Source of the DNA: an uncultured delta proteobacterium
GTDB taxonomy: Bacteria > Myxococcota > Myxococcia > Myxococcales > 40CM-4-68-19
Reading direction: 5' to 3'
Assembly (NCBI GenBank): GCA_903911145.1
Contig: CAIWCD010000015.1
Span: 1-64,000, forward strand
DNA length: 64,000 nt
The notes under the pieces are model-generated. The model was not told where the DNA came from, ran no database searches, and saw only the letters and a list, made by a program, of their open reading frames with translations. A program made the translations under genes and the position numbers. Positions 1-64,000 of the stretch are shown here, one piece after another; position 1 is the first letter of the stretch, and each line of letters opens with the position of its first letter.

Positions 1-372
1 GTGAGGCCTCGCCGGATTCTGCGGATTCGCCTGGAGCGTGACCTGGCCACTCTGCTGTGGCGCGTTCGGCTTCGCCGGATTCTGCGGATTCTCGTGCAGC
101 GTGACCTGGCCACTCTGCTGCGGCTCGTGAGGCCTCGCCGGATTCTGCGGATTCGCGTGCAGCGTGACCTGGCCACTCTGCTGCGGCGCGTTCGGCTTCG
201 CCGGATTCTGCGGATTCGCGTGCAGCGGAACCTGGCCACCCTGCTGCGGCTCGTGAGGCCTCGCTGGATTCTGCGGATTCGCATGCAGCGTGACCTGGCC
301 ACTCTGCTGCGGCGCGTTCGGCTTCGCCGGATTCTGCGGATTCGCGTGCAGCGTGACCTGCCCGCTCTGCTG
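1..372 (-). repeat. 63-bp tandem repeat, six copies, in coding sequence
   Basis: Six near-identical 63-bp units run to the window edge. Each encodes QQSGQVTLHANPQNPA followed alternately by KPNAP or RPHEP, so the true period is 126 bp. Differences are few: copy three reads QQGGQVP, copy five has E for A in HAN, copy six has Q for H in LHA. The period is a multiple of three and the repeat sits inside an open frame, so it is a protein repeat and not a CRISPR array. Confidence 0.92.
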
Positions 373-1170
373 CGGCGCGGCAGGCTTTGCCTGTGTCGGC
401 CGCGCCTGGAGCGCACCGGACGTCGTTGCCCGTCGCGGGTCATGCGCGAGCTTGATGACTGTCGGAGCAGGCCGCCCTGGCGAAGCAACGGCGGCAGAGG
501 AAGCGACACGCTCGAGCGCAACTCCGGCCAGCATCGAGGCCCGCGAAGGCGCAGGCATGGGTGTCGCGCCGGAACCGCGATTCGACGAGGTCTCTCGAAG
601 CTGCGACTCGCGCAGTTCCTTCTCGGCGTCGAGATAGCGCAGGCGGCACGCGTCGTAGAATCGCAGCGCCTCATCCCGCCTGGACTGGAGCGCGCGCAGC
701 TTTTCAGCGACCTCGGGATGGACCCCGCCCGCCGCGCGCGCCTGGCTCAGCAACTGCGTCGTGCGATCAATGCGCGGCTGGTGCTGTTCAGCGAGCGAGA
801 GCAGATAGTCACGCCGCGGGCCGCGCAGGTGACCAAGCTCCTGCGCCAGGCTCTGCCAACTCCGGGACATCCCATCGAGCTCGCTGGTGACGTCGAGGGT
901 GCCAGAGCTGAGATAGAGGTCGTGCAGTCGCAGGTCGATGTTCTCGACGAGGTCAGGCGAAGTGCCGTCCTTCAGCAGCGCACCTCGACACCCCTGAAAC
1001 GCAAGCAGCAACGAGCGAGCAGATTCGCTCCAGCCGCGCAGCGCAGCGTCGAGGCCGGGGCCATCTTCGCGGAGCTCCTGCAGCTTGCGATCGAGGTCGG
1101 CGGCAGCAAGCGACGCCTGCGCCATCTGACGGTGGAGTGACTCTACCTGTTGTTCGCTGGCAGCGCTCAC
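1..1170 (-). CDS. Hypothetical protein with 21-residue tandem repeats (3' end outside window)
   Basis: The frame opens at a GTG preceded by a GGGAG ribosome-binding site and stays open to the window edge, so 390 residues are seen and the C-terminus is missing. Residues 1 to about 230 are charged and mostly helical, with Glu/Arg/Gln-rich stretches suited to a coiled coil. A short Ala/Val-rich stretch follows at about 210-230, too polar to call a membrane span with confidence. From about residue 267 the protein becomes six copies of a 21-residue Pro/Asn/Gln-rich repeat. I do not recognise the family. The opposite strand is also open through the whole repeat, but as an Arg/Leu-rich frame typical of an antisense shadow. 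A cell-envelope or adhesive role is possible but not shown. Confidence 0.7.
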   Translation of the reverse strand, partial: MSAASEQQVESLHRQMAQASLAAADLDRKLQELREDGPGLDAALRGWSESARSLLLAFQGCRGALLKDGTSPDLVENIDLRLHDLYLSSGTLDVTSELDGMSRSWQSLAQELGHLRGPRRDYLLSLAEQHQPRIDRTTQLLSQARAAGGVHPEVAEKLRALQSRRDEALRFYDACRLRYLDAEKELRESQLRETSSNRGSGATPMPAPSRASMLAGVALERVASSAAVASPGRPAPTVIKLAHDPRRATTSGALQARPTQAKPAAPQQSGQVTLHANPQNPAKPNAPQQSGQVTLHANPQNPARPHEPQQGGQVPLHANPQNPAKPNAPQQSGQVTLHANPQNPARPHEPQQSGQVTLHENPQNPAKPNAPQQSGQVTLQANPQNPARPH

Positions 1171-1306
1171 TCGAGCTCCCGGTCACCGAGATCAGGCCTC
1201 TGGCCGGAACAGAGTACATGAGCGAAGGGGCCTCAAACAAGAGGCACGTGCTTTCATTTGATGTAATTGAGATTTTCGCCGTTATCGGGATCGGCGAAAT
1301 ACGAGA

Positions 1307-1807
1307 TCAGCGATCGCTCTTCGCACGGCACTTTCCGCAGAGCCCATAGAGCTCGAGCTTGTGGCGCGTCACGGTGAAGCCGTGCTCGAGCGCGACCTCG
1401 TCCTGCAGTTCCTCGATCCGCTCGTTCTCGAACTCGATGATCGTCTGACACTTGGTGCAGATGAGGTGGTCGTGGTGGTCGCGATCGAGCGCGGCCTCGT
1501 AGCGGGTCTGGCCGTCGTCGAAGTGCCGCGCGGAGGCGAGACCCGACTCCGTGAGGATCTTCATCGTGCGGTAGACGGTCGCCGCGCCGATGTTGCGGTC
1601 CCGCAGCGAGACGCGCGCGAGCAATTCGTCGATGCTCAGGTGTCCCGACGCGCTGAAAAAAGAGTCGACGATCAGATCGCGCTGGCGCGTCTGTTTGAGT
1701 CCGCGCTCCGCAATCCAGGCTTTGAGCCGCTCCCGCGCGGCCTCGGTTCTCGCTGCGTGCTGCTGCGTGCGTGCCGCGCGCGCGCCAGAATTGGAAGCAG
1801 TGGGCAA
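1307..1807 (-). CDS. fur: Fur-family ferric uptake regulator
   Basis: A 166-residue protein of the Fur family, which binds DNA when loaded with metal and represses iron-uptake genes. A winged-helix domain spans about residues 30-105, with the family pattern TVYRTMKILTE at 77-87. The dimerisation/metal domain follows with the His-rich HHDHLICTKC. Cys117/Cys120 and Cys157/Cys160 form the two CxxC pairs of the structural zinc site. The start is a TTG with GAGG upstream; a roughly 25-residue Ala/Arg-rich extension precedes the usual Fur N-terminus, so the true start could be slightly different. A near-perfect Fur-box-like palindrome lies just upstream, so autoregulation is likely. Zur or PerR cannot be excluded from sequence alone, but the operator favours Fur. 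Confidence 0.9.
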   Translation of the reverse strand: MPTASNSGARAARTQQHAARTEAARERLKAWIAERGLKQTRQRDLIVDSFFSASGHLSIDELLARVSLRDRNIGAATVYRTMKILTESGLASARHFDDGQTRYEAALDRDHHDHLICTKCQTIIEFENERIEELQDEVALEHGFTVTRHKLELYGLCGKCRAKSDR

Positions 1808-1830
1808 GGAGTGCCTCGGGACCGACGCAA

Positions 1831-1847
1831 TTGAGAACGATTCTCAA
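1831..1847. promoter_or_regulatory. Fur-box-like operator upstream of fur
   Basis: TTGAGAA-CGA-TTCTCAA is a perfect 7-3-7 inverted repeat whose core GAGAA...TTCTC resembles known Fur boxes. It lies 24 bases upstream of the fur TTG start, where binding would block transcription of fur. Confidence 0.75.
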
Positions 1848-1909
1848 CGAGCAAAATGGAGGTTGGGAGGCGAGTTGTCAAGCGAGACAAGCGATGCGAC
1901 CGCGGGCAG

Positions 1910-2554
1910 CTAGGGTGCCGGGCGCAACCAACCGCGCGAGGCCAACTCAGGACGCAACCGCGCGAGAGCAGCGTCGTCGGAAAGGCCCGCGGCGAGGTCT
2001 GAGCCTAGCAATCGAGTGAGCGCGGCGCGGGCCTTGCTCCTGACTCGGGCGTCGGGATCGGCGAGTCGCTCCAGTAGCGCTGCGCCATACCGAGGCCCCT
2101 GATCTCGATCGCCCGCGACCTCGGCGGCCAGCGCACGAACGCGGGGATCAAGGGAGTTCATCAACTCGGCAACGTCATCGCCGCTGGTGTCTTCGAACTT
2201 CGCGCGGGTCGCGATTGCGCGCCGCGTGCTCGGCAACAGCAGCACGAACACGAGAGCGCCCAGCCCAATCTGGAACAGGCCCGTCGAGGATGGGTAATGA
2301 CGAGCGCGGATGAGCGCGAGTCGATAGACGGCGAAGATGAGGAGGAATGCGCCGAAGAGAACCGGCGCGACGGCCGAGGCCCAGGGCGGCATGCGCGGCC
2401 CGACCGTCTCGCTCGTCGCCCAGAACGAGACGAGCGCGGAGCCGACCAGCAGTGCGTAGAGCGCGGGTCGCAAGCGCTGAATGAACGCCAATCCCGACTG
2501 CACGCGCGGCGTGCGGCGTGAGGAAGATTGCACTGGCGGATTGGAAGCGGGCAC
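1910..2554 (-). CDS. Membrane protein with C-terminal HEAT-like repeats
   Basis: About 214 residues. Three hydrophobic segments lie in the first 110 residues (ALYALLVGSALVSFWA, APVLFGAFLLIFAVYRLAL, IGLGALVFVLLLP). A soluble tail follows with two HEAT-like helical pairs containing the phrases DPRVRALAAEVAGD and DPDARVRSKARAAL. The gene follows the cyclase gene by 10 bases on the same strand and is probably co-transcribed with it. The GTG at 2554 is the first start after the cyclase stop, but no clear ribosome-binding site precedes it, and a second GTG at 2503 is an alternative. The function is unknown; HEAT units usually mediate protein contacts. Confidence 0.65.
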   Translation of the reverse strand: MPASNPPVQSSSRRTPRVQSGLAFIQRLRPALYALLVGSALVSFWATSETVGPRMPPWASAVAPVLFGAFLLIFAVYRLALIRARHYPSSTGLFQIGLGALVFVLLLPSTRRAIATRAKFEDTSGDDVAELMNSLDPRVRALAAEVAGDRDQGPRYGAALLERLADPDARVRSKARAALTRLLGSDLAAGLSDDAALARLRPELASRGWLRPAP

Positions 2555-2564
2555 GTGGCGGGGT

Positions 2565-4952
2565 CTACCCCGGCGAGGCGCTGGCGTCCAGAACAGCGGC
2601 AATGCGATTGAGTCCGCGATTCGCCTCGTCGTAGCGCCCGTCGGAGTAGGACAGCGTGACGTCGCGAAAGAGCGTCTCGACCTCCTTGCGCTGCACATCG
2701 CTGAGTTTGGCAGATGCGCGCTGGCTCTGCAGGCGTCGCATTTTCTGCTCGACGAGTCGCTGGTCGACCTGCAGCTGCTTGGCCGCACGAGCGAGTTCCA
2801 CGAGCAGGTCACCAGCGCGCGCAAAATCGCCTTGTCTGCGCGCGGCCCAGATATCGGCGTTGAGCGGCTGATCCTCAATGGGAAGGTCGCCAATCAGCAC
2901 GCCTCGCGCAGCGAGTTCGTCGAGGAGTTTCTTGTGGCGGGACTCGACGGACGCGGCCTGTGGAACATCGCGGGCCGAGCTCGCCTGCTGCTGAGACGCG
3001 GGTGCTTGCGCCGTCTTCAGATCGGAAGACTTCGCGGCGAACGCGCGCTCGGAGTCGGCCTGCGCGGCCTCCCGTGCAGCGAGCGCTTTTTCTCGGCGAG
3101 CCAGGTCCGTGTCGCGCTCGGCAAGACGGGATTCGCGCATCGCGATCGATGCCTCGCGCGCAGCGAGAGCGCTCGGGTCGGCCAAACTGGGCGCGTCGAT
3201 CGCCGCCTTCTTCGCATCGACTTCACTCTTCTTCGCAATCACCGTCTGCACGCTCGCGACGACCTCGGTCTGCTTCTCGCGCGCCTTGCGAATCTCCTCG
3301 TCGAGCCGGCGGCGCTGCTCCGCGTCAGCGGCCCCGACGCTCTTGACCAGATCACCGATTTGCGCGTCGAGCTGCTCTTTCTGCGCGTGCAGCTCCGCCT
3401 CGCGATCCTGCAGCGCCTTCTCCTGCAGCTCAAGCTCGCGTCGATCGCCGCGCACGGTGATGGTCAGCTCGTCGGCCGCGCCCGACTGATCACGCTCGCA
3501 GCCGAGCGGCATCGCCAGACAGACGAGCGCGAGCAAAGCCGCAGAAGCTTTGAGCGCGCGCACTTCCCAGAGTTGAACCAGCTCTCGCTTTCCCTTGAGC
3601 TTCACCGGCTCGCGCGCGACGACTTCGACGTGCTCCGCGACGCGCTCGTAGATCGATTGAGACACCAGAACCTCGCCTGCTTTGGCTTGCGACTCGAGCC
3701 GCTGGGCCGTGTTGATCGCATCGCCGATCACTGTGTACTCGAGCCGCTGGGCCGCGCCCAGATTGCCCGCGAGCGCTTCGCCGCTGTTGATGCCGATGCC
3801 GAACTCGACCACGGGAAGTCCGCGCGCGATGCGCTGTTGGGAGAGCGCGTGGGCGTTCGCCTGGATCTCGAGAGCAGCCCGCACCGCAGAGAGTTCAGGC
3901 TTCACCGCCGCGCGTGGCGCGCCCCAGAGGCAGAGCGCGGCATCTCCGATGAACTTGTTCACCGTCCCTCCGCGGCGCAAGACGGCCTCGACCATCACCT
4001 GGAAATAGTCGTTGAGCAGCGCGACCATCTCCTGCGGCGTGAGCAACTCGGAGAGGCTGGTGAAGCCACGCACGTCGAGGAAGAGCGCAGTGACGAGCCG
4101 GGTCTCGCCACGCAGCGAGAGGTCGTCGGACTCAGAGAGGATGCGCTCGGCGACATCTCCGGAGACATAACGGTCGAGCGTTCCGCGCAGACGTTCGCGC
4201 TCGCGCAGACCCTGGAGCATCGAGTTGAATGCACGCGCCAGGTCTCCGATTTCGTCGCGTGCGTGCGACTGCACCTCGAGCGCGGCGTCGAACTCGCCCT
4301 TCTGTGTGCGGCCCATCGCTCCCGCGAGCGCCGTGAGCGGGAGCGAGAGTTGGCGGGCCATCAGCGCGGCGCAAAACAGCTCGAAGGCCAGCAGCAGCAC
4401 GAGCAGCACGAGCTCGCGCAGGAGGACAGCTCGGGCCTCGGCGTCGATGGAGTTGGTCGACAGGCCGAGGAGCATCCGACCGACCGGCGCGCTGGCGCCC
4501 TCGAGTTTGAGCGAGACGGCGAGTTGCTGCACGCCGTCGTGGTGCAGCGCAAGCTGTTGCAGACCGTGCAGAGAGTCAGTCCGGTAGAGGGCGAGCAAGC
4601 GCGGCGACAGCCGACCGAGGAGCTTCGGATTGACCACCGAGGCCGACTCGAGGAGCGCTCCTTTCTCGTCGTAGAGCAGGGCGAAAACCAGCTCCTGCCC
4701 CGGCGTGCCCGACGAGTTGATGACCAGATCCTGCATGACATCGGAGCGGAACGAGACCCCCTCGGCCGAGAGCCGCACGATCATCGGAGAGAGCGGCCGC
4801 ACTCGCTCGAGAGCGAGGTGACGCTGCGTCGCAAGTTTCGCCTTCCACGGCACGTAGACCGTGACGATGGCGAACGCCGCGACGGCCACCATCAGCAGCG
4901 CGGCCGTCAGCAGAGCGATCTTCCTGCGAAGCGTGAATCGAGGTCGGGGCAT
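2565..4952 (-). CDS. Membrane class III adenylate/guanylate cyclase fused to a lipoprotein-like coiled coil
   Basis: A 795-residue protein predicted to make cyclic nucleotide. Order of parts: membrane span 12-34; extracytoplasmic region to about 175; second span about 177-198; HAMP linker about 200-250; class III cyclase domain about 280-465; a third hydrophobic stretch 466-484; then a Glu/Lys/Arg/Ala-rich coiled coil from about 500 to 660 and a helical tail. Catalytic features are present: metal-binding Asp in FLDVRGFTS (293) and IGDA (337), Lys in VNKFIGD, Thr in EYTVIGD (407), and Asn/Arg in NTAQR. Lys plus Thr favours ATP over GTP. The third hydrophobic stretch ends in MPLGC, a good lipobox, so the C-terminal third looks like a complete lipoprotein read in frame with the cyclase. 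Either a real fusion or a lost stop codon would explain this. Confidence 0.85.
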   Translation of the reverse strand: MPRPRFTLRRKIALLTAALLMVAVAAFAIVTVYVPWKAKLATQRHLALERVRPLSPMIVRLSAEGVSFRSDVMQDLVINSSGTPGQELVFALLYDEKGALLESASVVNPKLLGRLSPRLLALYRTDSLHGLQQLALHHDGVQQLAVSLKLEGASAPVGRMLLGLSTNSIDAEARAVLLRELVLLVLLLAFELFCAALMARQLSLPLTALAGAMGRTQKGEFDAALEVQSHARDEIGDLARAFNSMLQGLRERERLRGTLDRYVSGDVAERILSESDDLSLRGETRLVTALFLDVRGFTSLSELLTPQEMVALLNDYFQVMVEAVLRRGGTVNKFIGDAALCLWGAPRAAVKPELSAVRAALEIQANAHALSQQRIARGLPVVEFGIGINSGEALAGNLGAAQRLEYTVIGDAINTAQRLESQAKAGEVLVSQSIYERVAEHVEVVAREPVKLKGKRELVQLWEVRALKASAALLALVCLAMPLGCERDQSGAADELTITVRGDRRELELQEKALQDREAELHAQKEQLDAQIGDLVKSVGAADAEQRRRLDEEIRKAREKQTEVVASVQTVIAKKSEVDAKKAAIDAPSLADPSALAAREASIAMRESRLAERDTDLARREKALAAREAAQADSERAFAAKSSDLKTAQAPASQQQASSARDVPQAASVESRHKKLLDELAARGVLIGDLPIEDQPLNADIWAARRQGDFARAGDLLVELARAAKQLQVDQRLVEQKMRRLQSQRASAKLSDVQRKEVETLFRDVTLSYSDGRYDEANRGLNRIAAVLDASASPG

Positions 4953-5074
4953 GGTCAGGACGAAGAAGCGCCGTCGGGCGGCGGACTGTACACGGCCCTT
5001 GCGATGCGTGCGACAGAGAGAAGTTCAGGGGGCCACGCAGGAGGGACGACGATCGGAGCTTCTTCCTCTCGCCA

Positions 5075-5082
5075 CTGTGCTA
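5075..5082 (+). promoter_or_regulatory. CTGTGCTA element before the Fis-like HTH gene
   Basis: CTGTGCTA ends 14 bases before the ATG at 5097. The same octamer occurs before queF, the BoxD-like gene and mdh. Its TGCTAT part fits a -10 hexamer. Promoter function is inferred from position only. Confidence 0.4.
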
Positions 5083-5096
5083 TGTGCCGCGGCGCG

Positions 5097-6629
5097 ATGC
5101 GGGATCCAAACGCGGTCGAGGCGAAGCTGGTGACGTTGGTTCGCGAGTTGTCGCGACGCGCAGGCCGCGCTGCGACCGAAGAAGAGGCGCGCGCAGCACT
5201 CGCACCTCTGTCCGCAGACGAGGAGCAGGAACTCCTCGGGTACGCGCAGCACGAGCCACCTGCGCGGCCGCTCGGACCGATGGCGTGGGCCGACCTGGCG
5301 CGAGGAACAGCGCCCCAGACGGCGGCCGCGCGCGAGCTGACGGGCTACTACGCATTGCAGGTCGAACGAGACGCGCTTGCGCAGATGTTGACGGCGAAGG
5401 ACCTGGCCGGCCTCGCGGCGTCCGGTGGCGCCGAAGGTCGAAGCGCGGAGCGTCGCGCGCCGAAAATTGAGCGGACGCAACCGACCACTTCGAGAGCGAT
5501 GGCGCTGCGCGCTGAGCGCAAGGAGCCACTGCCGCGAGAGGTCCCGCTGATCGCGAAGCCCGTCGAGAGGAAGCCGCTGCCGTCGAAAGAAAAGAAGGCG
5601 AAAGGCGCGCCGAACGAGGAGCGCGCGGGACAGCTGCTCACTCTCTTCGCCTACCACCGCGACACGGCGCTCGTCGCCAAGGCGCTTGGCTGGTCACTCG
5701 ACGAGTTGACGGCAGAGGTGGACAGGCTGCAGTTGCGGCGCAAGACGGGAAAGCTGTTGCGCGGGCTCGACACGGAGATGCCGGTCGCGACGTCGCGCAA
5801 GTCTTCCGCGAGCGTTCCCGTGCTGCGTCGGTCAGCAAAGGAGAAGGAGGAGACCGCGGCGCGCAAGGAGGCCGAGCGCGCGCTCGCAGCGATCGCAGCG
5901 CAGGAGGAACAGAGCCGGAGAGAGAAGGAGCCACCTGCGTCGAAGCGCATTCCCGGTCGAAGCCTATCAAGCGCGGCGGGCGTGCGCGCGAAGCCAGACG
6001 ATGTGGCGAAAGCGGTTGCTGCGCCGAAGCGCGAGCCGGCTCGCCCGGAGAAGAAAGAGCGCACTGCGGAGCTCCCCTCGGCAGCGCAAGGAGAGGAGTT
6101 GCGTGCGGTCCTGCGCGAAGTCGGGCCGCGTCGCGCAGCACTGGCCGCAAGGCTCGGCACGCCAGCGCGGCCGCTCTCCCCTGCAGCGCTGCTCGCGCGA
6201 TTTCGCGCTGCAGGATTGGAACGCGAATTCGGCCAACGCGAACGCGATCTCATCCGCGCTCTGGTCTCGCGCCATCGCGGCGCGTTCAAGCTGGCCGCGG
6301 CAGATCTTGGCACCACCCGGCATGAACTCGAAGAGCTGATCCGCGAGCGGGGGCTGGCGCGGGAACTCGAATCCCTGCGCGAGCGCCAGCGGACGACTGC
6401 GCGAGCGGCCCGTTGGCCGAAGGCGAGCATCGCGCTGCTCCTCGAGAAGCGGGACTGGCTGGCGGATCTTGGATTGCTCGACGAGCTCGAGGCCGATGCG
6501 CGGGCTCGCGTGCAGCTGATCTGGAAGGAACTCGCCGCTGGAGACGAACGCATCGACGCGCTCGCCAAGACGCTTGGCGTACTGCCGGGCGAAGCGCAGG
6601 CTCTCGCAACGCAGTTCTCACTGCGCTAG
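5097..6629 (+). CDS. Predicted DNA-binding protein with repeated Fis-like helix-turn-helix units
   Basis: A 510-residue cytoplasmic protein transcribed away from the cyclase gene. Two segments resemble the Fis-type helix-turn-helix: about 178-215 (HRDTALVAKALGWSLDELT) and about 385-425 (HRGAFKLAAADLGTTRHELE). The last 60 residues carry a weaker third unit (IDALAKTLGVLPGEAQALA). Between them lies a long Lys/Glu/Ala-rich, probably disordered or coiled region. No ATPase or receiver domain is seen, so it is not a standard sigma-54 activator. I chose ATG 5097 because the CTGTGCTA element lies just upstream; ATG 5082 in the same frame is possible. The low-complexity middle is expected for a GC-rich genome. 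A role as a regulator or nucleoid-associated protein is an inference. Confidence 0.7.
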   Translation: MRDPNAVEAKLVTLVRELSRRAGRAATEEEARAALAPLSADEEQELLGYAQHEPPARPLGPMAWADLARGTAPQTAAARELTGYYALQVERDALAQMLTAKDLAGLAASGGAEGRSAERRAPKIERTQPTTSRAMALRAERKEPLPREVPLIAKPVERKPLPSKEKKAKGAPNEERAGQLLTLFAYHRDTALVAKALGWSLDELTAEVDRLQLRRKTGKLLRGLDTEMPVATSRKSSASVPVLRRSAKEKEETAARKEAERALAAIAAQEEQSRREKEPPASKRIPGRSLSSAAGVRAKPDDVAKAVAAPKREPARPEKKERTAELPSAAQGEELRAVLREVGPRRAALAARLGTPARPLSPAALLARFRAAGLEREFGQRERDLIRALVSRHRGAFKLAAADLGTTRHELEELIRERGLARELESLRERQRTTARAARWPKASIALLLEKRDWLADLGLLDELEADARARVQLIWKELAAGDERIDALAKTLGVLPGEAQALATQFSLR

Positions 6630-6663
6630 CGCTAAACAAAACACCCGCTGTTAGAGTTGACCC

Positions 6664-7047
6664 ATGCCCATCTACGAGTTTCGCTGTGAAGCATGCGGAG
6701 GCGTCCAGGAGCGGTTGCAGAAGCTCTCGGATCCGCCGCCCGAGGCCTGCCCGAAGTGCGGCGGGAAGATGGCCAGGATCATGAGCCTCAACTCGTTCCA
6801 GCTCAAGGGAGGCGGCTGGTACAAGGACCTCTACTCGAGCACTGGCGCGAGCAGCAGCGAGAGCAGCGGCGGCTCGGCGAGCATTCCCCCGTCGAGCGGA
6901 TCGGCAGGCGGCGCGAGCACGCCAGCAGCGCCCAGTGCGGCCCCGAGCACCAGCGCAGCCCCCGCAAGCACCAACTCCGGCAGCGACTCGGGCGCCAAAA
7001 GCAGCGCGTCCGGCTCCACCGCCAGCAGCGGGAAGTCGGACGCGTAG
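6664..7047 (+). CDS. FmdB-family zinc-ribbon protein
   Basis: A 127-residue protein starting MPIYEFRCEACG, the signature of the FmdB/CxxC_CxxC_SSSS family, named after a putative regulator of formamidase genes. Two CxxC knuckles (CEAC near residue 10 and CPKC near 36) form one zinc ribbon. A conserved FQLKGGGWY block follows. The remaining 65 residues are a Ser/Gly/Ala/Pro-rich tail, probably disordered. A TTAGAGT box ends 6 bases before the ATG, which would give a nearly leaderless transcript. The biochemical role of the family is not settled. Confidence 0.9.
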   Translation: MPIYEFRCEACGGVQERLQKLSDPPPEACPKCGGKMARIMSLNSFQLKGGGWYKDLYSSTGASSSESSGGSASIPPSSGSAGGASTPAAPSAAPSTSAAPASTNSGSDSGAKSSASGSTASSGKSDA

Positions 7048-7125
7048 AAGCTGATCAAGCTATGTCGATCGCTCCCGAGCGCTGGGCGCAGGAGAGCGAT
7101 CTACGTCCAGCGATGCAGCGAAGCT

Positions 7126-7287
7126 CTACGCCTCGGCGCGGGCTTCGGCCTTCTTCGCCGGAGCCTTCTTCGCGGCCGACTTGGTGCCGACCGCCTTGGC
7201 CGCGGCCTTCTGGCGCTTCACCCGCTGCTTGTGCTGCTTGCGGCGGCGCATGACGAGACGGACGTGCTTGCTCTTGGAACGGGCCAT
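7126..7287 (-). CDS. Small, very basic Lys/Arg/Ala-rich protein
   Basis: A 53-residue protein with a strong GAGGAG ribosome-binding site 7 bases before the ATG. It starts MARSKSKHVRLVMRRRKQHK and ends in Ala/Lys repeats of the AAKKAPAKKA type, like histone H1 tails. It contains no acidic residues before the last few positions. Such proteins usually bind nucleic acid or the ribosome. It lies about 100 bases downstream of the P1 peptidase gene on the same strand. No family name can be given from sequence alone. Confidence 0.8.
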   Translation of the reverse strand: MARSKSKHVRLVMRRRKQHKQRVKRQKAAAKAVGTKSAAKKAPAKKAEARAEA

Positions 7288-7389
7288 GCTTCTGACTCCT
7301 CGAAGTTGCGCGCGGATGTGGCCGCGCGATCGGCAAAAGGGCGCGCACCATAGCAGGCGCAGGAGAGACGTGGGTGAAAATCTCTCTCG

Positions 7390-8640
7390 TTATTTCTCGC
7401 TCGCCCCGGAAGAAGGGGGCGCGGCGAGAGATGTCGGAGCAGTTTCTGCGTGCGCGCCCGAGTGCGTCTCCACCGCGCTGGGAGCGGATGCGCGCACGTT
7501 CGAGTCGAGATCCCAGCGATCGAGCAACTCCTTCACTTCCGCGAGCGGCAGCGCCGGCGAGTTCCCATTCGGCCCGTCGAGGTCGCGCGCCATCGTCAGC
7601 GAATTGAGGATCGCCTCTTCGGTCGCTTCGATCGCCGCCGCGTAGAGCGGATCGAGCCGCGGGTCGAGGAGCATCTTCATCCGGTAGATCATCTTGTCGG
7701 TCACACGCGGCACCGTGTTGGCCGTGCTGAACGCGAGGATGATCTCTCCCGAACCGTGCGCGGCGATGCTGCCTGCGCGGCCGATGCCGAGCGCGACCCG
7801 CTTGGAGATGCGACCGAGTTGGTGCGTCGAGAGCGGCGCGTCGGTGGCGACGACGGCGATGATGCTGCCGTAGTTCAGCTTGCGCTTGGGCATCGCGCGA
7901 TAGCGCGCCTCAAGCACGGTCCCGACAGGAAAGCCGGCCACGCGCAGGTCGCGCATATGGCCAAAGTTGTTCATCACCAGGACGCCGATGGTGTAGCCGC
8001 CGAACTCCTGCGGCAGCTTGCGGCTCGAGGTGCCGATGCCGCTCTTGAAGTCGCAGCAGATCATTCCGGTGCCGCCGCCGACCGAGCCCTCCGCGACCGG
8101 TCCGCTGCTTGCCGTGCGCAATGCTTCAAAGACGTTCTCGGCCTTGACGTGTCGGCCCGCGGAATCGTTGAGCCAGGAGTCGTCGCACTCGCCGACGAGT
8201 GGAATCAGCACGTCGTGTTCGCCGCCGATGCCCGGATAGGTCTCGATCATCCACTGCACGGCCGCGTCGCTGACCTGTCCGACAGAGAGCGTGTTGGTGA
8301 GGAAGATCGGAGTTTCGATCAGGCCCCACTCCATCATCTGCGTCAGGCCCGATACCTCGCCCGCGCCGTTGAGGACGAAGCCGCCGCCAACGATTCGCTG
8401 CGCGAAGATGTTCTTCTCGTTGCAGAGGATCGCGGTGACGCCAGTGCGCACCGGCCCCTTGCCCCGCTTGAGCGGGCCCTTTCCGCGGATGATCGTCGAG
8501 TGGCCGACCTGCACGCCGGCCACGTCGGTGATCGCGTTCCATCGGCCCGTCGCAAATCTCCCAAGAGCGGTGCTCGTGGGGCGAAAGAGTTCGCGCGCAC
8601 GCACGCGCTTCTCGACGGGCCTGGTGTCCGTGGCATCCAT
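7390..8640 (-). CDS. P1/DmpA family (S58) aminopeptidase
   Basis: A 416-residue member of the self-processing Ntn-fold peptidases that includes DmpA (L-aminopeptidase/D-Ala-amidase) and the beta-peptidyl aminopeptidases. Family blocks are clear: ITDVAGVQVGHSTI near 37-50, GGGFVLNGAGEVSG near 85-98, VGGGTGM near 187 and NNFGHMRDLRV near 224. Cleavage into two chains is expected at Gly258-Ser259 in NYGSIIAVVATDAPL, freeing Ser259 as the nucleophile. There is no signal peptide. The last 45 residues are Ala/Ser/Pro-rich and not part of the fold. The gene begins 17 bases after the double ATP-grasp gene, with GAGGCAGG as ribosome-binding site, so the two are probably co-expressed. The substrate is unknown; D-Ala or beta-amino peptides fit the family. 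Confidence 0.93.
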   Translation of the reverse strand: MDATDTRPVEKRVRARELFRPTSTALGRFATGRWNAITDVAGVQVGHSTIIRGKGPLKRGKGPVRTGVTAILCNEKNIFAQRIVGGGFVLNGAGEVSGLTQMMEWGLIETPIFLTNTLSVGQVSDAAVQWMIETYPGIGGEHDVLIPLVGECDDSWLNDSAGRHVKAENVFEALRTASSGPVAEGSVGGGTGMICCDFKSGIGTSSRKLPQEFGGYTIGVLVMNNFGHMRDLRVAGFPVGTVLEARYRAMPKRKLNYGSIIAVVATDAPLSTHQLGRISKRVALGIGRAGSIAAHGSGEIILAFSTANTVPRVTDKMIYRMKMLLDPRLDPLYAAAIEATEEAILNSLTMARDLDGPNGNSPALPLAEVKELLDRWDLDSNVRASAPSAVETHSGAHAETAPTSLAAPPSSGASEK

Positions 8641-8657
8641 GAATTTCCTGCCTCAGG

Positions 8658-10886
8658 CTACGAGGGCAGGCCCTCGGACTGCGCGGAAAGCGTTGCTGGG
8701 CGCGGATCTGCGCTTGCGGCGCCGTTGCCGCTCCCGTTCACCGCAGGCGTCGGGGTCACGCTCGCGATGCTCGAGATTCCGCCGTTCGGTGCGCTGGCCG
8801 TCGCGGCCGCGCCCGGCACCTGCACGACCACCGCAGGCGCCCTGCCCTGCTCCCGGCGCTCGCGCTCGCGCTCCTTGTAACGACGGATCGCGCCGCTGAG
8901 GATTTCGCTGATCAGCCCGTTGTACGAGATGCCAGCGGCGTCGCTGATCATCACCAGATCGCTCCAGCCAGGCGTCAGTCCGGGGAGAGGATTGCACTCG
9001 AGAAAGTAGACCTTCCCCGACTCGTCCATGCGGAAGTCGACGCGGGCCACGTCGCGGCAGCCGAGCGCGATGAAGCAGTCGCGCGCCGCCTTCTCAAGGG
9101 CCTTCTGCTGTGCGGGCTCGACCTTCGCGGGCACGTCGTAGCGAATCTTCTTCGACCAATCCTGCTTGTGCTCGAACGAGTAGACCGGGTGGATGTCGCC
9201 CTTGTCGAGAAAGACGACCTCCATCGGCGGGAGAACCTTGGGGCGACGCTCGCCGAGCAGGCCGACGGTAAATTCGCGTCCACGAATATAGTCTTCGATG
9301 AGCGCAGGCTGATCGTACTTGGCGATCATCTCGCGCGCCGCCTCGCGCAACTCCGATTCGTTCTCACAGACGCTGGTTGGATGCACGCCCTTGCTCGAGC
9401 CTTCGGCGACGGGCTTGACGATGAGCGGAAAGCGCACGTCGCGCGGCAGGCGCTCCTTGCCTGTCGTCATCGTGAAGAAGTTGGGCGTGAGAATTCCGTT
9501 CTGCCGGACGATGCGCTTGGCGAGCGCCTTGTCGAGCGCGATCGACATCGTCGCCGGGTCGGACCCCGAGTAGGGAATGTCGAGAAGCTCGAGCAGCGCA
9601 GGCACCTGGCTCTCGCGATTGCGGCCCTTGATTCCCTCGGCCATGTTGAAGACGAGATCGACCGGCGTCGTCGCAAGCACAGTGGGAAGCTCGGGTGTCG
9701 CCTCGAGATCGACCACCTCGTGACCTGCACTTGCGATCGCCTCGCGAATCGCCTGCAGCGTCTGCGGCGAGTCGTACTCGGCCTCATCGTCCTTCGAGCC
9801 GTCGATCTGCGGCTTGATGCGCTTGACGTTGAAGGTGAAGCCCACGCGCAGCGGGCCCGCGCGGCGCGGCGGCCGGCTCTTCGCCTTCTTCGGATCGTTG
9901 ATCCCCCAGCGAGCCACCGCGCTCTCGATCACCTTCGCGAGCAAGCCGTCCGTGTGGATCCCCTCGAGCGCGGCGGCCGCGTAGATCCCAGCGCCCGGCT
10001 CCAGGCTCGGCAGCGCGTTGACCTCGATGAAGTAGACCTGGCCGTCCTCGCCGACGCGAAAATCGATGCGTCCAAGATCGCGGCAGCCGAGCGCCTTGTA
10101 GGCCGCGCGCGCCATCTCCTGCGCCCGCTTGAGAATGTGCTCGTCGAACTGCGCCGGGCAGCGCACCGAGACCGCGTTCTCGTGCTCCGACTTCAGGTCG
10201 TAGTCGTAGATCCTGTACTTGCGCTTCTTCATCTCCGCTTCGTCGAAGATGTACTCGGTCGGCGTCAGCACGCCGTCGCGCCCGTTCTCGACCCGCTCGA
10301 GAAACGCGACGGTCAGATCGGTGCCGGGGATGTACTCCTCCACGATCACTCCTGCGGGGAATCGCGCGAGCTGCTTCTCCACAAGCGCGCGCAGCTTGCC
10401 GCGCTCCTCGCAGATCGAGTCTTGCGTGATGCCTTTCGAGCTGCCTTCGAAGTTCGGCTTCACCATGATCGGGAAGCGCCAGCCATCGAGCTTCAAGTCG
10501 GCGAGCGACTCGATGAACTGGCCCTTGGGCGAAATGACGCCGTACTCGCGCAGCATCAGCTTCGTAAGCGCCTTATCGAGCGTGACGGCAAGGACCCACG
10601 CGTCGCTGCCCGTGTAGGGGAAGCCGAGTTCGTCGAAGAGCGCCGGATAGAACGCCTCGCGGAAGCGGCCGCGGCGACCCTCGGCGATGTTGAAGATCAG
10701 ATCGGGCGCGAAGGCTTCGAGGCGCGCGGCAGTGCGGCTCGCCGGGCCGGAGACCTCGACGCGCTCGACCCGATGGCCGAGGCGTTCGAGCGCGGCGGTG
10801 AGCGCGTCGATCGTCTCGCGCGAGTCGAACTCGGCCTCATCTTCAGAGTCGGAGAGGCGCAGATTGTGGGTCAATGCGAGACGCAT
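8658..10886 (-). CDS. Two D-Ala-D-Ala-ligase-like ATP-grasp modules in one protein
   Basis: A 742-residue protein made of two complete ATP-grasp ligase modules, about residues 1-335 and 350-650, and a 90-residue Ala/Pro/Ser-rich tail. Each module has its own N-terminal lobe (FDSRETIDAL / YDSPQTLQAI), a FN(I/M)AEG loop, a GSD...LDKAL block, an ATP-binding VKP..EGSSKG stretch, and a metal-binding end (YFIEVNALPSLEP / YFLECNPLPGLTP). Both look intact. The family joins D-alanines or makes D-Ala-D-lactate, and related enzymes make other small peptides. The stop of the RDD gene overlaps its start by 16 bases and the P1 peptidase follows by 17. Normal Ddl is about 310-370 residues with one module, so this is an internal duplication. 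It is probably not the housekeeping Ddl. Confidence 0.88.
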   Translation of the reverse strand: MRLALTHNLRLSDSEDEAEFDSRETIDALTAALERLGHRVERVEVSGPASRTAARLEAFAPDLIFNIAEGRRGRFREAFYPALFDELGFPYTGSDAWVLAVTLDKALTKLMLREYGVISPKGQFIESLADLKLDGWRFPIMVKPNFEGSSKGITQDSICEERGKLRALVEKQLARFPAGVIVEEYIPGTDLTVAFLERVENGRDGVLTPTEYIFDEAEMKKRKYRIYDYDLKSEHENAVSVRCPAQFDEHILKRAQEMARAAYKALGCRDLGRIDFRVGEDGQVYFIEVNALPSLEPGAGIYAAAALEGIHTDGLLAKVIESAVARWGINDPKKAKSRPPRRAGPLRVGFTFNVKRIKPQIDGSKDDEAEYDSPQTLQAIREAIASAGHEVVDLEATPELPTVLATTPVDLVFNMAEGIKGRNRESQVPALLELLDIPYSGSDPATMSIALDKALAKRIVRQNGILTPNFFTMTTGKERLPRDVRFPLIVKPVAEGSSKGVHPTSVCENESELREAAREMIAKYDQPALIEDYIRGREFTVGLLGERRPKVLPPMEVVFLDKGDIHPVYSFEHKQDWSKKIRYDVPAKVEPAQQKALEKAARDCFIALGCRDVARVDFRMDESGKVYFLECNPLPGLTPGWSDLVMISDAAGISYNGLISEILSGAIRRYKERERERREQGRAPAVVVQVPGAAATASAPNGGISSIASVTPTPAVNGSGNGAASADPRPATLSAQSEGLPS

Positions 10887-11500
10887 GCAGGATCCTCGGA
10901 CGGGTGACCGGAGAGCGAATCAGGAGAGAGGTGCGCGCGCGGCATGCGCGGAACTGCGCCGAGGGCAGAGGCGGCGCGCGGGCGAAGGATGGACGTCGCG
11001 GCGGGAAGGCCGAGAGGGATCGAGGCGTCGATCACCTGGGTGCCCGCGAGAAGATCGCCCAGGCGGCGACGGCCGAGATCTCGCGTGAGAGGCGAGAGCG
11101 CAACGCCGGCCTCGAGGGCTGCAACACCGATGACCGCAGCGGCGGCCCAGCAGAGCGCGGCGAAAGATCCGGCGGCGACCGGAAGCACGGCGATCGCGAA
11201 GAGTGCGTTGCGGCGCATCGACGCGGTGATGCCACCGGGCTGGCGCTTGTGGAGCACGACGACGCGCAACCCTGCGAGCCGCTTGCCGAGCGAACGCCCC
11301 GGTCCGAAGAGCCGATCCGCACAGAGCACCAGCGCCGCAACCGTCAGCGCGGCAGCAACCGGGCGCCGCATCGGCCCCAGCAGCACGAAGGGAGCCGCGA
11401 CTGCGAGCGCATCAAGGATGCGGGCGAGCAGGCGCGGCCAGAGCGCGGCCGGGGGATAGTCGTTCGGCCGCTCGGGCGGACCTGGAGGTTCGGAAAACAC
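10871..11500 (-). CDS. RDD-family membrane protein
   Basis: A 209-residue protein with an N-terminal RDD-type block (PRLLARILDAL) and three to four hydrophobic segments (about 27-45, 48-62, 97-115, 117-135). The conserved GKRLAGLRVV motif follows the first pair. The C-terminal 50 residues are soluble and Pro/Ser-rich. The RDD family is poorly understood; some members are thought to be ion or solute transporters. The gene starts with GTG 2 bases after hemB and overlaps the ATP-grasp gene by 16 bases, so all three should be co-transcribed. Confidence 0.82.
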   Translation of the reverse strand: MFSEPPGPPERPNDYPPAALWPRLLARILDALAVAAPFVLLGPMRRPVAAALTVAALVLCADRLFGPGRSLGKRLAGLRVVVLHKRQPGGITASMRRNALFAIAVLPVAAGSFAALCWAAAAVIGVAALEAGVALSPLTRDLGRRRLGDLLAGTQVIDASIPLGLPAATSILRPRAASALGAVPRMPRAHLSPDSLSGHPSEDPACVSH

Positions 11501-11501
11501 G

Positions 11502-12491
11502 TCAAGCGCCCAGCCAGCGGGCGGCGTCGAGCGCGCTGTACGTAATGATCAGATCTGCTCCCGCGCGCCGCATTGACGTGAGCAACTCAAGACAGACCCG
11601 CTGCTCGTCGATCCATCCGTTCTGCGCCGCAGCCTTGAGCATCGAGTATTCGCCGCTGACGTTGTACGCCGCGAGCGGCTTGTCGCTGAGACGACGAACC
11701 TCCGCGATGATGTCGAGGTACGAGAGCGCGGGTTTGACCATCAGCATGTCCGCGCCCTCCTCGATGTCGAGAAGCGCTTCGCGCCGAGCCTCGCGCACAT
11801 TTGCCGGATCCATCTGGTAGCCACGCCGATCGCCCTCTTTCGGAGTGCTCTGCGCTGCTTCGCGAAACGGTCCATAGAAGCCGCTCGCGTACTTCACGGC
11901 GTAGCTCATGATCGGCGTGTCGCTCAAGCCGTTGCCGTCGAGGCCCGCGCGCAGGGCAGCGATGCGTCCATCCATCATGTCGCTCGGCGCGATGATGTCC
12001 GCGCCACTCTTCGCGCAGGCCACAGCAGCACGTGCGAGCAGCGGCAGCGTCGCGTCGTTCGCGACCGAGAGATGACCGCGCGCATCGCGCTCCAGCGGAC
12101 CACAGTGACCGTGATCAGTATATTCGCATAAGCAGATATCCGCGACGAGGACCAGTTCGGGAACGGCGTCCTTGATCGCACGCAGAGCCGTGCAGACAGG
12201 GCCCGCCTCGTCCCACGCCCCAGAGCCCTGGGGATCCTTCGCATCAGGGATCCCGAAGAGGATGAGTGAAGGAATGCCCAGCCCATGCGCGACCCGCGCC
12301 TCCTCGACGGCGACGTCGACCGAGAGGTTCGCCACGCCGGGCATCGAGCTGATCGGGCGCCGGATACCGCGCCCCGGCGTCACGAACAGCGGATAGATGA
12401 AGTCGCCCGGCTCGAGCGCGGTCTCCCGCACCATTCGACGAAGCGTTTCACTCTTGCGCAGCCGACGCGGACGCTCAACAGGATAGGCCAT
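11502..12491 (-). CDS. hemB: Delta-aminolevulinic acid dehydratase (porphobilinogen synthase)
   Basis: A 329-residue enzyme that joins two aminolevulinate molecules to porphobilinogen in haem synthesis. The active-site lysines are Lys200 ([15 protein letters not shown]) and Lys253 ([12 protein letters not shown]). Cys120, Cys122 and Cys130 in [12 protein letters not shown] form the catalytic zinc site, so this is a zinc-type HemB. Length is normal. It sits between the beta-barrel gene and the RDD gene on the same strand. The zinc-site codons form an AT-rich patch that includes a TTA leucine, rare in this GC-rich DNA. Confidence 0.97.
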
Positions 12492-12503
12492 GGGATCTTT
12501 GAA

Positions 12504-13388
12504 CTAGAGTTTCCAGCGCACGCCGAGGGTCAGCGCGTTTTCGCGATCCTCGATGAGGAGTGCCTGGTTCGGCAGAGAATTGCCGAGGATGGTGCTGCCG
12601 CTCAAGGAAGTGTGCCAGCGGGTGAAGTCGTAGCCGACATCGAGCGCAACATCGCGCGTCAGGTCGAGTGAGAATTGCAGCCTCGCGCGCAGTTCGCTGG
12701 CGTCGGAGAGAATGCCGAGATCACGCTCCGCTGCGTAAGGAATCGGCGCGAGTGCGGCCTCCGCAAAGAGGGAGAGAGTCAGCTGCGGGAGCAGGCGGAA
12801 CTCGAGTTCCATGTTCGAGAGGACGCCGAGCACACCGATGGTGGGCGCGCCGCCCGACGCGCGGCCGTACTGGTAGCGGGTGATTGCGCCGACGGATGCG
12901 AAGACGGTGAAGCGGGAGGTGATGCGGGTCGCCGCGCCCACCATCGCGCGCAGGGTGAAATCCGTGCCCGTACTGCCCGCGAACGCGTACTGCGAATCAC
13001 TCTTGAACTGGCCGCCCTCGAGTTCGACGCGACCGACGAACGGGATGTCCGGATCAAACAGAAACGTGTAGCGGGCCAGACCACGGAGGGCCTGGAGTTT
13101 GTCGCTGCCGAACTTGTCGCCGCCTGCGCCGGTATCGATGCGAACCGAGAGCAGGGTCGGCTTCCACGCGATGAGAATTCCCGTCGGTACGGGAGACGGG
13201 ACAACAATCGGCGTCTCTGGAGCATCGAGGTTGGCGTCGATTCCCTCGCGTGCAGTCGCCACGGGCTGCGCGGGCGGCGCGTCGGTCGCGCTCGTCGTCT
13301 CCGCGGCGCGGGCTGGTTGCGCGAGCGTGAGTGAAGCAAGCGCGAGGAAGCAGGCAGAAGAGAGTCGTGAGAGCGCGGGCGTCGTCAT
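12504..13388 (-). CDS. Exported outer-membrane beta-barrel-like protein
   Basis: A 294-residue protein with a clear signal peptide (about 1-28, ending AQPARAAE). After a Pro/Ala-rich linker, residues 70-294 show alternating hydrophobic and polar strands with aromatic belts (RYTFLF, FRLLPQLTLSLFAEAAL, ALDVGYDFTRWHTSL, ALTLGVRWKL), the usual look of a small outer-membrane barrel. The start codon overlaps the nadD stop as ATGA, so translation may be coupled. Function unknown. Confidence 0.8.
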   Translation of the reverse strand: MTTPALSRLSSACFLALASLTLAQPARAAETTSATDAPPAQPVATAREGIDANLDAPETPIVVPSPVPTGILIAWKPTLLSVRIDTGAGGDKFGSDKLQALRGLARYTFLFDPDIPFVGRVELEGGQFKSDSQYAFAGSTGTDFTLRAMVGAATRITSRFTVFASVGAITRYQYGRASGGAPTIGVLGVLSNMELEFRLLPQLTLSLFAEAALAPIPYAAERDLGILSDASELRARLQFSLDLTRDVALDVGYDFTRWHTSLSGSTILGNSLPNQALLIEDRENALTLGVRWKL

Positions 13389-13978
13389 CGGGGTTGCGAC
13401 GATAGCGGAGATCGCGCCGACGTGCTCACACCATAGAGTCCGCCCTCGGCGATCTGTTCGAGAACGGCGCGCGGGACGAGGCCCGCCAGAGGGGAGCCTG
13501 CAGCGAGGCGGGCGCGCACGTCAGTCGAGGAGATCTCGGGAAGCACTGCCGCGGGGAGGTCCGGCAACTCGTGTCCCTTGCGCTGCACCCGGATGATGCG
13601 CGCGAGTTCGCTGACGCGATCGAACCGCTTCCAGAGCGCTGTCTCCTGAAGGATGTCGGAGCCCATCACCAGCGCGAAGCGGTCGAGAGGATGCTCGAGC
13701 GTGAGCATCTCAAGAAGATCGACAGTGCGCCCGTCTCCTCCGACCCGCTCCTCCGCCCGGGAGATGCGCGTGCGCGCGAGCCCGAGTGAAGCGACGGCCT
13801 TCTCGCAGAGAGAAACGCGCTGATCGAATGAAGCTCCGAACCGCTTGCCGAACGGATGGTCGCGCACCGGAACGAACCAGAGTTCGTCGATCGGCTCGGT
13901 CATCAAGAGCCACGCAGCAGTGAGCAGGTGGCCAACGTGCGGCGGATCGAAGCTGCCGCCGAAGATCGCGATCTCCAT
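13385..13978 (-). CDS. nadD: Nicotinate-nucleotide adenylyltransferase
   Basis: A 197-residue enzyme that makes deamido-NAD from nicotinate mononucleotide and ATP. GGSFDPPHVGH at residues 7-17 is the nucleotide-binding motif of this cytidylyltransferase-like family, and ISSTDVR near 158 is the second ATP motif. The start at 13978 (MEIAIFGGSF) matches the family; an upstream in-frame start at 13999 would add seven residues. The stop overlaps the next gene by 4 bases. Confidence 0.95.
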   Translation of the reverse strand: MEIAIFGGSFDPPHVGHLLTAAWLLMTEPIDELWFVPVRDHPFGKRFGASFDQRVSLCEKAVASLGLARTRISRAEERVGGDGRTVDLLEMLTLEHPLDRFALVMGSDILQETALWKRFDRVSELARIIRVQRKGHELPDLPAAVLPEISSTDVRARLAAGSPLAGLVPRAVLEQIAEGGLYGVSTSARSPLSSQPR

Positions 13979-14041
13979 GCGCGCAGACACTACCCGCACG
14001 CCTTCGCGGCGCGAAGTGGCGCCTGCGATCGCGAGCGCCGA

Positions 14042-15274
14042 TCAGTAGAGGAGCGCGGCGCTTCTCCGAGCGACGAAGGCCTCGCGCTCGCCTGCCCACG
14101 CCGAGCAGAGTGAATCGACAGACGCGCCCTCTTCGACGCTCTTGCGAAACGCGGCCGAGCCGGTCAGCAGATCGATCGCAGGGATGGTGTCGACGAACTC
14201 GTACTTCTCCGTCCGCCAGGCAAATCGCTCAGGCGCCTGCGCGCGTGCGTGCACGATGCAGGCGACGCCGAGCCGGACCGCATCGACTTCGCGCGGAGCA
14301 TCGATGTGAATCTGCACGCCGCCGCAGCGAACCTTCGCGTGCTTGTCCCACGTCGGCGTGAACGAGCAGGAGCGGAAGCGAACGCCAGGCAGCTTCTCAT
14401 CGTCGAGCGAATCGGCGAGCGCGTGCCCGTCCAGCCAGGGCGCACCGAACAACTCGAACGGCCGCGTCGTGCCGCGCCCTTCGCTCAGGTTCGTGCCTTC
14501 GAGGAGACACATGCCGGGATAGATGAGCGCCGTGTCGGGCGTCGGCATGTTCGGCGAGGGCATCACCCACGGCAGTCCCGTGTCGCGAAAGTGCATGCCG
14601 CGATTCCAACCGAGCATCGGAACCACAGCGAGCTCGCAACCGATGTTGAAGCCTCCGCGCTCCGTCGGACGCTGCAGCATCGCCGCCATCTCCCCGGCAG
14701 TCAGGCCGTGGCGAGCCGACATCGGCCAGAGGCCAACGAACGACTCGAAGCCCGGATGAACGATGCCGCCCTCAACCGCGAGGCCACCGATGGGATTTGG
14801 ACGATCGAGCACAACGAACTTGAGGTCATGCCTGGCCGCCGCCTGCATGCACAGCCCCATCGTCGCCAGGTAGGTGTAGTAGCGGCTGCCGACGTCCTGG
14901 ATGTCGAAGACGAGCGCGTCGAGGCCGCGCAGTTGCTCCTCGGTGGGCGTGAGCGACGCGAAATCTTTTCCGTAGAGCGAGTGTGCGGGAAGGCCTGTGC
15001 GCTCATCGACGGCCGTGTCGATCTCCTCGAGGTACTGCACGTCACCGCGCACGCCATGCTCGGGGCCAAAGAGAGAGACGAGGTCGACGCCCATCTCGCG
15101 CGCAGGGCCGTGCAGGAGGTCCGCGAGGTGGTTGAGTGCGGGGTCGAGGCTCGTCGGGTTGAGGATCGCGCCGACGCGCAAGCCCTTGAGCAGTGCGCAT
15201 TCGCTGCGCAGCAGCACTTCGACTCCGAGGATGGTGCGCGAGAATTTCTGCGGCTGGCCGACGGGCGCGCTCAC
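14042..15274 (-). CDS. namZ: DUF1343 / NamZ-type exo-beta-N-acetylmuramidase
   Basis: A 410-residue protein of the DUF1343 family, whose characterised member NamZ removes terminal N-acetylmuramic acid from peptidoglycan fragments (GH171). Family signatures: LFGPEHGVRGD near 74-84, DIQDVGSRYYTY near 131-142, DRPNPIGG near 161-168, and PSPNMPT / GTNLSEGRGTTRPFE in the middle. No signal peptide is seen, so it may act on recycled cytoplasmic muropeptides, or be exported by another route. The GTG start overlaps the stop of the upstream TPR gene as GTGA, showing tight coupling. Confidence 0.9.
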   Translation of the reverse strand: MSAPVGQPQKFSRTILGVEVLLRSECALLKGLRVGAILNPTSLDPALNHLADLLHGPAREMGVDLVSLFGPEHGVRGDVQYLEEIDTAVDERTGLPAHSLYGKDFASLTPTEEQLRGLDALVFDIQDVGSRYYTYLATMGLCMQAAARHDLKFVVLDRPNPIGGLAVEGGIVHPGFESFVGLWPMSARHGLTAGEMAAMLQRPTERGGFNIGCELAVVPMLGWNRGMHFRDTGLPWVMPSPNMPTPDTALIYPGMCLLEGTNLSEGRGTTRPFELFGAPWLDGHALADSLDDEKLPGVRFRSCSFTPTWDKHAKVRCGGVQIHIDAPREVDAVRLGVACIVHARAQAPERFAWRTEKYEFVDTIPAIDLLTGSAAFRKSVEEGASVDSLCSAWAGEREAFVARRSAALLY

Positions 15275-17010
15275 AGGCCACCCACGCCGGTGACGCGCGC
15301 TGGAGCCGCGACAGGCTTCTCCTTGCTCTTGCGCCGCGGCTGTTCCACGACCTCGACCATGTGCTTGCGGGGCGGCGCGAGCTCGTACTTGAGGGTGAGC
15401 GACTTCTTCGCTTTCGGCCACTCTCCTTCGCGCAGCGCCGCCACCAACTGCTGCGTCAACTCTGGCTCGTGGAGCGTGTCCTCGGTGACCTCAACGGCAT
15501 CGCTCGAGCCTGCACTGCTGATCTTCAACACCACCGTGATCTTCCCGGCGAGTTCGGGCTTGAGCGCACGCCGCTGCTCGTAGAGCTCGGTCAGATGGCG
15601 AGAGCTGACGTTGTAGATTCCATCCGGATTCGCCGCGACCAGCGGGCGCGCAGGGAGCTGCAGGCGTGAGCGCAATGCGGCCAGCTCTGCTCGCGCACGC
15701 TCGACGGCACCCTTCGCTTCTGGATGCGTCGAACCCGCCGCCGCGGCCTTGAGTTCATCGAGCTGCCCGAGCAGATCGCTCGCTTCGCCTCTGCGCGTCG
15801 CGAGCGTGAGGTGAGCGCCGGCGTCCTTCGCATCGAAGCCAAGCAGCGCCCGGGCAAACTCTTCGATACCCGCTCCATCGTGAGCCGCGACGCGCAGATT
15901 GAACAGGCGCACGACGATGTTTCGATCGCGCGGATCGATCCGGCGCCAGCGTCGGAGTGCCTGCTCCTCACCCGCAGTATCCTTGAGAGCGCGCTTGCAG
16001 GCCGCGAGCCCGCTCCAGGTGTCCTTGGTGGCATCACCACGCCCGACCGCTGCCTCGTATGCGACGACGGCACCCGCGTAGTTGCCGCGTGCACGCCGAA
16101 GCGCGGCCAGTTTGCGCAGCGTCGGCACATCGCGCGGATTCATCTGCGAGAGCGCCTCAACGGCCTCCAGCGCGGCCACCGTGTCGCCTGACGCTTCTGC
16201 AGCAGCGGCGAGCCACAGCCGGGCTTCGTAGAGATCGGCCGACGCATTGAGTGCGCGCTGGTAGGCCTGTCGCAACTCGTCCTTGTTCGCACCCGCGTCA
16301 TCGGCCAGTTGAGCGAGCAGCAGCAACGCCCGCGCGTCGTTCGCATCTCGAGCAAGCACCTGCTCGGCATCGGCCTTCGCCGCAGTCGCATCACCGAAGA
16401 TCCGCTCGCTGACAGCGCGCTCGACCAGCGCGATCGGATGCTGCGGCGCGATCTTGAGCGCGCGAGCAAAACTCTTCTCTGCCTGATCGCGGATGTGCCA
16501 GCGCACATAGACGTGGCCCATACCGATGTCGCCCCACGGCTCCTTCGGGAACTCGAGCGAGAGCTGCTTGAAGAGCGGCCAGGCGATGTCGTCGCTCGGC
16601 TCGGACAGCGCAGCGACAAACCGCTCGAGAGACGTCGCTCCAGGCAGAGCCTTCTCCGGTGGGCCGCCTCGCCGCGCAACTGCGAATGCGCGCAGCATCG
16701 CGTCCTTCAACGGCTGCAGCGGATCGGGGGGGGCCAAGCTGGCAGCTGGCGCGGACACCGCCGGAATCGCTGGCGGCGCGGCGCTGGGAGAAGGAGGAGC
16801 AGGCGCGTCGGCGTCATTCGGCGCATCGGACTCCTGCGCAGCTGGCGCAGAAGCGGCCGCGTCGACAGGATCGACGGCAAGCAGGAGAAGAAGCGCGCTG
16901 GTCAGAGGGGCGAGCACGGCGAGAACATCGCGCGAAAGGGTCTGCTTGACCAGCAGGGAAACGCGCTGTCGAGCGGAGACAATCGCGCAACAAACATTCT
17001 CTCTTCCCAA
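15271..17010 (-). CDS. Exported TPR protein with a TonB-like C-terminal domain
   Basis: A 579-residue protein. A hydrophobic segment at about 30-50 (LAPLTSALLLLLAV) serves as signal peptide or anchor, followed by an Ala/Pro-rich linker. TPR helix pairs occupy about 120-430 (for example AEKSFARALKIAPQHP). Residues 480-550 look like the AgmX/TonB C-terminal type (ELAGKITVVLKI...GEWPKAKKSLTLKYEL). The tail is Lys/Arg-rich. The assigned start is a TTG with weak support; a GTG at 16917, just before the hydrophobic segment, is also possible. It overlaps namZ by 4 bases. Such proteins in myxobacteria are often envelope or motility accessory proteins; the role here is unknown. Confidence 0.75.
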   Translation of the reverse strand: MGRENVCCAIVSARQRVSLLVKQTLSRDVLAVLAPLTSALLLLLAVDPVDAAASAPAAQESDAPNDADAPAPPSPSAAPPAIPAVSAPAASLAPPDPLQPLKDAMLRAFAVARRGGPPEKALPGATSLERFVAALSEPSDDIAWPLFKQLSLEFPKEPWGDIGMGHVYVRWHIRDQAEKSFARALKIAPQHPIALVERAVSERIFGDATAAKADAEQVLARDANDARALLLLAQLADDAGANKDELRQAYQRALNASADLYEARLWLAAAAEASGDTVAALEAVEALSQMNPRDVPTLRKLAALRRARGNYAGAVVAYEAAVGRGDATKDTWSGLAACKRALKDTAGEEQALRRWRRIDPRDRNIVVRLFNLRVAAHDGAGIEEFARALLGFDAKDAGAHLTLATRRGEASDLLGQLDELKAAAAGSTHPEAKGAVERARAELAALRSRLQLPARPLVAANPDGIYNVSSRHLTELYEQRRALKPELAGKITVVLKISSAGSSDAVEVTEDTLHEPELTQQLVAALREGEWPKAKKSLTLKYELAPPRKHMVEVVEQPRRKSKEKPVAAPARVTGVGGL

Positions 17011-17047
17011 GACTCACGTCCGTGTCATTGTCGGCCCGAGGGTTCGA

Positions 17048-18313
17048 ATGGATCTGCCGCCCACACCTGAAGCCCCTGCGCTCGCCCCCGGCACCGTCGT
17101 TGGCTCGGTCTATGAGATCCGCCATCTCCTCGGCCAGGGCGGGATGGGCCACGTCTACGAGGCCCTCGATCGCGACCTGCTGCGGATCGTCGCGCTCAAG
17201 CTCGGCACCAACGCGCCGGGGCACCCCTCTGTGCGCGAAGAGGCGCGGGCGCTCGCAGCGATCAGCAACCCGTGCGTCGTCGCGGTGCACTGCATTGGTC
17301 GCCACGTCGACACCGAGTTCTTCGTCATGGAGCGCGTCTACGGACTGAGCCTCGAGCAGCGCATCGAGGATCTCAACTCGCGCTCCGCGTTGACCGAGGT
17401 CTCCGCGGCCATCGAGTTGCTCGCGTCCATCGCAGACGGCCTCGCGATCGTCCACGAGGCCGGGATCGTCCATTGGGATCTCAAGCCGGCCAACGTGATG
17501 CTCGCGCCCAAGGGCCGCGTGGTGCTGCTCGACTTCGGCGTCTTCGTGCCGTTCTTCGCGGCAGCCGACGCGCCGATGTTTCGCGGGACGCCCGCCTACA
17601 GCGCGCCCGAGGCGACCCAGAGCACCGTCGCGCCCGACGAGGCGCACCTGGTGGATGTCTACGCGCTGGGCGTCCTCGCGTGGGAACTGCTCACGGGTGC
17701 ACCGCCGTTCCTCGGTCCGACGATCGAAGCAATCTGGAAGGATCACGAGCGCACGCCGCTTCCGTCGCTGCGCGAACGCCGCCCGGATGTGCCGGATGCG
17801 CTCGCAGATCTGATCTCCGAGATGTCTGCCAAGTCTCCGTCAGATCGTCCGCCGCACATGTCCGAGGTGGCGCGCCGTCTGCGTGCGCTTTCCGAGCCGG
17901 GCTCGGAGGAGCGCGAGCAGCGCCCTGCGCGAATTCTCATCGTCGAAGATGAGCCGGCAACGCAGAAGGTCCTCGACTTCTTCGTGCGGAAGACCGCGCC
18001 CCATGCGGAGTTGCGCATCGTCTCGCGCAGCGACGAGGCGCTGCGCCTGTTGCGCACGTTCACACCCGATCTGATGCTGCTCGATCTCAAACTGCCCGAC
18101 GGCAATGGGATCGATCTCTGCCTGCATATGCGTTCGCTGCGTCTCGCCGAGCGGTGCCGGATCGTGCCGGTGAGCGCCACTGCGGAGCAGATCGATCGCC
18201 GCCTGCAGCTGCAGCTGGGCCTGACGCACACAGTGAAGAAGGGGCCGGGCGCGCTCGATCAGATTGGCGCCGTGATTCACGAGACGGCGCGACTGCTGGC
18301 TCTCTCGCTCTGA
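17048..18313 (+). CDS. Ser/Thr protein kinase fused to a response-regulator receiver domain
   Basis: A 421-residue cytoplasmic protein. The Pknb-type kinase domain spans about 20-285: glycine loop GQGGMGH (29-35), VALK lysine 51, catalytic loop HWDLKPANV (142-150), DFG 162-164 and the APE-type SAPE near 185. The usual HRD arginine is tryptophan (Trp143), so it is a non-RD kinase, often regulated without activation-loop phosphorylation. A CheY-like receiver covers about 295-420, with acidic ED(E) near 300, phospho-acceptor Asp346 (LLDLKLPDGNG), a Ser/Thr in VSATAE and Lys in KKGPG. No membrane span. The gene lies 37 bases from the divergent TPR gene. It may join two-component input to Ser/Thr signalling. 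Confidence 0.92.
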   Translation: MDLPPTPEAPALAPGTVVGSVYEIRHLLGQGGMGHVYEALDRDLLRIVALKLGTNAPGHPSVREEARALAAISNPCVVAVHCIGRHVDTEFFVMERVYGLSLEQRIEDLNSRSALTEVSAAIELLASIADGLAIVHEAGIVHWDLKPANVMLAPKGRVVLLDFGVFVPFFAAADAPMFRGTPAYSAPEATQSTVAPDEAHLVDVYALGVLAWELLTGAPPFLGPTIEAIWKDHERTPLPSLRERRPDVPDALADLISEMSAKSPSDRPPHMSEVARRLRALSEPGSEEREQRPARILIVEDEPATQKVLDFFVRKTAPHAELRIVSRSDEALRLLRTFTPDLMLLDLKLPDGNGIDLCLHMRSLRLAERCRIVPVSATAEQIDRRLQLQLGLTHTVKKGPGALDQIGAVIHETARLLALSL

Positions 18314-18338
18314 GACTTGCAGCGCGCGCGCGACGCGA

Positions 18339-19739
18339 TCAGTACGCGTTTCGCGAGAACAGCACCGCGGCCATCGTGCGCGCGAGGATCTTGAGGTCGA
18401 GCCCGATCGACCAGTGCTCGATGTAATAGAGATCGAACTCGACGCGCTTCTGGATGCTGCTGTTGCCCCGCAGGTCGTGGATCTGCGCCCAGCCGGTCAT
18501 CCCCGCCTTCACCATGTGCCGCAGCTGGTAGCGCGGGATGCGGCGGCGAAACCGCTCGATGAAGATCGGCCGCTCTGGGCGCGGACCAACGAGGCTCATG
18601 TCGCCGCGAAGGACGTTGAGCAGTTGCGGCAACTCGTCGAGCGAGAGGCGACGAAGGAGAGCACCAATTGGCGTCGCGCGCGGATCTTTCGCCGTCGCGA
18701 ACGCAGCGCCCGCGGCCTCTGCGTCGGTGCGCATCGAGCGGAACTTGAGCATCTCGAACGCGGTGCCATCGAGTCCGACTCGCTCCTGCGCGAAGAAGAT
18801 CGGACCGGGCGAGCCGAGCTTGACCATTGCGGCGATGCAGAGAAACACAGGGGAGAGCACGAGCAGGATCAGCGACGCGAAGAGCAGATCGAAGGCCCGC
18901 TTGGCGATGGCGCTCAGGCCGAGGACGCCTGTGCTCTGCAGATTGACGATGGGCAGACCGCCGAACTCCTCGAGGCCGCCGAAGAGCGTCGCGTATTGGT
19001 AGACGTCGGGAACGAGCTTCACGTCGACCGTCGTGTCGGCGAGAACCTCCATCACGCGCGGGAGGTGATGCACCGCGCGCGACGGCAGCGCGACGAGCAC
19101 CTGGTCGACACCGCGGGTTGCGATGACGCTCTTGAGCGCGCGCAGCGTGCCGATCACCTCGACACCACCGACCGTCTCTCCGACTTTCTTCTTCGTCACC
19201 GAGAGCACGCCGATGGCGTGAAAACCCAGCTCCTTGTGCTCCTCGATCGCGTCGATCACTTGATGCGCAAGCCGTCCCGCTCCGAGGACCAGCACATACC
19301 GGCGGTTATACCCACGCGCACGCAGCGCCTGGAGGAGCTCCTTGAGGACGAAACGGACGAGCCCGACGCCGACGAACGCGAGGCCACTGAAGATGACGAG
19401 CATGCCGCGCGAGTAGCGTGACTCGCGCGTGAAGTAGGTCGCGACGACGAGCAGCCCGCCCGCCACCAGCATGGCTTTGAAGACAGAGAAGAGTTCGTCG
19501 AAGGCCGAACGCTGGCGCTGCGGGCGATAGAGGCCGGCAGCCCGCAGCGCGAACGGCCAGGCGACGAGGGCCATCGCGAACACCAGCATCGTGTCGTCGA
19601 ACCGCGGTAACTCGGCGAAGGGAAACGTGCGCGGCGAGCCGAAGCGAATGTGCCAGGCGCCGGCGAATGCGACCGCGACGATGGCGACATCGAGCAGGAC
19701 GCGGAGCGCGACGAAGAGTTGATGGTAGCGCTTGAACAC
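18339..19739 (-). CDS. Undecaprenyl-phosphate sugar phosphotransferase (WcaJ/WbaP type)
   Basis: About 466 residues. It starts surface polysaccharide synthesis by moving a sugar phosphate from a UDP-sugar to the lipid carrier. Four membrane spans occupy the first 130 residues, a Rossmann-like CoA-binding-type domain follows (VLVLGAGRLAHQV), then a span near 275 (FDLLFASLILLVLSPVFL) and the catalytic domain with KFRSMR, LRRLSLDELPQL, GDMSLVGPRPE and GMTGWAQI. The GTG at 19739 gives the family-like start VFKRYHQLF; a TTG at 19763 would add eight residues. It lies downstream of the glycosyltransferase genes on the same strand. Confidence 0.93.
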   Translation of the reverse strand: MFKRYHQLFVALRVLLDVAIVAVAFAGAWHIRFGSPRTFPFAELPRFDDTMLVFAMALVAWPFALRAAGLYRPQRQRSAFDELFSVFKAMLVAGGLLVVATYFTRESRYSRGMLVIFSGLAFVGVGLVRFVLKELLQALRARGYNRRYVLVLGAGRLAHQVIDAIEEHKELGFHAIGVLSVTKKKVGETVGGVEVIGTLRALKSVIATRGVDQVLVALPSRAVHHLPRVMEVLADTTVDVKLVPDVYQYATLFGGLEEFGGLPIVNLQSTGVLGLSAIAKRAFDLLFASLILLVLSPVFLCIAAMVKLGSPGPIFFAQERVGLDGTAFEMLKFRSMRTDAEAAGAAFATAKDPRATPIGALLRRLSLDELPQLLNVLRGDMSLVGPRPERPIFIERFRRRIPRYQLRHMVKAGMTGWAQIHDLRGNSSIQKRVEFDLYYIEHWSIGLDLKILARTMAAVLFSRNAY

Positions 19740-19790
19740 GGGGCGACGGGTTAGCAGCGCCAACGGCCGCGCACAAGCGGAGGTGGCGAA

Positions 19791-20930
19791 TCAGGCGAGC
19801 AGGCGCGCGAGCTGCGCGGCGAGTTCCTTCCCGAAACGATCCGCGGAGAACTGCTCCGCCCAGGTGCGCGTGGCCGCCGATTCGCTCTCGCGCGCGAGTC
19901 GATCGATCTCGGGCAAGGCATCGAGCAGAGACTCCTCGGTGGGCTCGGCGAAGAACTGGCCCGTCGGCGCTCCAGAAGAGTTCGCAGCATCGCGCACCGT
20001 CTCGAGTGCACCGCCGAGGCCGAGCGCGAGCACGGGCCGGCCGCAGCTCTGCGCCTCGACCGGCGCGATGCCGAAATCCTCTTCGCCGGGCAGAACGAAG
20101 AAGGCGGCGTGTTGAAACAGGCGGAGCAACTCGCCATCGCTCACCGCCCCGAGCAGTTGCACGGTCGGACCGGCGAGATTCGATAATTTCGATAATTCAG
20201 GACCACCGCCCGCGACGATCAGGCGCCGCCCGGCGCGGGTGAATGCGCGGACCGCGAGGTCGACGCGCTTGTAGGGAACGAGCGCGGAGACGATCAGCGC
20301 ATAGCCGCGGCTCGAGCGCTCTTCACTCGTAAGATTCGCGGCGGGAAGAAAGCGCGAGGTCTCAACGGGTGGATAGACGACGGCATCGGCGGCGCGGCCC
20401 CAGACGCGAGCGCAGCGCGCCGAGACGAAGCGACTGTTGGTGATGATGGCGTCGACGCGCGACGTGGACGCAACATCCCAGCGGCGCAGCACTGGAGCGA
20501 CCAGATGCGCTGCCATGCGCGTCGCCAGACCTGCGCGGCCCGGTCCGAAATAGGCCTCGAACTGATCCCAGATGTAGCGCATCGGCGTGTGGACGTAGCT
20601 GATGTGACGCGCGCCAGGAGCGGGCCGGCAGCCTTTTGCGACAGCGTGGCTGGTCGAGATGACCAGATCAAAACCGGAAAGATCGAGCGCCTCGATCGCG
20701 AGGGGGAACAGCGGCAGATAGCGTCGATAATGAACTTGCGAATTCGGTAATTTTTGCAAAATGCTGGTGTGGATTGGATGCGACTCGATCTGCGCGCCGA
20801 CGCTGCCTGGGAGGTGGACCAGCGTGAAGATCTCTGCGTCGGGATAGAGCGCGCAGAGTGCAGCGAGAACCTTTTCGCCGCCACGATATCCGGTCAGCCA
20901 GTCGTGGACGAGCGCGACGCGTTGGCTCAC
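19791..20930 (-). CDS. Family 4 glycosyltransferase
   Basis: A 379-residue GT-B glycosyltransferase of the GT4 type. Family features: HDWLTGYRGGEKVL near 9-22, the acceptor-side block YVHTPMRYIWDQF, donor-site VSALVPYKRVDLAVRAF, and PGEEDFGIAPVEAQSCGRP (EX7E-type motif). No membrane span. The GTG start overlaps the stop of the preceding glycosyltransferase gene as GTGA. Two AT-rich patches with TTA codons and repeated TTCGATAAT/ATTCGGTAATT words lie in this gene. Confidence 0.93.
   Translation of the reverse strand: MSQRVALVHDWLTGYRGGEKVLAALCALYPDAEIFTLVHLPGSVGAQIESHPIHTSILQKLPNSQVHYRRYLPLFPLAIEALDLSGFDLVISTSHAVAKGCRPAPGARHISYVHTPMRYIWDQFEAYFGPGRAGLATRMAAHLVAPVLRRWDVASTSRVDAIITNSRFVSARCARVWGRAADAVVYPPVETSRFLPAANLTSEERSSRGYALIVSALVPYKRVDLAVRAFTRAGRRLIVAGGGPELSKLSNLAGPTVQLLGAVSDGELLRLFQHAAFFVLPGEEDFGIAPVEAQSCGRPVLALGLGGALETVRDAANSSGAPTGQFFAEPTEESLLDALPEIDRLARESESAATRTWAEQFSADRFGKELAAQLARLLA
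20179..20197. repeat. Tandem TTCGATAAT words
   Basis: TTCGATAAT is repeated twice head to tail inside the glycosyltransferase gene. On the coding strand it reads AATTATCGAAATTATCGAA and supplies two rare TTA codons. The same word recurs between sdhA and sdhB. Confidence 0.6.
20742..20752. repeat. ATTCGGTAATT word
   Basis: This 11-mer is the exact reverse complement of the AATTACCGAAT word at 41500-41510. A partial copy, TCGATAAT, lies at 20724-20731. Both sit in an AT-rich patch of the glycosyltransferase gene. Confidence 0.55.
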
Positions 20931-22075
20931 GGCGACTCCGCGGCCGCGCGATAGAGCGCGAGATGTTCGCGCGCGCTCTTCTCCCAGCTGAACGCGGCCG
21001 CGCGAAGCTTCCCTCGCGCTGAGAGCGCAGCGCGCAGGTCCGGCTCGCGCGCAAGACGAAGCAATGAGCCGGAGAGCGCGTCGCAATCTCCTCGCGGAGA
21101 GACCAGCGCCGCACCAGACGCGACTTCCACGAGCGCAGGATCGTCCGAGATCGCGCAGGGCAAGCCGCAGGCAAGCGCTTCGAGCAGCGGCAACCCGAAC
21201 CCCTCGTAGATCGAGGGCAGCACGAGCGCCGTCGCGTGGCGATAGAGACCGGGCAGATCGTCCGGGCGTGTGTAGCCGAGTTGAACGACGCGACCTGCGC
21301 GCGACCGCGTGAGGCGCGACGCGAGCGCGGAATCGATCCGATCGGGAGGCCCGGCGAGCACGAGAGGATGCGCGCTCGACACAGCCGACGGGAGCGCGTC
21401 GTAGGCATCGAGCAGCGTGGGCAGGCCCTTGCGTGGCTCGAGTGCACCAACGAACAGGAGGTAGCCAGCCGACACTCCCATCTGAACGAGGGCGTGCGGC
21501 CGCGGCGCATCGGCAACGCGCGCGCGAAAATCCGCATCGACGCCGTGGTGGATCGCAACGACGCGATCGCGTGAGAGGCCGAGCAAGTCGATGAGCTGGG
21601 TGGCGACCGCCTCCGTGGGCGCGATCACGCGCGAGGCGCGCCCGGCCCGCACCCGCAGTGCGCGAGCGAAGTGGTGCGCACGCGCGGCCTCCTGCGTTTC
21701 GCGGAACAGCAGCGTGCAGAGGTCGTGAACCGTCAGCACCGTAGGCAGACTCGACCAGGGAGCTGCGTGGTTGGTCTCGTGGAAGAGATCGAGCTGGTGC
21801 TGGCGACGTGCGCGCACGAGCGCTGCCGAGCGCGCCAACTGCGCCGCGACATACCCTCCGGGCAAGACCTTGGCCGTCGCGCGAACCGCTCCCAGCAAGG
21901 CCCCGCGCGCGATCGGCGCTGCATTCAGATCGCCGCTCGGGCCCGACAGTGGATGCAGTTCAAACGTGCTGCGCTCCGCAATGTTCGCAAGCCCGCCGAG
22001 CAGGCCTGCGATATAGCGACCCACGCCGGTGCGCGGGGCGAGCAGAGGAGCGGCGTTGATTCCGATGGAGAGCAA
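20927..22075 (-). CDS. Family 4 glycosyltransferase
   Basis: A 382-residue GT4 glycosyltransferase. It begins with the usual GINAAPLLAPRTGVGRY loop. HDLCTLLF near 118, the donor block LFVGALEPRKGLPTLL near 209-225, and PSIYEGFGLPLLEALACGLP near 284 (EX7E motif) are all present. The assigned start is TTG; no better start or clear ribosome-binding site is visible. The start region overlaps the start of the divergent GT2 gene by 11 bases, so one of the two starts may be further in. Confidence 0.92.
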   Translation of the reverse strand: MLSIGINAAPLLAPRTGVGRYIAGLLGGLANIAERSTFELHPLSGPSGDLNAAPIARGALLGAVRATAKVLPGGYVAAQLARSAALVRARRQHQLDLFHETNHAAPWSSLPTVLTVHDLCTLLFRETQEAARAHHFARALRVRAGRASRVIAPTEAVATQLIDLLGLSRDRVVAIHHGVDADFRARVADAPRPHALVQMGVSAGYLLFVGALEPRKGLPTLLDAYDALPSAVSSAHPLVLAGPPDRIDSALASRLTRSRAGRVVQLGYTRPDDLPGLYRHATALVLPSIYEGFGLPLLEALACGLPCAISDDPALVEVASGAALVSPRGDCDALSGSLLRLAREPDLRAALSARGKLRAAAFSWEKSAREHLALYRAAAESP

Positions 22076-23012
22076 GCGGGCGCAGGAGATAACACGCCCG
22101 CGCGTTCACGCCATCGTCGTGAACTGGAACGGCGCGGCACTGCTGTCTCCATGCCTGGCGGCACTCCTCGCGCAGGAGGGGGCGTTCGATCTGCATGTGG
22201 TGGTCGTTGACAACGGCTCGACCGACAATTCGCCGGAGTTGCTCGCGCGAGATTTCCGGGACGTCGTCGAGACGATCTCTCTCGAGGAGAACATCGGTTA
22301 CGGGCGCGCGAACAACGTGGCGCTTGAGCGAGCGCTCGGTTCCGGCGCGGAGTTCGCGCTGCTGGTCAACAACGACGTCGAGTTGGCGCCCGGCTATCTT
22401 GCGACGCTCCTCGATGCCGCGCGTGCGCAGCCGCAAGCCGCGCTCCTTACGGGCACACTGCTCTTTCGCGAGCGGCACGAAGGAGTCGAGTCAGTGAACT
22501 CGACGGGCCTGACCATCGACTGGTTCGGCCGCGCGCGCGATCGCGATTTCCTCGTCCCTCTCTCGGTACTGCAGCGCGCAGACGGCGTTGTCGACGGAGT
22601 CAGCGGAGGCGCCGCCCTTCTCCGCTGCTCCTTGCTCGCCCGGTTCGGACTCTTTGATCCCGATTACTTCGCGTATTACGAAGACGTCGATCTCTCTCTG
22701 CGCGCGCGGGCCGCTGGATATCTCTGCTGGTATGCGCGGGCCGCGACGGCGCATCACCGATTCGGCGCGACCTTCAAGGCCGGCTCTGCGCAGCAGCGCT
22801 ATCTGCTCGGGAGAAACCATCTGCGCACGGCTGCGCGGCATCTGCCTGAACTGCGCGCGGCCGCGGTGGTGGCGGGCACGGCGCTCTACCGCGTCGGCGT
22901 CAAGGCTCCGCGAGAACTCGTCCGGGGGCGGTTCGATCTTGCCGCAGCCGAGCTGCGCGCGACCGGAGGAGGACTGCTCGCTGCTGCGCGTGCATGGAGA
23001 TTGCGGCGCTAG
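22065..23012 (+). CDS. Family 2 glycosyltransferase
   Basis: About 315 residues, GT-A fold, rhamnosyltransferase-like. VHAIVVNWNG at the N-terminus, VVVDNGSTDNS near 40-50, and the DXD-equivalent NNDVEL near 103 bind the nucleotide sugar. The acceptor block GGAALLRCSLLARFGLFDP...EDVDLSLR is intact. The C-terminus is basic and amphipathic and may touch the membrane. It is the only plus-strand gene in the polysaccharide cluster and converges on the GT87-like gene with a 1-base gap. Confidence 0.92.
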   Translation: MESKRAQEITRPRVHAIVVNWNGAALLSPCLAALLAQEGAFDLHVVVVDNGSTDNSPELLARDFRDVVETISLEENIGYGRANNVALERALGSGAEFALLVNNDVELAPGYLATLLDAARAQPQAALLTGTLLFRERHEGVESVNSTGLTIDWFGRARDRDFLVPLSVLQRADGVVDGVSGGAALLRCSLLARFGLFDPDYFAYYEDVDLSLRARAAGYLCWYARAATAHHRFGATFKAGSAQQRYLLGRNHLRTAARHLPELRAAAVVAGTALYRVGVKAPRELVRGRFDLAAAELRATGGGLLAAARAWRLRR

Positions 23013-23013
23013 T

Positions 23014-24546
23014 TCAAACAGTCGCTTCGCCGCGCCGCAGCCACTTCGGCACCATCCAGATCAGAGCAACGAACAGAAGCAGCAGGCCGACGAAGTATCC
23101 CTCGGCATATCCGCGATTCAGATGTTGATAGAGATAGAAGCAGGCGAATATCGCGTGCAGCCCGATGAGCGCAGCGAGCGAGCCGCGCTTGCCCTCATCG
23201 TCGCGCAGCGTCCAGACAAGGGCCGGCAGCGCGAGCATGTTCCAATAGTAGGCATTGACGATCAGCCAGACATAGACGAGCAGCGGACCGATGGCGAGCG
23301 CCTCCAGTTCCGTCGCGTTCGCGAGCGCGAGCGCCACCAGCGCGGTCAGGATGAGTTGCGCGAAAAGCATCCCGCCGTGATCTTGGTCGATCGCCACATC
23401 GGCCCGGCCCTGCTTGATCTCGCGCGGGACGAACAGTCCATCGGAGATCTCTGCGACGCTGCTCTCGGCGAACTGGAGGAAGACGGTGTGGAACGAATAT
23501 TGGTTTGAATAGAACTTCTCGTGCTGCGCGACGGAGATGCGCCCAGCGTAGTTGCGCCAGATCGACGGGCCACCGAACATCGAGGAGGAGACGACGACAC
23601 AGAGTGCGATTGAGGCCGCGCCGCCGACGCCGAAGCGCACGATGCGCGGATCGACTTTGCGCGTGCGCACGAGTTCCGCGAGCGCCTTGAAGATGAGGCC
23701 GACGCCGAAGAAGAGCGGGAAGAGTTTCGACGCGACGGCGTAGCCGAGAAATGCGCCCGAGATGGCTGGGCGCTTGCGCTGCCAGAAGACGAGGCAGAGG
23801 CCGAGTGCGAAGAGCCAATCCCAGCGCAGAAAACTTCCCGAGAGATAGTCAAACGAGAATGGCGTGAGCGACCAGATCGTCAACGAGACGCTCGTCGCGC
23901 GCAGGCCGAACGTCCGCCAGAACATCGCGAAGAGCGCGAGCATCAGGACCGGATCGATGAGGCCCATCGCGGTCTGGCCGCTGCGCGAGATGCCGGTGAG
24001 GTACGAAATCGGCGCGGCGAAGATGGCCCACGCGGGCGAGCCGCTGTTGCCGTGATCGTCGATCACCTGCGCCCAGATTGAATCTCCGTGCGCGAGCGTT
24101 TCCCAGTCCGTTTTGAATGCGGCCCATCTCTCGTCGCTGAACTGTGCGCGCACACGCGAGGCGTCTGAGAGCGCGACGGGAATCGAGACGTCGTCGAAGG
24201 TGGAGAGATCGCGCGTCCGCTGTGCACCGCCGAGCACGTGGGCACTCTCGGCGTCGGCGATCAGTGTCGCCTTGTAGAGATCGAAATAGCCGACCTCGCG
24301 CAGATACTTCGAGCCGAAGAAGAAGTGGTACTGCTCCCAGCGATGAACGAGTCCGCCGCCGCCGCGCAGCGCACCGAAATTCGTCCAGGCGAATACGGAA
24401 AGCGCCGCCACGAGCACGAAGGCGATGTTCAGCTTGCGCGTCCGCGGAGCGTCATCCTTGCGCACGAGGCGCGAGATCACGAGCAGCGCGACGCTCGCCT
24501 CAAGAAGAACGATGCGCAAAATCCCGGCGATGAAGTGATTCATCAT
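23014..24546 (-). CDS. GT87-like polytopic membrane glycosyltransferase
   Basis: A 510-residue membrane protein with about ten hydrophobic spans. The large first extracytoplasmic loop (about 70-170) and the run of C-terminal spans resemble GT87/DUF2029 mannosyltransferases that use polyprenyl-phosphate sugars. The family assignment rests on topology and context, not on a decisive motif. The start is a double ATG; the gene lies 18 bases downstream of udk on the same strand. Residues near 330-340 are encoded by AT-rich codons (YSNQYSF). Confidence 0.7.
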   Translation of the reverse strand: MMNHFIAGILRIVLLEASVALLVISRLVRKDDAPRTRKLNIAFVLVAALSVFAWTNFGALRGGGGLVHRWEQYHFFFGSKYLREVGYFDLYKATLIADAESAHVLGGAQRTRDLSTFDDVSIPVALSDASRVRAQFSDERWAAFKTDWETLAHGDSIWAQVIDDHGNSGSPAWAIFAAPISYLTGISRSGQTAMGLIDPVLMLALFAMFWRTFGLRATSVSLTIWSLTPFSFDYLSGSFLRWDWLFALGLCLVFWQRKRPAISGAFLGYAVASKLFPLFFGVGLIFKALAELVRTRKVDPRIVRFGVGGAASIALCVVVSSSMFGGPSIWRNYAGRISVAQHEKFYSNQYSFHTVFLQFAESSVAEISDGLFVPREIKQGRADVAIDQDHGGMLFAQLILTALVALALANATELEALAIGPLLVYVWLIVNAYYWNMLALPALVWTLRDDEGKRGSLAALIGLHAIFACFYLYQHLNRGYAEGYFVGLLLLFVALIWMVPKWLRRGEATV

Positions 24547-24564
24547 GCGAACACCTCTCGCCCG

Positions 24565-25209
24565 TCAGCGCATCTTCTGGCGCAGCGCTCCCGCGACCAT
24601 CTCGATCGCGATGTCATTGTTGCCGCCGTGCGGAATGATGATGTCCGCGTATCGCTTGCTCGGCTCGACGAAGCCCAGGTGCATCGGGCGCACAGTGCGG
24701 AAGTACTGCTCCATCACGCCGTCGAAATCGCGGCCGCGCTCCTTGATGTCGCGCGAGAGGCGGCGCAGCACGCGGACGTCGTCGTCGGAGTCGACGAACA
24801 CCTTCACGTCGAGGAGCTTGCGCACCGGCTCGAGAGAGAGGACGAGGATCCCCTCGATGATCAGCGCGTCGCCAGGGCTGACGTGGACGCTCTCGGCCGT
24901 TCGCGAATGCGCGGTGAAACTGTAGATGGGCTTCTGGATCGCCCGGCCCGCCTGCAGTTCCGCGATGTGCGAGACGAAGAGATCGGTGTCGAACGCGTCG
25001 GGGTGATCGAAGTTGAACGCGCGGCGTTCATCGAGCGGCGTGTCCGACAGGTCCCGATAGTACGAGTCCTGATCGAGAAACGCGATGGGGTGACCTGCGA
25101 GCCGTTCGACGAGCCGACGAGCCACGGTGGTCTTCCCACTCGCGGTTCCTCCGGCGATTCCGATGGTGAGTGGGCGCACGAGGCGGTCGTGTAGGGGGTC
25201 GGGTGGCAT
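24565..25209 (-). CDS. udk: Uridine kinase
   Basis: A 214-residue enzyme that phosphorylates uridine and cytidine in pyrimidine salvage. The P-loop GGTASGKTT is at 20-28. DQDSYYRDLS near 45-55 and FDHPDAFD near 66-73 are uridine-kinase signatures, and IIEGILVL near 113-120 is the Walker-B-like strand. Length is normal. Confidence 0.95.
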   Translation of the reverse strand: MPPDPLHDRLVRPLTIGIAGGTASGKTTVARRLVERLAGHPIAFLDQDSYYRDLSDTPLDERRAFNFDHPDAFDTDLFVSHIAELQAGRAIQKPIYSFTAHSRTAESVHVSPGDALIIEGILVLSLEPVRKLLDVKVFVDSDDDVRVLRRLSRDIKERGRDFDGVMEQYFRTVRPMHLGFVEPSKRYADIIIPHGGNNDIAIEMVAGALRQKMR

Positions 25210-25316
25210 TGCGTCAAGTCACGACTGCGCAAAGCCATGCGTGGCGCGGGTTTCACGAACGACGCTGCGATCCTTCTTGCCTCGACAGATCGCTTCCGCG
25301 AGGATGCGCCGCACCG

Positions 25317-28004
25317 ATGGCCACCGATTCAGATGAGCTCAAGCAGGTCGCCGCGGAGGCCGACGACATCGCGCGGAATGTCTCGCAGCGGCTCGGCACT
25401 GCGCACCTCTTGCTGGCGCTGTTCACGTTCGAGAACGATGCCGATCGCCTGCTGCGTGAGCGGGGCCTGAGCGAAGACGAGGTGCTCTCGCTGCTCGCGA
25501 AGGCGGGCAAGTCTCCAGAGGAGCCGGAAGGTCTTGTCAGCCAGGCACTCGCGCGCGCACGCCAACTCGCCGACGACTGCGTGCACGAAAAGACCGATGC
25601 GCTGCATCTGCTCGTCGCGCTCACTCGCCTTCCCCGCTCGGCAGCCACGACACTGCTCGAGCGCGCGGCCGCGCCAGTGGCCAACTTGCGCACTGCCGCG
25701 CTCGCTCGCCTGACCGGGCCGTTGCGAAAGCGAGCGTCCCGCGATGAGCCCGTCTACGAACCGGCGCGCGCTCCGCTCGCTCGCGATCCACGTCGTGAAC
25801 CTCTGCATTCGCACGTCGCGCCGCTCGCCTCGCGCGGACCTGCTGCGCTCGGATCGATTCCGCAGCCGGCCCTCTCGCACGGGCCGCGCACAGCTGTGAC
25901 CGAGGCCCCGTTGCCGCGTGCACACGGGCTCTCCGATTCATCCGCACCGCAGTCTCTCGACGGACGATCGGCCTCGTTCGGAGCGCCCGATCTGCGCAAT
26001 CTCAGCGAGGGGGCCGTGCGTCCATCGCGCATTGGACTTCACGAATCGCGCGGACCGTCTGGTTCCCCCAGTGTCGCGCCTGATGCGGGTGGCCGATTCG
26101 CGCTCGATCCGCAGAAGTATCCCTGGCTCGCCACGCACGGACGCAATCTCTCGCAGCTTGCGGCGGCGGGAACGCTCGACGCAGCGATCGGTCGCGAGGC
26201 AGAGGTCGAGGAGGTTCTCGACATTCTCGGCAAGAGGCGCGCGAACAATCCTGTGCTCGTCGGCGAACCAGGCGTCGGAAAGACCGCGATCGTCGAAGGC
26301 CTCGCGCTCCGCCTCGCGGAGTTGGCGCAAACCGCAGCGGGCCCAGCGCGCGTGGGAGATGCGCAGCCGTTCGACCGCATCATCGTTGAGCTGGACGTCG
26401 GCGGGATGGTCGCCGGCACGGCGCTGCGCGGCTCCTTCAGCGAGCGGCTCCTCGGGATCAAGGAAGATGTGAAGCGCGCAGATGGGCGCGTGATTGTCTT
26501 CATCGACGAGCTGCACATGCTCATCGGCGCCGGCAGCACGGGCGAGGGGCCGCAGGACGCGGCCAATGAGCTCAAGGCAGCGCTCGCGCGCGGCGAGTTT
26601 CCCTGCATCGGCGCAACCACGCATGACGAGTTTCGCAAGCACATCCAGGGCGACCCGGCGCTCGAGCGGCGCTTCGTTCCCGTGCTCGTGCGCGAACCTT
26701 CGGCGCGACAGGCTCTGCGAATTCTCGAGGGTGCAGCTCCTCGATACCAGGCGCACCATGGCGTGCATTTCTCTGCCGATGCGCTCGAGGCCGCGTGCCG
26801 CATGACCGCGCGATACGTGCGCGATCGGTTTCTTCCCGACAAGGCCTTCGCCGCGATCGATCTTGCCGGCTCCCGGGCGCGGCGCGAGGGAAAGATCGAA
26901 GTCGATCACGATGACATCGCGCGCGCAGTGGCGCGGATGGCGGGAATTCCAGAGGAGCGACTGCTGCAGCCCGATGGCGAGCGGTTCCTCACACTCGAGC
27001 GTCGCCTCTCCGAGCGCATCGTCGGACACGAGCGTGCGCTCAGTTCGCTCGCGCGCGTGCTGCGCCGCAACTGCGCCGGGTTCGCCGGACAGCGCCCGCT
27101 CGCCTCGCTGCTCTTCGCCGGCCCGAGCGGCGTCGGCAAGACAGAGACCGCCAAGGTGCTCGCAGAGGAGCTCTTCCCCGCGGTCGACGCGAGCGGCACA
27201 GCGAGAAGCGGCGCGCTCGTGCGCCTCGATCTCTCGGAGTTCAGCGAGCCGCACAGCGTCTCGCGTCTCGTCGGCGCGGCGCCCGGCTACGTCGGATACG
27301 GCGAAGGCGGTCTGCTCACGGAGCCAGTGCGGCGCAACCCGGCCTGCGTCGTTCTCCTCGATGAAGCGGAGAAGGCCCACCCGGCCGTGCTCCAGCTGCT
27401 GCTTCAAGTCCTTGACGAAGGCCAGCTCACCGACGGCCGCGGCCGCCGCGTCGATTTCACGGCCGCGGTGATTGTCCTGACAAGCAACGCGGGCGCAGCA
27501 GCGTTCGGAGGCACAGGGCGGCCCGCTGGCTTCGCGGCCCAACCGAGAGAATCGCTCGAGGCCGCTCCTGGCGCGGTCGATCCGCTTGCGCTCACGTTGC
27601 CGCCTGAGCCGTCGGAGCACCCGCAGTCCGCACGCGCACTCGAGATGGCGCGCGGAACTTTCGCGCCTGAACTCTGGAGCCGCTTCGACGAGCGGCTGAT
27701 CTTCGCTCCACTCTCGCGCGAGCAGGTCGCCCGCGTCGCACAGCTGCTGCTCGCCGAATCCTCTCGCCGACTCTGGGACGAGCGACGGATCGCGTTTCGC
27801 ACAGGCCCCGGCCTCGTCGAAGCACTCGTGCAGGCGGGCGGGTTTCTTCCCGCGCTCGGCGCCCGTCCGATGCGGCAGGCCATCGAGCGGATGGTCGAAT
27901 CACCGCTCGCCGATGAGATCCTCTCGGGCCGCGTGAAGAGCGGAGACCGGCTGCTGGCGCTGGCGAGCGCATCGGGCATCGAGTTTAGAAGAGAGCAGCC
28001 GTGA
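25317..28004 (+). CDS. clpA: ClpA-like AAA+ protein unfoldase
   Basis: An 895-residue Hsp100 unfoldase. Clp-N repeats cover about 1-140, then an unusually long Pro/Arg/Ser-rich linker (about 145-260) precedes two AAA+ domains. D1 has Walker A GEPGVGKT near 315-322 and Walker B VIVFIDE; D2 has GPSGVGKT near 601-608 and VVLLDE. There is no ClpB-type middle coiled coil, so it is ClpA-like. The ClpP-binding loop region of D2 is expanded and has AGF where ClpA usually has an IGL/IGF tripeptide, so ClpP pairing is uncertain. It could be a specialised Clp ATPase. The next gene overlaps its stop by 4 bases. Confidence 0.85.
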   Translation: MATDSDELKQVAAEADDIARNVSQRLGTAHLLLALFTFENDADRLLRERGLSEDEVLSLLAKAGKSPEEPEGLVSQALARARQLADDCVHEKTDALHLLVALTRLPRSAATTLLERAAAPVANLRTAALARLTGPLRKRASRDEPVYEPARAPLARDPRREPLHSHVAPLASRGPAALGSIPQPALSHGPRTAVTEAPLPRAHGLSDSSAPQSLDGRSASFGAPDLRNLSEGAVRPSRIGLHESRGPSGSPSVAPDAGGRFALDPQKYPWLATHGRNLSQLAAAGTLDAAIGREAEVEEVLDILGKRRANNPVLVGEPGVGKTAIVEGLALRLAELAQTAAGPARVGDAQPFDRIIVELDVGGMVAGTALRGSFSERLLGIKEDVKRADGRVIVFIDELHMLIGAGSTGEGPQDAANELKAALARGEFPCIGATTHDEFRKHIQGDPALERRFVPVLVREPSARQALRILEGAAPRYQAHHGVHFSADALEAACRMTARYVRDRFLPDKAFAAIDLAGSRARREGKIEVDHDDIARAVARMAGIPEERLLQPDGERFLTLERRLSERIVGHERALSSLARVLRRNCAGFAGQRPLASLLFAGPSGVGKTETAKVLAEELFPAVDASGTARSGALVRLDLSEFSEPHSVSRLVGAAPGYVGYGEGGLLTEPVRRNPACVVLLDEAEKAHPAVLQLLLQVLDEGQLTDGRGRRVDFTAAVIVLTSNAGAAAFGGTGRPAGFAAQPRESLEAAPGAVDPLALTLPPEPSEHPQSARALEMARGTFAPELWSRFDERLIFAPLSREQVARVAQLLLAESSRRLWDERRIAFRTGPGLVEALVQAGGFLPALGARPMRQAIERMVESPLADEILSGRVKSGDRLLALASASGIEFRREQP

Positions 28005-28969
28005 CGACTGCGCGGCTCCCGCGCACGGCAGCGCTGCTGGGATGTGGCGCTGTCGGAAGCGTGCTCTTGCCCGCGCTGCGCACCCACAAGGTCCGCATCG
28101 TCGCTGCATGGAATCGAACGCCGCGCACGCCGCAGTGGCGGTCGGGCGCGCTGCCGCGAGCGATTCGCGAGGCAGAGATGGTGATCCTCTCCGTCGCCGA
28201 CGCTGCGATCGCTCTTCTCTGCGCAGAGCTCGTCTCGCAACGGCTGATCGGTCCGGGGCAGACCGTGGCCCACCTCGCAGGCGCACTCGATCTTACTGCG
28301 CTGCAGCCGGCACTCCTCTGCGGTGCGCGAATCGGCTCGATGCATCCACTGCGCGCGGTGCCGCCGGGAAGTCGCGCCGACGCGTTCGCGGGGGCAACGG
28401 CCGGAATCGATGGCTCGGATGATGAAGCGCGAGGGCAGCTCACCGCGCTCGCGCAGACGCTCGGCATGGAACCGTTGGCTGTGTCGGGTTCTCGCGCGCT
28501 CTACCACGCGGCCGCTGTGCTGGCGGGCGGCTCGCTGGTCGCGCTCTTCGCAGAGGCCGTGCGCGCATTCCAGAGTGCAACCGGCGCGACAGAGACTGAA
28601 GCACGCACCGCGCTCCTCCCGCTGGCAAGAGGAGCGTTCGACACGCTGGCATCGCGCACGCCCGCGCAGGCGGTGACAGGGCCCGTTCCGCGCGGAGACG
28701 CGGCAACGCTGGCAGCCCATCTGAGCTCGCTCGAGGCACACGATTCGCGCACAGCCGCGCTCTATCGCGAACTGGCGAAGCTCTCTCTGGCCCTCGCCCG
28801 CAGCGCGACCCGAGCAGCGCCTGAGCAGCTCAGCGCGGTCGAGCGGATTCTCGAGCTGCCCGCTCTTGCATCACCATCACTGCAAGCCCTTCGTAGCGGC
28901 GCCGCGACGAAGGGGGATCCAGCGAGACCGCGGCAATCGGCGAAGAAGCCAGTCACCCGCAAGCGCTGA
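28001..28969 (+). CDS. Rossmann-fold / DUF2520 protein
   Basis: A 322-residue protein. AALLGCGAVGSVL near 10-22 is a dinucleotide-binding loop. The N-terminal half resembles NADP-dependent reductases such as ketopantoate or pyrroline-5-carboxylate reductase, and the C-terminal half matches the helical DUF2520 domain (YHAAAVLAGGSLVALFAEA near 166-184). The tail is basic. The GTG start overlaps the clpA stop as GTGA, so both are translated from one mRNA. Substrate unknown. Confidence 0.85.
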   Translation: MTTARLPRTAALLGCGAVGSVLLPALRTHKVRIVAAWNRTPRTPQWRSGALPRAIREAEMVILSVADAAIALLCAELVSQRLIGPGQTVAHLAGALDLTALQPALLCGARIGSMHPLRAVPPGSRADAFAGATAGIDGSDDEARGQLTALAQTLGMEPLAVSGSRALYHAAAVLAGGSLVALFAEAVRAFQSATGATETEARTALLPLARGAFDTLASRTPAQAVTGPVPRGDAATLAAHLSSLEAHDSRTAALYRELAKLSLALARSATRAAPEQLSAVERILELPALASPSLQALRSGAATKGDPARPRQSAKKPVTRKR

Positions 28970-28991
28970 TGCACGCGGCAACCGCATAGTC

Positions 28992-29009
28992 ACTGCATGA
29001 TTATGCAGT
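28992..29009. repeat. Palindromic AT-rich word between convergent genes
   Basis: ACTGCAT-gatt-ATGCAGT is a perfect 7-bp inverted repeat with a 4-base loop. The core TGCATGATTATGCA differs by one base from the palindrome at 29780. No T-run follows on either strand, so a terminator is doubtful. Confidence 0.55.
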
Positions 29010-29017
29010 CCGCTCGC

Positions 29018-30328
29018 CTACTTTGTGGCCGGACTGTTGGCCGGTGGAGCCGGTGCGGACGTCGGCCCGCTCTTCGCTGCGCACGCGTTGTGCTCCAGCA
29101 CAATCTTGCGCGCGTCGGCGCTCGAGGGCTGGATCGAGAACTGCTCTCCGAGCTTCACGAGGAACATTGCGTCGTGATGCACAGAGGCCGCGCCCGCGTC
29201 GGTCTTCGAAGAGATCGGCCGCGTCACGATCAGGCGATCCTTGCCCGAGGCGGCGCTGCGCCACTCGCCGGCCTCGAACTCCGCACCGCCCTTCGACAGC
29301 TCTCGAGCGTAGGCCAGGCTTCCTTCATCGAAGCACCGCTTGACTACACAGAGCGCCTGCGCTTGCGCATCGATCGCAGTCGCGCACGGATCAACCGGTG
29401 CTGCCTCCGCACCATGCGCGTCGTCGCCGTCGCCCGCGTGCTTGTCACCCGCCGAGGCGCGCAGACGCGCGGCTGACTTCTCGACCAATGGCTGCAACTC
29501 GCTCTGAAGAATACGGCTTCGCGGAGCGACATCCTGCGCCGCGCGCGCGGCCTTCCAGGCCTCGAAGACGCAAGCGTCATCGCCGCGCGCCGCGCAGACA
29601 CGCAGGATCGCCTCGGGACCGACCACCGAACCTGGCTGCACCGCAGCCAGCTTCAGCGCAGCTTCCCGCGCGGCCTCGAGATCGCCGTGGCTCTCGACCA
29701 GCGCCTGCGCAAGCCCGCGCAGGGCCAGAGCATCAGACGGATCCTTCGCCAGCGCCGCCCGGAGACGCTCCGTCGCCGCTGCATAATTATGCACCGCCAA
29801 TGCAGCCAGGCCCTGCTCTGCGGCGGTCGCATCCGAGAGCACGTTCAGAGAGGCCTGCGCACGCGCGACCTCGAGTTCAGCGACCGGGATCTCCGGATGC
29901 GCCGCGGGGAGGAACACGCGAGGAGGAGCCGACGTCGTCTGCTGCCCGACGGTTGCACGGCTCCCGGTGTCTGCGAGCGCATCCCCTCCCGGCGCCACGC
30001 TGATCGGAAACGGCGCAGTCGTGTCGACCGGCGTGCCCGGGTATTGCCAGAGCAGCGCTTCGCTCGCGAGGCAGTAATCAAACTTTGCGTCGATGCTCCC
30101 CTTCCCGCTGTGCGCGAACGCGGCGTAGACCTGCCCGCTCTTGCGCACAAGCAGCTCGAGCCGCACCGTGCCAGCGAGTGAGAAATTCCCGAGATCGACC
30201 GCCCGCAACGCGCAGCGGTCGACATCGGACTGCATGGGCAAGCGCTCGGCACGCGCGGCCCCGGCGCCGCAGAGCGCGAAGAGAGCCAACCAGTTCAACG
30301 GCGAGAGGACTCTCTTCGGCACAGTCAC
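29018..30328 (-). CDS. Exported TPR-like protein, paralogue of the next gene upstream
   Basis: A 436-residue protein with a signal peptide (about 1-28, cleavage after ARA). The middle contains TPR-like helices (ALRGLAQALVESHGDL, PEAILRVCAARGDD). The C-terminal part has CVVKRCFDEGSLAYARELSKG, then an AGEWRSAA block and HNAC. The same landmarks in the same order occur in the upstream gene, although the N-terminal halves differ; the two look like diverged tandem duplicates. The ribosome-binding region is weak. Function unknown; an envelope role is likely. Confidence 0.75.
   Translation of the reverse strand: MTVPKRVLSPLNWLALFALCGAGAARAERLPMQSDVDRCALRAVDLGNFSLAGTVRLELLVRKSGQVYAAFAHSGKGSIDAKFDYCLASEALLWQYPGTPVDTTAPFPISVAPGGDALADTGSRATVGQQTTSAPPRVFLPAAHPEIPVAELEVARAQASLNVLSDATAAEQGLAALAVHNYAAATERLRAALAKDPSDALALRGLAQALVESHGDLEAAREAALKLAAVQPGSVVGPEAILRVCAARGDDACVFEAWKAARAAQDVAPRSRILQSELQPLVEKSAARLRASAGDKHAGDGDDAHGAEAAPVDPCATAIDAQAQALCVVKRCFDEGSLAYARELSKGGAEFEAGEWRSAASGKDRLIVTRPISSKTDAGAASVHHDAMFLVKLGEQFSIQPSSADARKIVLEHNACAAKSGPTSAPAPPANSPATK
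29780..29793. repeat. Perfect 14-bp AT-rich palindrome in a coding region
   Basis: TGCATAATTATGCA reads the same on both strands and encodes VHNYA. It is one base different from the core at 28994-29007, 786 bases away. Confidence 0.6.
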
Positions 30329-30352
30329 GCGAACTCCCGACAGCCCAGAGGG

Positions 30353-31540
30353 CTACTTGCAGGCGTTGTGATCCTTGCTGATGTTGTACGCGGGCAGGTT
30401 CTCCTTGTACGGCTTCATGTCGACGTTGTCGCCGAGCACGACCGCCCACGAGGCGTCCATGTTCTGCCCCTTCTTCTTTCCGCTCGAGCGGATTGGGATC
30501 GTGACGATCGTCGCACCGCCGACGCCCGCCGCCGACGACATTTCGCCGGCAGAGTAGGCAGAGCCACTCGCCTTGGTGAGCTGCTGCGCATACGCCTGCG
30601 CGCCCGCCTCGAAGCAGCGCTTGACGTAGCACTTGGCCTGATCCGGACCCGTCATCTTGTAGCAGCCGAGCGGATCAGCCTTGGCCATCTTCGCCTCCGC
30701 CTCGGCCTTCGCCTTCTCCATGTCGGCCTGCCGCGACTTGTCCGCCGCATCGAGCCGGCCGTTCGCCGCCTTGACGATGTCGTTGAGCTGCGCGAGGTCG
30801 AGCGAGCGATCCTTCACGTCCTCGGACTTGGTCGCATCAACGAAGTTCTTCACGGCGCACTCGTCATCGCCCGCCTTGATGCAGACGCGAACGAGCGCCT
30901 CGAGCGACGCTGCGTTCTTCGCCAGCGTGACGGCCTTCTCCGCCGCCGTGCGGGCGCGCTTGAGATCGCCACCGGACTCCACCAGCGTCTGCGCCAGGCC
31001 GCGAAGTGCGCGCACATCGTCCGGCTTCGTGGTGAGCACCGAGCTGAACGTGGCCTCGGCGTCGGAGTACTTGTGCACGTAGTAGTAGCCCCAGCCCTTG
31101 TCGCTCGAGTCGGCCCAGTCGGCGAACGTCAGCGAGTCCTGCGCGAGCGCCTCTTCGAACGGCGCGGGGGGAAGCGTGTTGAGCGCGTGGATGCCGCAGC
31201 CGCCCTGCTGGCAGGAGACCATCCAGCCGAAGATGTGATCCGTCTTCGAACTCTCGATCTTGTTCTCGACGCTGAGCGCGGTCATGCAGCGGAAGAACTG
31301 GGGCGAATCAATCTTGCTGCCGTCGTGGAACCAGGCCGCCGGGATGGCGCCGTCGGTGTCGACGATCATCATCATCGTGCCGTCACCGGCGAGGTGGTTG
31401 TTGCCGATCGCCGCGTGCGTATAGCAGACGGAGACGTCGGTGCCCTGCAGGTCGCGCAACGTGGCGGGACGGGGCTTGGGGCCGCACGCGGCGGCGAGGA
31501 TCAGGGCGAGACAGGCAGACGTACGAGCGGCGCGCATCAT
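30353..31540 (-). CDS. Lipoprotein with TPR-like middle, paralogue of the downstream gene
   Basis: A 395-residue predicted lipoprotein: MMRAARTSACLALILAAAC ends in a lipobox. Conserved blocks shared with the downstream paralogue are ALRGLAQTLVESGGDLKRA near 183-201, CVKAGDDEC-like (VCIKAGDDEC), CYVKRCFEAGAQAYAQQLTK near 308-327, AGEMSSAAG, and the terminal HNACK. A Lys/Glu/Ala helix at about 255-290 may be a coiled coil. AGGAGG stands 5-8 bases before the double ATG. The promoter region just upstream is AT-rich (about 31557-31590). Confidence 0.8.
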   Translation of the reverse strand: MMRAARTSACLALILAAACGPKPRPATLRDLQGTDVSVCYTHAAIGNNHLAGDGTMMMIVDTDGAIPAAWFHDGSKIDSPQFFRCMTALSVENKIESSKTDHIFGWMVSCQQGGCGIHALNTLPPAPFEEALAQDSLTFADWADSSDKGWGYYYVHKYSDAEATFSSVLTTKPDDVRALRGLAQTLVESGGDLKRARTAAEKAVTLAKNAASLEALVRVCIKAGDDECAVKNFVDATKSEDVKDRSLDLAQLNDIVKAANGRLDAADKSRQADMEKAKAEAEAKMAKADPLGCYKMTGPDQAKCYVKRCFEAGAQAYAQQLTKASGSAYSAGEMSSAAGVGGATIVTIPIRSSGKKKGQNMDASWAVVLGDNVDMKPYKENLPAYNISKDHNACK

Positions 31541-31611
31541 GAAACCCTCCTGGTGAAATCGTTGTAGAAAACAACTATTGAAGAGATTGGGAGCATCGGC
31601 CGATTCACAGG

Positions 31612-31923
31612 TCAGTCGCCGAGCTGCGCGAGAGCTGAAGTGAGTTCCGAGAGCGCATGCGCATTGCCCTGCGTCCGGGCCTGCCCCTGGCCTTCGCGAT
31701 AGACGCGCCTCGCGTCGTCAACGTGGCCGGCCTGCTCGTGGAGCTGGCCGAGGATGAGGTACGCCGGGACGTAGTCGGGCTTGCTGCCGGTGAGCGTCGA
31801 AAGCTCTTCGATCGCGCCACTCACGTTTCCTGCACTGCGCTGCTCAAGCGCGAGGGCATAGCGCGGGAATGGATCGGTGGGACGCGCTTGCGCGAACTTT
31901 CGGAGCTGGGCGATGCGGTCCAT
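31612..31923 (-). CDS. Small TPR protein
   Basis: A 103-residue soluble protein made of about two TPR units (FPRYALALEQRSAGNVSGAI; PAYLILGQLHEQAGHVDDA) and a C-terminal helix. It has no signal peptide. It follows the hypothetical membrane protein gene by 28 bases on the same strand. TPRs bind protein partners; no partner can be named. Confidence 0.8.
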   Translation of the reverse strand: MDRIAQLRKFAQARPTDPFPRYALALEQRSAGNVSGAIEELSTLTGSKPDYVPAYLILGQLHEQAGHVDDARRVYREGQGQARTQGNAHALSELTSALAQLGD

Positions 31924-31951
31924 GGAGCGCGGCTTGTAGATCGCGGCGACC

Positions 31952-32563
31952 TTACTGTCGAGGGGCTTTCGACCGAGCGAGGATCTCCTCCGGAGTCGAA
32001 GCGCGCAGCGCCCCGAGTTGAACGAGGACCGCGCCTCGCTCCTGCCGCAGATGGATCTCGCGCCGCAGTCGCTCGAGCTGCTCCATTCCGCCTCGAACCG
32101 ACAGCTCGCTGATGAGGGACTCGCCACCGCGATGCCAGCGCAGGCGGAGCAGCGGAAGCTCTTTTCCTGCGAGCGGCGCGAAGCCGCGATGGAGGCTCGC
32201 TTCATCGATCCACGCCATCGGCCATGCGAGGATCGGCTGCGTCTGTTCATCCGGCGCGCCTGCTTCCCGACGCAGAAAGAGCGCCGCGTTGCTGCACCAG
32301 AGGTCGCCGACGCATGGCGTGCTCAGCGCCGCGAGCAGCAGCGACGTCCCATCCGCGAATCGGCTGCCATGAAAGAGCGCAGCCTCCGAGGCGTAGCTGC
32401 GCTCACCCTCAAGCCCGAGTGAATCGAACGCGGGCAGCGGCTGCGCGACGATGCGGCGATGGCGTGCCCGCAGCGCCCGCGAACGCACGAGCACAAACGC
32501 GAACGCGCCCGCGATCAGGATGATCGCGAGCGCGCTCAAGACAGCCAGAAGATGCACGCGCAA
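31952..32563 (-). CDS. Hypothetical protein with one N-terminal membrane anchor
   Basis: About 203 residues. A hydrophobic segment near the start (LLAVLSALAIILIAGAFAFVLV) anchors a soluble domain of unknown fold, which contains two Cys (STPCVGDLWCSNAAL) and a Leu/Arg/Glu helix near the end (EQLERLRREIHLRQE). I prefer the TTG at 32563, right after the FHA gene stop with GGAG 6 bases upstream; the ATG at 32608 would overlap the FHA gene by 44 bases. Probably co-transcribed with the FHA gene. Confidence 0.65.
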   Translation of the reverse strand: MRVHLLAVLSALAIILIAGAFAFVLVRSRALRARHRRIVAQPLPAFDSLGLEGERSYASEAALFHGSRFADGTSLLLAALSTPCVGDLWCSNAALFLRREAGAPDEQTQPILAWPMAWIDEASLHRGFAPLAGKELPLLRLRWHRGGESLISELSVRGGMEQLERLRREIHLRQERGAVLVQLGALRASTPEEILARSKAPRQ

Positions 32564-32564
32564 A

Positions 32565-33644
32565 CTACTCCGCTGCGGCCTCGGTGGTGCCGCCAGCCTG
32601 AAGCTCATCGAGCTCCTTGAGCTTCTCCTCGACCGTGCTCACCGACTTGTCGAAGCTCTTCTTGCAGCTCGAGACGATCTCCGCAGGCGACTTCGCCTGG
32701 ATGCCCTTGTCGACGCTCGCGCACATGCCCTTGTTGCCCTGGTTGAAAGCGGCATCGGCCTGCACGGCAAACTGCATCGTTGCCGACGAGAGCTTCTTCC
32801 AATCGGCGATGAAGGCAGTCGTCACCTGGTGGCGCGCTTCGATCGCCTCGCTCACTTCGGCCAGCTTGTCTTTGATCTTCTTGTCGGCGACCGCGTCCGT
32901 GAAGCCCGCGAGCCCCGTCGTCTCGGCCGATGCGCGCGCTGAATAGTCATTCAGCGAAGTCACGATACGGTCGTACGTCTTGCTCAGCTCGCGATATCCG
33001 CCGACGACCTTCTTCGCGTCCTCGCCCTTCGGCGGCTCCGCGCAGGTTGCCTTCGGAATGCCATTGGCTTCCTTGGCGAGGTCGCCCATCTTGTCGACCA
33101 CCGAGGCGTACGGCTTGGCCTTCTGGTTGTCGCGCGCCATCGCAACGAAGCTCGCGACCGCCTCGAGATCCTTCTTGTGCTGCTTGCTCTTGCTCATCAT
33201 CACGCCGATGGCGACGATGGCGATCACGAGCACGACGAAGCCCGCGACCATTCCGCCGATCAGCTTGGGCGACATGCCGGCGTCGGGGCGCTTCTTGCCG
33301 CCGACGACATCGACGCGAATCGAGGTCTGCCCGAGGCGGATCACGTCGCCGTCGAAGAGCTCGGCGTCGGTCACGCGCTCACCGTTGAGCCACACGCCGT
33401 TGGCCGAGCCGGCATCGCGCACGCGGATTTCGCCGTTGATCTTGGTGACCTCACAGTGTCGACCCGACATCGAGCCGTCCTTCACGGAGATCTCGCACTG
33501 ATCCGAGCGGCCGATGCCCATCGTGATGGAGCGCATCGGGTACGATTTCTCGACCCCGGACGGCCCCTTGACGATGAAATTGGCCGACACCCCGTCGAGC
33601 AGCGCGGGGTTGATCATCTCGGTTTTCGGTGTTCCTTCGCCCAT
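32565..33644 (-). CDS. FHA-domain membrane protein
   Basis: A 359-residue protein. The FHA domain covers about 20-115: MGIGRSDQCEISVKDGSMSGRHCEV carries the Arg, Ser and His used to read phosphothreonine, followed by DAGSANGVWLNGE. A membrane span lies near 127-149 (LIGGMVAGFVVLVIAIVAIGV). The C-terminal 200 residues are helical and predicted extracytoplasmic, with four Cys. It may read Ser/Thr kinase output at the membrane, but no kinase gene is adjacent. An 8-bp palindrome lies in its coding sequence at 32937. Confidence 0.88.
   Translation of the reverse strand: MGEGTPKTEMINPALLDGVSANFIVKGPSGVEKSYPMRSITMGIGRSDQCEISVKDGSMSGRHCEVTKINGEIRVRDAGSANGVWLNGERVTDAELFDGDVIRLGQTSIRVDVVGGKKRPDAGMSPKLIGGMVAGFVVLVIAIVAIGVMMSKSKQHKKDLEAVASFVAMARDNQKAKPYASVVDKMGDLAKEANGIPKATCAEPPKGEDAKKVVGGYRELSKTYDRIVTSLNDYSARASAETTGLAGFTDAVADKKIKDKLAEVSEAIEARHQVTTAFIADWKKLSSATMQFAVQADAAFNQGNKGMCASVDKGIQAKSPAEIVSSCKKSFDKSVSTVEEKLKELDELQAGGTTEAAAE
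32937..32956. repeat. AT-rich inverted repeat inside the FHA gene
   Basis: CGCTGAAT-agtc-ATTCAGCG is a perfect 8-bp inverted repeat with a 4-base loop. It encodes SLNDYSA on the gene strand. Confidence 0.5.
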
Positions 33645-33730
33645 GGTCGTCTCAGCCCCTATTCGGAAGATGCGCGCGGGTCCGCTAGCCTATTTTCAGG
33701 ATCTGCGCAAGGTCAAGAAAGCTCAACTCA

Positions 33731-34324
33731 CTAAGGGTGCGGCTTGACAGACGCCCACCAGCTGGTCCAGGCCGCAGCGTCGTCGCCAAACTCTTTTCCC
33801 GTGCAGCTCGCGAGGCTCTTGAGTGACGCCTGGCGGATCTCGGCTGGCTTGTCGGACGTCGCCCCTTCGAGCAGAGCAGGGACGATGCAGTCGAACTTCT
33901 GCTTGGCGCAATCCTCGTAGCAGATCCCGACGAGAGCCTTCGCAAGGGCGATGCGCAGATCGGGATCGTGGCTCGCCTCGAAGCGGGTCTGCAACGCAGG
34001 TGCGGCGGGCTTGCCGAGCGCCTGCACGGCGGCGATCGCCTGGCGCAACTCATCGCGCGGGGGACCTTCCTTGCCCTTCTGCTCCTGCACCAGCGCCTGG
34101 ATGCGACCTGCCAATTCATCTGCGCGCTTCGCCGGATCGCTCTCGTCGGCTGCCGTCTTGAGCTGCTTGGCGCAGTCGTCGATCGCGAGCCCCGCGCGCA
34201 GTTGCCCCTGCGCCTGCAGTGTGCGGCAGGTCGCGCGATACTCATCAAGAGGATCGACCGCGGTCTTGCACGCCGCGATGGCAGTCATCGAGAGCAGAAG
34301 ACCAATCAACGGAGTCCGGTTCAT
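33731..34324 (-). CDS. Lipoprotein with HEAT-like repeats
   Basis: A 197-residue predicted lipoprotein: MNRTPLIGLLLSMTAIAAC gives a signal peptide and lipobox. The mature part is helical, with HEAT-like phrases LQTRFEASHDPDLRIALAKAL and AEIRQASLKSLASC. Several paired Cys suggest disulfides in the periplasm. AAGGCGAC stands before the ATG, which overlaps the stop of a small upstream frame. Function unknown. Confidence 0.8.
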   Translation of the reverse strand: MNRTPLIGLLLSMTAIAACKTAVDPLDEYRATCRTLQAQGQLRAGLAIDDCAKQLKTAADESDPAKRADELAGRIQALVQEQKGKEGPPRDELRQAIAAVQALGKPAAPALQTRFEASHDPDLRIALAKALVGICYEDCAKQKFDCIVPALLEGATSDKPAEIRQASLKSLASCTGKEFGDDAAAWTSWWASVKPHP

Positions 34325-34527
34325 GTGTCGCCTTGCGATTCGTCGCCGCCGCAGACGAGCATCGCGACGCCAAAGTCCGCGTCGAGGGAAGCGCATGGCC
34401 GAGCCGCATCTTTCTTCGGCGAACGCTTCTGTGGCGGAGGTCGGCTGGCTGGCGGTGGCCGACTCTTGCTGCGCGCGGGTGCTGCTCGCGTCGCAGTGCG
34501 GCTATCGGGGTCTTCCGGTCGCGGCAT
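34321..34527 (-). CDS. Possible 68-residue protein, translationally coupled to the HEAT lipoprotein gene
   Basis: An ATG frame of 68 codons whose TGA overlaps the next ATG as ATGA, the arrangement seen at several real junctions in this window. The first half is Pro/Arg/Lys-rich; the second half contains a more protein-like SLDADFGVAMLVCGGDESQ. No ribosome-binding site or known domain is visible. Without it the stretch 34325-34678 would be empty except for the promoter of the downstream plus-strand lipoprotein. Confidence 0.35.
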   Translation of the reverse strand: MPRPEDPDSRTATRAAPARSKSRPPPASRPPPQKRSPKKDAARPCASLDADFGVAMLVCGGDESQGDT

Positions 34528-34678
34528 GGGGCGCGCCTTCTACACGTCCCCAGCCCTCCCCGCAAGCATCGGCCGCAGGCAGCGTCCATTGTGCTCGACG
34601 CACTGCTGCATCGGTCATGCGACCGAAACGCTCCGCGCCGAAGATGGGCTACTATGGAGCAATCTCACGGGAGTGAAA

Positions 34679-35686
34679 ATGCCGCGAAGCGCTCGCATGC
34701 CGATGTTCCTCGCCTCTGCCGTCGTCTGCGCGTTCGCTCTCAGCGCATGCAGCGGGAGCACTCCTGTCCGGTTCGGCCAGGACGCCGGCTCGACAATCGG
34801 CGAACCCTGCCAGTTCGACAGCGACTGCACGCCGCCCAGCCCGCCCGCGGCGATCTGCAACACGGTCACCCATACCTGCATCGCAGGCTGCATCTCGTCG
34901 GGTTGTCCGAGCGGCGAATCGTGCCGGGCCTCGAGCGGCCACTGCATCGCGGGAAGCGGCGGAGGCGCGGGCGGTGGATCGGCTGGCGGCTCGGCGGGAG
35001 GCAGTGCTGGTGGAGCTGGAGGAGGATCCGCGGGAGGAGCCGGCGGAGGCTCTGGCGGAAGCAGCACACTTTGCCAGGCGTGCACGACGGCGGCGAACTG
35101 CCAGGACAACGGCATGTGCATCAGCGATCCGACCCACACGTACAACTACTGCACGCAGGACTGCAGCAGCACGACCTGCCCGACGGGCTACCTCTGCTCG
35201 ACAAACTCGGCCGGCACGGTTCACCAGTGCGTCCCCTCGGGCGGCAGCTGCGCGAATCCTCCGACTGATGGAGGAACGGGCGGTGGCGCGGGTGGCGGCA
35301 GCGGCGGCGGCTCCGGTGGCAGCGGCCCGACCGACCCGAACAATCCGTCCGACGGCAGCGGCAGCAACAACGATCAGTGCGCGGGATGCAACGTTAACAA
35401 CGACTGCGTAGCTGGCGGCATCTGCGTTGGCAGCACCAACTCAGGCATGACCGATGGCATCTGCGAGAAGTCGTGCGATCCGAGCCAGACGGTTACGTTC
35501 GCCGGGATCTCGATCAACTTCGCTTGCGTCACGCAGCAGTGCGCCGCGGATGTCGGATCGCTCAACATCAACGGCGCGCTGGCAGACTGCCTCGTCAGCT
35601 ACGCAAGCTGCGGCCCAGTCGATGGCACCAGCGCGTCGTTCTGCAATCCGGCGCTTCCCCAATGCGGCACCGGTTCCGGCCTCTAG
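34679..35686 (+). CDS. Cysteine-rich, glycine-linked lipoprotein
   Basis: A 335-residue predicted lipoprotein. The signal peptide MPRSARMPMFLASAVVCAFA ends in LSAC. Three Cys-rich modules (about 38-85, 135-190, 240-335) contain EGF-like or Dickkopf-like spacings such as CQFDSDC, CQACTTAANCQDNGMC and CAGCNVNNDC. They are joined by two long Gly/Ser/Ala linkers (about 88-130, 200-220). Such proteins are common on myxobacterial surfaces. GGGAG is the ribosome-binding site. An intrinsic terminator follows the stop. Role unknown. Confidence 0.88.
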   Translation: MPRSARMPMFLASAVVCAFALSACSGSTPVRFGQDAGSTIGEPCQFDSDCTPPSPPAAICNTVTHTCIAGCISSGCPSGESCRASSGHCIAGSGGGAGGGSAGGSAGGSAGGAGGGSAGGAGGGSGGSSTLCQACTTAANCQDNGMCISDPTHTYNYCTQDCSSTTCPTGYLCSTNSAGTVHQCVPSGGSCANPPTDGGTGGGAGGGSGGGSGGSGPTDPNNPSDGSGSNNDQCAGCNVNNDCVAGGICVGSTNSGMTDGICEKSCDPSQTVTFAGISINFACVTQQCAADVGSLNINGALADCLVSYASCGPVDGTSASFCNPALPQCGTGSGL

Positions 35687-35714
35687 GCACGACGTCGCGG
35701 ATTGATGGATTCAG

Positions 35715-35750
35715 ACGGCCTCCGGCACCTCGCCGGGGGCCGTTTCATTT
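35715..35750 (+). terminator. Intrinsic terminator after the Cys-rich lipoprotein gene
   Basis: ACGGCCTCCGGC and GCCGGGGGCCGT pair over 12 bases with one G-U, loop ACCTC, followed by TTCATTT. Confidence 0.85.
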
Positions 35751-35784
35751 CCGCCTCGGAAATCGCGCGCGGCCGCACGCCAGG

Positions 35785-35792
35785 CTGTGCTA
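35785..35792 (+). promoter_or_regulatory. CTGTGCTA element before queF
   Basis: CTGTGCTA ends 12 bases before the queF ATG. The spacing fits a -10 box with a very short leader. No good -35 hexamer is visible. Confidence 0.45.
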
Positions 35793-35804
35793 GACCGCGC
35801 CGCC

Positions 35805-36212
35805 ATGACGACGAAAAAGAGCCGCATCGCAGTCGCAGACAAGGACCTCTCGCCGCGCAGGCCGACCGCGCCGAGCAAGCGGCTCGAGACGTTTCCGAAT
35901 CCGAATCCGAAGCGCGAATACGAGATCCGTTTCGACTGCCCCGAGTTCACCTGCCTCTGTCCGATGACTGGGCAGCCCGACTTCGCGACCATCAAGATCA
36001 GCTACGTCCCGGCGGCGCGCTGCGTGGAGCTCAAGAGCCTCAAGGTCTACCTCTGGAGCTTCCGCGACGAGGGCCACTTTCACGAGGCAGTGACGAATCG
36101 GATCCTCGACGATCTTGTCGCGGCGCTTGCTCCTCGGCGGCTCGAAGTCACGGGCGACTTCTGGGTTCGCGGCGGCATTCACACCGTCGTGATTGCCCGC
36201 CACGAAGCGTAG
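35805..36212 (+). CDS. queF: NADPH-dependent preQ0 reductase
   Basis: A 135-residue single-domain (type I) QueF. It reduces 7-cyano-7-deazaguanine to preQ1 for queuosine in tRNA. The catalytic Cys and neighbours are in [14 protein letters not shown] near 48-61, and [22 protein letters not shown] (about 73-94) is the QueF substrate motif. Length fits the short form. The BoxD-like gene follows after 48 bases with its own CTGTGCTA element. Confidence 0.96.
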
Positions 36213-36240
36213 CTCGCTGGTGCTGCGCGCATCCGCGTGG

Positions 36241-36248
36241 CTGTGCTA
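36241..36248 (+). promoter_or_regulatory. CTGTGCTA element before the BoxD-like gene
   Basis: CTGTGCTA ends 12 bases before the ATG at 36261, the same distance as at queF. Confidence 0.45.
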
Positions 36249-36260
36249 TCCAGCGCAGCC

Positions 36261-37856
36261 ATGTCCATCCAGACGCTGAGCAGCTTCGTGCAGGACTCCT
36301 GGGTGCCCGGCCAGGGCGCTCTCGCTTCACTCTTCAATCCCGCGACAGAGGAAGAACTGGCCCGCACCGGGACCGGCGGAATCGACTTCGGTGCGGCGCT
36401 CGAGTACGCGCGCAAGAGCGGGCAGGCACTGCGTGAGCTCACCTTTGCCGAGCGCGGAGCCGCGCTGCGCGCGCTCTCGAAGATGCTTCATGGTCACCGC
36501 GACGAGCTGATTGGGCTGGCGATCCAGAACGGCGGCAACACGCGTTCGGATGCGAAATTCGATATCGACGGAGCCATCGCGACGCTCGCGCACTATGGAG
36601 ATCTCGGCGCAGGGCTCGGCAGCTTGCGCGTCCTGCGCGATGGAGACGCGGTGCAACTCGGCCGCACGGCGCGCTACGCCGGAATCCATTTCTGGTCGCC
36701 GCGCGAAGGAGTGGCGGTCCATATCAACGCCTTCAATTTTCCTGCGTGGGGAATGGCCGAGAAGCTCGCGACCGCGCTGCTGGCGGGAATGCCGGTGATC
36801 AGCAAGCCCGCCACTAGCAGCGCGCTGGTGGCATTCCGGGCCGCGCAGCTCTGCGTCGAAGCGAAGGCGCTTCCGCCGGGCACCCTCAGCTTCCTCTGCG
36901 GATCATCCGGCGATCTGCTCGATCGCTTGAACCCCAACGATGTGGTCGCGTTCACGGGAGGCGCGCAGACGGCCGAGAAGCTGCGCGGGCAGCTTGCGCC
37001 GCGCGGCGTCCGGCTCAATGTCGAGGCCGACTCGCTCAACTCCGCGCTGCTCGGGCCCGATGTCGAACCGGGCTCGCCGAGTTGGGACATTTTCGTTGCG
37101 GATGTCGCGCGGGACATCACGCAGAAGGCCGGACAGAAGTGCACGGCCACGCGCCGCATCTTCGTGCCGCAGGAGAGGATCAGCGCGGTTCAGGAAGCGC
37201 TCATCGAGCGACTCTCGACAGTGAAGGTCGGCGACCCCGCGGTTGCAGAGGTGACGATGGGCCCGCTTGCGACGCGCGATCAGCTCCGCGACATCAAGGC
37301 CGGACTGGCCCGACTGCGTGCAGAGGCGACGAGCGTCTTCGGTGGAGAGGGCACGGTCGTTCCACTCTCCGCAGATCCGAGCAAAGGCTTCTTCATCGGG
37401 CCGACGCTGCTTCTCTGCTCATCGCCGCACGCGGCCGTCGCGCTCCATCGCGATGAGGTGTTCGGACCCGCGGCGACGCTCTGCCCGCTTCAACCTGGCA
37501 GCGCCAGTGAGCAGGCCAGAGAGGCGGCCCTGCTGATCAAGAGGGGCGGAGGCAGCCTCGTCTGCTCCGTCTTCAGCGACGACCGTGCGTTTCTCAGCGA
37601 AGCAGTGCTCGGCCTCGCATCAGCGCATGGCCGCGTATATCTCGGCAGCGAGAAGGTGGCGGGACAGACATTCGGGCCGGGAACCGTCCTGCCCCAGCTC
37701 GTTCACGGCGGCCCTGGACATGCGGGCGGCGGCGAAGAGCTTGGGGGATTGCGCGGGATGGCGTTCTATTCGCAGCGAACTGCGCTGCAAGGAGATCGCG
37801 CGCTGCTCGACGCGATCGTCCCCGCAGCCGCACCAGCGGCAGCTCCGACGATCTAG
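36261..37856 (+). CDS. Aldehyde dehydrogenase of the BoxD/PaaZ type
   Basis: A 531-residue aldehyde dehydrogenase. NFPAWGMAEKLATALLAGMPVISKP near 156-180 and the catalytic Cys in QKAGQKCTATRRI near 288-300 match the phenylacetate/benzoate branch (PaaZ N-domain, BoxD). It lacks the C-terminal MaoC hydratase of PaaZ, so the single-domain 3,4-dehydroadipyl-CoA semialdehyde dehydrogenase BoxD is the best guess. No other box or paa gene is in the window, so the pathway is unproven. A tail of Ala/Pro residues ends the protein. Confidence 0.82.
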   Translation: MSIQTLSSFVQDSWVPGQGALASLFNPATEEELARTGTGGIDFGAALEYARKSGQALRELTFAERGAALRALSKMLHGHRDELIGLAIQNGGNTRSDAKFDIDGAIATLAHYGDLGAGLGSLRVLRDGDAVQLGRTARYAGIHFWSPREGVAVHINAFNFPAWGMAEKLATALLAGMPVISKPATSSALVAFRAAQLCVEAKALPPGTLSFLCGSSGDLLDRLNPNDVVAFTGGAQTAEKLRGQLAPRGVRLNVEADSLNSALLGPDVEPGSPSWDIFVADVARDITQKAGQKCTATRRIFVPQERISAVQEALIERLSTVKVGDPAVAEVTMGPLATRDQLRDIKAGLARLRAEATSVFGGEGTVVPLSADPSKGFFIGPTLLLCSSPHAAVALHRDEVFGPAATLCPLQPGSASEQAREAALLIKRGGGSLVCSVFSDDRAFLSEAVLGLASAHGRVYLGSEKVAGQTFGPGTVLPQLVHGGPGHAGGGEELGGLRGMAFYSQRTALQGDRALLDAIVPAAAPAAAPTI

Positions 37857-37877
37857 TCATCAGATTTCGCGAGGAGA

Positions 37878-37903
37878 GCAGCGCTCGAGAATCCGGGCGC
37901 TGC
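37878..37903. terminator. Possible bidirectional hairpin between convergent genes
   Basis: GCAGCGC and GCGCTGC form a 7-bp perfect stem with a 12-base loop between the ends of the BoxD-like and SDR genes. There is no T-run, so terminator function is weakly supported. Confidence 0.35.
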
Positions 37904-37910
37904 CGCGTAA

Positions 37911-38810
37911 CTACTGGGCTGCGCGCCAGACCTTGAACAGCTCGTCCGCGTCGGCGATGAACCCCTCGTGGCGCGGACGCCAGTCGAGATCGTTCTCCGC
38001 CTTCTCGCTCGAGAGTCGCTGGTCGAGGCAGAGCGCATCGGCGAACACGCCGAACTTCGCACGTGCCTGATCGAGCGCCGTAAACGAGACCTCTCCGTCC
38101 TTGCCTGCAGCGCGGCTCGCTGCGGACGCAATCTCCTTCACGGTTGCACGCGAAGGATCAACCGCGTTGAAGATCGAACCCGCGGGGGCACGCTCAACGA
38201 GGCGAACATAGAGCTCCGCGAGATCGTCGATGTGAACCATGGGCCAGCGATTGCGCCCATCACCGATCGCCTGCGCCGCGCCCTTCGATGCGGTCGCGAA
38301 GAAGCCGCCCGGAATACCGCCGTGCGCGCCGCCATAGACGATACCGGGCCGCACAACGACGGAGCGAACCCCGTCCTTCGCTGCCTCGAGCGCGAGCTTC
38401 TCGTGCGCCGGACGCCAGCCCACGAGCTTCGCGGGATTCAATTCGGCGCTCTCGTCCACCACATCCGCCGTGTCGCCGTAGACCCAGCATCCGCTCGTGT
38501 AGACAAGCGTCGCGCCGACCTGTCCGCGGAGAAGATCGCGCGAAGCGATGATGGTGCGGCGATCGAGATCGACGCCGTTCTCCCCTTGGTGGAACGCGCA
38601 GTGGACGACAGCGGCGCGGCCGTATGCGGCGGGCGCCCATCCGGCAGGATTGCCAAGCTCGCCCTCGACGAGCTTGATTCCCGCAGCGGCGAGATTGGCG
38701 GCCTTGTCCTTCGAGCGAACCAGCGCGAGGACGTCGTGTCCGGCCTTCTTCAATCGCAGTGCGACCGCGTTGCCGATGTACCCAGTGCCACCAGTGACAA
38801 ACACCTTCAT
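37911..38810 (-). CDS. NAD(P)-dependent epimerase/dehydratase-like SDR
   Basis: A 299-residue extended SDR. VTGGTGYIGNAV at 4-15 is the nucleotide-binding motif. VYTSGCWVYGD carries the catalytic Ser region, but the expected YxxxK reads PAHEK, with Pro in place of Tyr. It therefore lacks the usual proton donor and may be a binding protein or use another residue. The start follows GGAGGG by 5 bases. It converges on the BoxD-like gene. Substrate unknown. Confidence 0.85.
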   Translation of the reverse strand: MKVFVTGGTGYIGNAVALRLKKAGHDVLALVRSKDKAANLAAAGIKLVEGELGNPAGWAPAAYGRAAVVHCAFHQGENGVDLDRRTIIASRDLLRGQVGATLVYTSGCWVYGDTADVVDESAELNPAKLVGWRPAHEKLALEAAKDGVRSVVVRPGIVYGGAHGGIPGGFFATASKGAAQAIGDGRNRWPMVHIDDLAELYVRLVERAPAGSIFNAVDPSRATVKEIASAASRAAGKDGEVSFTALDQARAKFGVFADALCLDQRLSSEKAENDLDWRPRHEGFIADADELFKVWRAAQ

Positions 38811-39200
38811 TGAAACCCTCCGCATACTACGGGCGAACGAATCAAGTTGCTTGATCGGCGGGTGAGGAGCCGTGCGCGCGACCCCGACTGACCACGCGCA
38901 AAAGAGCCAACGTGTTTACGCCCAACCAGACGCCGCGCCAAGAGGAAACGCGCATTGATTAAAAGAGGTGATCCATTCTCGGCACGGAGGCGTCACCAGC
39001 GCGTAACCGATTGCGCACCGCCACTTCGACTGCGCGGTCAATCTGGAGGCTCCGGGCGGCGCGCAGTCGGGAGCAAATGTGACGCTGGCCCCGAAACTCT
39101 TCATGGATTTCCGAGTTGACGCATTCGGACATGCCGCGGCCCGGGGCTTGCTTAGGACCTTGTTCGCTGTCCGCCACGTCAACCAGGAGCAGACAAAGCC
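38811..39200. other. Intergenic region between the SDR and lipid-kinase genes
   Basis: About 390 bases between two divergent starts, presumably holding both promoters. GGAGGG lies before the SDR gene and AGGAG before the kinase gene. A minus-strand frame at 38959-39177 (72 codons, GTG start) has mixed composition but no ribosome-binding site or recognisable domain; I do not call it a gene. No strong -35/-10 pair or hairpin is evident. Confidence 0.5.
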
Positions 39201-40304
39201 ATGGTCGCCACTGTTGAGCGGTTGCCGGTGAAGAACAGAGAAGAGCGGGTCGCGGTTCTCCTCAACGCGAACGCCAAGGCGGTCAACGAGAAGCTGCGCA
39301 CCGAACTCGAGCAGTTCGTCGCGCCCGAGGACGTCTACTACTCGCGCTCGTTCGAGGACGCGCGCGCCATCTCGCGGACCGTGCTCGACAAGGGCTATCG
39401 CACGGTGCTCACCGGCGGCGGCGACGGCACGTTCGTTGGCTACGTGAACTGCATGCTCGACGAGGCCGCTTCGCGGCGTGGAAACGAGCACGTCTCCCGC
39501 GGCGGCGCGGCGCTCAAGCTCGCGACCCAGCCCCGCCCGATGCCGCGAATCGGGGTGCTCAAACTCGGTACCGGCAACTCGCTGGCGAATCTCTCCGGAG
39601 CAAGCCCCAAGCGGCTCGGCGTCGTCGAGGATGTGCTCCGCGCGCGCGCCGGAGAGGTCGGCACGAATCAGGACCTCCACTTGCTCTGCCACGAAGGCAA
39701 GCGAGCCCCGTTCGCGGGAATGGGCATCGACGCGGCAGTGCTCAACGACTACGTCAGCGTGAAGAAGGACCTCGGCAGCGGAAAGATGCGCTTCGCTGGA
39801 ATCGGTGGCCTCGGCTACTTCTGGGCCATCGCCGGCAAGACGATCCCGGCCGTGCTGCGTGAGCGCAAGGCAGCGAACGTCGAGATCATCAACCTCGGCG
39901 GACCTGCCCGCCAGCTCGGTCCCGATGGCAAACCGATCGGTCGTGAAATCGCGACGGGCGAAGTGATCTATCGCGGCCCGTGCCGTCTCGCCGCCGCCGG
40001 CACCGTCCCCTGCTACGGGTACAACTTCCAGATCTTCCCGTTCGCCCAGCGCAACCCCGGCCAGTTCCAGCTGCGGCTCACGTCGATGGGCGTTCCGTGG
40101 ATTCTCAAGCACCTGCCCCAGATCTGGCGCGGCAACACGCCCGCGACGGGGATGCTCGACTTCACCTGCGACAAGGTCTCGATCAAGTTCGATCGCGAGA
40201 TGCCGCTTCAGGTCGGTGGTGACGCCGAGGGCTGGCGCAAGGACGTCGTGCTGTCGATGGCGTCCGAGAAGATGGAGCTGATCGACTTCCGCGCGCGCGG
40301 GTAG
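39201..40304 (+). CDS. Diacylglycerol/sphingosine-kinase-like lipid kinase
   Basis: A 367-residue member of the DAGK catalytic family. VAVLLNANAKAVN near 17-29 starts the fold, TGGGDGTFVG near 70-79 is the ATP/catalytic loop and LKLGTGNSLAN near 118-128 the second phosphate loop. It phosphorylates a lipid such as diacylglycerol at the membrane face, without a membrane span of its own. AGGAG lies before the ATG. It is longer than typical bacterial DgkB (about 300), with extra sequence after residue 220. Confidence 0.88.
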   Translation: MVATVERLPVKNREERVAVLLNANAKAVNEKLRTELEQFVAPEDVYYSRSFEDARAISRTVLDKGYRTVLTGGGDGTFVGYVNCMLDEAASRRGNEHVSRGGAALKLATQPRPMPRIGVLKLGTGNSLANLSGASPKRLGVVEDVLRARAGEVGTNQDLHLLCHEGKRAPFAGMGIDAAVLNDYVSVKKDLGSGKMRFAGIGGLGYFWAIAGKTIPAVLRERKAANVEIINLGGPARQLGPDGKPIGREIATGEVIYRGPCRLAAAGTVPCYGYNFQIFPFAQRNPGQFQLRLTSMGVPWILKHLPQIWRGNTPATGMLDFTCDKVSIKFDREMPLQVGGDAEGWRKDVVLSMASEKMELIDFRARG

Positions 40305-40331
40305 CTCCGACGCAGCGTCGTTCAGTTCAAG

Positions 40332-40640
40332 CTAGTCGAGCAGTGCGAGCTCGACCGGCTGGACGCCGTTCGAGATGCAGAGATCCTCGACGCGCATCCA
40401 GAGCTCCTGCACCTCGCTGTTGTCCTGCGCGATGTGCCGTGCGCCTGCGTCGCGCCACCAGAACGACTCGACGAAGATGTTTTGAGTACCAACCTTCTTC
40501 GCGGCGAAGTGCGGCTTCACTTCAGCGACGAGGCCGAGCTCCGCGAGTCGAGCAACGTGCGTGCGCAAGAGGCCCTCGAGCTCCTCTTCGCAGCCCGGCT
40601 TCGCCGTGTACGTGATCACCGTCAGCACCGGTGCCGCCAT
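40332..40640 (-). CDS. ABM-type (antibiotic biosynthesis monooxygenase) small protein
   Basis: A 102-residue ferredoxin-like dimeric domain of the ABM superfamily, with the usual TVITYTAKPGCEEELEGLL start and the FVESFWWRDAGARHIAQD middle. Members include quinol monooxygenases and small stress proteins. It is the last gene of the mdh-sdhA-sdhB strand run, 21 bases after sdhB, with a GAGGGGG ribosome-binding site. A role linked to the quinone pool would fit its place but is not shown. Confidence 0.85.
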   Translation of the reverse strand: MAAPVLTVITYTAKPGCEEELEGLLRTHVARLAELGLVAEVKPHFAAKKVGTQNIFVESFWWRDAGARHIAQDNSEVQELWMRVEDLCISNGVQPVELALLD

Positions 40641-40661
40641 GTGCGCCCCCTCGTGAAGCAG

Positions 40662-41456
40662 CTACGCCGGACCGCCGCCAGCCTTGCGCTCGTCCTTCTG
40701 GAACCAATCGAGCAGCGCCTGCTTGGTCGTCTCGCGATGCATCTCCGCGATGCTCGATGTGAGCGGGATGTGCTTGGGGCATGCCTGCACGCAGTTGCCC
40801 GCCTTGCCGCAATCCGCGACGCCTCCGTCGCCCATCAGCGCGTGGAGACGATCGCCCTTGTTCATCTCGCCCGTCGGATGATCGTTGAAGAGCTTCGCCT
40901 GCGAGATGGCGGCGGCACCGATGAACGCGGTGCTCGTCGTGACCTGCGGGCAGACCTCCATGCAGCAACCGCAGGTCATGCAGGTCGAGAGCGTGTAGCG
41001 GAGATCGGCGTCCTCGGGCGAGAGCCGCGGACCGGGGCCGAGGTCGTGCGTGCCATCGGTCGGCACCCACGCCTGCACGCGCTTGAGGCTCTCGAACATC
41101 TTCTGGCGGTCGACCGAGAGGTCGCGCACGAGCGGAAACTTCTTCATCGGCTGCAGCTTGATCGGCTGCTCGAGATCGAACTGATCGATCAGCGTCGAGC
41201 AGGCCTGGCGCACCTTACCGTTGATGTTCATCGTGCAGGAGCCGCAGACCTCCTCGAGGCAGGCCGCGTCCCAGGCCGGCGGCGTCGTTGCCTTGCCATC
41301 GCTCGTCACCGGGCTGCGCTGGATCTGCATCAGCACCGAGATGACGTTCGCGTTCTTCGTGTACGGAACGTTGAACGTCTCCCAGCGAGCGGGCGCGTTG
41401 GGTCCGTCCTGGCGCTCGATCTGCAGCGTGATGTTTCCTGACTTGGGCGGGGTCAT
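40662..41456 (-). CDS. sdhB: Succinate dehydrogenase iron-sulfur subunit
   Basis: A 264-residue subunit that passes electrons from SdhA toward quinone. The [2Fe-2S] ligands are in CLEEVCGSCTMNINGK near 66-81 plus a distal Cys (VRQAC). The [4Fe-4S] cluster uses CMTCGCCMEVCP near 158-169 and the [3Fe-4S] cluster uses CGKAGNCVQACPKHIPL near 215-231. All ligands are present. GGGAGAG precedes the ATG. Fumarate reductase cannot be excluded by sequence, but the mdh neighbour favours SDH. Confidence 0.96.
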   Translation of the reverse strand: MTPPKSGNITLQIERQDGPNAPARWETFNVPYTKNANVISVLMQIQRSPVTSDGKATTPPAWDAACLEEVCGSCTMNINGKVRQACSTLIDQFDLEQPIKLQPMKKFPLVRDLSVDRQKMFESLKRVQAWVPTDGTHDLGPGPRLSPEDADLRYTLSTCMTCGCCMEVCPQVTTSTAFIGAAAISQAKLFNDHPTGEMNKGDRLHALMGDGGVADCGKAGNCVQACPKHIPLTSSIAEMHRETTKQALLDWFQKDERKAGGGPA

Positions 41457-41476
41457 GCTCTCTCCCGATTCACTGC

Positions 41477-41524
41477 TTACCGAAAGTTATCGAATCGATA
41501 ATTACCGAATGTGTTGAACACCAA
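41477..41524. repeat. AT-rich direct and inverted repeats between sdhA and sdhB
   Basis: Three direct copies of TTAYCGAAW start at 41477, 41487 and 41502 (TTACCGAAA, TTATCGAAT, TTACCGAAT). The middle copy also forms TTATCG-aat-CGATAA with its downstream flank. TTGAACACCAA follows at 41514-41524. They occupy most of the 76-base gap between sdhA and sdhB. Confidence 0.75.
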
Positions 41525-41532
41525 CGATTCGT

Positions 41533-43413
41533 CTAGCCGTACCAGCGCGGCTCGGGCTTGAGAATCGGCGTCTCGGTCTGCAGGCTGCGCAGCGACTCGA
41601 ACGTCACGTCCGGGCCGTTCGCGTTCCAGCGGCCCATCGAGTTCTTCAGCCACATGTCGTTGCGCTTCTTCCACGCGATCATCCACTCCGGGTCCTGCGT
41701 CGGGTCGTGGGTCTTCGGCGTGGGGAGATTGAACTCCGGCTTGTAGTGGCTGCCGCGGCACTCGTCGCGCAGGCGCGAGGCCTTGAGCATCAGCTCCGCG
41801 AGCTCCAGCATGTTCCAGAGCTGGTTCGCATAGCTGACCGCCTGGTTGAGCGTGCGGCCCGTGTCGAGCGCGTTGATGTTGTTCCAGCGCGCCTTCATCT
41901 CCTTGATCTTCAACAGCGCGACATCGAGCTCGGAGTTCTTCTTCACCACCGTGGCCGCGCTGATCATCAGCTCGCCCATCTCATGGCCGATTTGATACGG
42001 GTTCTCCTTGCCGCTCATCTTGCCGATGGCCGCGAATTTCTCCTGCCACTGCTTCTTCGCGCCCTCGAGCAGAGTGCTCGCGACCTCGCCCTTGGGCGCC
42101 TTGTTCTTCGCGTAGCTCATCATCGCCGGACCGCCGATGAAACCCGCGTAGATGCAGGAGACCAGCGAGTTGGCGCCGAGGCGATTGGCCCCGTGGTACG
42201 CGTAGTCGCACTCGCCCGACGCGTAGAGGCCGGGGATGTTGGTCATCTGCTGGCGCGGGCTGTCCTTGAGCAGGTCGCCCTTCGCGTCCGCCTCGTAGTC
42301 GACCCAGAGGCCGCCCATCGAGTAGTGGACGGCGGGGAAGATCCGCATCGGATGGTGGCGAGGATCGACGCCCTGGAACTTCTCGTAGATCTCCATGATG
42401 CCGCCGAGCTTCTTGTCGAGCGTGGCAGCAGGAATGTGGCTGACGTCGAGGTAGACCGCGTCGCCGCCCTCGAGACCGAGAGAGAGGTCGCGGCAGACCG
42501 AGAAGATCTCCCGCGTCGCCACATCGCGAGGCACCAGATTCTGGTACTTCGGATATTTCTCCTCGAGGAAGTACCAGCGCTCCGCGGACGGGATCTCGCT
42601 CGGCTCGCGCGTGTCGCCCTTCTTGCGCGGTACCCAGACGCGGCCGCCTTCGCCGCGCGCCGACTCGGACATCAGGCGGTGCTTGTCCTGTCCGGGGATC
42701 GCCGTCGGGTGGACCTGCACGAACTCTGCGTTCGAGTAGATCGCGCCCTCTTGGTAGCTGCGCGCGGCGGCCGTGCCGGTGTTGATCAGCGAGTTGGTCG
42801 AGCGGCCGTAGACGATGCCGGGGCCGCCCGTCGCAAGCATCACCGCGTCGGCCGGGAAGGCTTCGATGTTCATCGTCCGCACGTCGAGCGCGACGATGCC
42901 GCGGCAGTTGCCCTGCTCGTCCTTCACCGAGCCGAGGAACTCCCAATATTCAAACTTGCGGACGAGCCCTTCCGTCTCGTAGCGGCGCACCTGCTCGTCG
43001 AGCGCGTAGAGCAGCTGCTGGCCCGTCGAGGCGCCTGCGAAGGCCGTGCGGTGGTGGAGCGTGCCGCCGAAGCGACGGAAGTCGAGCAGTCCCTCGCTCG
43101 TGCGCGAGAAGGGAACGCCCATGCGATCGAGCAGATAGATGATTCCCGGTGCGGCGTAGCACATGCCCTTCACGGGCGGCTGCTCGGCGAGGAAGTCACC
43201 GCCGCGCAGCGTGTCCTTCACGTGCACGTCGGGGCTGTCGCCTTCGCCCTTGGTGTTCACGGCTCCGTTGATGCCACCCTGCGCGCAGACCGAGTGACTG
43301 CGCTTGACCGGCACGATCGAAAAGACATCGACGTGCTTGCCCGCTTCCGCGAGCTTGATCACGGTGGCGAGACCCGCGAGACCACCTCCGACGACGATGT
43401 ATCGCTCTGCCAT
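41533..43413 (-). CDS. sdhA: Succinate dehydrogenase flavoprotein subunit
   Basis: A 626-residue flavoprotein. VVGGGLAGLATVIKLAEAG near 6-24 binds FAD, QGGINGAVN near 46-54 lies at the FAD site, and HPTAIPGQDK...SESARGEGG near 231-252 is the active-site block. The long form resembles the B. subtilis-type SdhA used with a single di-haem SdhC anchor. No sdhC gene lies upstream: only 183 bases separate it from mdh. The start is preceded by GGAGGG. Confidence 0.95.
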   Translation of the reverse strand: MAERYIVVGGGLAGLATVIKLAEAGKHVDVFSIVPVKRSHSVCAQGGINGAVNTKGEGDSPDVHVKDTLRGGDFLAEQPPVKGMCYAAPGIIYLLDRMGVPFSRTSEGLLDFRRFGGTLHHRTAFAGASTGQQLLYALDEQVRRYETEGLVRKFEYWEFLGSVKDEQGNCRGIVALDVRTMNIEAFPADAVMLATGGPGIVYGRSTNSLINTGTAAARSYQEGAIYSNAEFVQVHPTAIPGQDKHRLMSESARGEGGRVWVPRKKGDTREPSEIPSAERWYFLEEKYPKYQNLVPRDVATREIFSVCRDLSLGLEGGDAVYLDVSHIPAATLDKKLGGIMEIYEKFQGVDPRHHPMRIFPAVHYSMGGLWVDYEADAKGDLLKDSPRQQMTNIPGLYASGECDYAYHGANRLGANSLVSCIYAGFIGGPAMMSYAKNKAPKGEVASTLLEGAKKQWQEKFAAIGKMSGKENPYQIGHEMGELMISAATVVKKNSELDVALLKIKEMKARWNNINALDTGRTLNQAVSYANQLWNMLELAELMLKASRLRDECRGSHYKPEFNLPTPKTHDPTQDPEWMIAWKKRNDMWLKNSMGRWNANGPDVTFESLRSLQTETPILKPEPRWYG

Positions 43414-43533
43414 TGCACCCTCCTACGAGGCGCGCGCGTCATAGCTCACAAGCTCCGTGCGAGCAACGATGCGTCGTCGAAATCGGCTGGAATCTTTCGC
43501 CGCACCTGCGCCACTCGCGACGCCTCGAAGCAG

Positions 43534-43570
43534 CGATGCCCGCCCTTCCGTCTCGGAAAGGCGGGCATCG
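43534..43570. terminator. Strong hairpin between mdh and sdhA
   Basis: CGATGCCCGCCCTTCC and GGAAAGGCGGGCATCG pair over 16 bases with one mismatch around loop GTCTC. It lies downstream of mdh and upstream of sdhA. No T-run follows on the minus strand, so it may stabilise or attenuate the message instead of ending it. Confidence 0.6.
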
Positions 43571-43596
43571 TTGGATTGCAGACGATCGGCGAACGA

Positions 43597-44571
<975 letters not shown>

Positions 44572-44572
44572 C

Positions 44573-44580
44573 TAGCACAG
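44573..44580 (-). promoter_or_regulatory. CTGTGCTA element upstream of mdh
   Basis: The octamer, read on the gene strand, lies 37 bases before the mdh ATG, a longer leader than at the other three sites. Confidence 0.4.
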
Positions 44581-44645
44581 AGAGGGCGCGGCGGCAAGGG
44601 CTCGACGCGAGCATCGAACTGCGGGGTCGCCCCACCACGCAGAGG

Positions 44646-45449
44646 CTACTTTTTCTTTTTGCCCGCCTTCTTCTTCGGCTGCGGCTTGTCCTGGCTGACG
44701 TCGAATCCGTGGCCTGCCATCAGCTCGAATGCCTTCCCGTCGCAGACCACTCCGACGCGAAATGCACAGGCATCGGCAAAGACCGGAACGCACTCGGCGT
44801 GCTCTTCGCTATGCGCGGTCTTCTCGCATTCAGCGATGGCGGCCTGGCACTCTTTCGATTCGCCATCCTCGTCGCAACCAGGGAAATTGTTCGAGGGCGC
44901 GCCGCAGTGGAAGTTCGTCGATGTGCTGTCGACGTAAGCCATGCACTCCGCATTGGGGTCATCGTACGAGTAGCTCTGCGCGTCTTCCTGCTTCGGACAG
45001 ATCGCGGTTCCCCCCTCGGTGCTGTCTTGGCCTGTGCCGCCGCCGGCAGTTTCGAATGAGCAGGCATTCAGCGTCTTTACGGAAGCGCACGTCGTCACGT
45101 CTGACGCCCACCTCCGACAGCCGGGATTCTCGCCTTTCTTTTTCGGAGCACCATCGAGGCTGCGACCGAGTTTGCTCAAGTTGAAGTAGGCGTGCAGCCG
45201 CGTCGTCGCATCGCCCAGAGTCGCAGCCTGGAGAGTGGCCTCCTGAGCCTTCACCTTGTCGCCCGCCTTGTCCCAGCAGAGGCCGAGGTCGGCGAAGATC
45301 TCACCATTCTTCGGATCGGCTGCGCTCGCCTGCGCGAACAGAGGGCAGGCCTCGGCGTAACGCTTGGCGCGGAAGGCGTCGGTGCCCTGCTGGCGCAGCG
45401 CAGTGGCGTCGGGAGCGGCGAGAAGCAGAGCGATCAGCGCGAAGAGCAT
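44646..45449 (-). CDS. Exported Cys-rich protein with N-terminal TPR
   Basis: A 267-residue protein. MLFALIALLLAAPDATA is a short signal peptide. One TPR-like unit follows (AEACPLFAQASAADPKNGEIFADLGLCWDKAG). The C-terminal 150 residues contain about 14 Cys, as expected for a disulfide-rich periplasmic domain, and end in a Lys cluster. The start overlaps the hydrolase gene stop by 16 bases. No family is recognised. Confidence 0.75.
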   Translation of the reverse strand: MLFALIALLLAAPDATALRQQGTDAFRAKRYAEACPLFAQASAADPKNGEIFADLGLCWDKAGDKVKAQEATLQAATLGDATTRLHAYFNLSKLGRSLDGAPKKKGENPGCRRWASDVTTCASVKTLNACSFETAGGGTGQDSTEGGTAICPKQEDAQSYSYDDPNAECMAYVDSTSTNFHCGAPSNNFPGCDEDGESKECQAAIAECEKTAHSEEHAECVPVFADACAFRVGVVCDGKAFELMAGHGFDVSQDKPQPKKKAGKKKK

Positions 45450-46147
45450 CGGACGGACTCCAGGTTGTCGAGTAGATTGCTGATCGCCTGCGCCGAGGCA
45501 GCGGGCTGCCGCTGCACGATCAGGTGCGGTGCATCGAGAGAGATCACGCGCATCGCGGGCTGCAGCTTCTGCATCGCGGCGACGTTCCACCCGCGCACCA
45601 GTCGGTCGCGCCGACCGGCGAGGTAGAGGATCGGGATGCGCAGTCGAGCGAATGCCTCGCGCACATCAACGCGCATCACCTCCTGCAACCGCCGCGCGAG
45701 CACCGCAGAATCGACCGTCGCGAGACAATCCTGGAAGCTCGCGACCTGCGCGTCACTTGCGTCGCTTCCATAGAGGACCGCGCGCACGAGCCACGCCGGC
45801 GGCCGCTTGCGGAACAGAGAGGGACCGACGCGCGAAGCGACGAATCGCGGAGTGGGAAACGGCGCGCGCAGGAACGTGCCGACAAGAACGAGCGCGCGCA
45901 CGGCCGCTGGATGCTGCGCCGCGAGCAGGATCGAGAGCGGTCCCGAGAACGATTCGCCGAGCAGCGCGCACGGCGAAGAACGCGCCACGAGAGGCCCGAG
46001 CTCCTCGGCGATCTCAGCGTAGCTCTGCGGCCGCGTCGTCGAGTGCGCGATCGCCCGCGCCTCGATCGAGGGAGGCAGCGCGCGCAGCAGGTCGACGAAG
46101 AAATCCGTCGTGCCGTTCATCCCGGGCAGAAGGAGCAGTCGACTCAT
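45434..46147 (-). CDS. Alpha/beta hydrolase
   Basis: A 237-residue single-domain hydrolase. LLLPGMNGT near 5-13 is the oxyanion loop, LGESFSG near 63-69 holds the nucleophile Ser, LAGRRDRLV near 177-185 the acid, and DAPHLIVQ near 205-212 the His. All three catalytic residues are present. No signal peptide. Substrate unknown. Confidence 0.9.
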   Translation of the reverse strand: MSRLLLLPGMNGTTDFFVDLLRALPPSIEARAIAHSTTRPQSYAEIAEELGPLVARSSPCALLGESFSGPLSILLAAQHPAAVRALVLVGTFLRAPFPTPRFVASRVGPSLFRKRPPAWLVRAVLYGSDASDAQVASFQDCLATVDSAVLARRLQEVMRVDVREAFARLRIPILYLAGRRDRLVRGWNVAAMQKLQPAMRVISLDAPHLIVQRQPAASAQAISNLLDNLESVRCSSR

Positions 46148-46171
46148 TCGGATTCACTCCCGCCGTTCGGA

Positions 46172-48265
46172 CTACGGACAGGAATCGGACGCGAGCGTTT
46201 CGTTGTTCGCATCCGGCACGGTCGGCACGCCCGTCTGCGCCCACGACTGCAGATAGCAGCGGTACTGGTGCATCGGCTGCTGCGTCTGGAAGACGGTCTC
46301 GTGGCCGTCGTCGATGTCGTCGGCGTAGTGCTGCACGAGCACGCCGGTGACCGACTTTCCATTGCGCGTGACGTTCAGCGATGCGGGCAGCGCGATCTGC
46401 GAGCGGCCGTTGAGAGACAAGAGCGAACGGATGTGCGGCAGCGTTGCGATCTCCGCGACCGTCTGATCAAGCGACGGGCCGGCGAGATCGATGCCGAGCG
46501 GCAGGCTCAACGAATTCGCCATCGGCAGCATGATGTAGTGGTCGACGATCCCTTGGAACATCAGGACCTGCTTGGGCGTCACGCCGGGAAGCGGCTCGCG
46601 CTGGATGAGGCGCGCATAGACCTGCGGATCGGCCGGCTCGCTTGCCCACTGGATCAGAGAGAGAACCGGATCGGCCGCGACCAGCTTGCGCCCGCTGCTC
46701 GTGTAGCCGATGAGGACCTCGGCGAGCGGCAGCACGTCGATCGGCATCTTCTTGTAGAGGACGTTGTTCATGTAGCTGCCGCCTGCGCCGCTCATGATCA
46801 TCGCGCCGATGCGCGGCTCGATCGCGGCCGAGAGCGGGCCGATCGTCGAACCCGTCGAGTGGCTGAACTGCGCGAGGTGGTGGATGTCGAACGACTGCGT
46901 TCCCGGCGTGGCGCCGTCGCAATCGCTCGCGTTGAGCGTGAGTTGCTCGATGGCGCGGGCCACCAGCGACGTCTCCATCGCGCTCTCGCGGATGTTGTCG
47001 CGCAGCGCATCTGGATTCTGGAAATTGAAGACGAGAAACTCCTCATCGGCACCGTTCGGGTTGCGCGAACCACCGAGCGGACCATCGACCTGGATCCCTG
47101 CGTAGCCGATCTGCGCGAAATTCTTCGCGGGCCCCTCTCCCGGCGCGTTGGGTCCGCCGACCACAGAGGCCGGACCGCGGTCGACCATCGGGACCGGACC
47201 ATTTCCGCCTGCACGAATATAGAGAACCGCGGGCCAGCCTGAAGCAGGCTGCGCGCGGCGCGGAATCGTCACGAAGAGATTGGCGGTCTCGCTGCGCTGG
47301 TAGATCGGCGCGCCCGCGCTGGTGAAGGTCCAGCGGCCGCCGCTCGTGGCGTAGGGCGGCGTGCCGACCTGGTAGTCGGGCATCTGCACCGTGCTCTTGT
47401 AGAGACAGAAATCGGGATAGGTCTGCTGCAGTGTCAGCGGCGTCGTCGGCAGCGGAAGGGGATGCATGAGCGCGTCATCGCGCACCAGCGGCACCTGCGA
47501 GATCGGATCGCCCGTGGTGAATGCAGTGAGCGCGGCGAGCTGGTTCATCTGCGTGTGGCGCGCGGCGAGCGCTTCGACCGCTTCGACATAGACCGCGAAG
47601 GCCGCGTCAGGCATGCCCTGTGGCTGCACCAGATGCGCGAGCTGCACGAGAGAGAGCGGCGCGCCGAGCGGGACTCCCGACGCATCGCCGATCGCGCGAA
47701 GCGCGACGGCCGCGTAAGCGGTATTCGGGCGCAGCGGGAAGCCCTGCAGAGGGAGAATCGAGAGGAGATTCGGCGCGCCGAACGGACCTGCGTCGATGGT
47801 GAACGAGACCTGCACCGGGACCTGCACGAGGTAATCAGGGCTCGCCGGATCGATGCCGAGAAGGAAGACGTTTGAACTGGCGAGCACAGACGCGTCGAGC
47901 GAAGGCAGCGTGCTCGTGCGCAGCGGCCCGTCGAACTGGAAGAAGATCCCGCTCGAAGTGCCGAACCCGTTCGCGCTCTCTTCAAGCAGCGTGATGGCGC
48001 GGTTGATCAGATCGATCCCGCCCGGATTGGGAAAGAGAGGCAGGCCGAACTGCCGCGAGGGCGCACGCAGCTCCTCGCTCGGGAATGGACCGTCGTAGAG
48101 CGACGAGCGCGGCCCGAAGTTCATCTTCGCCTGCGTTCCCTGAATGGCCGCGAGAGGCTTGCACGCGAGGGTCAGAGAAACGAGCACGAGCAGGCTGGGC
48201 AAGGCCGCGCGCACGATCGAGCGAGCGGCGAGGCGAGCGATGTCATGGATTGAAGCGAGATTCAT
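46172..48265 (-). CDS. Large lipoprotein with alpha/beta-hydrolase-like core
   Basis: A 697-residue predicted lipoprotein. Twin-Arg-containing n-region, hydrophobic core (LPSLLVLVSLTLAC) and lipobox end near residue 36. The C-terminal half has hydrolase features: GWPAVLYIRAGGNGP, a nucleophile-like QFSHSTGSTIG, and a late HYADDIDDGHE that may hold acid and His. The N-terminal half is beta-rich with Pro/Leu loops. It may be a surface lipase or polymer esterase; this is an inference. The ATG at 48265 is preferred; a TTG at 48295 is also in frame. Confidence 0.78.
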   Translation of the reverse strand: MNLASIHDIARLAARSIVRAALPSLLVLVSLTLACKPLAAIQGTQAKMNFGPRSSLYDGPFPSEELRAPSRQFGLPLFPNPGGIDLINRAITLLEESANGFGTSSGIFFQFDGPLRTSTLPSLDASVLASSNVFLLGIDPASPDYLVQVPVQVSFTIDAGPFGAPNLLSILPLQGFPLRPNTAYAAVALRAIGDASGVPLGAPLSLVQLAHLVQPQGMPDAAFAVYVEAVEALAARHTQMNQLAALTAFTTGDPISQVPLVRDDALMHPLPLPTTPLTLQQTYPDFCLYKSTVQMPDYQVGTPPYATSGGRWTFTSAGAPIYQRSETANLFVTIPRRAQPASGWPAVLYIRAGGNGPVPMVDRGPASVVGGPNAPGEGPAKNFAQIGYAGIQVDGPLGGSRNPNGADEEFLVFNFQNPDALRDNIRESAMETSLVARAIEQLTLNASDCDGATPGTQSFDIHHLAQFSHSTGSTIGPLSAAIEPRIGAMIMSGAGGSYMNNVLYKKMPIDVLPLAEVLIGYTSSGRKLVAADPVLSLIQWASEPADPQVYARLIQREPLPGVTPKQVLMFQGIVDHYIMLPMANSLSLPLGIDLAGPSLDQTVAEIATLPHIRSLLSLNGRSQIALPASLNVTRNGKSVTGVLVQHYADDIDDGHETVFQTQQPMHQYRCYLQSWAQTGVPTVPDANNETLASDSCP

Positions 48266-48311
48266 CGAAGGTCTCGGCGAGAGCGATCGGAGCAAGGAGG
48301 CGAACGGGTGT

Positions 48312-49475
48312 TCAACCGCGAAGCAGCGTCAGTGCCCGCAGGAAGTTGCCACTGAAGACGCGCGTGATGCGCTCGTCGCGCCAACCGCGGTCGAGCATGA
48401 TCTGCACCAGGCGCGGCAACTCCAGACACGTCTTCATGTCGAGTGGCGGGACGATCGCGCCGTCCCAGTCGCTCCCGAGCGCAGGCGTCTCGTCTCCCGC
48501 GATCTTCGCGATGTGCTCGAGGTGGCGCACGATCGATTCCGCGCGGCCGCTGAAGATCGGATCGCCGAGAAAGCTCGACTGGTACATCACGCCGACGACG
48601 CCGCCGCTCTTCGCGATCGCGCGAACCTGCTCGTCATCGAGGTTGCGCCAATGCTCGTGCACGCCCGAAACGCCCGTGTGCGTGACGATCATCGGGAGGC
48701 TCTTGTCGTGAACCTCGAGCGCCTCCCAGAATCCCTTCTTCGAGATGTGCGCGAGGTCGACAAAGATGCGGCGCGCATTCAGCGACGAGACGAGCTGGCG
48801 GCCGACTTCGGTGAGCCCGCGATTTCCGCCGAGTGGCGCGCTCGTCCCGCCGACGCGCGAGTTCGACAGATGGACGAGCGTGACCCGCACGACGCTGGAG
48901 AAGTTCGCGGACGCAGAGGGCTCGCGCAGATCGTTTGAGTGCAAACCATTTTCCTTTGCACTCAAACCATCGTCGAGCAGACGCGCCGACTCGCTGTCTC
49001 GATCGATCGCGTTGCCGCCCTGGATACCGATGAACGCCGCGAGCTTTCCGTGGGCCTGCGCGTCCGCAAAGTCGCGCGCAGTGCGGACGAGCTGCACATC
49101 GTCCGGGACACTCGCGAGGATGCTCTTGAGGCGCGCGAAGTTCTTCTCGAAGACGCGCGGCCTCGCCGCCGTGCTGCGCAGCGGATTGGTCGAGATGACG
49201 AAGACGGCACCAGAGACCTGCGCCTCGCGAAGCCGCGGAAGATCAACCTGGCTGTAGAAGCGCGCACCGAGCAGACCGTGGCCGTGCCGCTTGCGCAGGT
49301 CGTAGCCGAGAATGCGCTGCCAGATGAACGAGTCGACGTGGAGATCGATCGGCCGCGCCGCAAGATAGAGATCGATCGCGGCTCGGGAAATGCCCAGCGA
49401 AGCGGCCCAGGCGTCAGGAGCTGCGCGATGGTCGGTGAACGCGAGGTGCGGGGAGAGGCTCATGCGGGGGCGCAC
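48312..49475 (-). CDS. Membrane dipeptidase (M19 renal dipeptidase family)
   Basis: A 387-residue zinc dipeptidase. IDLHVDSFIWQ near 42-52 gives the first His-x-Asp metal site, GIQGGNAID near 148-156 holds a Gln where many members have a bridging Glu, and VTHTGVSGVHEH near 258-269 the later metal His residues; LGSDWDG near 338 closes the site. M19 enzymes often cleave dipeptides with a C-terminal D-residue. Residues about 168-185 are AT-rich in codon use, carry a 13-bp inverted repeat and fit poorly with the family. The start is GTG with AAGGATAGG upstream; ATG 49463 is possible. Confidence 0.88.
   Translation of the reverse strand: MRPRMSLSPHLAFTDHRAAPDAWAASLGISRAAIDLYLAARPIDLHVDSFIWQRILGYDLRKRHGHGLLGARFYSQVDLPRLREAQVSGAVFVISTNPLRSTAARPRVFEKNFARLKSILASVPDDVQLVRTARDFADAQAHGKLAAFIGIQGGNAIDRDSESARLLDDGLSAKENGLHSNDLREPSASANFSSVVRVTLVHLSNSRVGGTSAPLGGNRGLTEVGRQLVSSLNARRIFVDLAHISKKGFWEALEVHDKSLPMIVTHTGVSGVHEHWRNLDDEQVRAIAKSGGVVGVMYQSSFLGDPIFSGRAESIVRHLEHIAKIAGDETPALGSDWDGAIVPPLDMKTCLELPRLVQIMLDRGWRDERITRVFSGNFLRALTLLRG
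48933..48967. repeat. Perfect 13-bp inverted repeat inside the dipeptidase gene
   Basis: GTTTGAGTGCAAA and TTTGCACTCAAAC are perfect reverse complements separated by CCATTTTCC. The 12-mer GTTTGAGTGCAA recurs at 60509 right after the ygfA stop. Confidence 0.8.
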
Positions 49476-49529
49476 CCTATCCTTTTTCTGCCGCTGTGTT
49501 GTTCAGACCAGAGTCGTGCGCGCCGAGAG

Positions 49530-50747
49530 CTAGCCGAACGCGAAGCCGTGCCCGCGATACGTCTGCGCACGCGACTCGATCTGAGCGCCGCGCACGAGGA
49601 GCAGCTCGTTGAACCGCTCCAGCGACTCACCAGCTTTCGCCGGACGGAACAGGACCGGCGCGCCGAGTGGGAGTTCGACGTTGGCGGGCACGCGCAGCGG
49701 CGTCTGCACTTCTCCCGCGCCCTCGTGCGGCAGCAGCGACAAGCCGGGTGGCAACCACGGGTGCGGTAGACGGGAGAGGCCGGCTTCACCCGAGGCAATG
49801 ACGCCTCCGCCCGCACACGTCACCAGGCCAGGCGCGGGTCTGCGTGTCACTTGCAGCGCGAATGAGAGCGCAGGCCGCAGCGCGATGGCGTCGATGTGAT
49901 CGAAGAGGTGGCTGGCGAGAAATCCTGACCCGATGGTCAGCTCATCGAGCGACGGGTCATCTCCGCAGAGCGCAATGCTTCCAGTCCCGCCGCCGTTGAA
50001 GAGTGTCGGCACGAGCTTGCGCGCGACGAGCTCGCTCACGATCTCCGCGCGCGAGCTTCGCAACGCAGCGATCGAGCGCCGCTTCATCGCGCGCACCGCG
50101 GCAGCTTGCAGCGCGCCTCCGCCTCGATCGGGAAGGCCGGCAACCTGCGCTTCGTAGCTCATCAGGCCGAGGAAGCAGGCCCCCCTCTCGCCCGCGATCC
50201 GCTCGGCGAGATCTGCGATCGCGCGGGCGGCGCGCAGCGGACTGCGCCGGACGCCGAGGTGAACGCGCGCACTTTCGAATGGCCGGTAGGAGGCGTCCAC
50301 GTCGAGCACCAGCGGCACGCGCACGCCCGCCGCCACACCCGCCCGCGCAATCACCTCGACCTGCGCCCAGTCATCAACGACGAGTGCCGCTCGCGCAGAA
50401 CGGTTGGCCTCGGCGACCATCTGGCAGTCGCGCGGATGCAGCGTCGGATACGCGAGCAGCAGATCGGTGTGCCCCTGCTTCGCAAGCCACGCTGTCTCTG
50501 CCGCAGAGAAGGTCATCAGGCCGCGAACGCAGTCCCCGCCGAGGTCGAGCAAGCGCGCCACCAGAGAGGGGCAGCGCACCGACTTGGTGGCGATTCGCAC
50601 CTGTCGATTCGCCTTGCGTGCGAGTCCGAAGAGCAGGCGCGCATTGGCCTCGAACGCATCGAGATCGCAGAGCGCAGCCGGCAGCGGCTCGTCGCCGAGC
50701 GCGCGCCGATAACGTGACCAGTTGGTCAGATCAAGTTCGCGCCCCAC
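49530..50747 (-). CDS. PLP enzyme of the D-threonine aldolase / D-serine dehydratase group
   Basis: A 405-residue protein with an alanine-racemase-type PLP barrel. Lys55 in RIATKSVRCP should form the Schiff base. VLDVDASYRPF near 148 and NGGGTGSIA near 250 bind phosphate, and CAGGGVIAS near 313-321 is in the metal-binding C-terminal part. This branch acts on D-threonine, D-serine or related beta-hydroxy D-amino acids. GAGGAG precedes the GTG start. The exact substrate cannot be told. Confidence 0.85.
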   Translation of the reverse strand: MGRELDLTNWSRYRRALGDEPLPAALCDLDAFEANARLLFGLARKANRQVRIATKSVRCPSLVARLLDLGGDCVRGLMTFSAAETAWLAKQGHTDLLLAYPTLHPRDCQMVAEANRSARAALVVDDWAQVEVIARAGVAAGVRVPLVLDVDASYRPFESARVHLGVRRSPLRAARAIADLAERIAGERGACFLGLMSYEAQVAGLPDRGGGALQAAAVRAMKRRSIAALRSSRAEIVSELVARKLVPTLFNGGGTGSIALCGDDPSLDELTIGSGFLASHLFDHIDAIALRPALSFALQVTRRPAPGLVTCAGGGVIASGEAGLSRLPHPWLPPGLSLLPHEGAGEVQTPLRVPANVELPLGAPVLFRPAKAGESLERFNELLLVRGAQIESRAQTYRGHGFAFG

Positions 50748-50781
50748 CCTGTTTCTCCTCGGACGCGTGAACCCGCGCGGT

Positions 50782-51288
50782 TCAGACGGTGACGGCCTCG
50801 TCGCCCTCGTCCTTGCCGGGCACGAACGTCGCGAACGTCACCTTCGTTGGCGCCTCGACCTCGCTCGCCCGGCGCATCTTTCCCGTTGTGTAGAACCAGC
50901 GCCCGTTCTCGAGCGCAAACTCAGAGCGCTCGAGGAAGGACTCGTCCTTCCCCTGCTTGAACATCTGCGCGAGGAAGAGCACCTCGGCCTTCGCGCCGTC
51001 GGTCTTCTCCTCGAGGATCTGCAGGCCCGGATAGTCGTAGGCGCGGCACGCCCTGCGCAGCAGCGTAAGCATCTCCGACTCTGGCTGCGCGCGCTCCGGC
51101 AGCGACGCGTGAAGAGTCCGCAACAGATACGCCGCGTTCTCCAGCGCGAACGCCGAGTAACGCGAGCGCATCAACGAGACGGCATCGGGAGCTTCTTGCT
51201 CTCCACGCAGGTAGGGACGGCAGCAGGCCGCGTGCGTCTTGCCAGACGAGCAGGCGCACGGCTTCGAGGGGTCGAGATACTTGGGCAT
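50782..51288 (-). CDS. ychJ: YchJ-family SEC-C motif protein
   Basis: A 168-residue protein with an N-terminal SEC-C zinc motif CACSSGKTHAACC near 11-23, then the YchJ core: LMRSRYSAFALENAAYLLRTLHAS near 39-62 and FLERSEFALENGRWFYTTG near 120-138. The second SEC-C motif of longer members is absent. Function of the family is unknown. Confidence 0.92.
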   Translation of the reverse strand: MPKYLDPSKPCACSSGKTHAACCRPYLRGEQEAPDAVSLMRSRYSAFALENAAYLLRTLHASLPERAQPESEMLTLLRRACRAYDYPGLQILEEKTDGAKAEVLFLAQMFKQGKDESFLERSEFALENGRWFYTTGKMRRASEVEAPTKVTFATFVPGKDEGDEAVTV

Positions 51289-51315
51289 CTGCCGTCTCTA
51301 CCTTAGTGCCGCGGT

Positions 51316-52680
51316 CTAGAAGTGCTTGATGATCGCGTCGCCGAACTCCGAGCACTTCACTTCCTTCACGCCCGAGGCTCCCTCGGCCGTCATCAGGCGC
51401 GCGAAGTCGTACGTGACGGTCTTCGCCGCGATCGCGCCGTCCATGCCCTTGATGATCAGGTCGGCCGCCTCGTTCCAGCCGAGGTGGCGCAGCATCATCT
51501 CGCCGCTCAGGATCACCGAGCCCGGGTTGACCTTGTCGAGGTCGGCATACTTCGGCGCGGTGCCGTGCGTCGCCTCGAAGACGGCGTGGCCCGTGACGTA
51601 GTTGGTGTTGCCGCCGGGCGCGATGCCGATGCCGCCGACCTGCGCCGCGAGCGCGTCGGAGAGATAGTCACCGTTGAGGTTCAGCGTCGCGATGACGGAG
51701 AACTCCTCGGGCCGCGTCAGCACTTGCTGCAGCGTGATGTCGGCGATCGAGTCCTTGATGATGATGTCGTGCGGAACGATCGTGCCCATCGCCGTCTTCG
51801 TTCCTGCCGAGATCTTGCACCAGGGCCCGCCGTCGATCTCGACTGCGCCGAAGTACTTCTTCGCCGTGCCGTAGCCCCAGTCGCGGAACGCGCCCTCGGT
51901 GAACTTCATGATGTTGCCCTTGTGCACGATGTTGACGCTCGGCTTCTTCGCCGAGATCGCGTAGCTGATCGCGCTGTGCACGAGTCGCTCGGTGCCGAGG
52001 CGGCTGACGGCCTTGAGACCGACGCCGACTTCGACGACCACGTCCTCATGCGGCGCGCCGATTGCCTCGAGCTGCTTCTGCCAGCCCGCCGATGCCTCCT
52101 GCGTACCGAAGCGGACCTTCGTGTAGTCCTTCGGGAACTCCTTGGCGAAGAAGTCGAGAACCTTCTTCGCATCCGGTGTCCCGGCCGCGTACTCGATGCC
52201 GGCATAGATGTCTTCGGTGTTCTCGCGGAAGATCACCATGTCGACCTTGTCCGGGCGCTTCACCGGCGAGGGCACGCCCTTGAACCAGCGCACGGGACGC
52301 AGGCAGACGTAGAGATCGAGCTTCTGGCGCAGCTCCACATTGAGCGAGCGGATTCCGCCGCCGACGGGCGTGGTCAGCGGCCCCTTGATGCCGACGACGT
52401 ACTTGCGGAACGCGTCGATCGTCTCGCTCGGCAGCCAGGTGTCGAACATCTTCTTCGCCTTCTCGCCGGCGAAGACTTCCATCCAAGCAATCTGCTTCTT
52501 GCCGCCGTAGGCCTTCGCGACCGCCGCGTCGAGCACGCGCTGGCTCGCGCGCCAGATGTCAGGCCCCGTGCCGTCGCCCTCGATGAACGGGAGGATCGGA
52601 TGGTCGGGAACCTTGAGCTGACCATTCGCGAACGTGACGGGCTCTCCGTGTGCGGGGATCTGCGGTGCGGCGCTGGCCAT
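51316..52680 (-). CDS. icd: Isocitrate dehydrogenase, NADP type
   Basis: A 454-residue homodimeric-type isocitrate dehydrogenase that makes 2-oxoglutarate. [12 protein letters not shown] near 32-43 opens the fold; [18 protein letters not shown] with Ser and Arg near 112-128 binds isocitrate, [15 protein letters not shown] near 148-162 is the family stamp, and [17 protein letters not shown] near 325-341 precedes the cofactor loop [14 protein letters not shown] precedes the ATG. Near-full E. coli-type length, slightly longer. Confidence 0.96.
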
Positions 52681-52802
52681 GCAGTGCTCCTGGTTGTCTG
52701 ATTGGAAAGGGCGCGCATCCTCGCGGAAGCGCTTGGGCGTTTGCAAGCGGGATCACGCGGCGTGCGGCAACTCGACCGGGTGCGCCGCGCGACACTCATC
52801 TT

Positions 52803-54008
52803 TCAGAGTCCCGCGGGCACCTGGCTCAAGTCGAGTTGCACGGCGAGGACGTCGACCGCGAAGTTCGCGCTTTCCGCCTCGATCGTCGTCGGTTCGTGGC
52901 CCAGCGCCTGAACACGCGGATCAAGCACCGAGGTCGACTGGTACGTGATGAGCGCGTGGGTCGCGTCGAGGCCGACGATGCCCGGACTTCCCGTCTCTCC
53001 CTCGCTCTGCGGGAGGTCGGCGATCAGGCTGAGTTGCTGGGCCTGGTCATCGACCTGCCAGAGAGCTGTACGGCCCCGTCCATCGCTGAGCGTGTGACCG
53101 CCGAGAAGGAGCAGCACACCGTCGAACTCGAAGAGAACGGGCGATGCGATCGGAGCCTGCGCGACCGACCAGCAGGTGAAGCTGTAGGGGAGTTGCACCG
53201 CGGTATGGCAGATCGTCTGCTGATCGATGCTCCCGCTCTCAGCGCGCTCAGGTATCGCCAGCCAGAGAGAATTGTCGGCACGCTGGAGCAGGTCGGCCTG
53301 GTGCGCGCCCGGCCCGACCGGAACAGTGATACCGCCGTTGAACGTCTGACCGTCTGTGCTCGCGAACAGAGCGAGGCCGCCAGGCGCGTCGTTGGCGAAG
53401 AGCTCGTCGGCCTTCCACGCCGAAAGCCAGACCGAATCGCTCACTGCACGCGGTCGCCACGCTTCGCTGCCGCTGACGAGGCCTGCGCTCGCGAGCTTGC
53501 TGAACACCGTCCCGTCCGACGACGAGGCGGCAAGCACCTGCGTCTTGTGCTGGTTCGGATCTGTGGGGTCCCACGCGGTGACCGTCGCGCGAAGCTTGTC
53601 CTGATAGACGACCAGTTTCGGCTCGCGCAGGTCCAGACCGGTCGCGCTCAAGACAGCTGTCTTTTTCCACGTCGCACCGCTGTCCGTCGAGGTGACGACG
53701 TAGACGCTGCTGCTCGCAGAGACCGTGTACGCGCTCGAATGGCGGAAGATCGCGAACAGCGCGCCATTGAACGCGACGACGTCGGTGCCGGAATTGTGCG
53801 TGCCGTCGTGGAATACCGTCACGGCGCTCGAGACGTAATTCCCGACTGTCGTGCCTGCGTCGTTGAGCGGGTTGTTGTGGCATGTGCCGCCGCCATCCGG
53901 ATTGCACGGATAGACCTGGCCCTGGCCCGCGCAGCCGATGAGCGCCGTCGCGGCAAGCGCGATCGCTGAACGCAGGAGACGGCGAGCGCTGTGCGGAGTC
54001 AGACGCAT
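52803..54008 (-). CDS. Lipoprotein with Asp-box/sialidase-like repeats
   Basis: A 401-residue predicted lipoprotein: MRLTPHSARRLLRSAIALAA leads to a lipobox ending LIGC. The mature part contains BNR/Asp-box-like phrases STDSGATWKK near 107-116, SSDGTVFSKL near 163 and STDGQTFNG near 215, which suggest a beta-propeller. Sialidase catalytic residues are not evident, so it may only bind glycans or serve as a structural propeller. It is divergent from the zinc-ribbon gene. Confidence 0.8.
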   Translation of the reverse strand: MRLTPHSARRLLRSAIALAATALIGCAGQGQVYPCNPDGGGTCHNNPLNDAGTTVGNYVSSAVTVFHDGTHNSGTDVVAFNGALFAIFRHSSAYTVSASSSVYVVTSTDSGATWKKTAVLSATGLDLREPKLVVYQDKLRATVTAWDPTDPNQHKTQVLAASSSDGTVFSKLASAGLVSGSEAWRPRAVSDSVWLSAWKADELFANDAPGGLALFASTDGQTFNGGITVPVGPGAHQADLLQRADNSLWLAIPERAESGSIDQQTICHTAVQLPYSFTCWSVAQAPIASPVLFEFDGVLLLLGGHTLSDGRGRTALWQVDDQAQQLSLIADLPQSEGETGSPGIVGLDATHALITYQSTSVLDPRVQALGHEPTTIEAESANFAVDVLAVQLDLSQVPAGL

Positions 54009-54117
54009 GGCAGTGGGCCTTTTCGCGTGCGATAGAGGGACCGTCAATCGACGATTGCCCGACGGCCAACCCCGGTTAGAGTGCGCGCTCGAGATGACGC
54101 CGGGAGGGCGTGCACGA

Positions 54118-54462
54118 ATGCAACTCGACCTGAATTGCCAGAAGTGTGAGGAGTCGTTTTCGCTCGAGCTCACGGAGCTGCAGGCGGAACCGGAGATCCG
54201 CTGCCCAGGCTGCAACGCGCGCGCGGCCACAGGGCAGATCGAAACGCTGATTGAAGCGCTCGACGATCTCTTCGCAGCGGTCGCTCCGCTGCGCCGCAAG
54301 TTCCAGGTGACGCTGGAGATCGACAGCGAGGATCTGCCGCCGCCCTACGACGAGGAACCCTCGGTCGGGAAGGCGAAAGTCGCCGACCCCGATGAAGAAG
54401 ATGAGGACGAGGACGAGGCGGACGACGAAGAGGAAGACGACGAGATCGAAGAAGACGCGTAA
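54118..54462 (+). CDS. Zinc-ribbon protein with acidic tail
   Basis: A 114-residue protein. An N-terminal ribbon uses CQKC near 7-10 and CPGC near 29-32. A helical segment follows, and the last 30 residues are almost all Asp and Glu. Acidic tails often bind basic proteins or mimic DNA. GGGAGGG lies 9 bases before this ATG; an in-frame ATG at 54094 sits 11 bases after a TTAGAGT box like that of the FmdB gene. The pyk gene starts 9 bases after its stop. Confidence 0.8.
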   Translation: MQLDLNCQKCEESFSLELTELQAEPEIRCPGCNARAATGQIETLIEALDDLFAAVAPLRRKFQVTLEIDSEDLPPPYDEEPSVGKAKVADPDEEDEDEDEADDEEEDDEIEEDA

Positions 54463-54471
54463 GAAGAGCGC

Positions 54472-55881
54472 ATGCGAAAAGCAAAAATCATCTGCACGAT
54501 GGGGCCGGCCTCGCGTGAGGAGCCTGCACTCGGCCGCCTCGTTGCCGCCGGCATGGACGTCGCGCGGCTGAACTTTTCGCACGGCACTCATGAGGATCAT
54601 GCGCGGGCGATCGCGGCGGTGCGTGCGGCCGCGCTGACGGCGGGACGGCCGATCGCGCTGCTCGCGGATCTGCAGGGTCCCAAGATTCGCGTCGGGAAGA
54701 TCGACGGCGGCAAGGTACTGCTCGTCGATGGCAGCGAGGTCACCATCGCCGTCGAGGAGCTCGCGCTCGGCACCGCCGCGCGCTTCTCCTGTTCGTACGT
54801 CGGGCTGCCCAATGACGTCACGCCCGGCGATCCGATTCTGATCAACGACGGCGCGATCCGCCTCGAGGTCCTCCAGGTCCAGGGCAAGGAGGTTCGCTGC
54901 CGCGTCGTTGTCGGCGGGATGCTCTCCGATCACAAAGGGATCAACCTGCCCGGCACCGCGGTGAGCATTCCCGCGCTGACGCCGAAAGATCTCGAGGATC
55001 TTAAATTCGCGCTGGCGCAAGGGGTCGACTTCGTCGCGCTCTCGTTCGTTCGCTCTGCCGACGACATCCGCGAGATCAAGCGCATCACGGGCGACACGCC
55101 GATCATCGCCAAGATCGAGAAGCCGCAGGCGGTCGATCGCATCGACGAGATCGCGCAGATCGCGGACGGCATCATGGTGGCGCGCGGAGACCTTGGCGTC
55201 GAGATGCCGCTCGAGCGCGTCCCGCTGATCCAGAAGATGGCGATCGAGCGCACTGCGGCGCACGGGAAGATCTCGATCGTCGCCACGCAGATGCTCGAGA
55301 GCATGATCGTCGCCTCTTCGCCGACGCGCGCCGAAGTCAGCGACGTGGCCAACGCGATTCTCGACGGCGCGGGCGCGGTGATGCTCTCGGCGGAGACGGC
55401 AACGGGCGCGCATCCCATCGAAGCGGTGCGCACGATGGCGACGATTGTCGAGGAGGTCGAGCGCTCGGCGCGTTTCGCGGCGAGGCCCGTCGCGGAGATC
55501 GAGCGGACCGACTCGAGCTTCGCAACGGCTGTCGCCAAGGCCTGCGCGGCGGCGGCGGGACAGCTCGGCATCGGCACCATCTGCGTCTACACGCGCACGG
55601 GAGAGACCGCGCGGCAGATCGGCGAGTACCGCCCGCAGGCGCGCATCGTCGCCTTCACCGGCAGTGACGCGGCCTATCACCGCATGGCGCTCTATTGGGG
55701 CGTCACCGCGCGCAAGGTGCAGACGCCGTTTGAGGCCACCGACGAGATGATCGCGGCGGTCGCGAAATCGCTGCTCGACTCTGGCGAAGCGATGCGCGGA
55801 GAAGCCGTCGTCATCGCGAGCGCGGTACCGCCGAACCGACCGACGTTCGGCGCGAGCATGATGCAGATCCACCGCTTGTAG
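54472..55881 (+). CDS. pyk: Pyruvate kinase
   Basis: A 469-residue glycolytic enzyme making pyruvate and ATP. AKIICTMGPAS near 4-14 and MDVARLNFSHG near 28-38 hold the substrate Arg and Asn. Lys in IIAKIEKPQAV near 217, IMVARGDLGVEMP near 236-248 and TQMLESM near 274 complete the active site. The C-terminal regulatory domain is present. A perfect 11-bp hairpin follows. Confidence 0.97.
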   Translation: MRKAKIICTMGPASREEPALGRLVAAGMDVARLNFSHGTHEDHARAIAAVRAAALTAGRPIALLADLQGPKIRVGKIDGGKVLLVDGSEVTIAVEELALGTAARFSCSYVGLPNDVTPGDPILINDGAIRLEVLQVQGKEVRCRVVVGGMLSDHKGINLPGTAVSIPALTPKDLEDLKFALAQGVDFVALSFVRSADDIREIKRITGDTPIIAKIEKPQAVDRIDEIAQIADGIMVARGDLGVEMPLERVPLIQKMAIERTAAHGKISIVATQMLESMIVASSPTRAEVSDVANAILDGAGAVMLSAETATGAHPIEAVRTMATIVEEVERSARFAARPVAEIERTDSSFATAVAKACAAAAGQLGIGTICVYTRTGETARQIGEYRPQARIVAFTGSDAAYHRMALYWGVTARKVQTPFEATDEMIAAVAKSLLDSGEAMRGEAVVIASAVPPNRPTFGASMMQIHRL

Positions 55882-55917
55882 TCTGCTGCACAAACGACGA
55901 TCCACCGAGGAGGCGGC

Positions 55918-55957
55918 GGCTTTCCGAGACGACGACTGCTCCTCGGAAAGCCATTTC
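55918..55957. terminator. Hairpin terminator after pyk, shared with the convergent comEA-like gene
   Basis: GGCTTTCCGAG and CTCGGAAAGCC pair perfectly over 11 bases with a 13-base loop. ATTTCT follows on the plus strand. It lies between two convergent genes. Confidence 0.75.
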
Positions 55958-55987
55958 TGACCGGCGGGTCAGGAATTCAATTCCGCG

Positions 55988-56287
55988 CTACTTCACCTTG
56001 TGCGCGATCACCAGCTCCTTGAACTTCGCGTACGTCGCCTTCGGGACAATCTTCTTCTCGACCAGCTCGTCCTTCGCCTTGTACGGACGGCCCGCGACGA
56101 TCTTCTTCGCGTAGGCATCGCCGACGCCCGGGAGCTCCTTGAGCTGATCCTCGGTCGCGGTGTTGAGGTCGAGCTTCTCCGCCTTGGCCGCGGCCGCGAC
56201 CAGCACGCCCGAGCTGGCGAGCGCGCTGCCCGGCACTGCAAACACGAACGCAAGCACAACGGCGACAGCAGCAATGATCTTCTTCAC
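55988..56287 (-). CDS. ComEA-like helix-hairpin-helix protein
   Basis: A 99-residue exported protein. The signal peptide runs to about 25 (VPGSALA). The mature part [20 protein letters not shown] near 39-58 is the helix-hairpin-helix signature, followed by [16 protein letters not shown]. Such proteins bind DNA without sequence specificity, as ComEA does in DNA uptake. No other competence gene is here. GGAGG precedes the GTG start by 5 bases. Confidence 0.9.
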
Positions 56288-56343
56288 GTGTCCTCCAGAA
56301 TTGAGTGGTGCGACGCGCGCTCGCATACCACAGCGCCCCTGGA

Positions 56344-57624
56344 TCAGGTGCCTGCGAGCCTGAGCGCTTTGAGGATCGCGGGACGAGAATGCAGGAACGC
56401 CTTCTGATCCACCTCGACCTGCGCCGCATACTTCTCAGCGAAGCCGACTGCCGCGTGCGCCGCTTCGTCAGCGCGAAACGAGCTCGTGTCCAGCAGCGCG
56501 TGCGCACTCGCGCGGCAGAGCAGGCGCGCTGTGACCTCTCCGCATTGGCGCGCGTACGAGACCAACTCGAGATGATCGGCGTCGCCCTTGCCAGTCGAGA
56601 ACCGATCGGTGCCGATCTTCTCCTCCTCTGGCTGAATCTCGCGGCAGAGCGCCGGGACCTTGCCTAGATGGGTCGCGGCGACGAGCGGCCACGGGCTTCC
56701 CTGCAGACGACGAATCGCAGCGGTCTGTGCCCGCGCGCGCTGCTCCGACGGCGCGATTCCACGCGCCTGATCCAGCGCGGACTGGCGCGCCTCCTTGATC
56801 TCGACGATGCGCCGCTCATCACCAGCGCCGCAGAGGACTGAGAAGCGCAGCCGCCCCAGCGAACCCGTACCCTTGAAGCGATACGCCACATCGAGCGGCG
56901 CCCAGGCGTGCTTGAGCGGAACCTTCAGCTGCTTGAGCGACTCGAGATATTCCGCGAAGGCCTTCTCGGCGACGTGCTCCCACGCCTTCGTCGCGCGCGC
57001 GTACTTTCGCGGCTCAGCATCGCAGCCGAACTTCTTGTGGCCACTCTCGGGAGCGGCTTTTGCAATCAACTGCTGCGCGGTGTGCGCGCCATGCTCGTGC
57101 ATCAACTCCTTCACGGGCGACTCGGCCTTGTCGTCGTAGGCCGCGACGGGAAAGCGGCCACCAATGCGGTCGAGCGCATCGGCCCACCCCTTCGCGATCG
57201 CCTTCGCGGCAGCCGCGCGGGACGTGTGCGAGACACCTGGCAGGAGATACGCGCTGGTGCAGAGGCGCTTGAGATCGAAGTCGGCCGGCCCCATCCCGAC
57301 GTCGTCGAAGTCGTTCACGTCGAAGCAGAGCTGTCCGCTCGCACCGCGGTAGACGCCGAAATTCTCCAGATGGAGGTCGCCGACAACCAGCGCTTCAGGA
57401 GCGGCAGCGGTCGCTCCTTTCACGCGATCCTGAAGCAGGTCGCGCGACATCAGATGGAATGTGCCGCGGAAGAATGCGAAGGGGGAGCGAGCGAGCGCGT
57501 CGAACTTGCGCAGCAGTGCCTCGTGCGTCAGGTCGCGACCATCGGCATCGCGCACGCGATGAGATTCATCGGTGAGCGGCTGGTTGTACTCGATGATTTC
57601 GCTGACGACGTCCCGCGATGTCAT
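56344..57624 (-). CDS. DUF2252 protein
   Basis: A 426-residue protein of the DUF2252 family, which has a kinase-like (APH-type) core. [18 protein letters not shown] near 46-63, [14 protein letters not shown] near 81-94 and [21 protein letters not shown] near 100-120 are diagnostic; the HxxN and DxxD-type residues resemble phosphotransferase catalytic loops. GAGGAG precedes the ATG at 57624. Activity unknown. Confidence 0.9.
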
Positions 57625-57659
57625 GGGAGCTCCTCGACTCACGCAGGTAGCGCGGCCAA

Positions 57660-58868
57660 TCAGGTGAACGATGCGAGGCCCGCCGCGAGCCGTTCGACGC
57701 CGCGGCGAATCTCGTCTTCCGAGGTCGCAAACGAGAGGCGCAGAAAGCCTTCCGCTCCAAACGCGGAACCGGGCACTACAGCGACACCGAAGGTCTCGAG
57801 GAGAATCTCGCTCAGTCGAACGGTGCCGCCGACCTTTTCTCCCTGGTGGGAACGCCCGAGCGCAGACGAGACGTCCGCGAAGACATAGAACGCGCCGTCT
57901 GGCTTTCCTGCGCGGACGCCTGGCACGCGCGAGAAGAGATCGAGCATGAAGTCGCGCCGCTTCTCGAAAGAGACGCGCATCGCCTCGACCGGCTCCTGTG
58001 GGCCGGTGAGCGCCGCGATCGCGGCGTGCTGCGAGAGGCTCGACGGGTTCGACGTCGAGGAGTCCTGCACCTTGTTCATCGCCGCGATGATCGCCTTCGG
58101 GCCGACGGCCCAGCCGAGGCGCAGGCCCGTCATCGCGTAGCTCTTCGAGCAGCCGTGGATGATCACGGTTCGCGGCTGCAACTCGGGCGCGACCTCGAGC
58201 AGCGCAGGCGCGCGCACGCCGCCGTAGACGAGCTTGCTGTAGATGTCGTCGCTGAGCACGATCGCTCTCGGATAGCGCGCGAGCACGTCGGCCACTTCGC
58301 GCAGAGCAGCCGCACTCCAGACCGCGCCAGTGGGGTTCGACGGACTGCCGAGAATCACCACGCGCGTCTTCTCTGTCATCACGCTCGCGAGCGCGGCGCC
58401 CGTGGGCTGCCAGCCATTCGCAGCGCTCATCTTCAGCTCGACAGGTATCGCGCCCGCGAGCTTCACCATGTCGGGATAACTCACCCAGTACGGGTTCGGG
58501 ATGACCGCTTCGTCTCCCTCGTCGAGCAGCGCCTGGCAGGCGTTGTAGAGCGCCTGCTTCGCGCCAGCCGTCGCCTGCACCTGCGCGGGCGTGGCGTCAA
58601 GCTTCGCCTCGGTGCGCGTGAATGCGCAGATCGCTTCGCGCAGTTCGGGCAGTCCAGCGCTCGGCGTGTAGCGCGTCGCGCCCTTGCGCAGCGCGGCCTC
58701 GATCGCCTGCGCGACATGCGCCGGAACAGGAAAATCGGGCTCCCCAACTGAGAGCGATGCGATGTCCTTTCCCTGCCGACGCAACTCTCCCGCTCGGGCG
58801 GCAATCGCCAACGTCGGAGACGGACGAACGGACTGAACACGGCGACTGAACTGGAACTCTTCGCTCAT
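57660..58868 (-). CDS. aspC: Aspartate aminotransferase, class I
   Basis: A 402-residue PLP enzyme. SVGEPDFPVPAHV near 40-52, PNPYWVSYPDM near 124-134, SPSNPTG near 175-181, DDIYSKLVY near 207-215, Lys242 in GCSKSYAMTGLRLGWA and the late FLRLSFATS all fit the 1-beta subgroup of aspartate aminotransferases. The exact amino acid preference cannot be settled by sequence, though aspartate is most likely. Confidence 0.92.
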   Translation of the reverse strand: MSEEFQFSRRVQSVRPSPTLAIAARAGELRRQGKDIASLSVGEPDFPVPAHVAQAIEAALRKGATRYTPSAGLPELREAICAFTRTEAKLDATPAQVQATAGAKQALYNACQALLDEGDEAVIPNPYWVSYPDMVKLAGAIPVELKMSAANGWQPTGAALASVMTEKTRVVILGSPSNPTGAVWSAAALREVADVLARYPRAIVLSDDIYSKLVYGGVRAPALLEVAPELQPRTVIIHGCSKSYAMTGLRLGWAVGPKAIIAAMNKVQDSSTSNPSSLSQHAAIAALTGPQEPVEAMRVSFEKRRDFMLDLFSRVPGVRAGKPDGAFYVFADVSSALGRSHQGEKVGGTVRLSEILLETFGVAVVPGSAFGAEGFLRLSFATSEDEIRRGVERLAAGLASFT

Positions 58869-58917
58869 CGATGCCTCTGGCGGGAGCTGCGGCTGAATGC
58901 GCCGCGATCAAACTACT

Positions 58918-58943
58918 TTGAACACCAATATTTGGAGTGCCAA
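58918..58943. repeat. TTGAACACCAA and TTTGGAGTGCCAA words after coaD
   Basis: TTGAACACCAA (58918-58928) is an exact copy of the word at 41514. TTTGGAGTGCCAA (58931-58943) is a variant of the TTTGAGTGCAA word and directly abuts the coaD stop codon. CCAATATTTGG between them is a near-palindrome. Confidence 0.65.
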
Positions 58944-59453
58944 CTATTTCGTCGAGCCGCCCGGCGCAGCGTTCGAGGCGGCGAACCGGGCCTCGAGCGC
59001 GGCCTGCACCACAGGAGGGACGAGGCCCGAGACGTCTCCGCCGAGGCGAGCCACGTCGCGAACGAATCGGCTGGAGATGTAGAAATATTTTTCACCGGTC
59101 ATCATGAAGAGCGTGTCGATCTGCGGATCGAGCTTGCGGTTCATGTTGGCCATCTGGAATTCGTATTCGAAGTCGCTCACAGCGCGCAGTCCGCGCAGCA
59201 CCGTGCGGACATTCTCCTGCTGGGCGAACTTCACCAGCAGCCCGGAGAACGTCTTCACCGTCACGCGCGGGTCGTTTCCCAGCACCTCGCGCAGAAGCTC
59301 AACCCGCTCTTCGACCGTGAAGAGCGCATCCTTGGCGGGATTCTTGAGCACGGCCACGGTGAGGCCATCGAAGACCTCGAGGCCGCGCTGGATGATCGAG
59401 AGGTGCCCGAGCGTGGGCGGGTCGAACGAGCCGGGGTAGAGAGCGATGCGCAC
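58944..59453 (-). CDS. coaD: Phosphopantetheine adenylyltransferase
   Basis: A 169-residue enzyme of coenzyme A synthesis. [18 protein letters not shown] near 4-21 holds the nucleotide loop and T/HxGH motif, [22 protein letters not shown] near 85-106 is the substrate loop, and [11 protein letters not shown] near 124-134 the second phosphate loop. GTG start. Normal length. Confidence 0.96.
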
Positions 59454-59506
59454 GGTCGGGGATGCTCGCCCGAGAAGCGCGTGAACGCAATTTCACGAAC
59501 GACAAG

Positions 59507-59535
59507 TTGACGCGCGCCCGCGCCGTTCTTACTGT
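59507..59535 (+). promoter_or_regulatory. Sigma-70 promoter of the 6S RNA
   Basis: TTGACG (59507-59512) and TACTGT (59530-59535) are separated by exactly 17 bases. Transcription should begin near 59542. Confidence 0.75.
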
Positions 59536-59540
59536 TGTCG

Positions 59541-59745
59541 CAGAGGAGAAACAGGGACGTCACCTCGACACTTCCCTGCCTGGTTCGTGATGAGCGGCTG
59601 ACCTCGTGCCCGATAGCTGTCAATCGGGATTTCGATCCGCCCGCGGTGTGCATGCCCTCGAAGCGCGAGCCGAGAGGGAAGCCTGAAGCGGGCAACAGAG
59701 ATCCCACCTGCCTAGCGCAGGGCACCATCCGACGCTGTTCACACG
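59541..59745 (+). ncRNA. ssrS: 6S RNA
   Basis: A gene-free stretch between coaD and ygfA. 6S RNA lies directly upstream of ygfA in many proteobacteria. GCATGCCCTCG (59650-59660) and GAGGGAAGCCT (59674-59684) match the E. coli terminal-loop pattern GCATGCTCGG...GAGAAGCCT. Folding by eye gives an inner stem CCCTC/GAGGG (59655/59674) inside an outer stem GCCCGC/GCGGGC (59639/59688), and a CCCGAT/ATCGGG hairpin (near 59610-59630) in the central-bubble region. A good promoter precedes it. 6S RNA binds the sigma-70 polymerase holoenzyme and damps transcription in slow growth. The exact ends are uncertain. Confidence 0.8.
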
Positions 59746-59766
59746 ACCGAGGCGGGGGCTTTTTTG

Positions 59767-59812
59767 AAGGCGGCGGCAGGCTCAACAAGGGGCTGCCGCC
59801 GCCTTCGTTTTG
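59767..59812 (+). terminator. Intrinsic terminator between 6S RNA and ygfA
   Basis: AAGGCGGCGGCAG and CTGCCGCCGCCTT pair perfectly over 13 bases, followed by CGTTTTG. A run of six Ts also precedes the hairpin (59760-59765). It could end 6S transcripts or attenuate read-through into ygfA. Confidence 0.8.
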
Positions 59813-59861
59813 TTGGCCGCGCACGCGTTGTGGTCATCGAACAGATGGAGACACGAATTCG

Positions 59862-60509
59862 ATGAAGGACCTGGACGTGCCAACGCTGATCGAATCTTCG
59901 GCGCTCGCGGCGGGTGGCCGCGCAGCTACAAAAAAGGCTCTGCGCGCCGCGGTGCGCACGAGGCTGCGCGCTCTCGGTCCCGTCCCGCCAGCGAGTTCTG
60001 CCCAGGCGATCGAACGGCTCATCCAATCTCGCCTTCTCGAGAACGCGACGTGCGTCGCGCTCTTTCGCGCCCTGCCCTCCGAACCCGACATCGGCGCCCT
60101 CGAAGCGATGCTGCTTTCGCGCGGCGTGAGCGTCTGCCTTCCGCTCGTGCACGAAGGCCAGCGCGAACTCACGTTTCACCGCGCGGGCGGCGCGCTCATG
60201 CGAGGACCGCTCGGCATCGAGCAACCGGAGACGGGCCGGGAACGGATCGACGAATCGCAAATCGACGTGTTCGTCGTCCCTGCGCTCGCGCTCGATCTGC
60301 ACGGCAACCGCCTGGGGCATGGTCGAGCGCACTACGACGCGACGCTCGCCGCGGCCCCGCGCGCGCTTCGGATTGGACTCGTCCGCGAAGCAGCGCTTGT
60401 TCCCGAGGTCCCGGTCGGCGAGCATGACGCCCCGCTCGATGCGCTCTGCACCGAAGCGCGGTTCATCTGCTTCACCGAGCGGGCGAAAGCAGCGGCAGCG
60501 CACCGATAG
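59862..60509 (+). CDS. ygfA: 5-formyltetrahydrofolate cyclo-ligase
   Basis: A 215-residue enzyme that turns 5-formyltetrahydrofolate into 5,10-methenyltetrahydrofolate. KKALRAAVRTRLRAL near 24-38 starts the fold; VFVVPALALDLHGNRLGHGRAHYD near 146-169 holds the ATP/folate loop, normally GxGxGYYD. The first 20 residues are an extension. GGAG lies 11 bases before the ATG. It is the usual partner of 6S RNA. The stop is followed at once by a TTTGAGTGCAA word. Confidence 0.93.
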   Translation: MKDLDVPTLIESSALAAGGRAATKKALRAAVRTRLRALGPVPPASSAQAIERLIQSRLLENATCVALFRALPSEPDIGALEAMLLSRGVSVCLPLVHEGQRELTFHRAGGALMRGPLGIEQPETGRERIDESQIDVFVVPALALDLHGNRLGHGRAHYDATLAAAPRALRIGLVREAALVPEVPVGEHDAPLDALCTEARFICFTERAKAAAAHR

Positions 60510-60521
60510 TTTGAGTGCAAC
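60509..60521. repeat. GTTTGAGTGCAAC word after ygfA
   Basis: Begins at the last base of the ygfA TAG stop. The first 12 bases are identical to the left arm of the inverted repeat at 48933. Confidence 0.6.
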
Positions 60522-60544
60522 ATATCTGTGGAGCAATTGAAGAC

Positions 60545-61333
60545 GTGAAGGTCCTCTTCGTCGGCGACATCTTCGGGAGCGCAGGCCGGCGCGCGGTTCG
60601 CCACTTCGTGCCCCGACTGCGGGCAGAGCGCGGCATCGATCTCTGCATCGGCAATTCGGAAAACTCCGCGGGAGGATCCGGCGTCACCATCGATGGCGCA
60701 AACGAACTGCTCGGCGCCGGTCTCGATCTGCTGACGGGCGGAAATCACATCTGGGACAAGCGGGAGATCAACGCGTATCTCGACCGACCGAATTCAAAGC
60801 AGCTGCGGCCCGCGAACTATCCGGAGGGCGCGCCCGGCCGCGGGCACGCGATTCTGCAGGATGCGCGCGGGCGCAAGCTGGGCGTGCTCAATCTCGAGGG
60901 GCGCGTCTTCATGAAGAACCTCGACTGCCCGTTCCGCGCGGCAGACCGACTGCTCGCAGAGCTGCGCAAAGAGACGCCCTGCGTCCTCGTCGATATGCAC
61001 TGCGAGACGACCAGCGAGAAGAATGCAATGGGCCACTTCCTCGACGGCCGCGCGTCGGCTGTGCTCGGCACGCACACGCACATCCAGACAGCGGACGCGC
61101 GCGTGCTGCGAGGAGGAACCGCGTTCATGACCGACGTCGGAATGTGCGGACCGTGGGACAGCGTGATCGGGATGAAGAAGGAACACGTCATCCAGCGATT
61201 CCTCACCTCTCGCCACGCGCCGTTCGAGCCGGCGAGCGAAGAGGTCTATCTGCAGGGTGCGCTGCTTGAGCTCGATGACGAGACGGGCCGCGCGATCAGC
61301 ATCGAACGAATCCAGGAGAGGCTGCCCGCATGA
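60545..61333 (+). CDS. ymdB: YmdB-type metallophosphoesterase
   Basis: A 262-residue enzyme of the TIGR00282/YmdB family, a di-metal phosphodiesterase active on 2',3'-cyclic nucleotides in Bacillus. [13 protein letters not shown] near 3-15, GNSENSAGG near 38-46, [11 protein letters not shown] near 65-75, [10 protein letters not shown] near 149-158 and [11 protein letters not shown] near 174-184 supply the metal ligands. The GTG start follows GGAG by 12 bases. Its stop overlaps the tyrS ATG. Confidence 0.93.
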
Positions 61334-62691
61334 GTATGCAAGACGAAGCGAAGAACGCACGCACGACCAATCCGCAGTCGCCGCTTGCGCCGATCCGCGC
61401 CGAGGCGAATCAGACCGGCGTCGATGCGACGACGCTGGCGATGCTCCGGCGCGCAACTCCCGCGGAACAGCTTGCCGAGGTCACACGCGGGGCCGTCGAC
61501 GTGCACACGCGCGAGGACCTGCTCAAGAAACTCGAGCGTGCGTACGAAAAAGGAACTCCGCTTCGCGTGAAGATGGGATTCGACCCAACAGCGCCCGATC
61601 TGCATCTGGGACACACGGTCCCGCTCGAGCGAATGCGGCGCTTTCAGGACCTCGGACACACGGTCATCTTCCTCATCGGAGATTTCACCGCGTCGATCGG
61701 AGATCCGACCGGCCGCAACACGACGCGCCCCCCGCTCTCTGACGAACAGATTCTCGCGAACGCAGATACTTATAAAAAACAAGTATTCAAGGTTCTCGAT
61801 GAGGGCCGCACCGAAGTCCGCTTCAACTCGGAGTGGTTCAAGACGCTCGGCGCGAGCGGGATGATCAAGCTCGCCGGGCGCTACACACTTGCGCGCATGC
61901 TCGAGCGGGATGACTTCAAGCGGCGCTACAACGAGGAGCGGCCGATCGCGCTGCACGAACTTCTCTATCCGCTCGCGCAGGGCTACGACTCAGTCGCGCT
62001 CAAGAGCGATGTCGAGCTCGGCTCGAGCGATCAGCTCTTCAATCTGCTCGTCGGGCGCCAGTTGCAGAAGGAGTACCAGCAGGCGCCGCAGGTCTGCCTG
62101 ACCGGTCCGTTGCTCGAGGGAACTGACGCGAAAGAGGTCGACGGGAAGATCGTCGGAGACAAGATGTCCAAGTCGCTCGGCAACTACGTCGGCATCGACG
62201 AGCCGGCGAACGAGCAGTTCGGCAAGCTGATGTCGATCACCGACGGACTGATGTGGCGCTACTACGAGTTGCTCTCGCGCAAGACGACACCGCAGATCGC
62301 GGAACTCCGCGCGGCAATCGCTGCAGGCTCGGCGCATCCGAAGACCGCGAAGGTCGATCTCGCGAAGGAGATTGTCGCGCGCTACCACGGCGCGGCGGCG
62401 GGCGAGGCGGCGGCGGCGGCGTTCGAGGCCCAGTTTGCGCGCAAGGAAGTTCCTGACGAGATCGAGGAACTGACGATCGAGCGCGAAGCGGGAGCGGAGA
62501 CGCTGCCGCTGCTCAAGGCGTTGACGCGGGCAAACCTGGCGGCGAGCGGAGGTGAGGCACGCAGGTTGATCGCGCAAGGAGGCGTGAGCATCGAGGGAGC
62601 GAAGATCTCTGATCCCAATGCCTCGCTTCCGGCCGGCGTGCATCTGCTGAAAGTGGGTAAGCGCAAGTTCGCGCGGATCACGGTGAAGTAG
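61330..62691 (+). CDS. tyrS: Tyrosyl-tRNA synthetase
   Basis: A 453-residue class Ic synthetase. [18 protein letters not shown] near 82-99 holds the HIGH-like HLGH (from 92), [16 protein letters not shown] near 224-239 the tyrosine pocket, and KMSKS begins at 278. A C-terminal S4 RNA-binding domain covers about 385-453. The ATG overlaps the ymdB stop as ATGA. An N-terminal extension of about 50 residues precedes the fold. An AT-rich patch encodes DTYKKQVF near 145-152. Confidence 0.96.
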
Positions 62692-62773
62692 CGCACGGAC
62701 ATCCGTCCGCTCGCGCCCCTATCTTCCGAGATATGGGCGCGTAACGAACGCCAGTCGCCGCAGTCTGTCGGGG

Positions 62774-63172
62774 ATGAACTTCACACGACGCGTGGCTACG
62801 GCCAACGATCTCGAACAGACGGTTGCGTTGCTCCGTGCGCAACTCGAAGAGCACGGTCAATCCCCGAGCGGCGACGACCTCGAACAAGCAACGCGCGTGC
62901 TGCTTGTCTCACCGGCGCTCGGGCGTGTGCTCCTCGCGGATGAACAAGGCAACGCAATTGGACTCGCGGTCCTCGCAACAACGTGGACTCTCGAGCGCGG
63001 CGGCCTGGCTGGATGGCTCGACGAGCTCTACGTCGCACCAGGGAGGCGCGGCATTGGAGTCGGTGCAGCGCTTCTCGACCGCGCAATCGCAATGGCGCGC
63101 GAGATGGGAGTCAGAGCGATGGAAGTTGAGGTTGCCGTCGATCATTCGCGAGCAGAACGGCTCTATCAATGA
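62774..63172 (+). CDS. GNAT acetyltransferase cut short by an in-frame TGA
   Basis: A 132-residue GNAT up to the first stop. LDELYVAPGRRGIGVGAALLDRA near 83-105 is the acetyl-CoA binding motif A. The frame ends at HSRAERLYQ, just where the family continues with LYxRxGF. Reading through the TGA at 63170 gives RGFEPLLRNRFALLLAEAS, then a TGA at 63230, exactly the missing C-terminal strand. A CGA-to-TGA change would explain it. It may be a nonsense allele, a pseudogene, or recoded. The next gene starts 2 bases after the second stop. Confidence 0.85.
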   Translation: MNFTRRVATANDLEQTVALLRAQLEEHGQSPSGDDLEQATRVLLVSPALGRVLLADEQGNAIGLAVLATTWTLERGGLAGWLDELYVAPGRRGIGVGAALLDRAIAMAREMGVRAMEVEVAVDHSRAERLYQ

Positions 63173-63233
63173 CGAGGATTTGAGCCTCTTCTTCGTAACC
63201 GATTCGCGCTCTTGTTGGCGGAGGCAAGCTGAG

Positions 63234-64000
63234 ATGCACGCCGAAACACGCTCATCGATTCCGCCCGAACTTCGAAGGTCCTACCTGCGTCTACTCCCCG
63301 AGGCCCAGGAGCTTTACCTTGAGCGACTGGTTGAGCAGGCAGAGAAGCTCGTCCTCTTCGAAAGAGGACGACCGGTTGGGTATGCCGCGATCCACAACGC
63401 AACCCTCGTCGAGTTCTTCGTCGTCCCCGAAAAGCGCGACAAGCTTGACGAGGCATTGGCATCAGTCGAGGCGTTTGGATTCCGGCGTGTGCTCAGCAAG
63501 ACTTTCGACGAGCCACTGCTGGCCGCACTCTCCGCATTGGACATGCATTCCCGCACTGTCGGCGTGCTGTTCCGCCGTATCAACCCAGCCCCTTCACCGC
63601 CGCTGGTGCCTTGCGTCGCGCGCTTTGGCGGCATCGGGGACATTGATGCGGTTCTCGCGATTCACGATGGCTTCTTCGACTCGGCGGCCGAGGTAGCGGA
63701 CTACGCACGCAGCGGAGGGCTGGTGCTCTTCGCCGACGTTTCGCGTCACCTGCTTGGTTGCGGGGTGATGCGGAGAATCACCGAGGAACAAGAGTTCGTC
63801 GATATCGGGATGGTGGTGGCCCCCAGCCACCGAACCCGCGGACTGGGCGCGCAGATCGCTTGGTGGCTCAAGGACTACTGTGAGCGAAAAGCAATCAAGC
63901 CTGTGTGTGGCTGCGACGTCGAGAACATCGGCTCGCGCAAGGCCCTCGAACGCGCAGGCTTCCGCTCGATCCATCGCCTCCTCGAGTTCAGTCGGACGAG
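63234..64000 (+). CDS. GNAT acetyltransferase (3' end outside window)
   Basis: About 255 residues are visible before the window edge. The N-terminal half has a weak GNAT-like fold (LVLFERGRPVGYAAIHNATLVEFFVVP), and the C-terminal half a clear GNAT motif: FVDIGMVVAPSHRTRGLGAQIA near 183-204 and NIGSRKALERAGFRSIHRLL near 230-249. It may be a double-GNAT protein. GGAGG lies 10 bases before the ATG. The frame is not listed as complete because its stop lies outside. Confidence 0.85.
   Translation, partial: MHAETRSSIPPELRRSYLRLLPEAQELYLERLVEQAEKLVLFERGRPVGYAAIHNATLVEFFVVPEKRDKLDEALASVEAFGFRRVLSKTFDEPLLAALSALDMHSRTVGVLFRRINPAPSPPLVPCVARFGGIGDIDAVLAIHDGFFDSAAEVADYARSGGLVLFADVSRHLLGCGVMRRITEEQEFVDIGMVVAPSHRTRGLGAQIAWWLKDYCERKAIKPVCGCDVENIGSRKALERAGFRSIHRLLEFSRT

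Follow-up and report, generated by a model that had tools for sequence, protein, structure and literature searches.

A tandem Ddl-fold ATP-grasp amidoligase and an S58-family peptidase: a gene pair conserved across the Myxococcota and a candidate small-peptide pathway

A stretch of 64,000 nucleotides from an uncultured member of the Myxococcales (contig CAIWCD010000015.1; 'the window' in what follows) carries on its minus strand two adjacent genes, one for a ligase and one for a peptidase, which together raise the question of whether the making and the processing of a peptide are joined here in a single pathway. The first gene (8658-10886) encodes a tandem Ddl-fold ATP-grasp amidoligase of 742 amino acids ('LIG'), and the second (7390-8640) a peptidase of 416 amino acids belonging to the S58 (DmpA/BapA-type) family ('PEP'), as identified by Pfam domain, alignment and fold. 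An earlier note on this DNA had placed a DmpA-type peptidase 17 bases after the ligase, and the coordinates, the strand and the gap (8641..8657) all proved exact. Upstream lie genes for an RDD-family membrane protein (10871..11500, minus strand, overlapping LIG by 16 nt) and for HemB (11502..12491, minus strand), which are neighbours of LIG only within the Myxococcia. The same run of minus-strand genes includes one for the exo-N-acetylmuramidase NamZ (14042-15421). On that strand were also observed a 53-residue, Lys/Arg-rich open reading frame (7126-7287) between PEP and a zinc-ribbon gene, which has no Pfam match and looks like a small RNA-binding or ribosomal protein, and a gene (2565-4952) encoding a HAMP domain and an adenylate/guanylate cyclase catalytic domain, followed by a long coiled-coil-like tail.

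In a Pfam search, the Dala_Dala_lig_C domain (PF07478) covers two stretches of LIG (E=2.1e-71), accompanied by a weak TTL match (E=2.5e-7). Residue alignment to E. coli DdlB assigns residues 1-340 to module 1 (9867..10886, minus strand) and residues 344-680 to module 2 (8847..9857, minus strand); the remainder (8658..8846, minus strand) comprises an unconserved C-terminal tail, modelled at low confidence, and the stop codon. The AlphaFold model has a mean pLDDT of 86.5, and its second module superposes on Ddl structures with a Z score of 34.5 over 297 residues; with a pTM of 0.51, the model leaves the relative orientation of the two modules unsettled. A total of 69 distinct full-length, double-module orthologues (49-83% identity) could be gathered and LIG is matched in 134 of 195 Myxococcota genomes, so that the double module is neither an assembly artefact nor a chance fusion.

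Conservation was read from an alignment of those 69 orthologues with E. coli DdlB as the reference. Nine DdlB residues (K97, K144, E180, E187, K215, R255, D257, E270 and N272) correspond to K105, K143, E183, D190, K232, R273, D275, E288 and N290 in module 1, and to K453, K491, E531, E538, K574, R615, D617, E630 and N632, which are conserved, in module 2. The equivalents of K97, K144, E180, K215, D257 and N272 are present in both modules of every orthologue; that of E187 is Asp in module 1 and Glu in module 2, while those of R255 and E270 are found in 67 and 68 of the 69 first modules, respectively, and in all of the second. Both modules therefore look active as ATP-grasp ligases, and the earlier description of two complete, apparently active modules is borne out at this level, the ATP- and Mg-binding residues being kept in essentially all 69 orthologues. 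Loss of catalytic residues from one module, which had been named as evidence to the contrary, was looked for in the alignment and was not seen.

Beyond its fold and its ATP and Mg residues, LIG shares with DdlB an equivalent of the first-substrate residue Glu15, which is retained in most cases. It differs, in contrast, both in its tandem architecture and on the acceptor side: the equivalent of Tyr216 is absent from both modules across the 69 orthologues, that of Ser281 is gone from module 1 in 62 of 69 (but is retained in module 2, as S642, in all), and Leu282 is replaced by Asp (D643) in module 2 in all 69. Judged from these changes, neither module is predicted to preserve the D-Ala pocket. 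In a tree of modules, LIG modules 1 and 2 form one clade each and are mutual sisters, with a 100/100 branch separating them from true Ddl, and a single fusion event would be the simplest reading of the tandem protein. A single-module relative that is close to module 2 occurs in one genome (G165), with no PEP alongside. The source genome carries a separate Ddl on another contig (C24). Additional families of Ddl-like ATP-grasp genes with an NPNP-type motif (G000:C31 116005-116934, L020, and L014-L019) were seen in these genomes, again outside the true Ddl clade. The possibility that LIG is itself a true Ddl is rejected on its separate clade, its incomplete D-Ala pocket and the separate Ddl in the genome, and D-Ala-D-Ala is an unlikely product.

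The ligase family has a history in the literature. LIG is very probably orthologous to M. xanthus MXAN_4097, as judged from the description of that protein (tandem PF07478 modules and a hemB cluster) and not from its sequence. The passages on this gene in a 2022 study (PMC9108774) describe 'two-tandem' DDL C-terminal domains and the gene order hemB-sglS-4098-4097, state that MXAN_4097 is not the primary ddl of M. xanthus, and report an insertion mutant with unaffected growth, morphology and S-motility. This absence of a growth defect, together with the clades, the pocket losses and the separate Ddl described above, leaves a reading of the ligase as specific for D-Ala-D-Ala unsupported. The family name 'MXAN_4097-like amidoligase' was in use by 2018, in an article whose relevant section has its authors proposing a role in peptidoglycan modification for their own Nostoc gene (PMC5987646). 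Tandem PF07478 modules and a hemB operon context are thus common to LIG and this family, whereas the passages on the family in these two papers mention no S58 partner. The earlier note had known of no described system of this kind, which does not hold for the ligase, already named by 2018 (PMC5987646) and disrupted in 2022 (PMC9108774). On the pairing with an S58 peptidase, a literature search found no paper; the likeliest earlier source, Iyer et al. 2009, lay outside that search. That article is reportedly the origin of the family name, and is said to describe many amidoligase-peptidase neighbourhoods.

PEP consists of one full Peptidase_S58 domain (PF03576, E=5.3e-114). Among solved structures, those of PH0078, a Burkholderia beta-aminopeptidase, BapA and DmpA come closest. 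Superposition of PEP on PH0078, BapA and DmpA gives Z scores of 47-51, and it shares with them its fold, a nucleophilic Ser after Gly, an Asn in the oxyanion region and 37-47% identity. DmpA Ser250 is matched in PEP by Ser259 (codon 7864..7866, minus strand), which is predicted to be the nucleophile and to mark the point of self-cleavage (G258-S259), and DmpA Asn218 by Asn225; both PEP residues are invariant in 28 orthologues. Unlike DmpA, which has Tyr146 at the corresponding position, PEP has Asp153, within an invariant ECDDS motif, and on account of this replacement its specificity probably differs from that of DmpA. To our knowledge, the natural substrates of S58 peptidases are mostly unknown.

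The conserved co-occurrence and linkage of the two genes, which the earlier note had proposed as a check, was examined in 195 Myxococcota genomes. PEP, at its own cut-off, is likewise matched in 134 of these; by listed orthologues, 127 genomes have both genes, 7 have only LIG, 3 have only PEP and 58 have neither (P about 1e-37, by a statistic that ignores phylogeny). Three of the LIG-only cases (G002, G106 and G185) look like contig ends. In all 111 pairs that share a contig, PEP lies downstream of LIG on the same strand; the distance is no more than 300 nt in 60 pairs, 0.3-2 kb in 11, 2-10 kb in 24 and 10-150 kb in 16 (maximum 141 kb). Joint transcription is therefore not required, since the spacing exceeds 300 nt in 51 of the 111 pairs, and 2 kb in 40 of these. 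Most of the widely spaced pairs belong to one family (f6), where the distances would fit with the two genes having been moved apart by later insertions. Where PEP stands apart from LIG (L059, L062, L064, L068, L069, L075 and others), a TAGTGT/TAAGYC-like hexamer is seen about 7-8 nt before its start codon, which suggests a promoter of its own and a leaderless mRNA. In other classes of Myxococcota every neighbour has changed and the pair has been retained, and start-stop overlaps of 4 nt occur in eight loci, across groups with replaced neighbours.

Genomes that lack both genes include several genera of the same order and fall in four families (f2, f6, f8 and f9); nearly all of them retain NamZ, used as a control gene, so that the absences are not only a matter of poor assembly. 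LIG and PEP are a real gene pair, conserved phylum-wide. Relatives outside the Myxococcota were sampled through plasmids, and a scan of genome contigs with patterns from one sequence listed loci that, judged by their titles, are from Myxococcota. Several other associations were considered and set aside. The neighbours hemB and sglS could have tied the pair to haem synthesis or to motility, but they are restricted to the Myxococcia, and MXAN_4097 is dispensable for S-motility in the passages cited (PMC9108774); no PHROGs or PADLOC match was found that would mark a phage or defence gene; and NamZ, which is present in 180 of the 195 genomes and usually unlinked to the pair, is not a linked partner.

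In one environmental clade of Myxococcota, the gene after PEP encodes an ATP-grasp enzyme of the prokaryotic glutathione synthetase (GSH-S) family (PF02955, 102 bits; L042:8424-9482). Its orthologues, at 64-100% identity, are found in 11 examined genomes (G199-G203 and G205-G210), in most cases no further than about 300 nt from PEP, which in G202 is broken in the assembly used. Most of these 11 genomes have a second copy elsewhere (about 48% identity). In a twelfth (G197), a copy with 46% identity lies 1.6 kb past PEP; the gene was not found in the source genome. A third peptide-bond-forming enzyme adjoining the pair supports a peptide pathway.

We regard it as an even prospect that LIG and PEP serve one small-molecule peptide pathway, in which the tandem ligase forms two amide bonds and PEP processes the same peptide. 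Each LIG module, with ATP and Mg bound, would phosphorylate an amino acid or a short peptide at its carboxylate, which would then be open to attack by the amine of a second substrate. As the acceptor pockets differ between the modules, two different amide bonds would most likely be made in succession (A+B, then AB+C). Self-cleavage of PEP at G258-S259 would yield an alpha and a beta chain, and the enzyme would act as an N-terminal aminopeptidase on the peptide made by LIG, for turnover, trimming, recycling or acyl transfer, and the GSH-S-type enzyme of the other clade would add a further ligation. The basis for this pathway lies in the fold, the catalytic residues, the separate clades, the co-occurrence and the gene order, all of which are observed; we infer the ligase activity, the order of ligation, the shared substrate and the direction of PEP action. 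The earlier suggestion of a dedicated peptide pathway thus appears plausible, given two apparently active modules, the conserved linkage to PEP and the GSH-S-type ligase; the note's further ideas, that the two enzymes are a maker and a breaker and that the modules perform successive ligations, are still inferred.

Against such a pathway stand a complete genome (G161) that keeps LIG and has a short-chain-dehydrogenase-like gene (named by eye) in the place of PEP, a genome (G102) that has PEP without LIG, the 51 pairs that lie more than 300 nt apart, and the unaffected growth, morphology and S-motility reported for the MXAN_4097 insertion mutant (PMC9108774). The survival of LIG without PEP in G161, the large spacings in family f6 and the loss of both genes mostly from small genomes could mean that each enzyme works alone and that the linkage is synteny handed down by descent, with both genes lost together where genomes are small; we consider this rather unlikely, in view of the retention of the pair across classes despite replaced neighbours, with overlapping start and stop codons, and of the third ligase that adjoins it. 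A role in the cell wall, with a D-amino-acid dipeptide variant as the precursor that LIG would make or edit and that PEP, as a possible D-aminopeptidase, would recycle, could draw on the Ddl fold, on the nearby gene for NamZ (a muramidase of peptidoglycan recycling), on the title of entry 1b65, which describes DmpA as an L-aminopeptidase and D-Ala esterase/amidase, and on the proposal made for Nostoc in the section cited (PMC5987646). The module tree and pocket residues, however, split LIG from Ddl, the source genome has its own Ddl, NamZ is near-universal and usually elsewhere, and disruption of MXAN_4097 is reported, in the passages cited, to cause no defect in growth or shape (PMC9108774), so that this role must be called unlikely.

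It would be more surprising still if LIG added an amino-acid tag to a protein or larger peptide, for removal by PEP. ATP-grasp enzymes do include tagging ligases, LIG has its weak TTL match, and 'writer-eraser' pairs are typically conserved together; but the fold matches of LIG are Ddl enzymes with small substrates, the S58 enzymes of known structure use small peptides and amides as substrates, and no conserved target gene is found in the neighbourhood of the pair.

For the small-peptide pathway, the residue at position 643 and a plasmid-borne relative provide two weak leads to the substrate. Ddl has a hydrophobic residue at this site, which we take to lie next to the second substrate, and the strictly conserved Asp643 could face a basic or polar group. 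Distant, single-module relatives (about 30-36% identity), found on the Thioflavicoccus plasmid pTHIMO01 and on rhizobial plasmids, likewise lie outside the true Ddl clade. The relative on pTHIMO01 has genes of diaminopropionate, diaminobutyrate and KamA type around it: at this locus (L120), genes for a diaminobutyrate transaminase, SbnA, an SbnB-like protein and the Ddl-like ATP-grasp enzyme are arranged as in an operon, with KamA on the opposite strand, and the set looks like a diamino-acid peptide cluster. No S58 gene was seen beside the single-module enzymes in the annotated plasmid regions inspected.

It may tentatively be proposed that a tandem amidoligase serves to make a non-ribosomal small peptide in most of the Myxococcota around Myxococcus and in scattered members of other classes. 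The peptide would have two amide bonds, would probably not be D-Ala-D-Ala, might contain a basic or diamino acid that faces Asp643, and would be processed by the S58 peptidase and, in another clade, extended by a third ligase. The finding corrects the 'D-alanine--D-alanine ligase' label that NCBIfam would automatically give to LIG, and could provide S58 peptidases with a defined physiological partner. The retention of the pair across a phylum points to an overlooked metabolite, for which M. xanthus, already known to manage without the ligase, offers a tractable strain.
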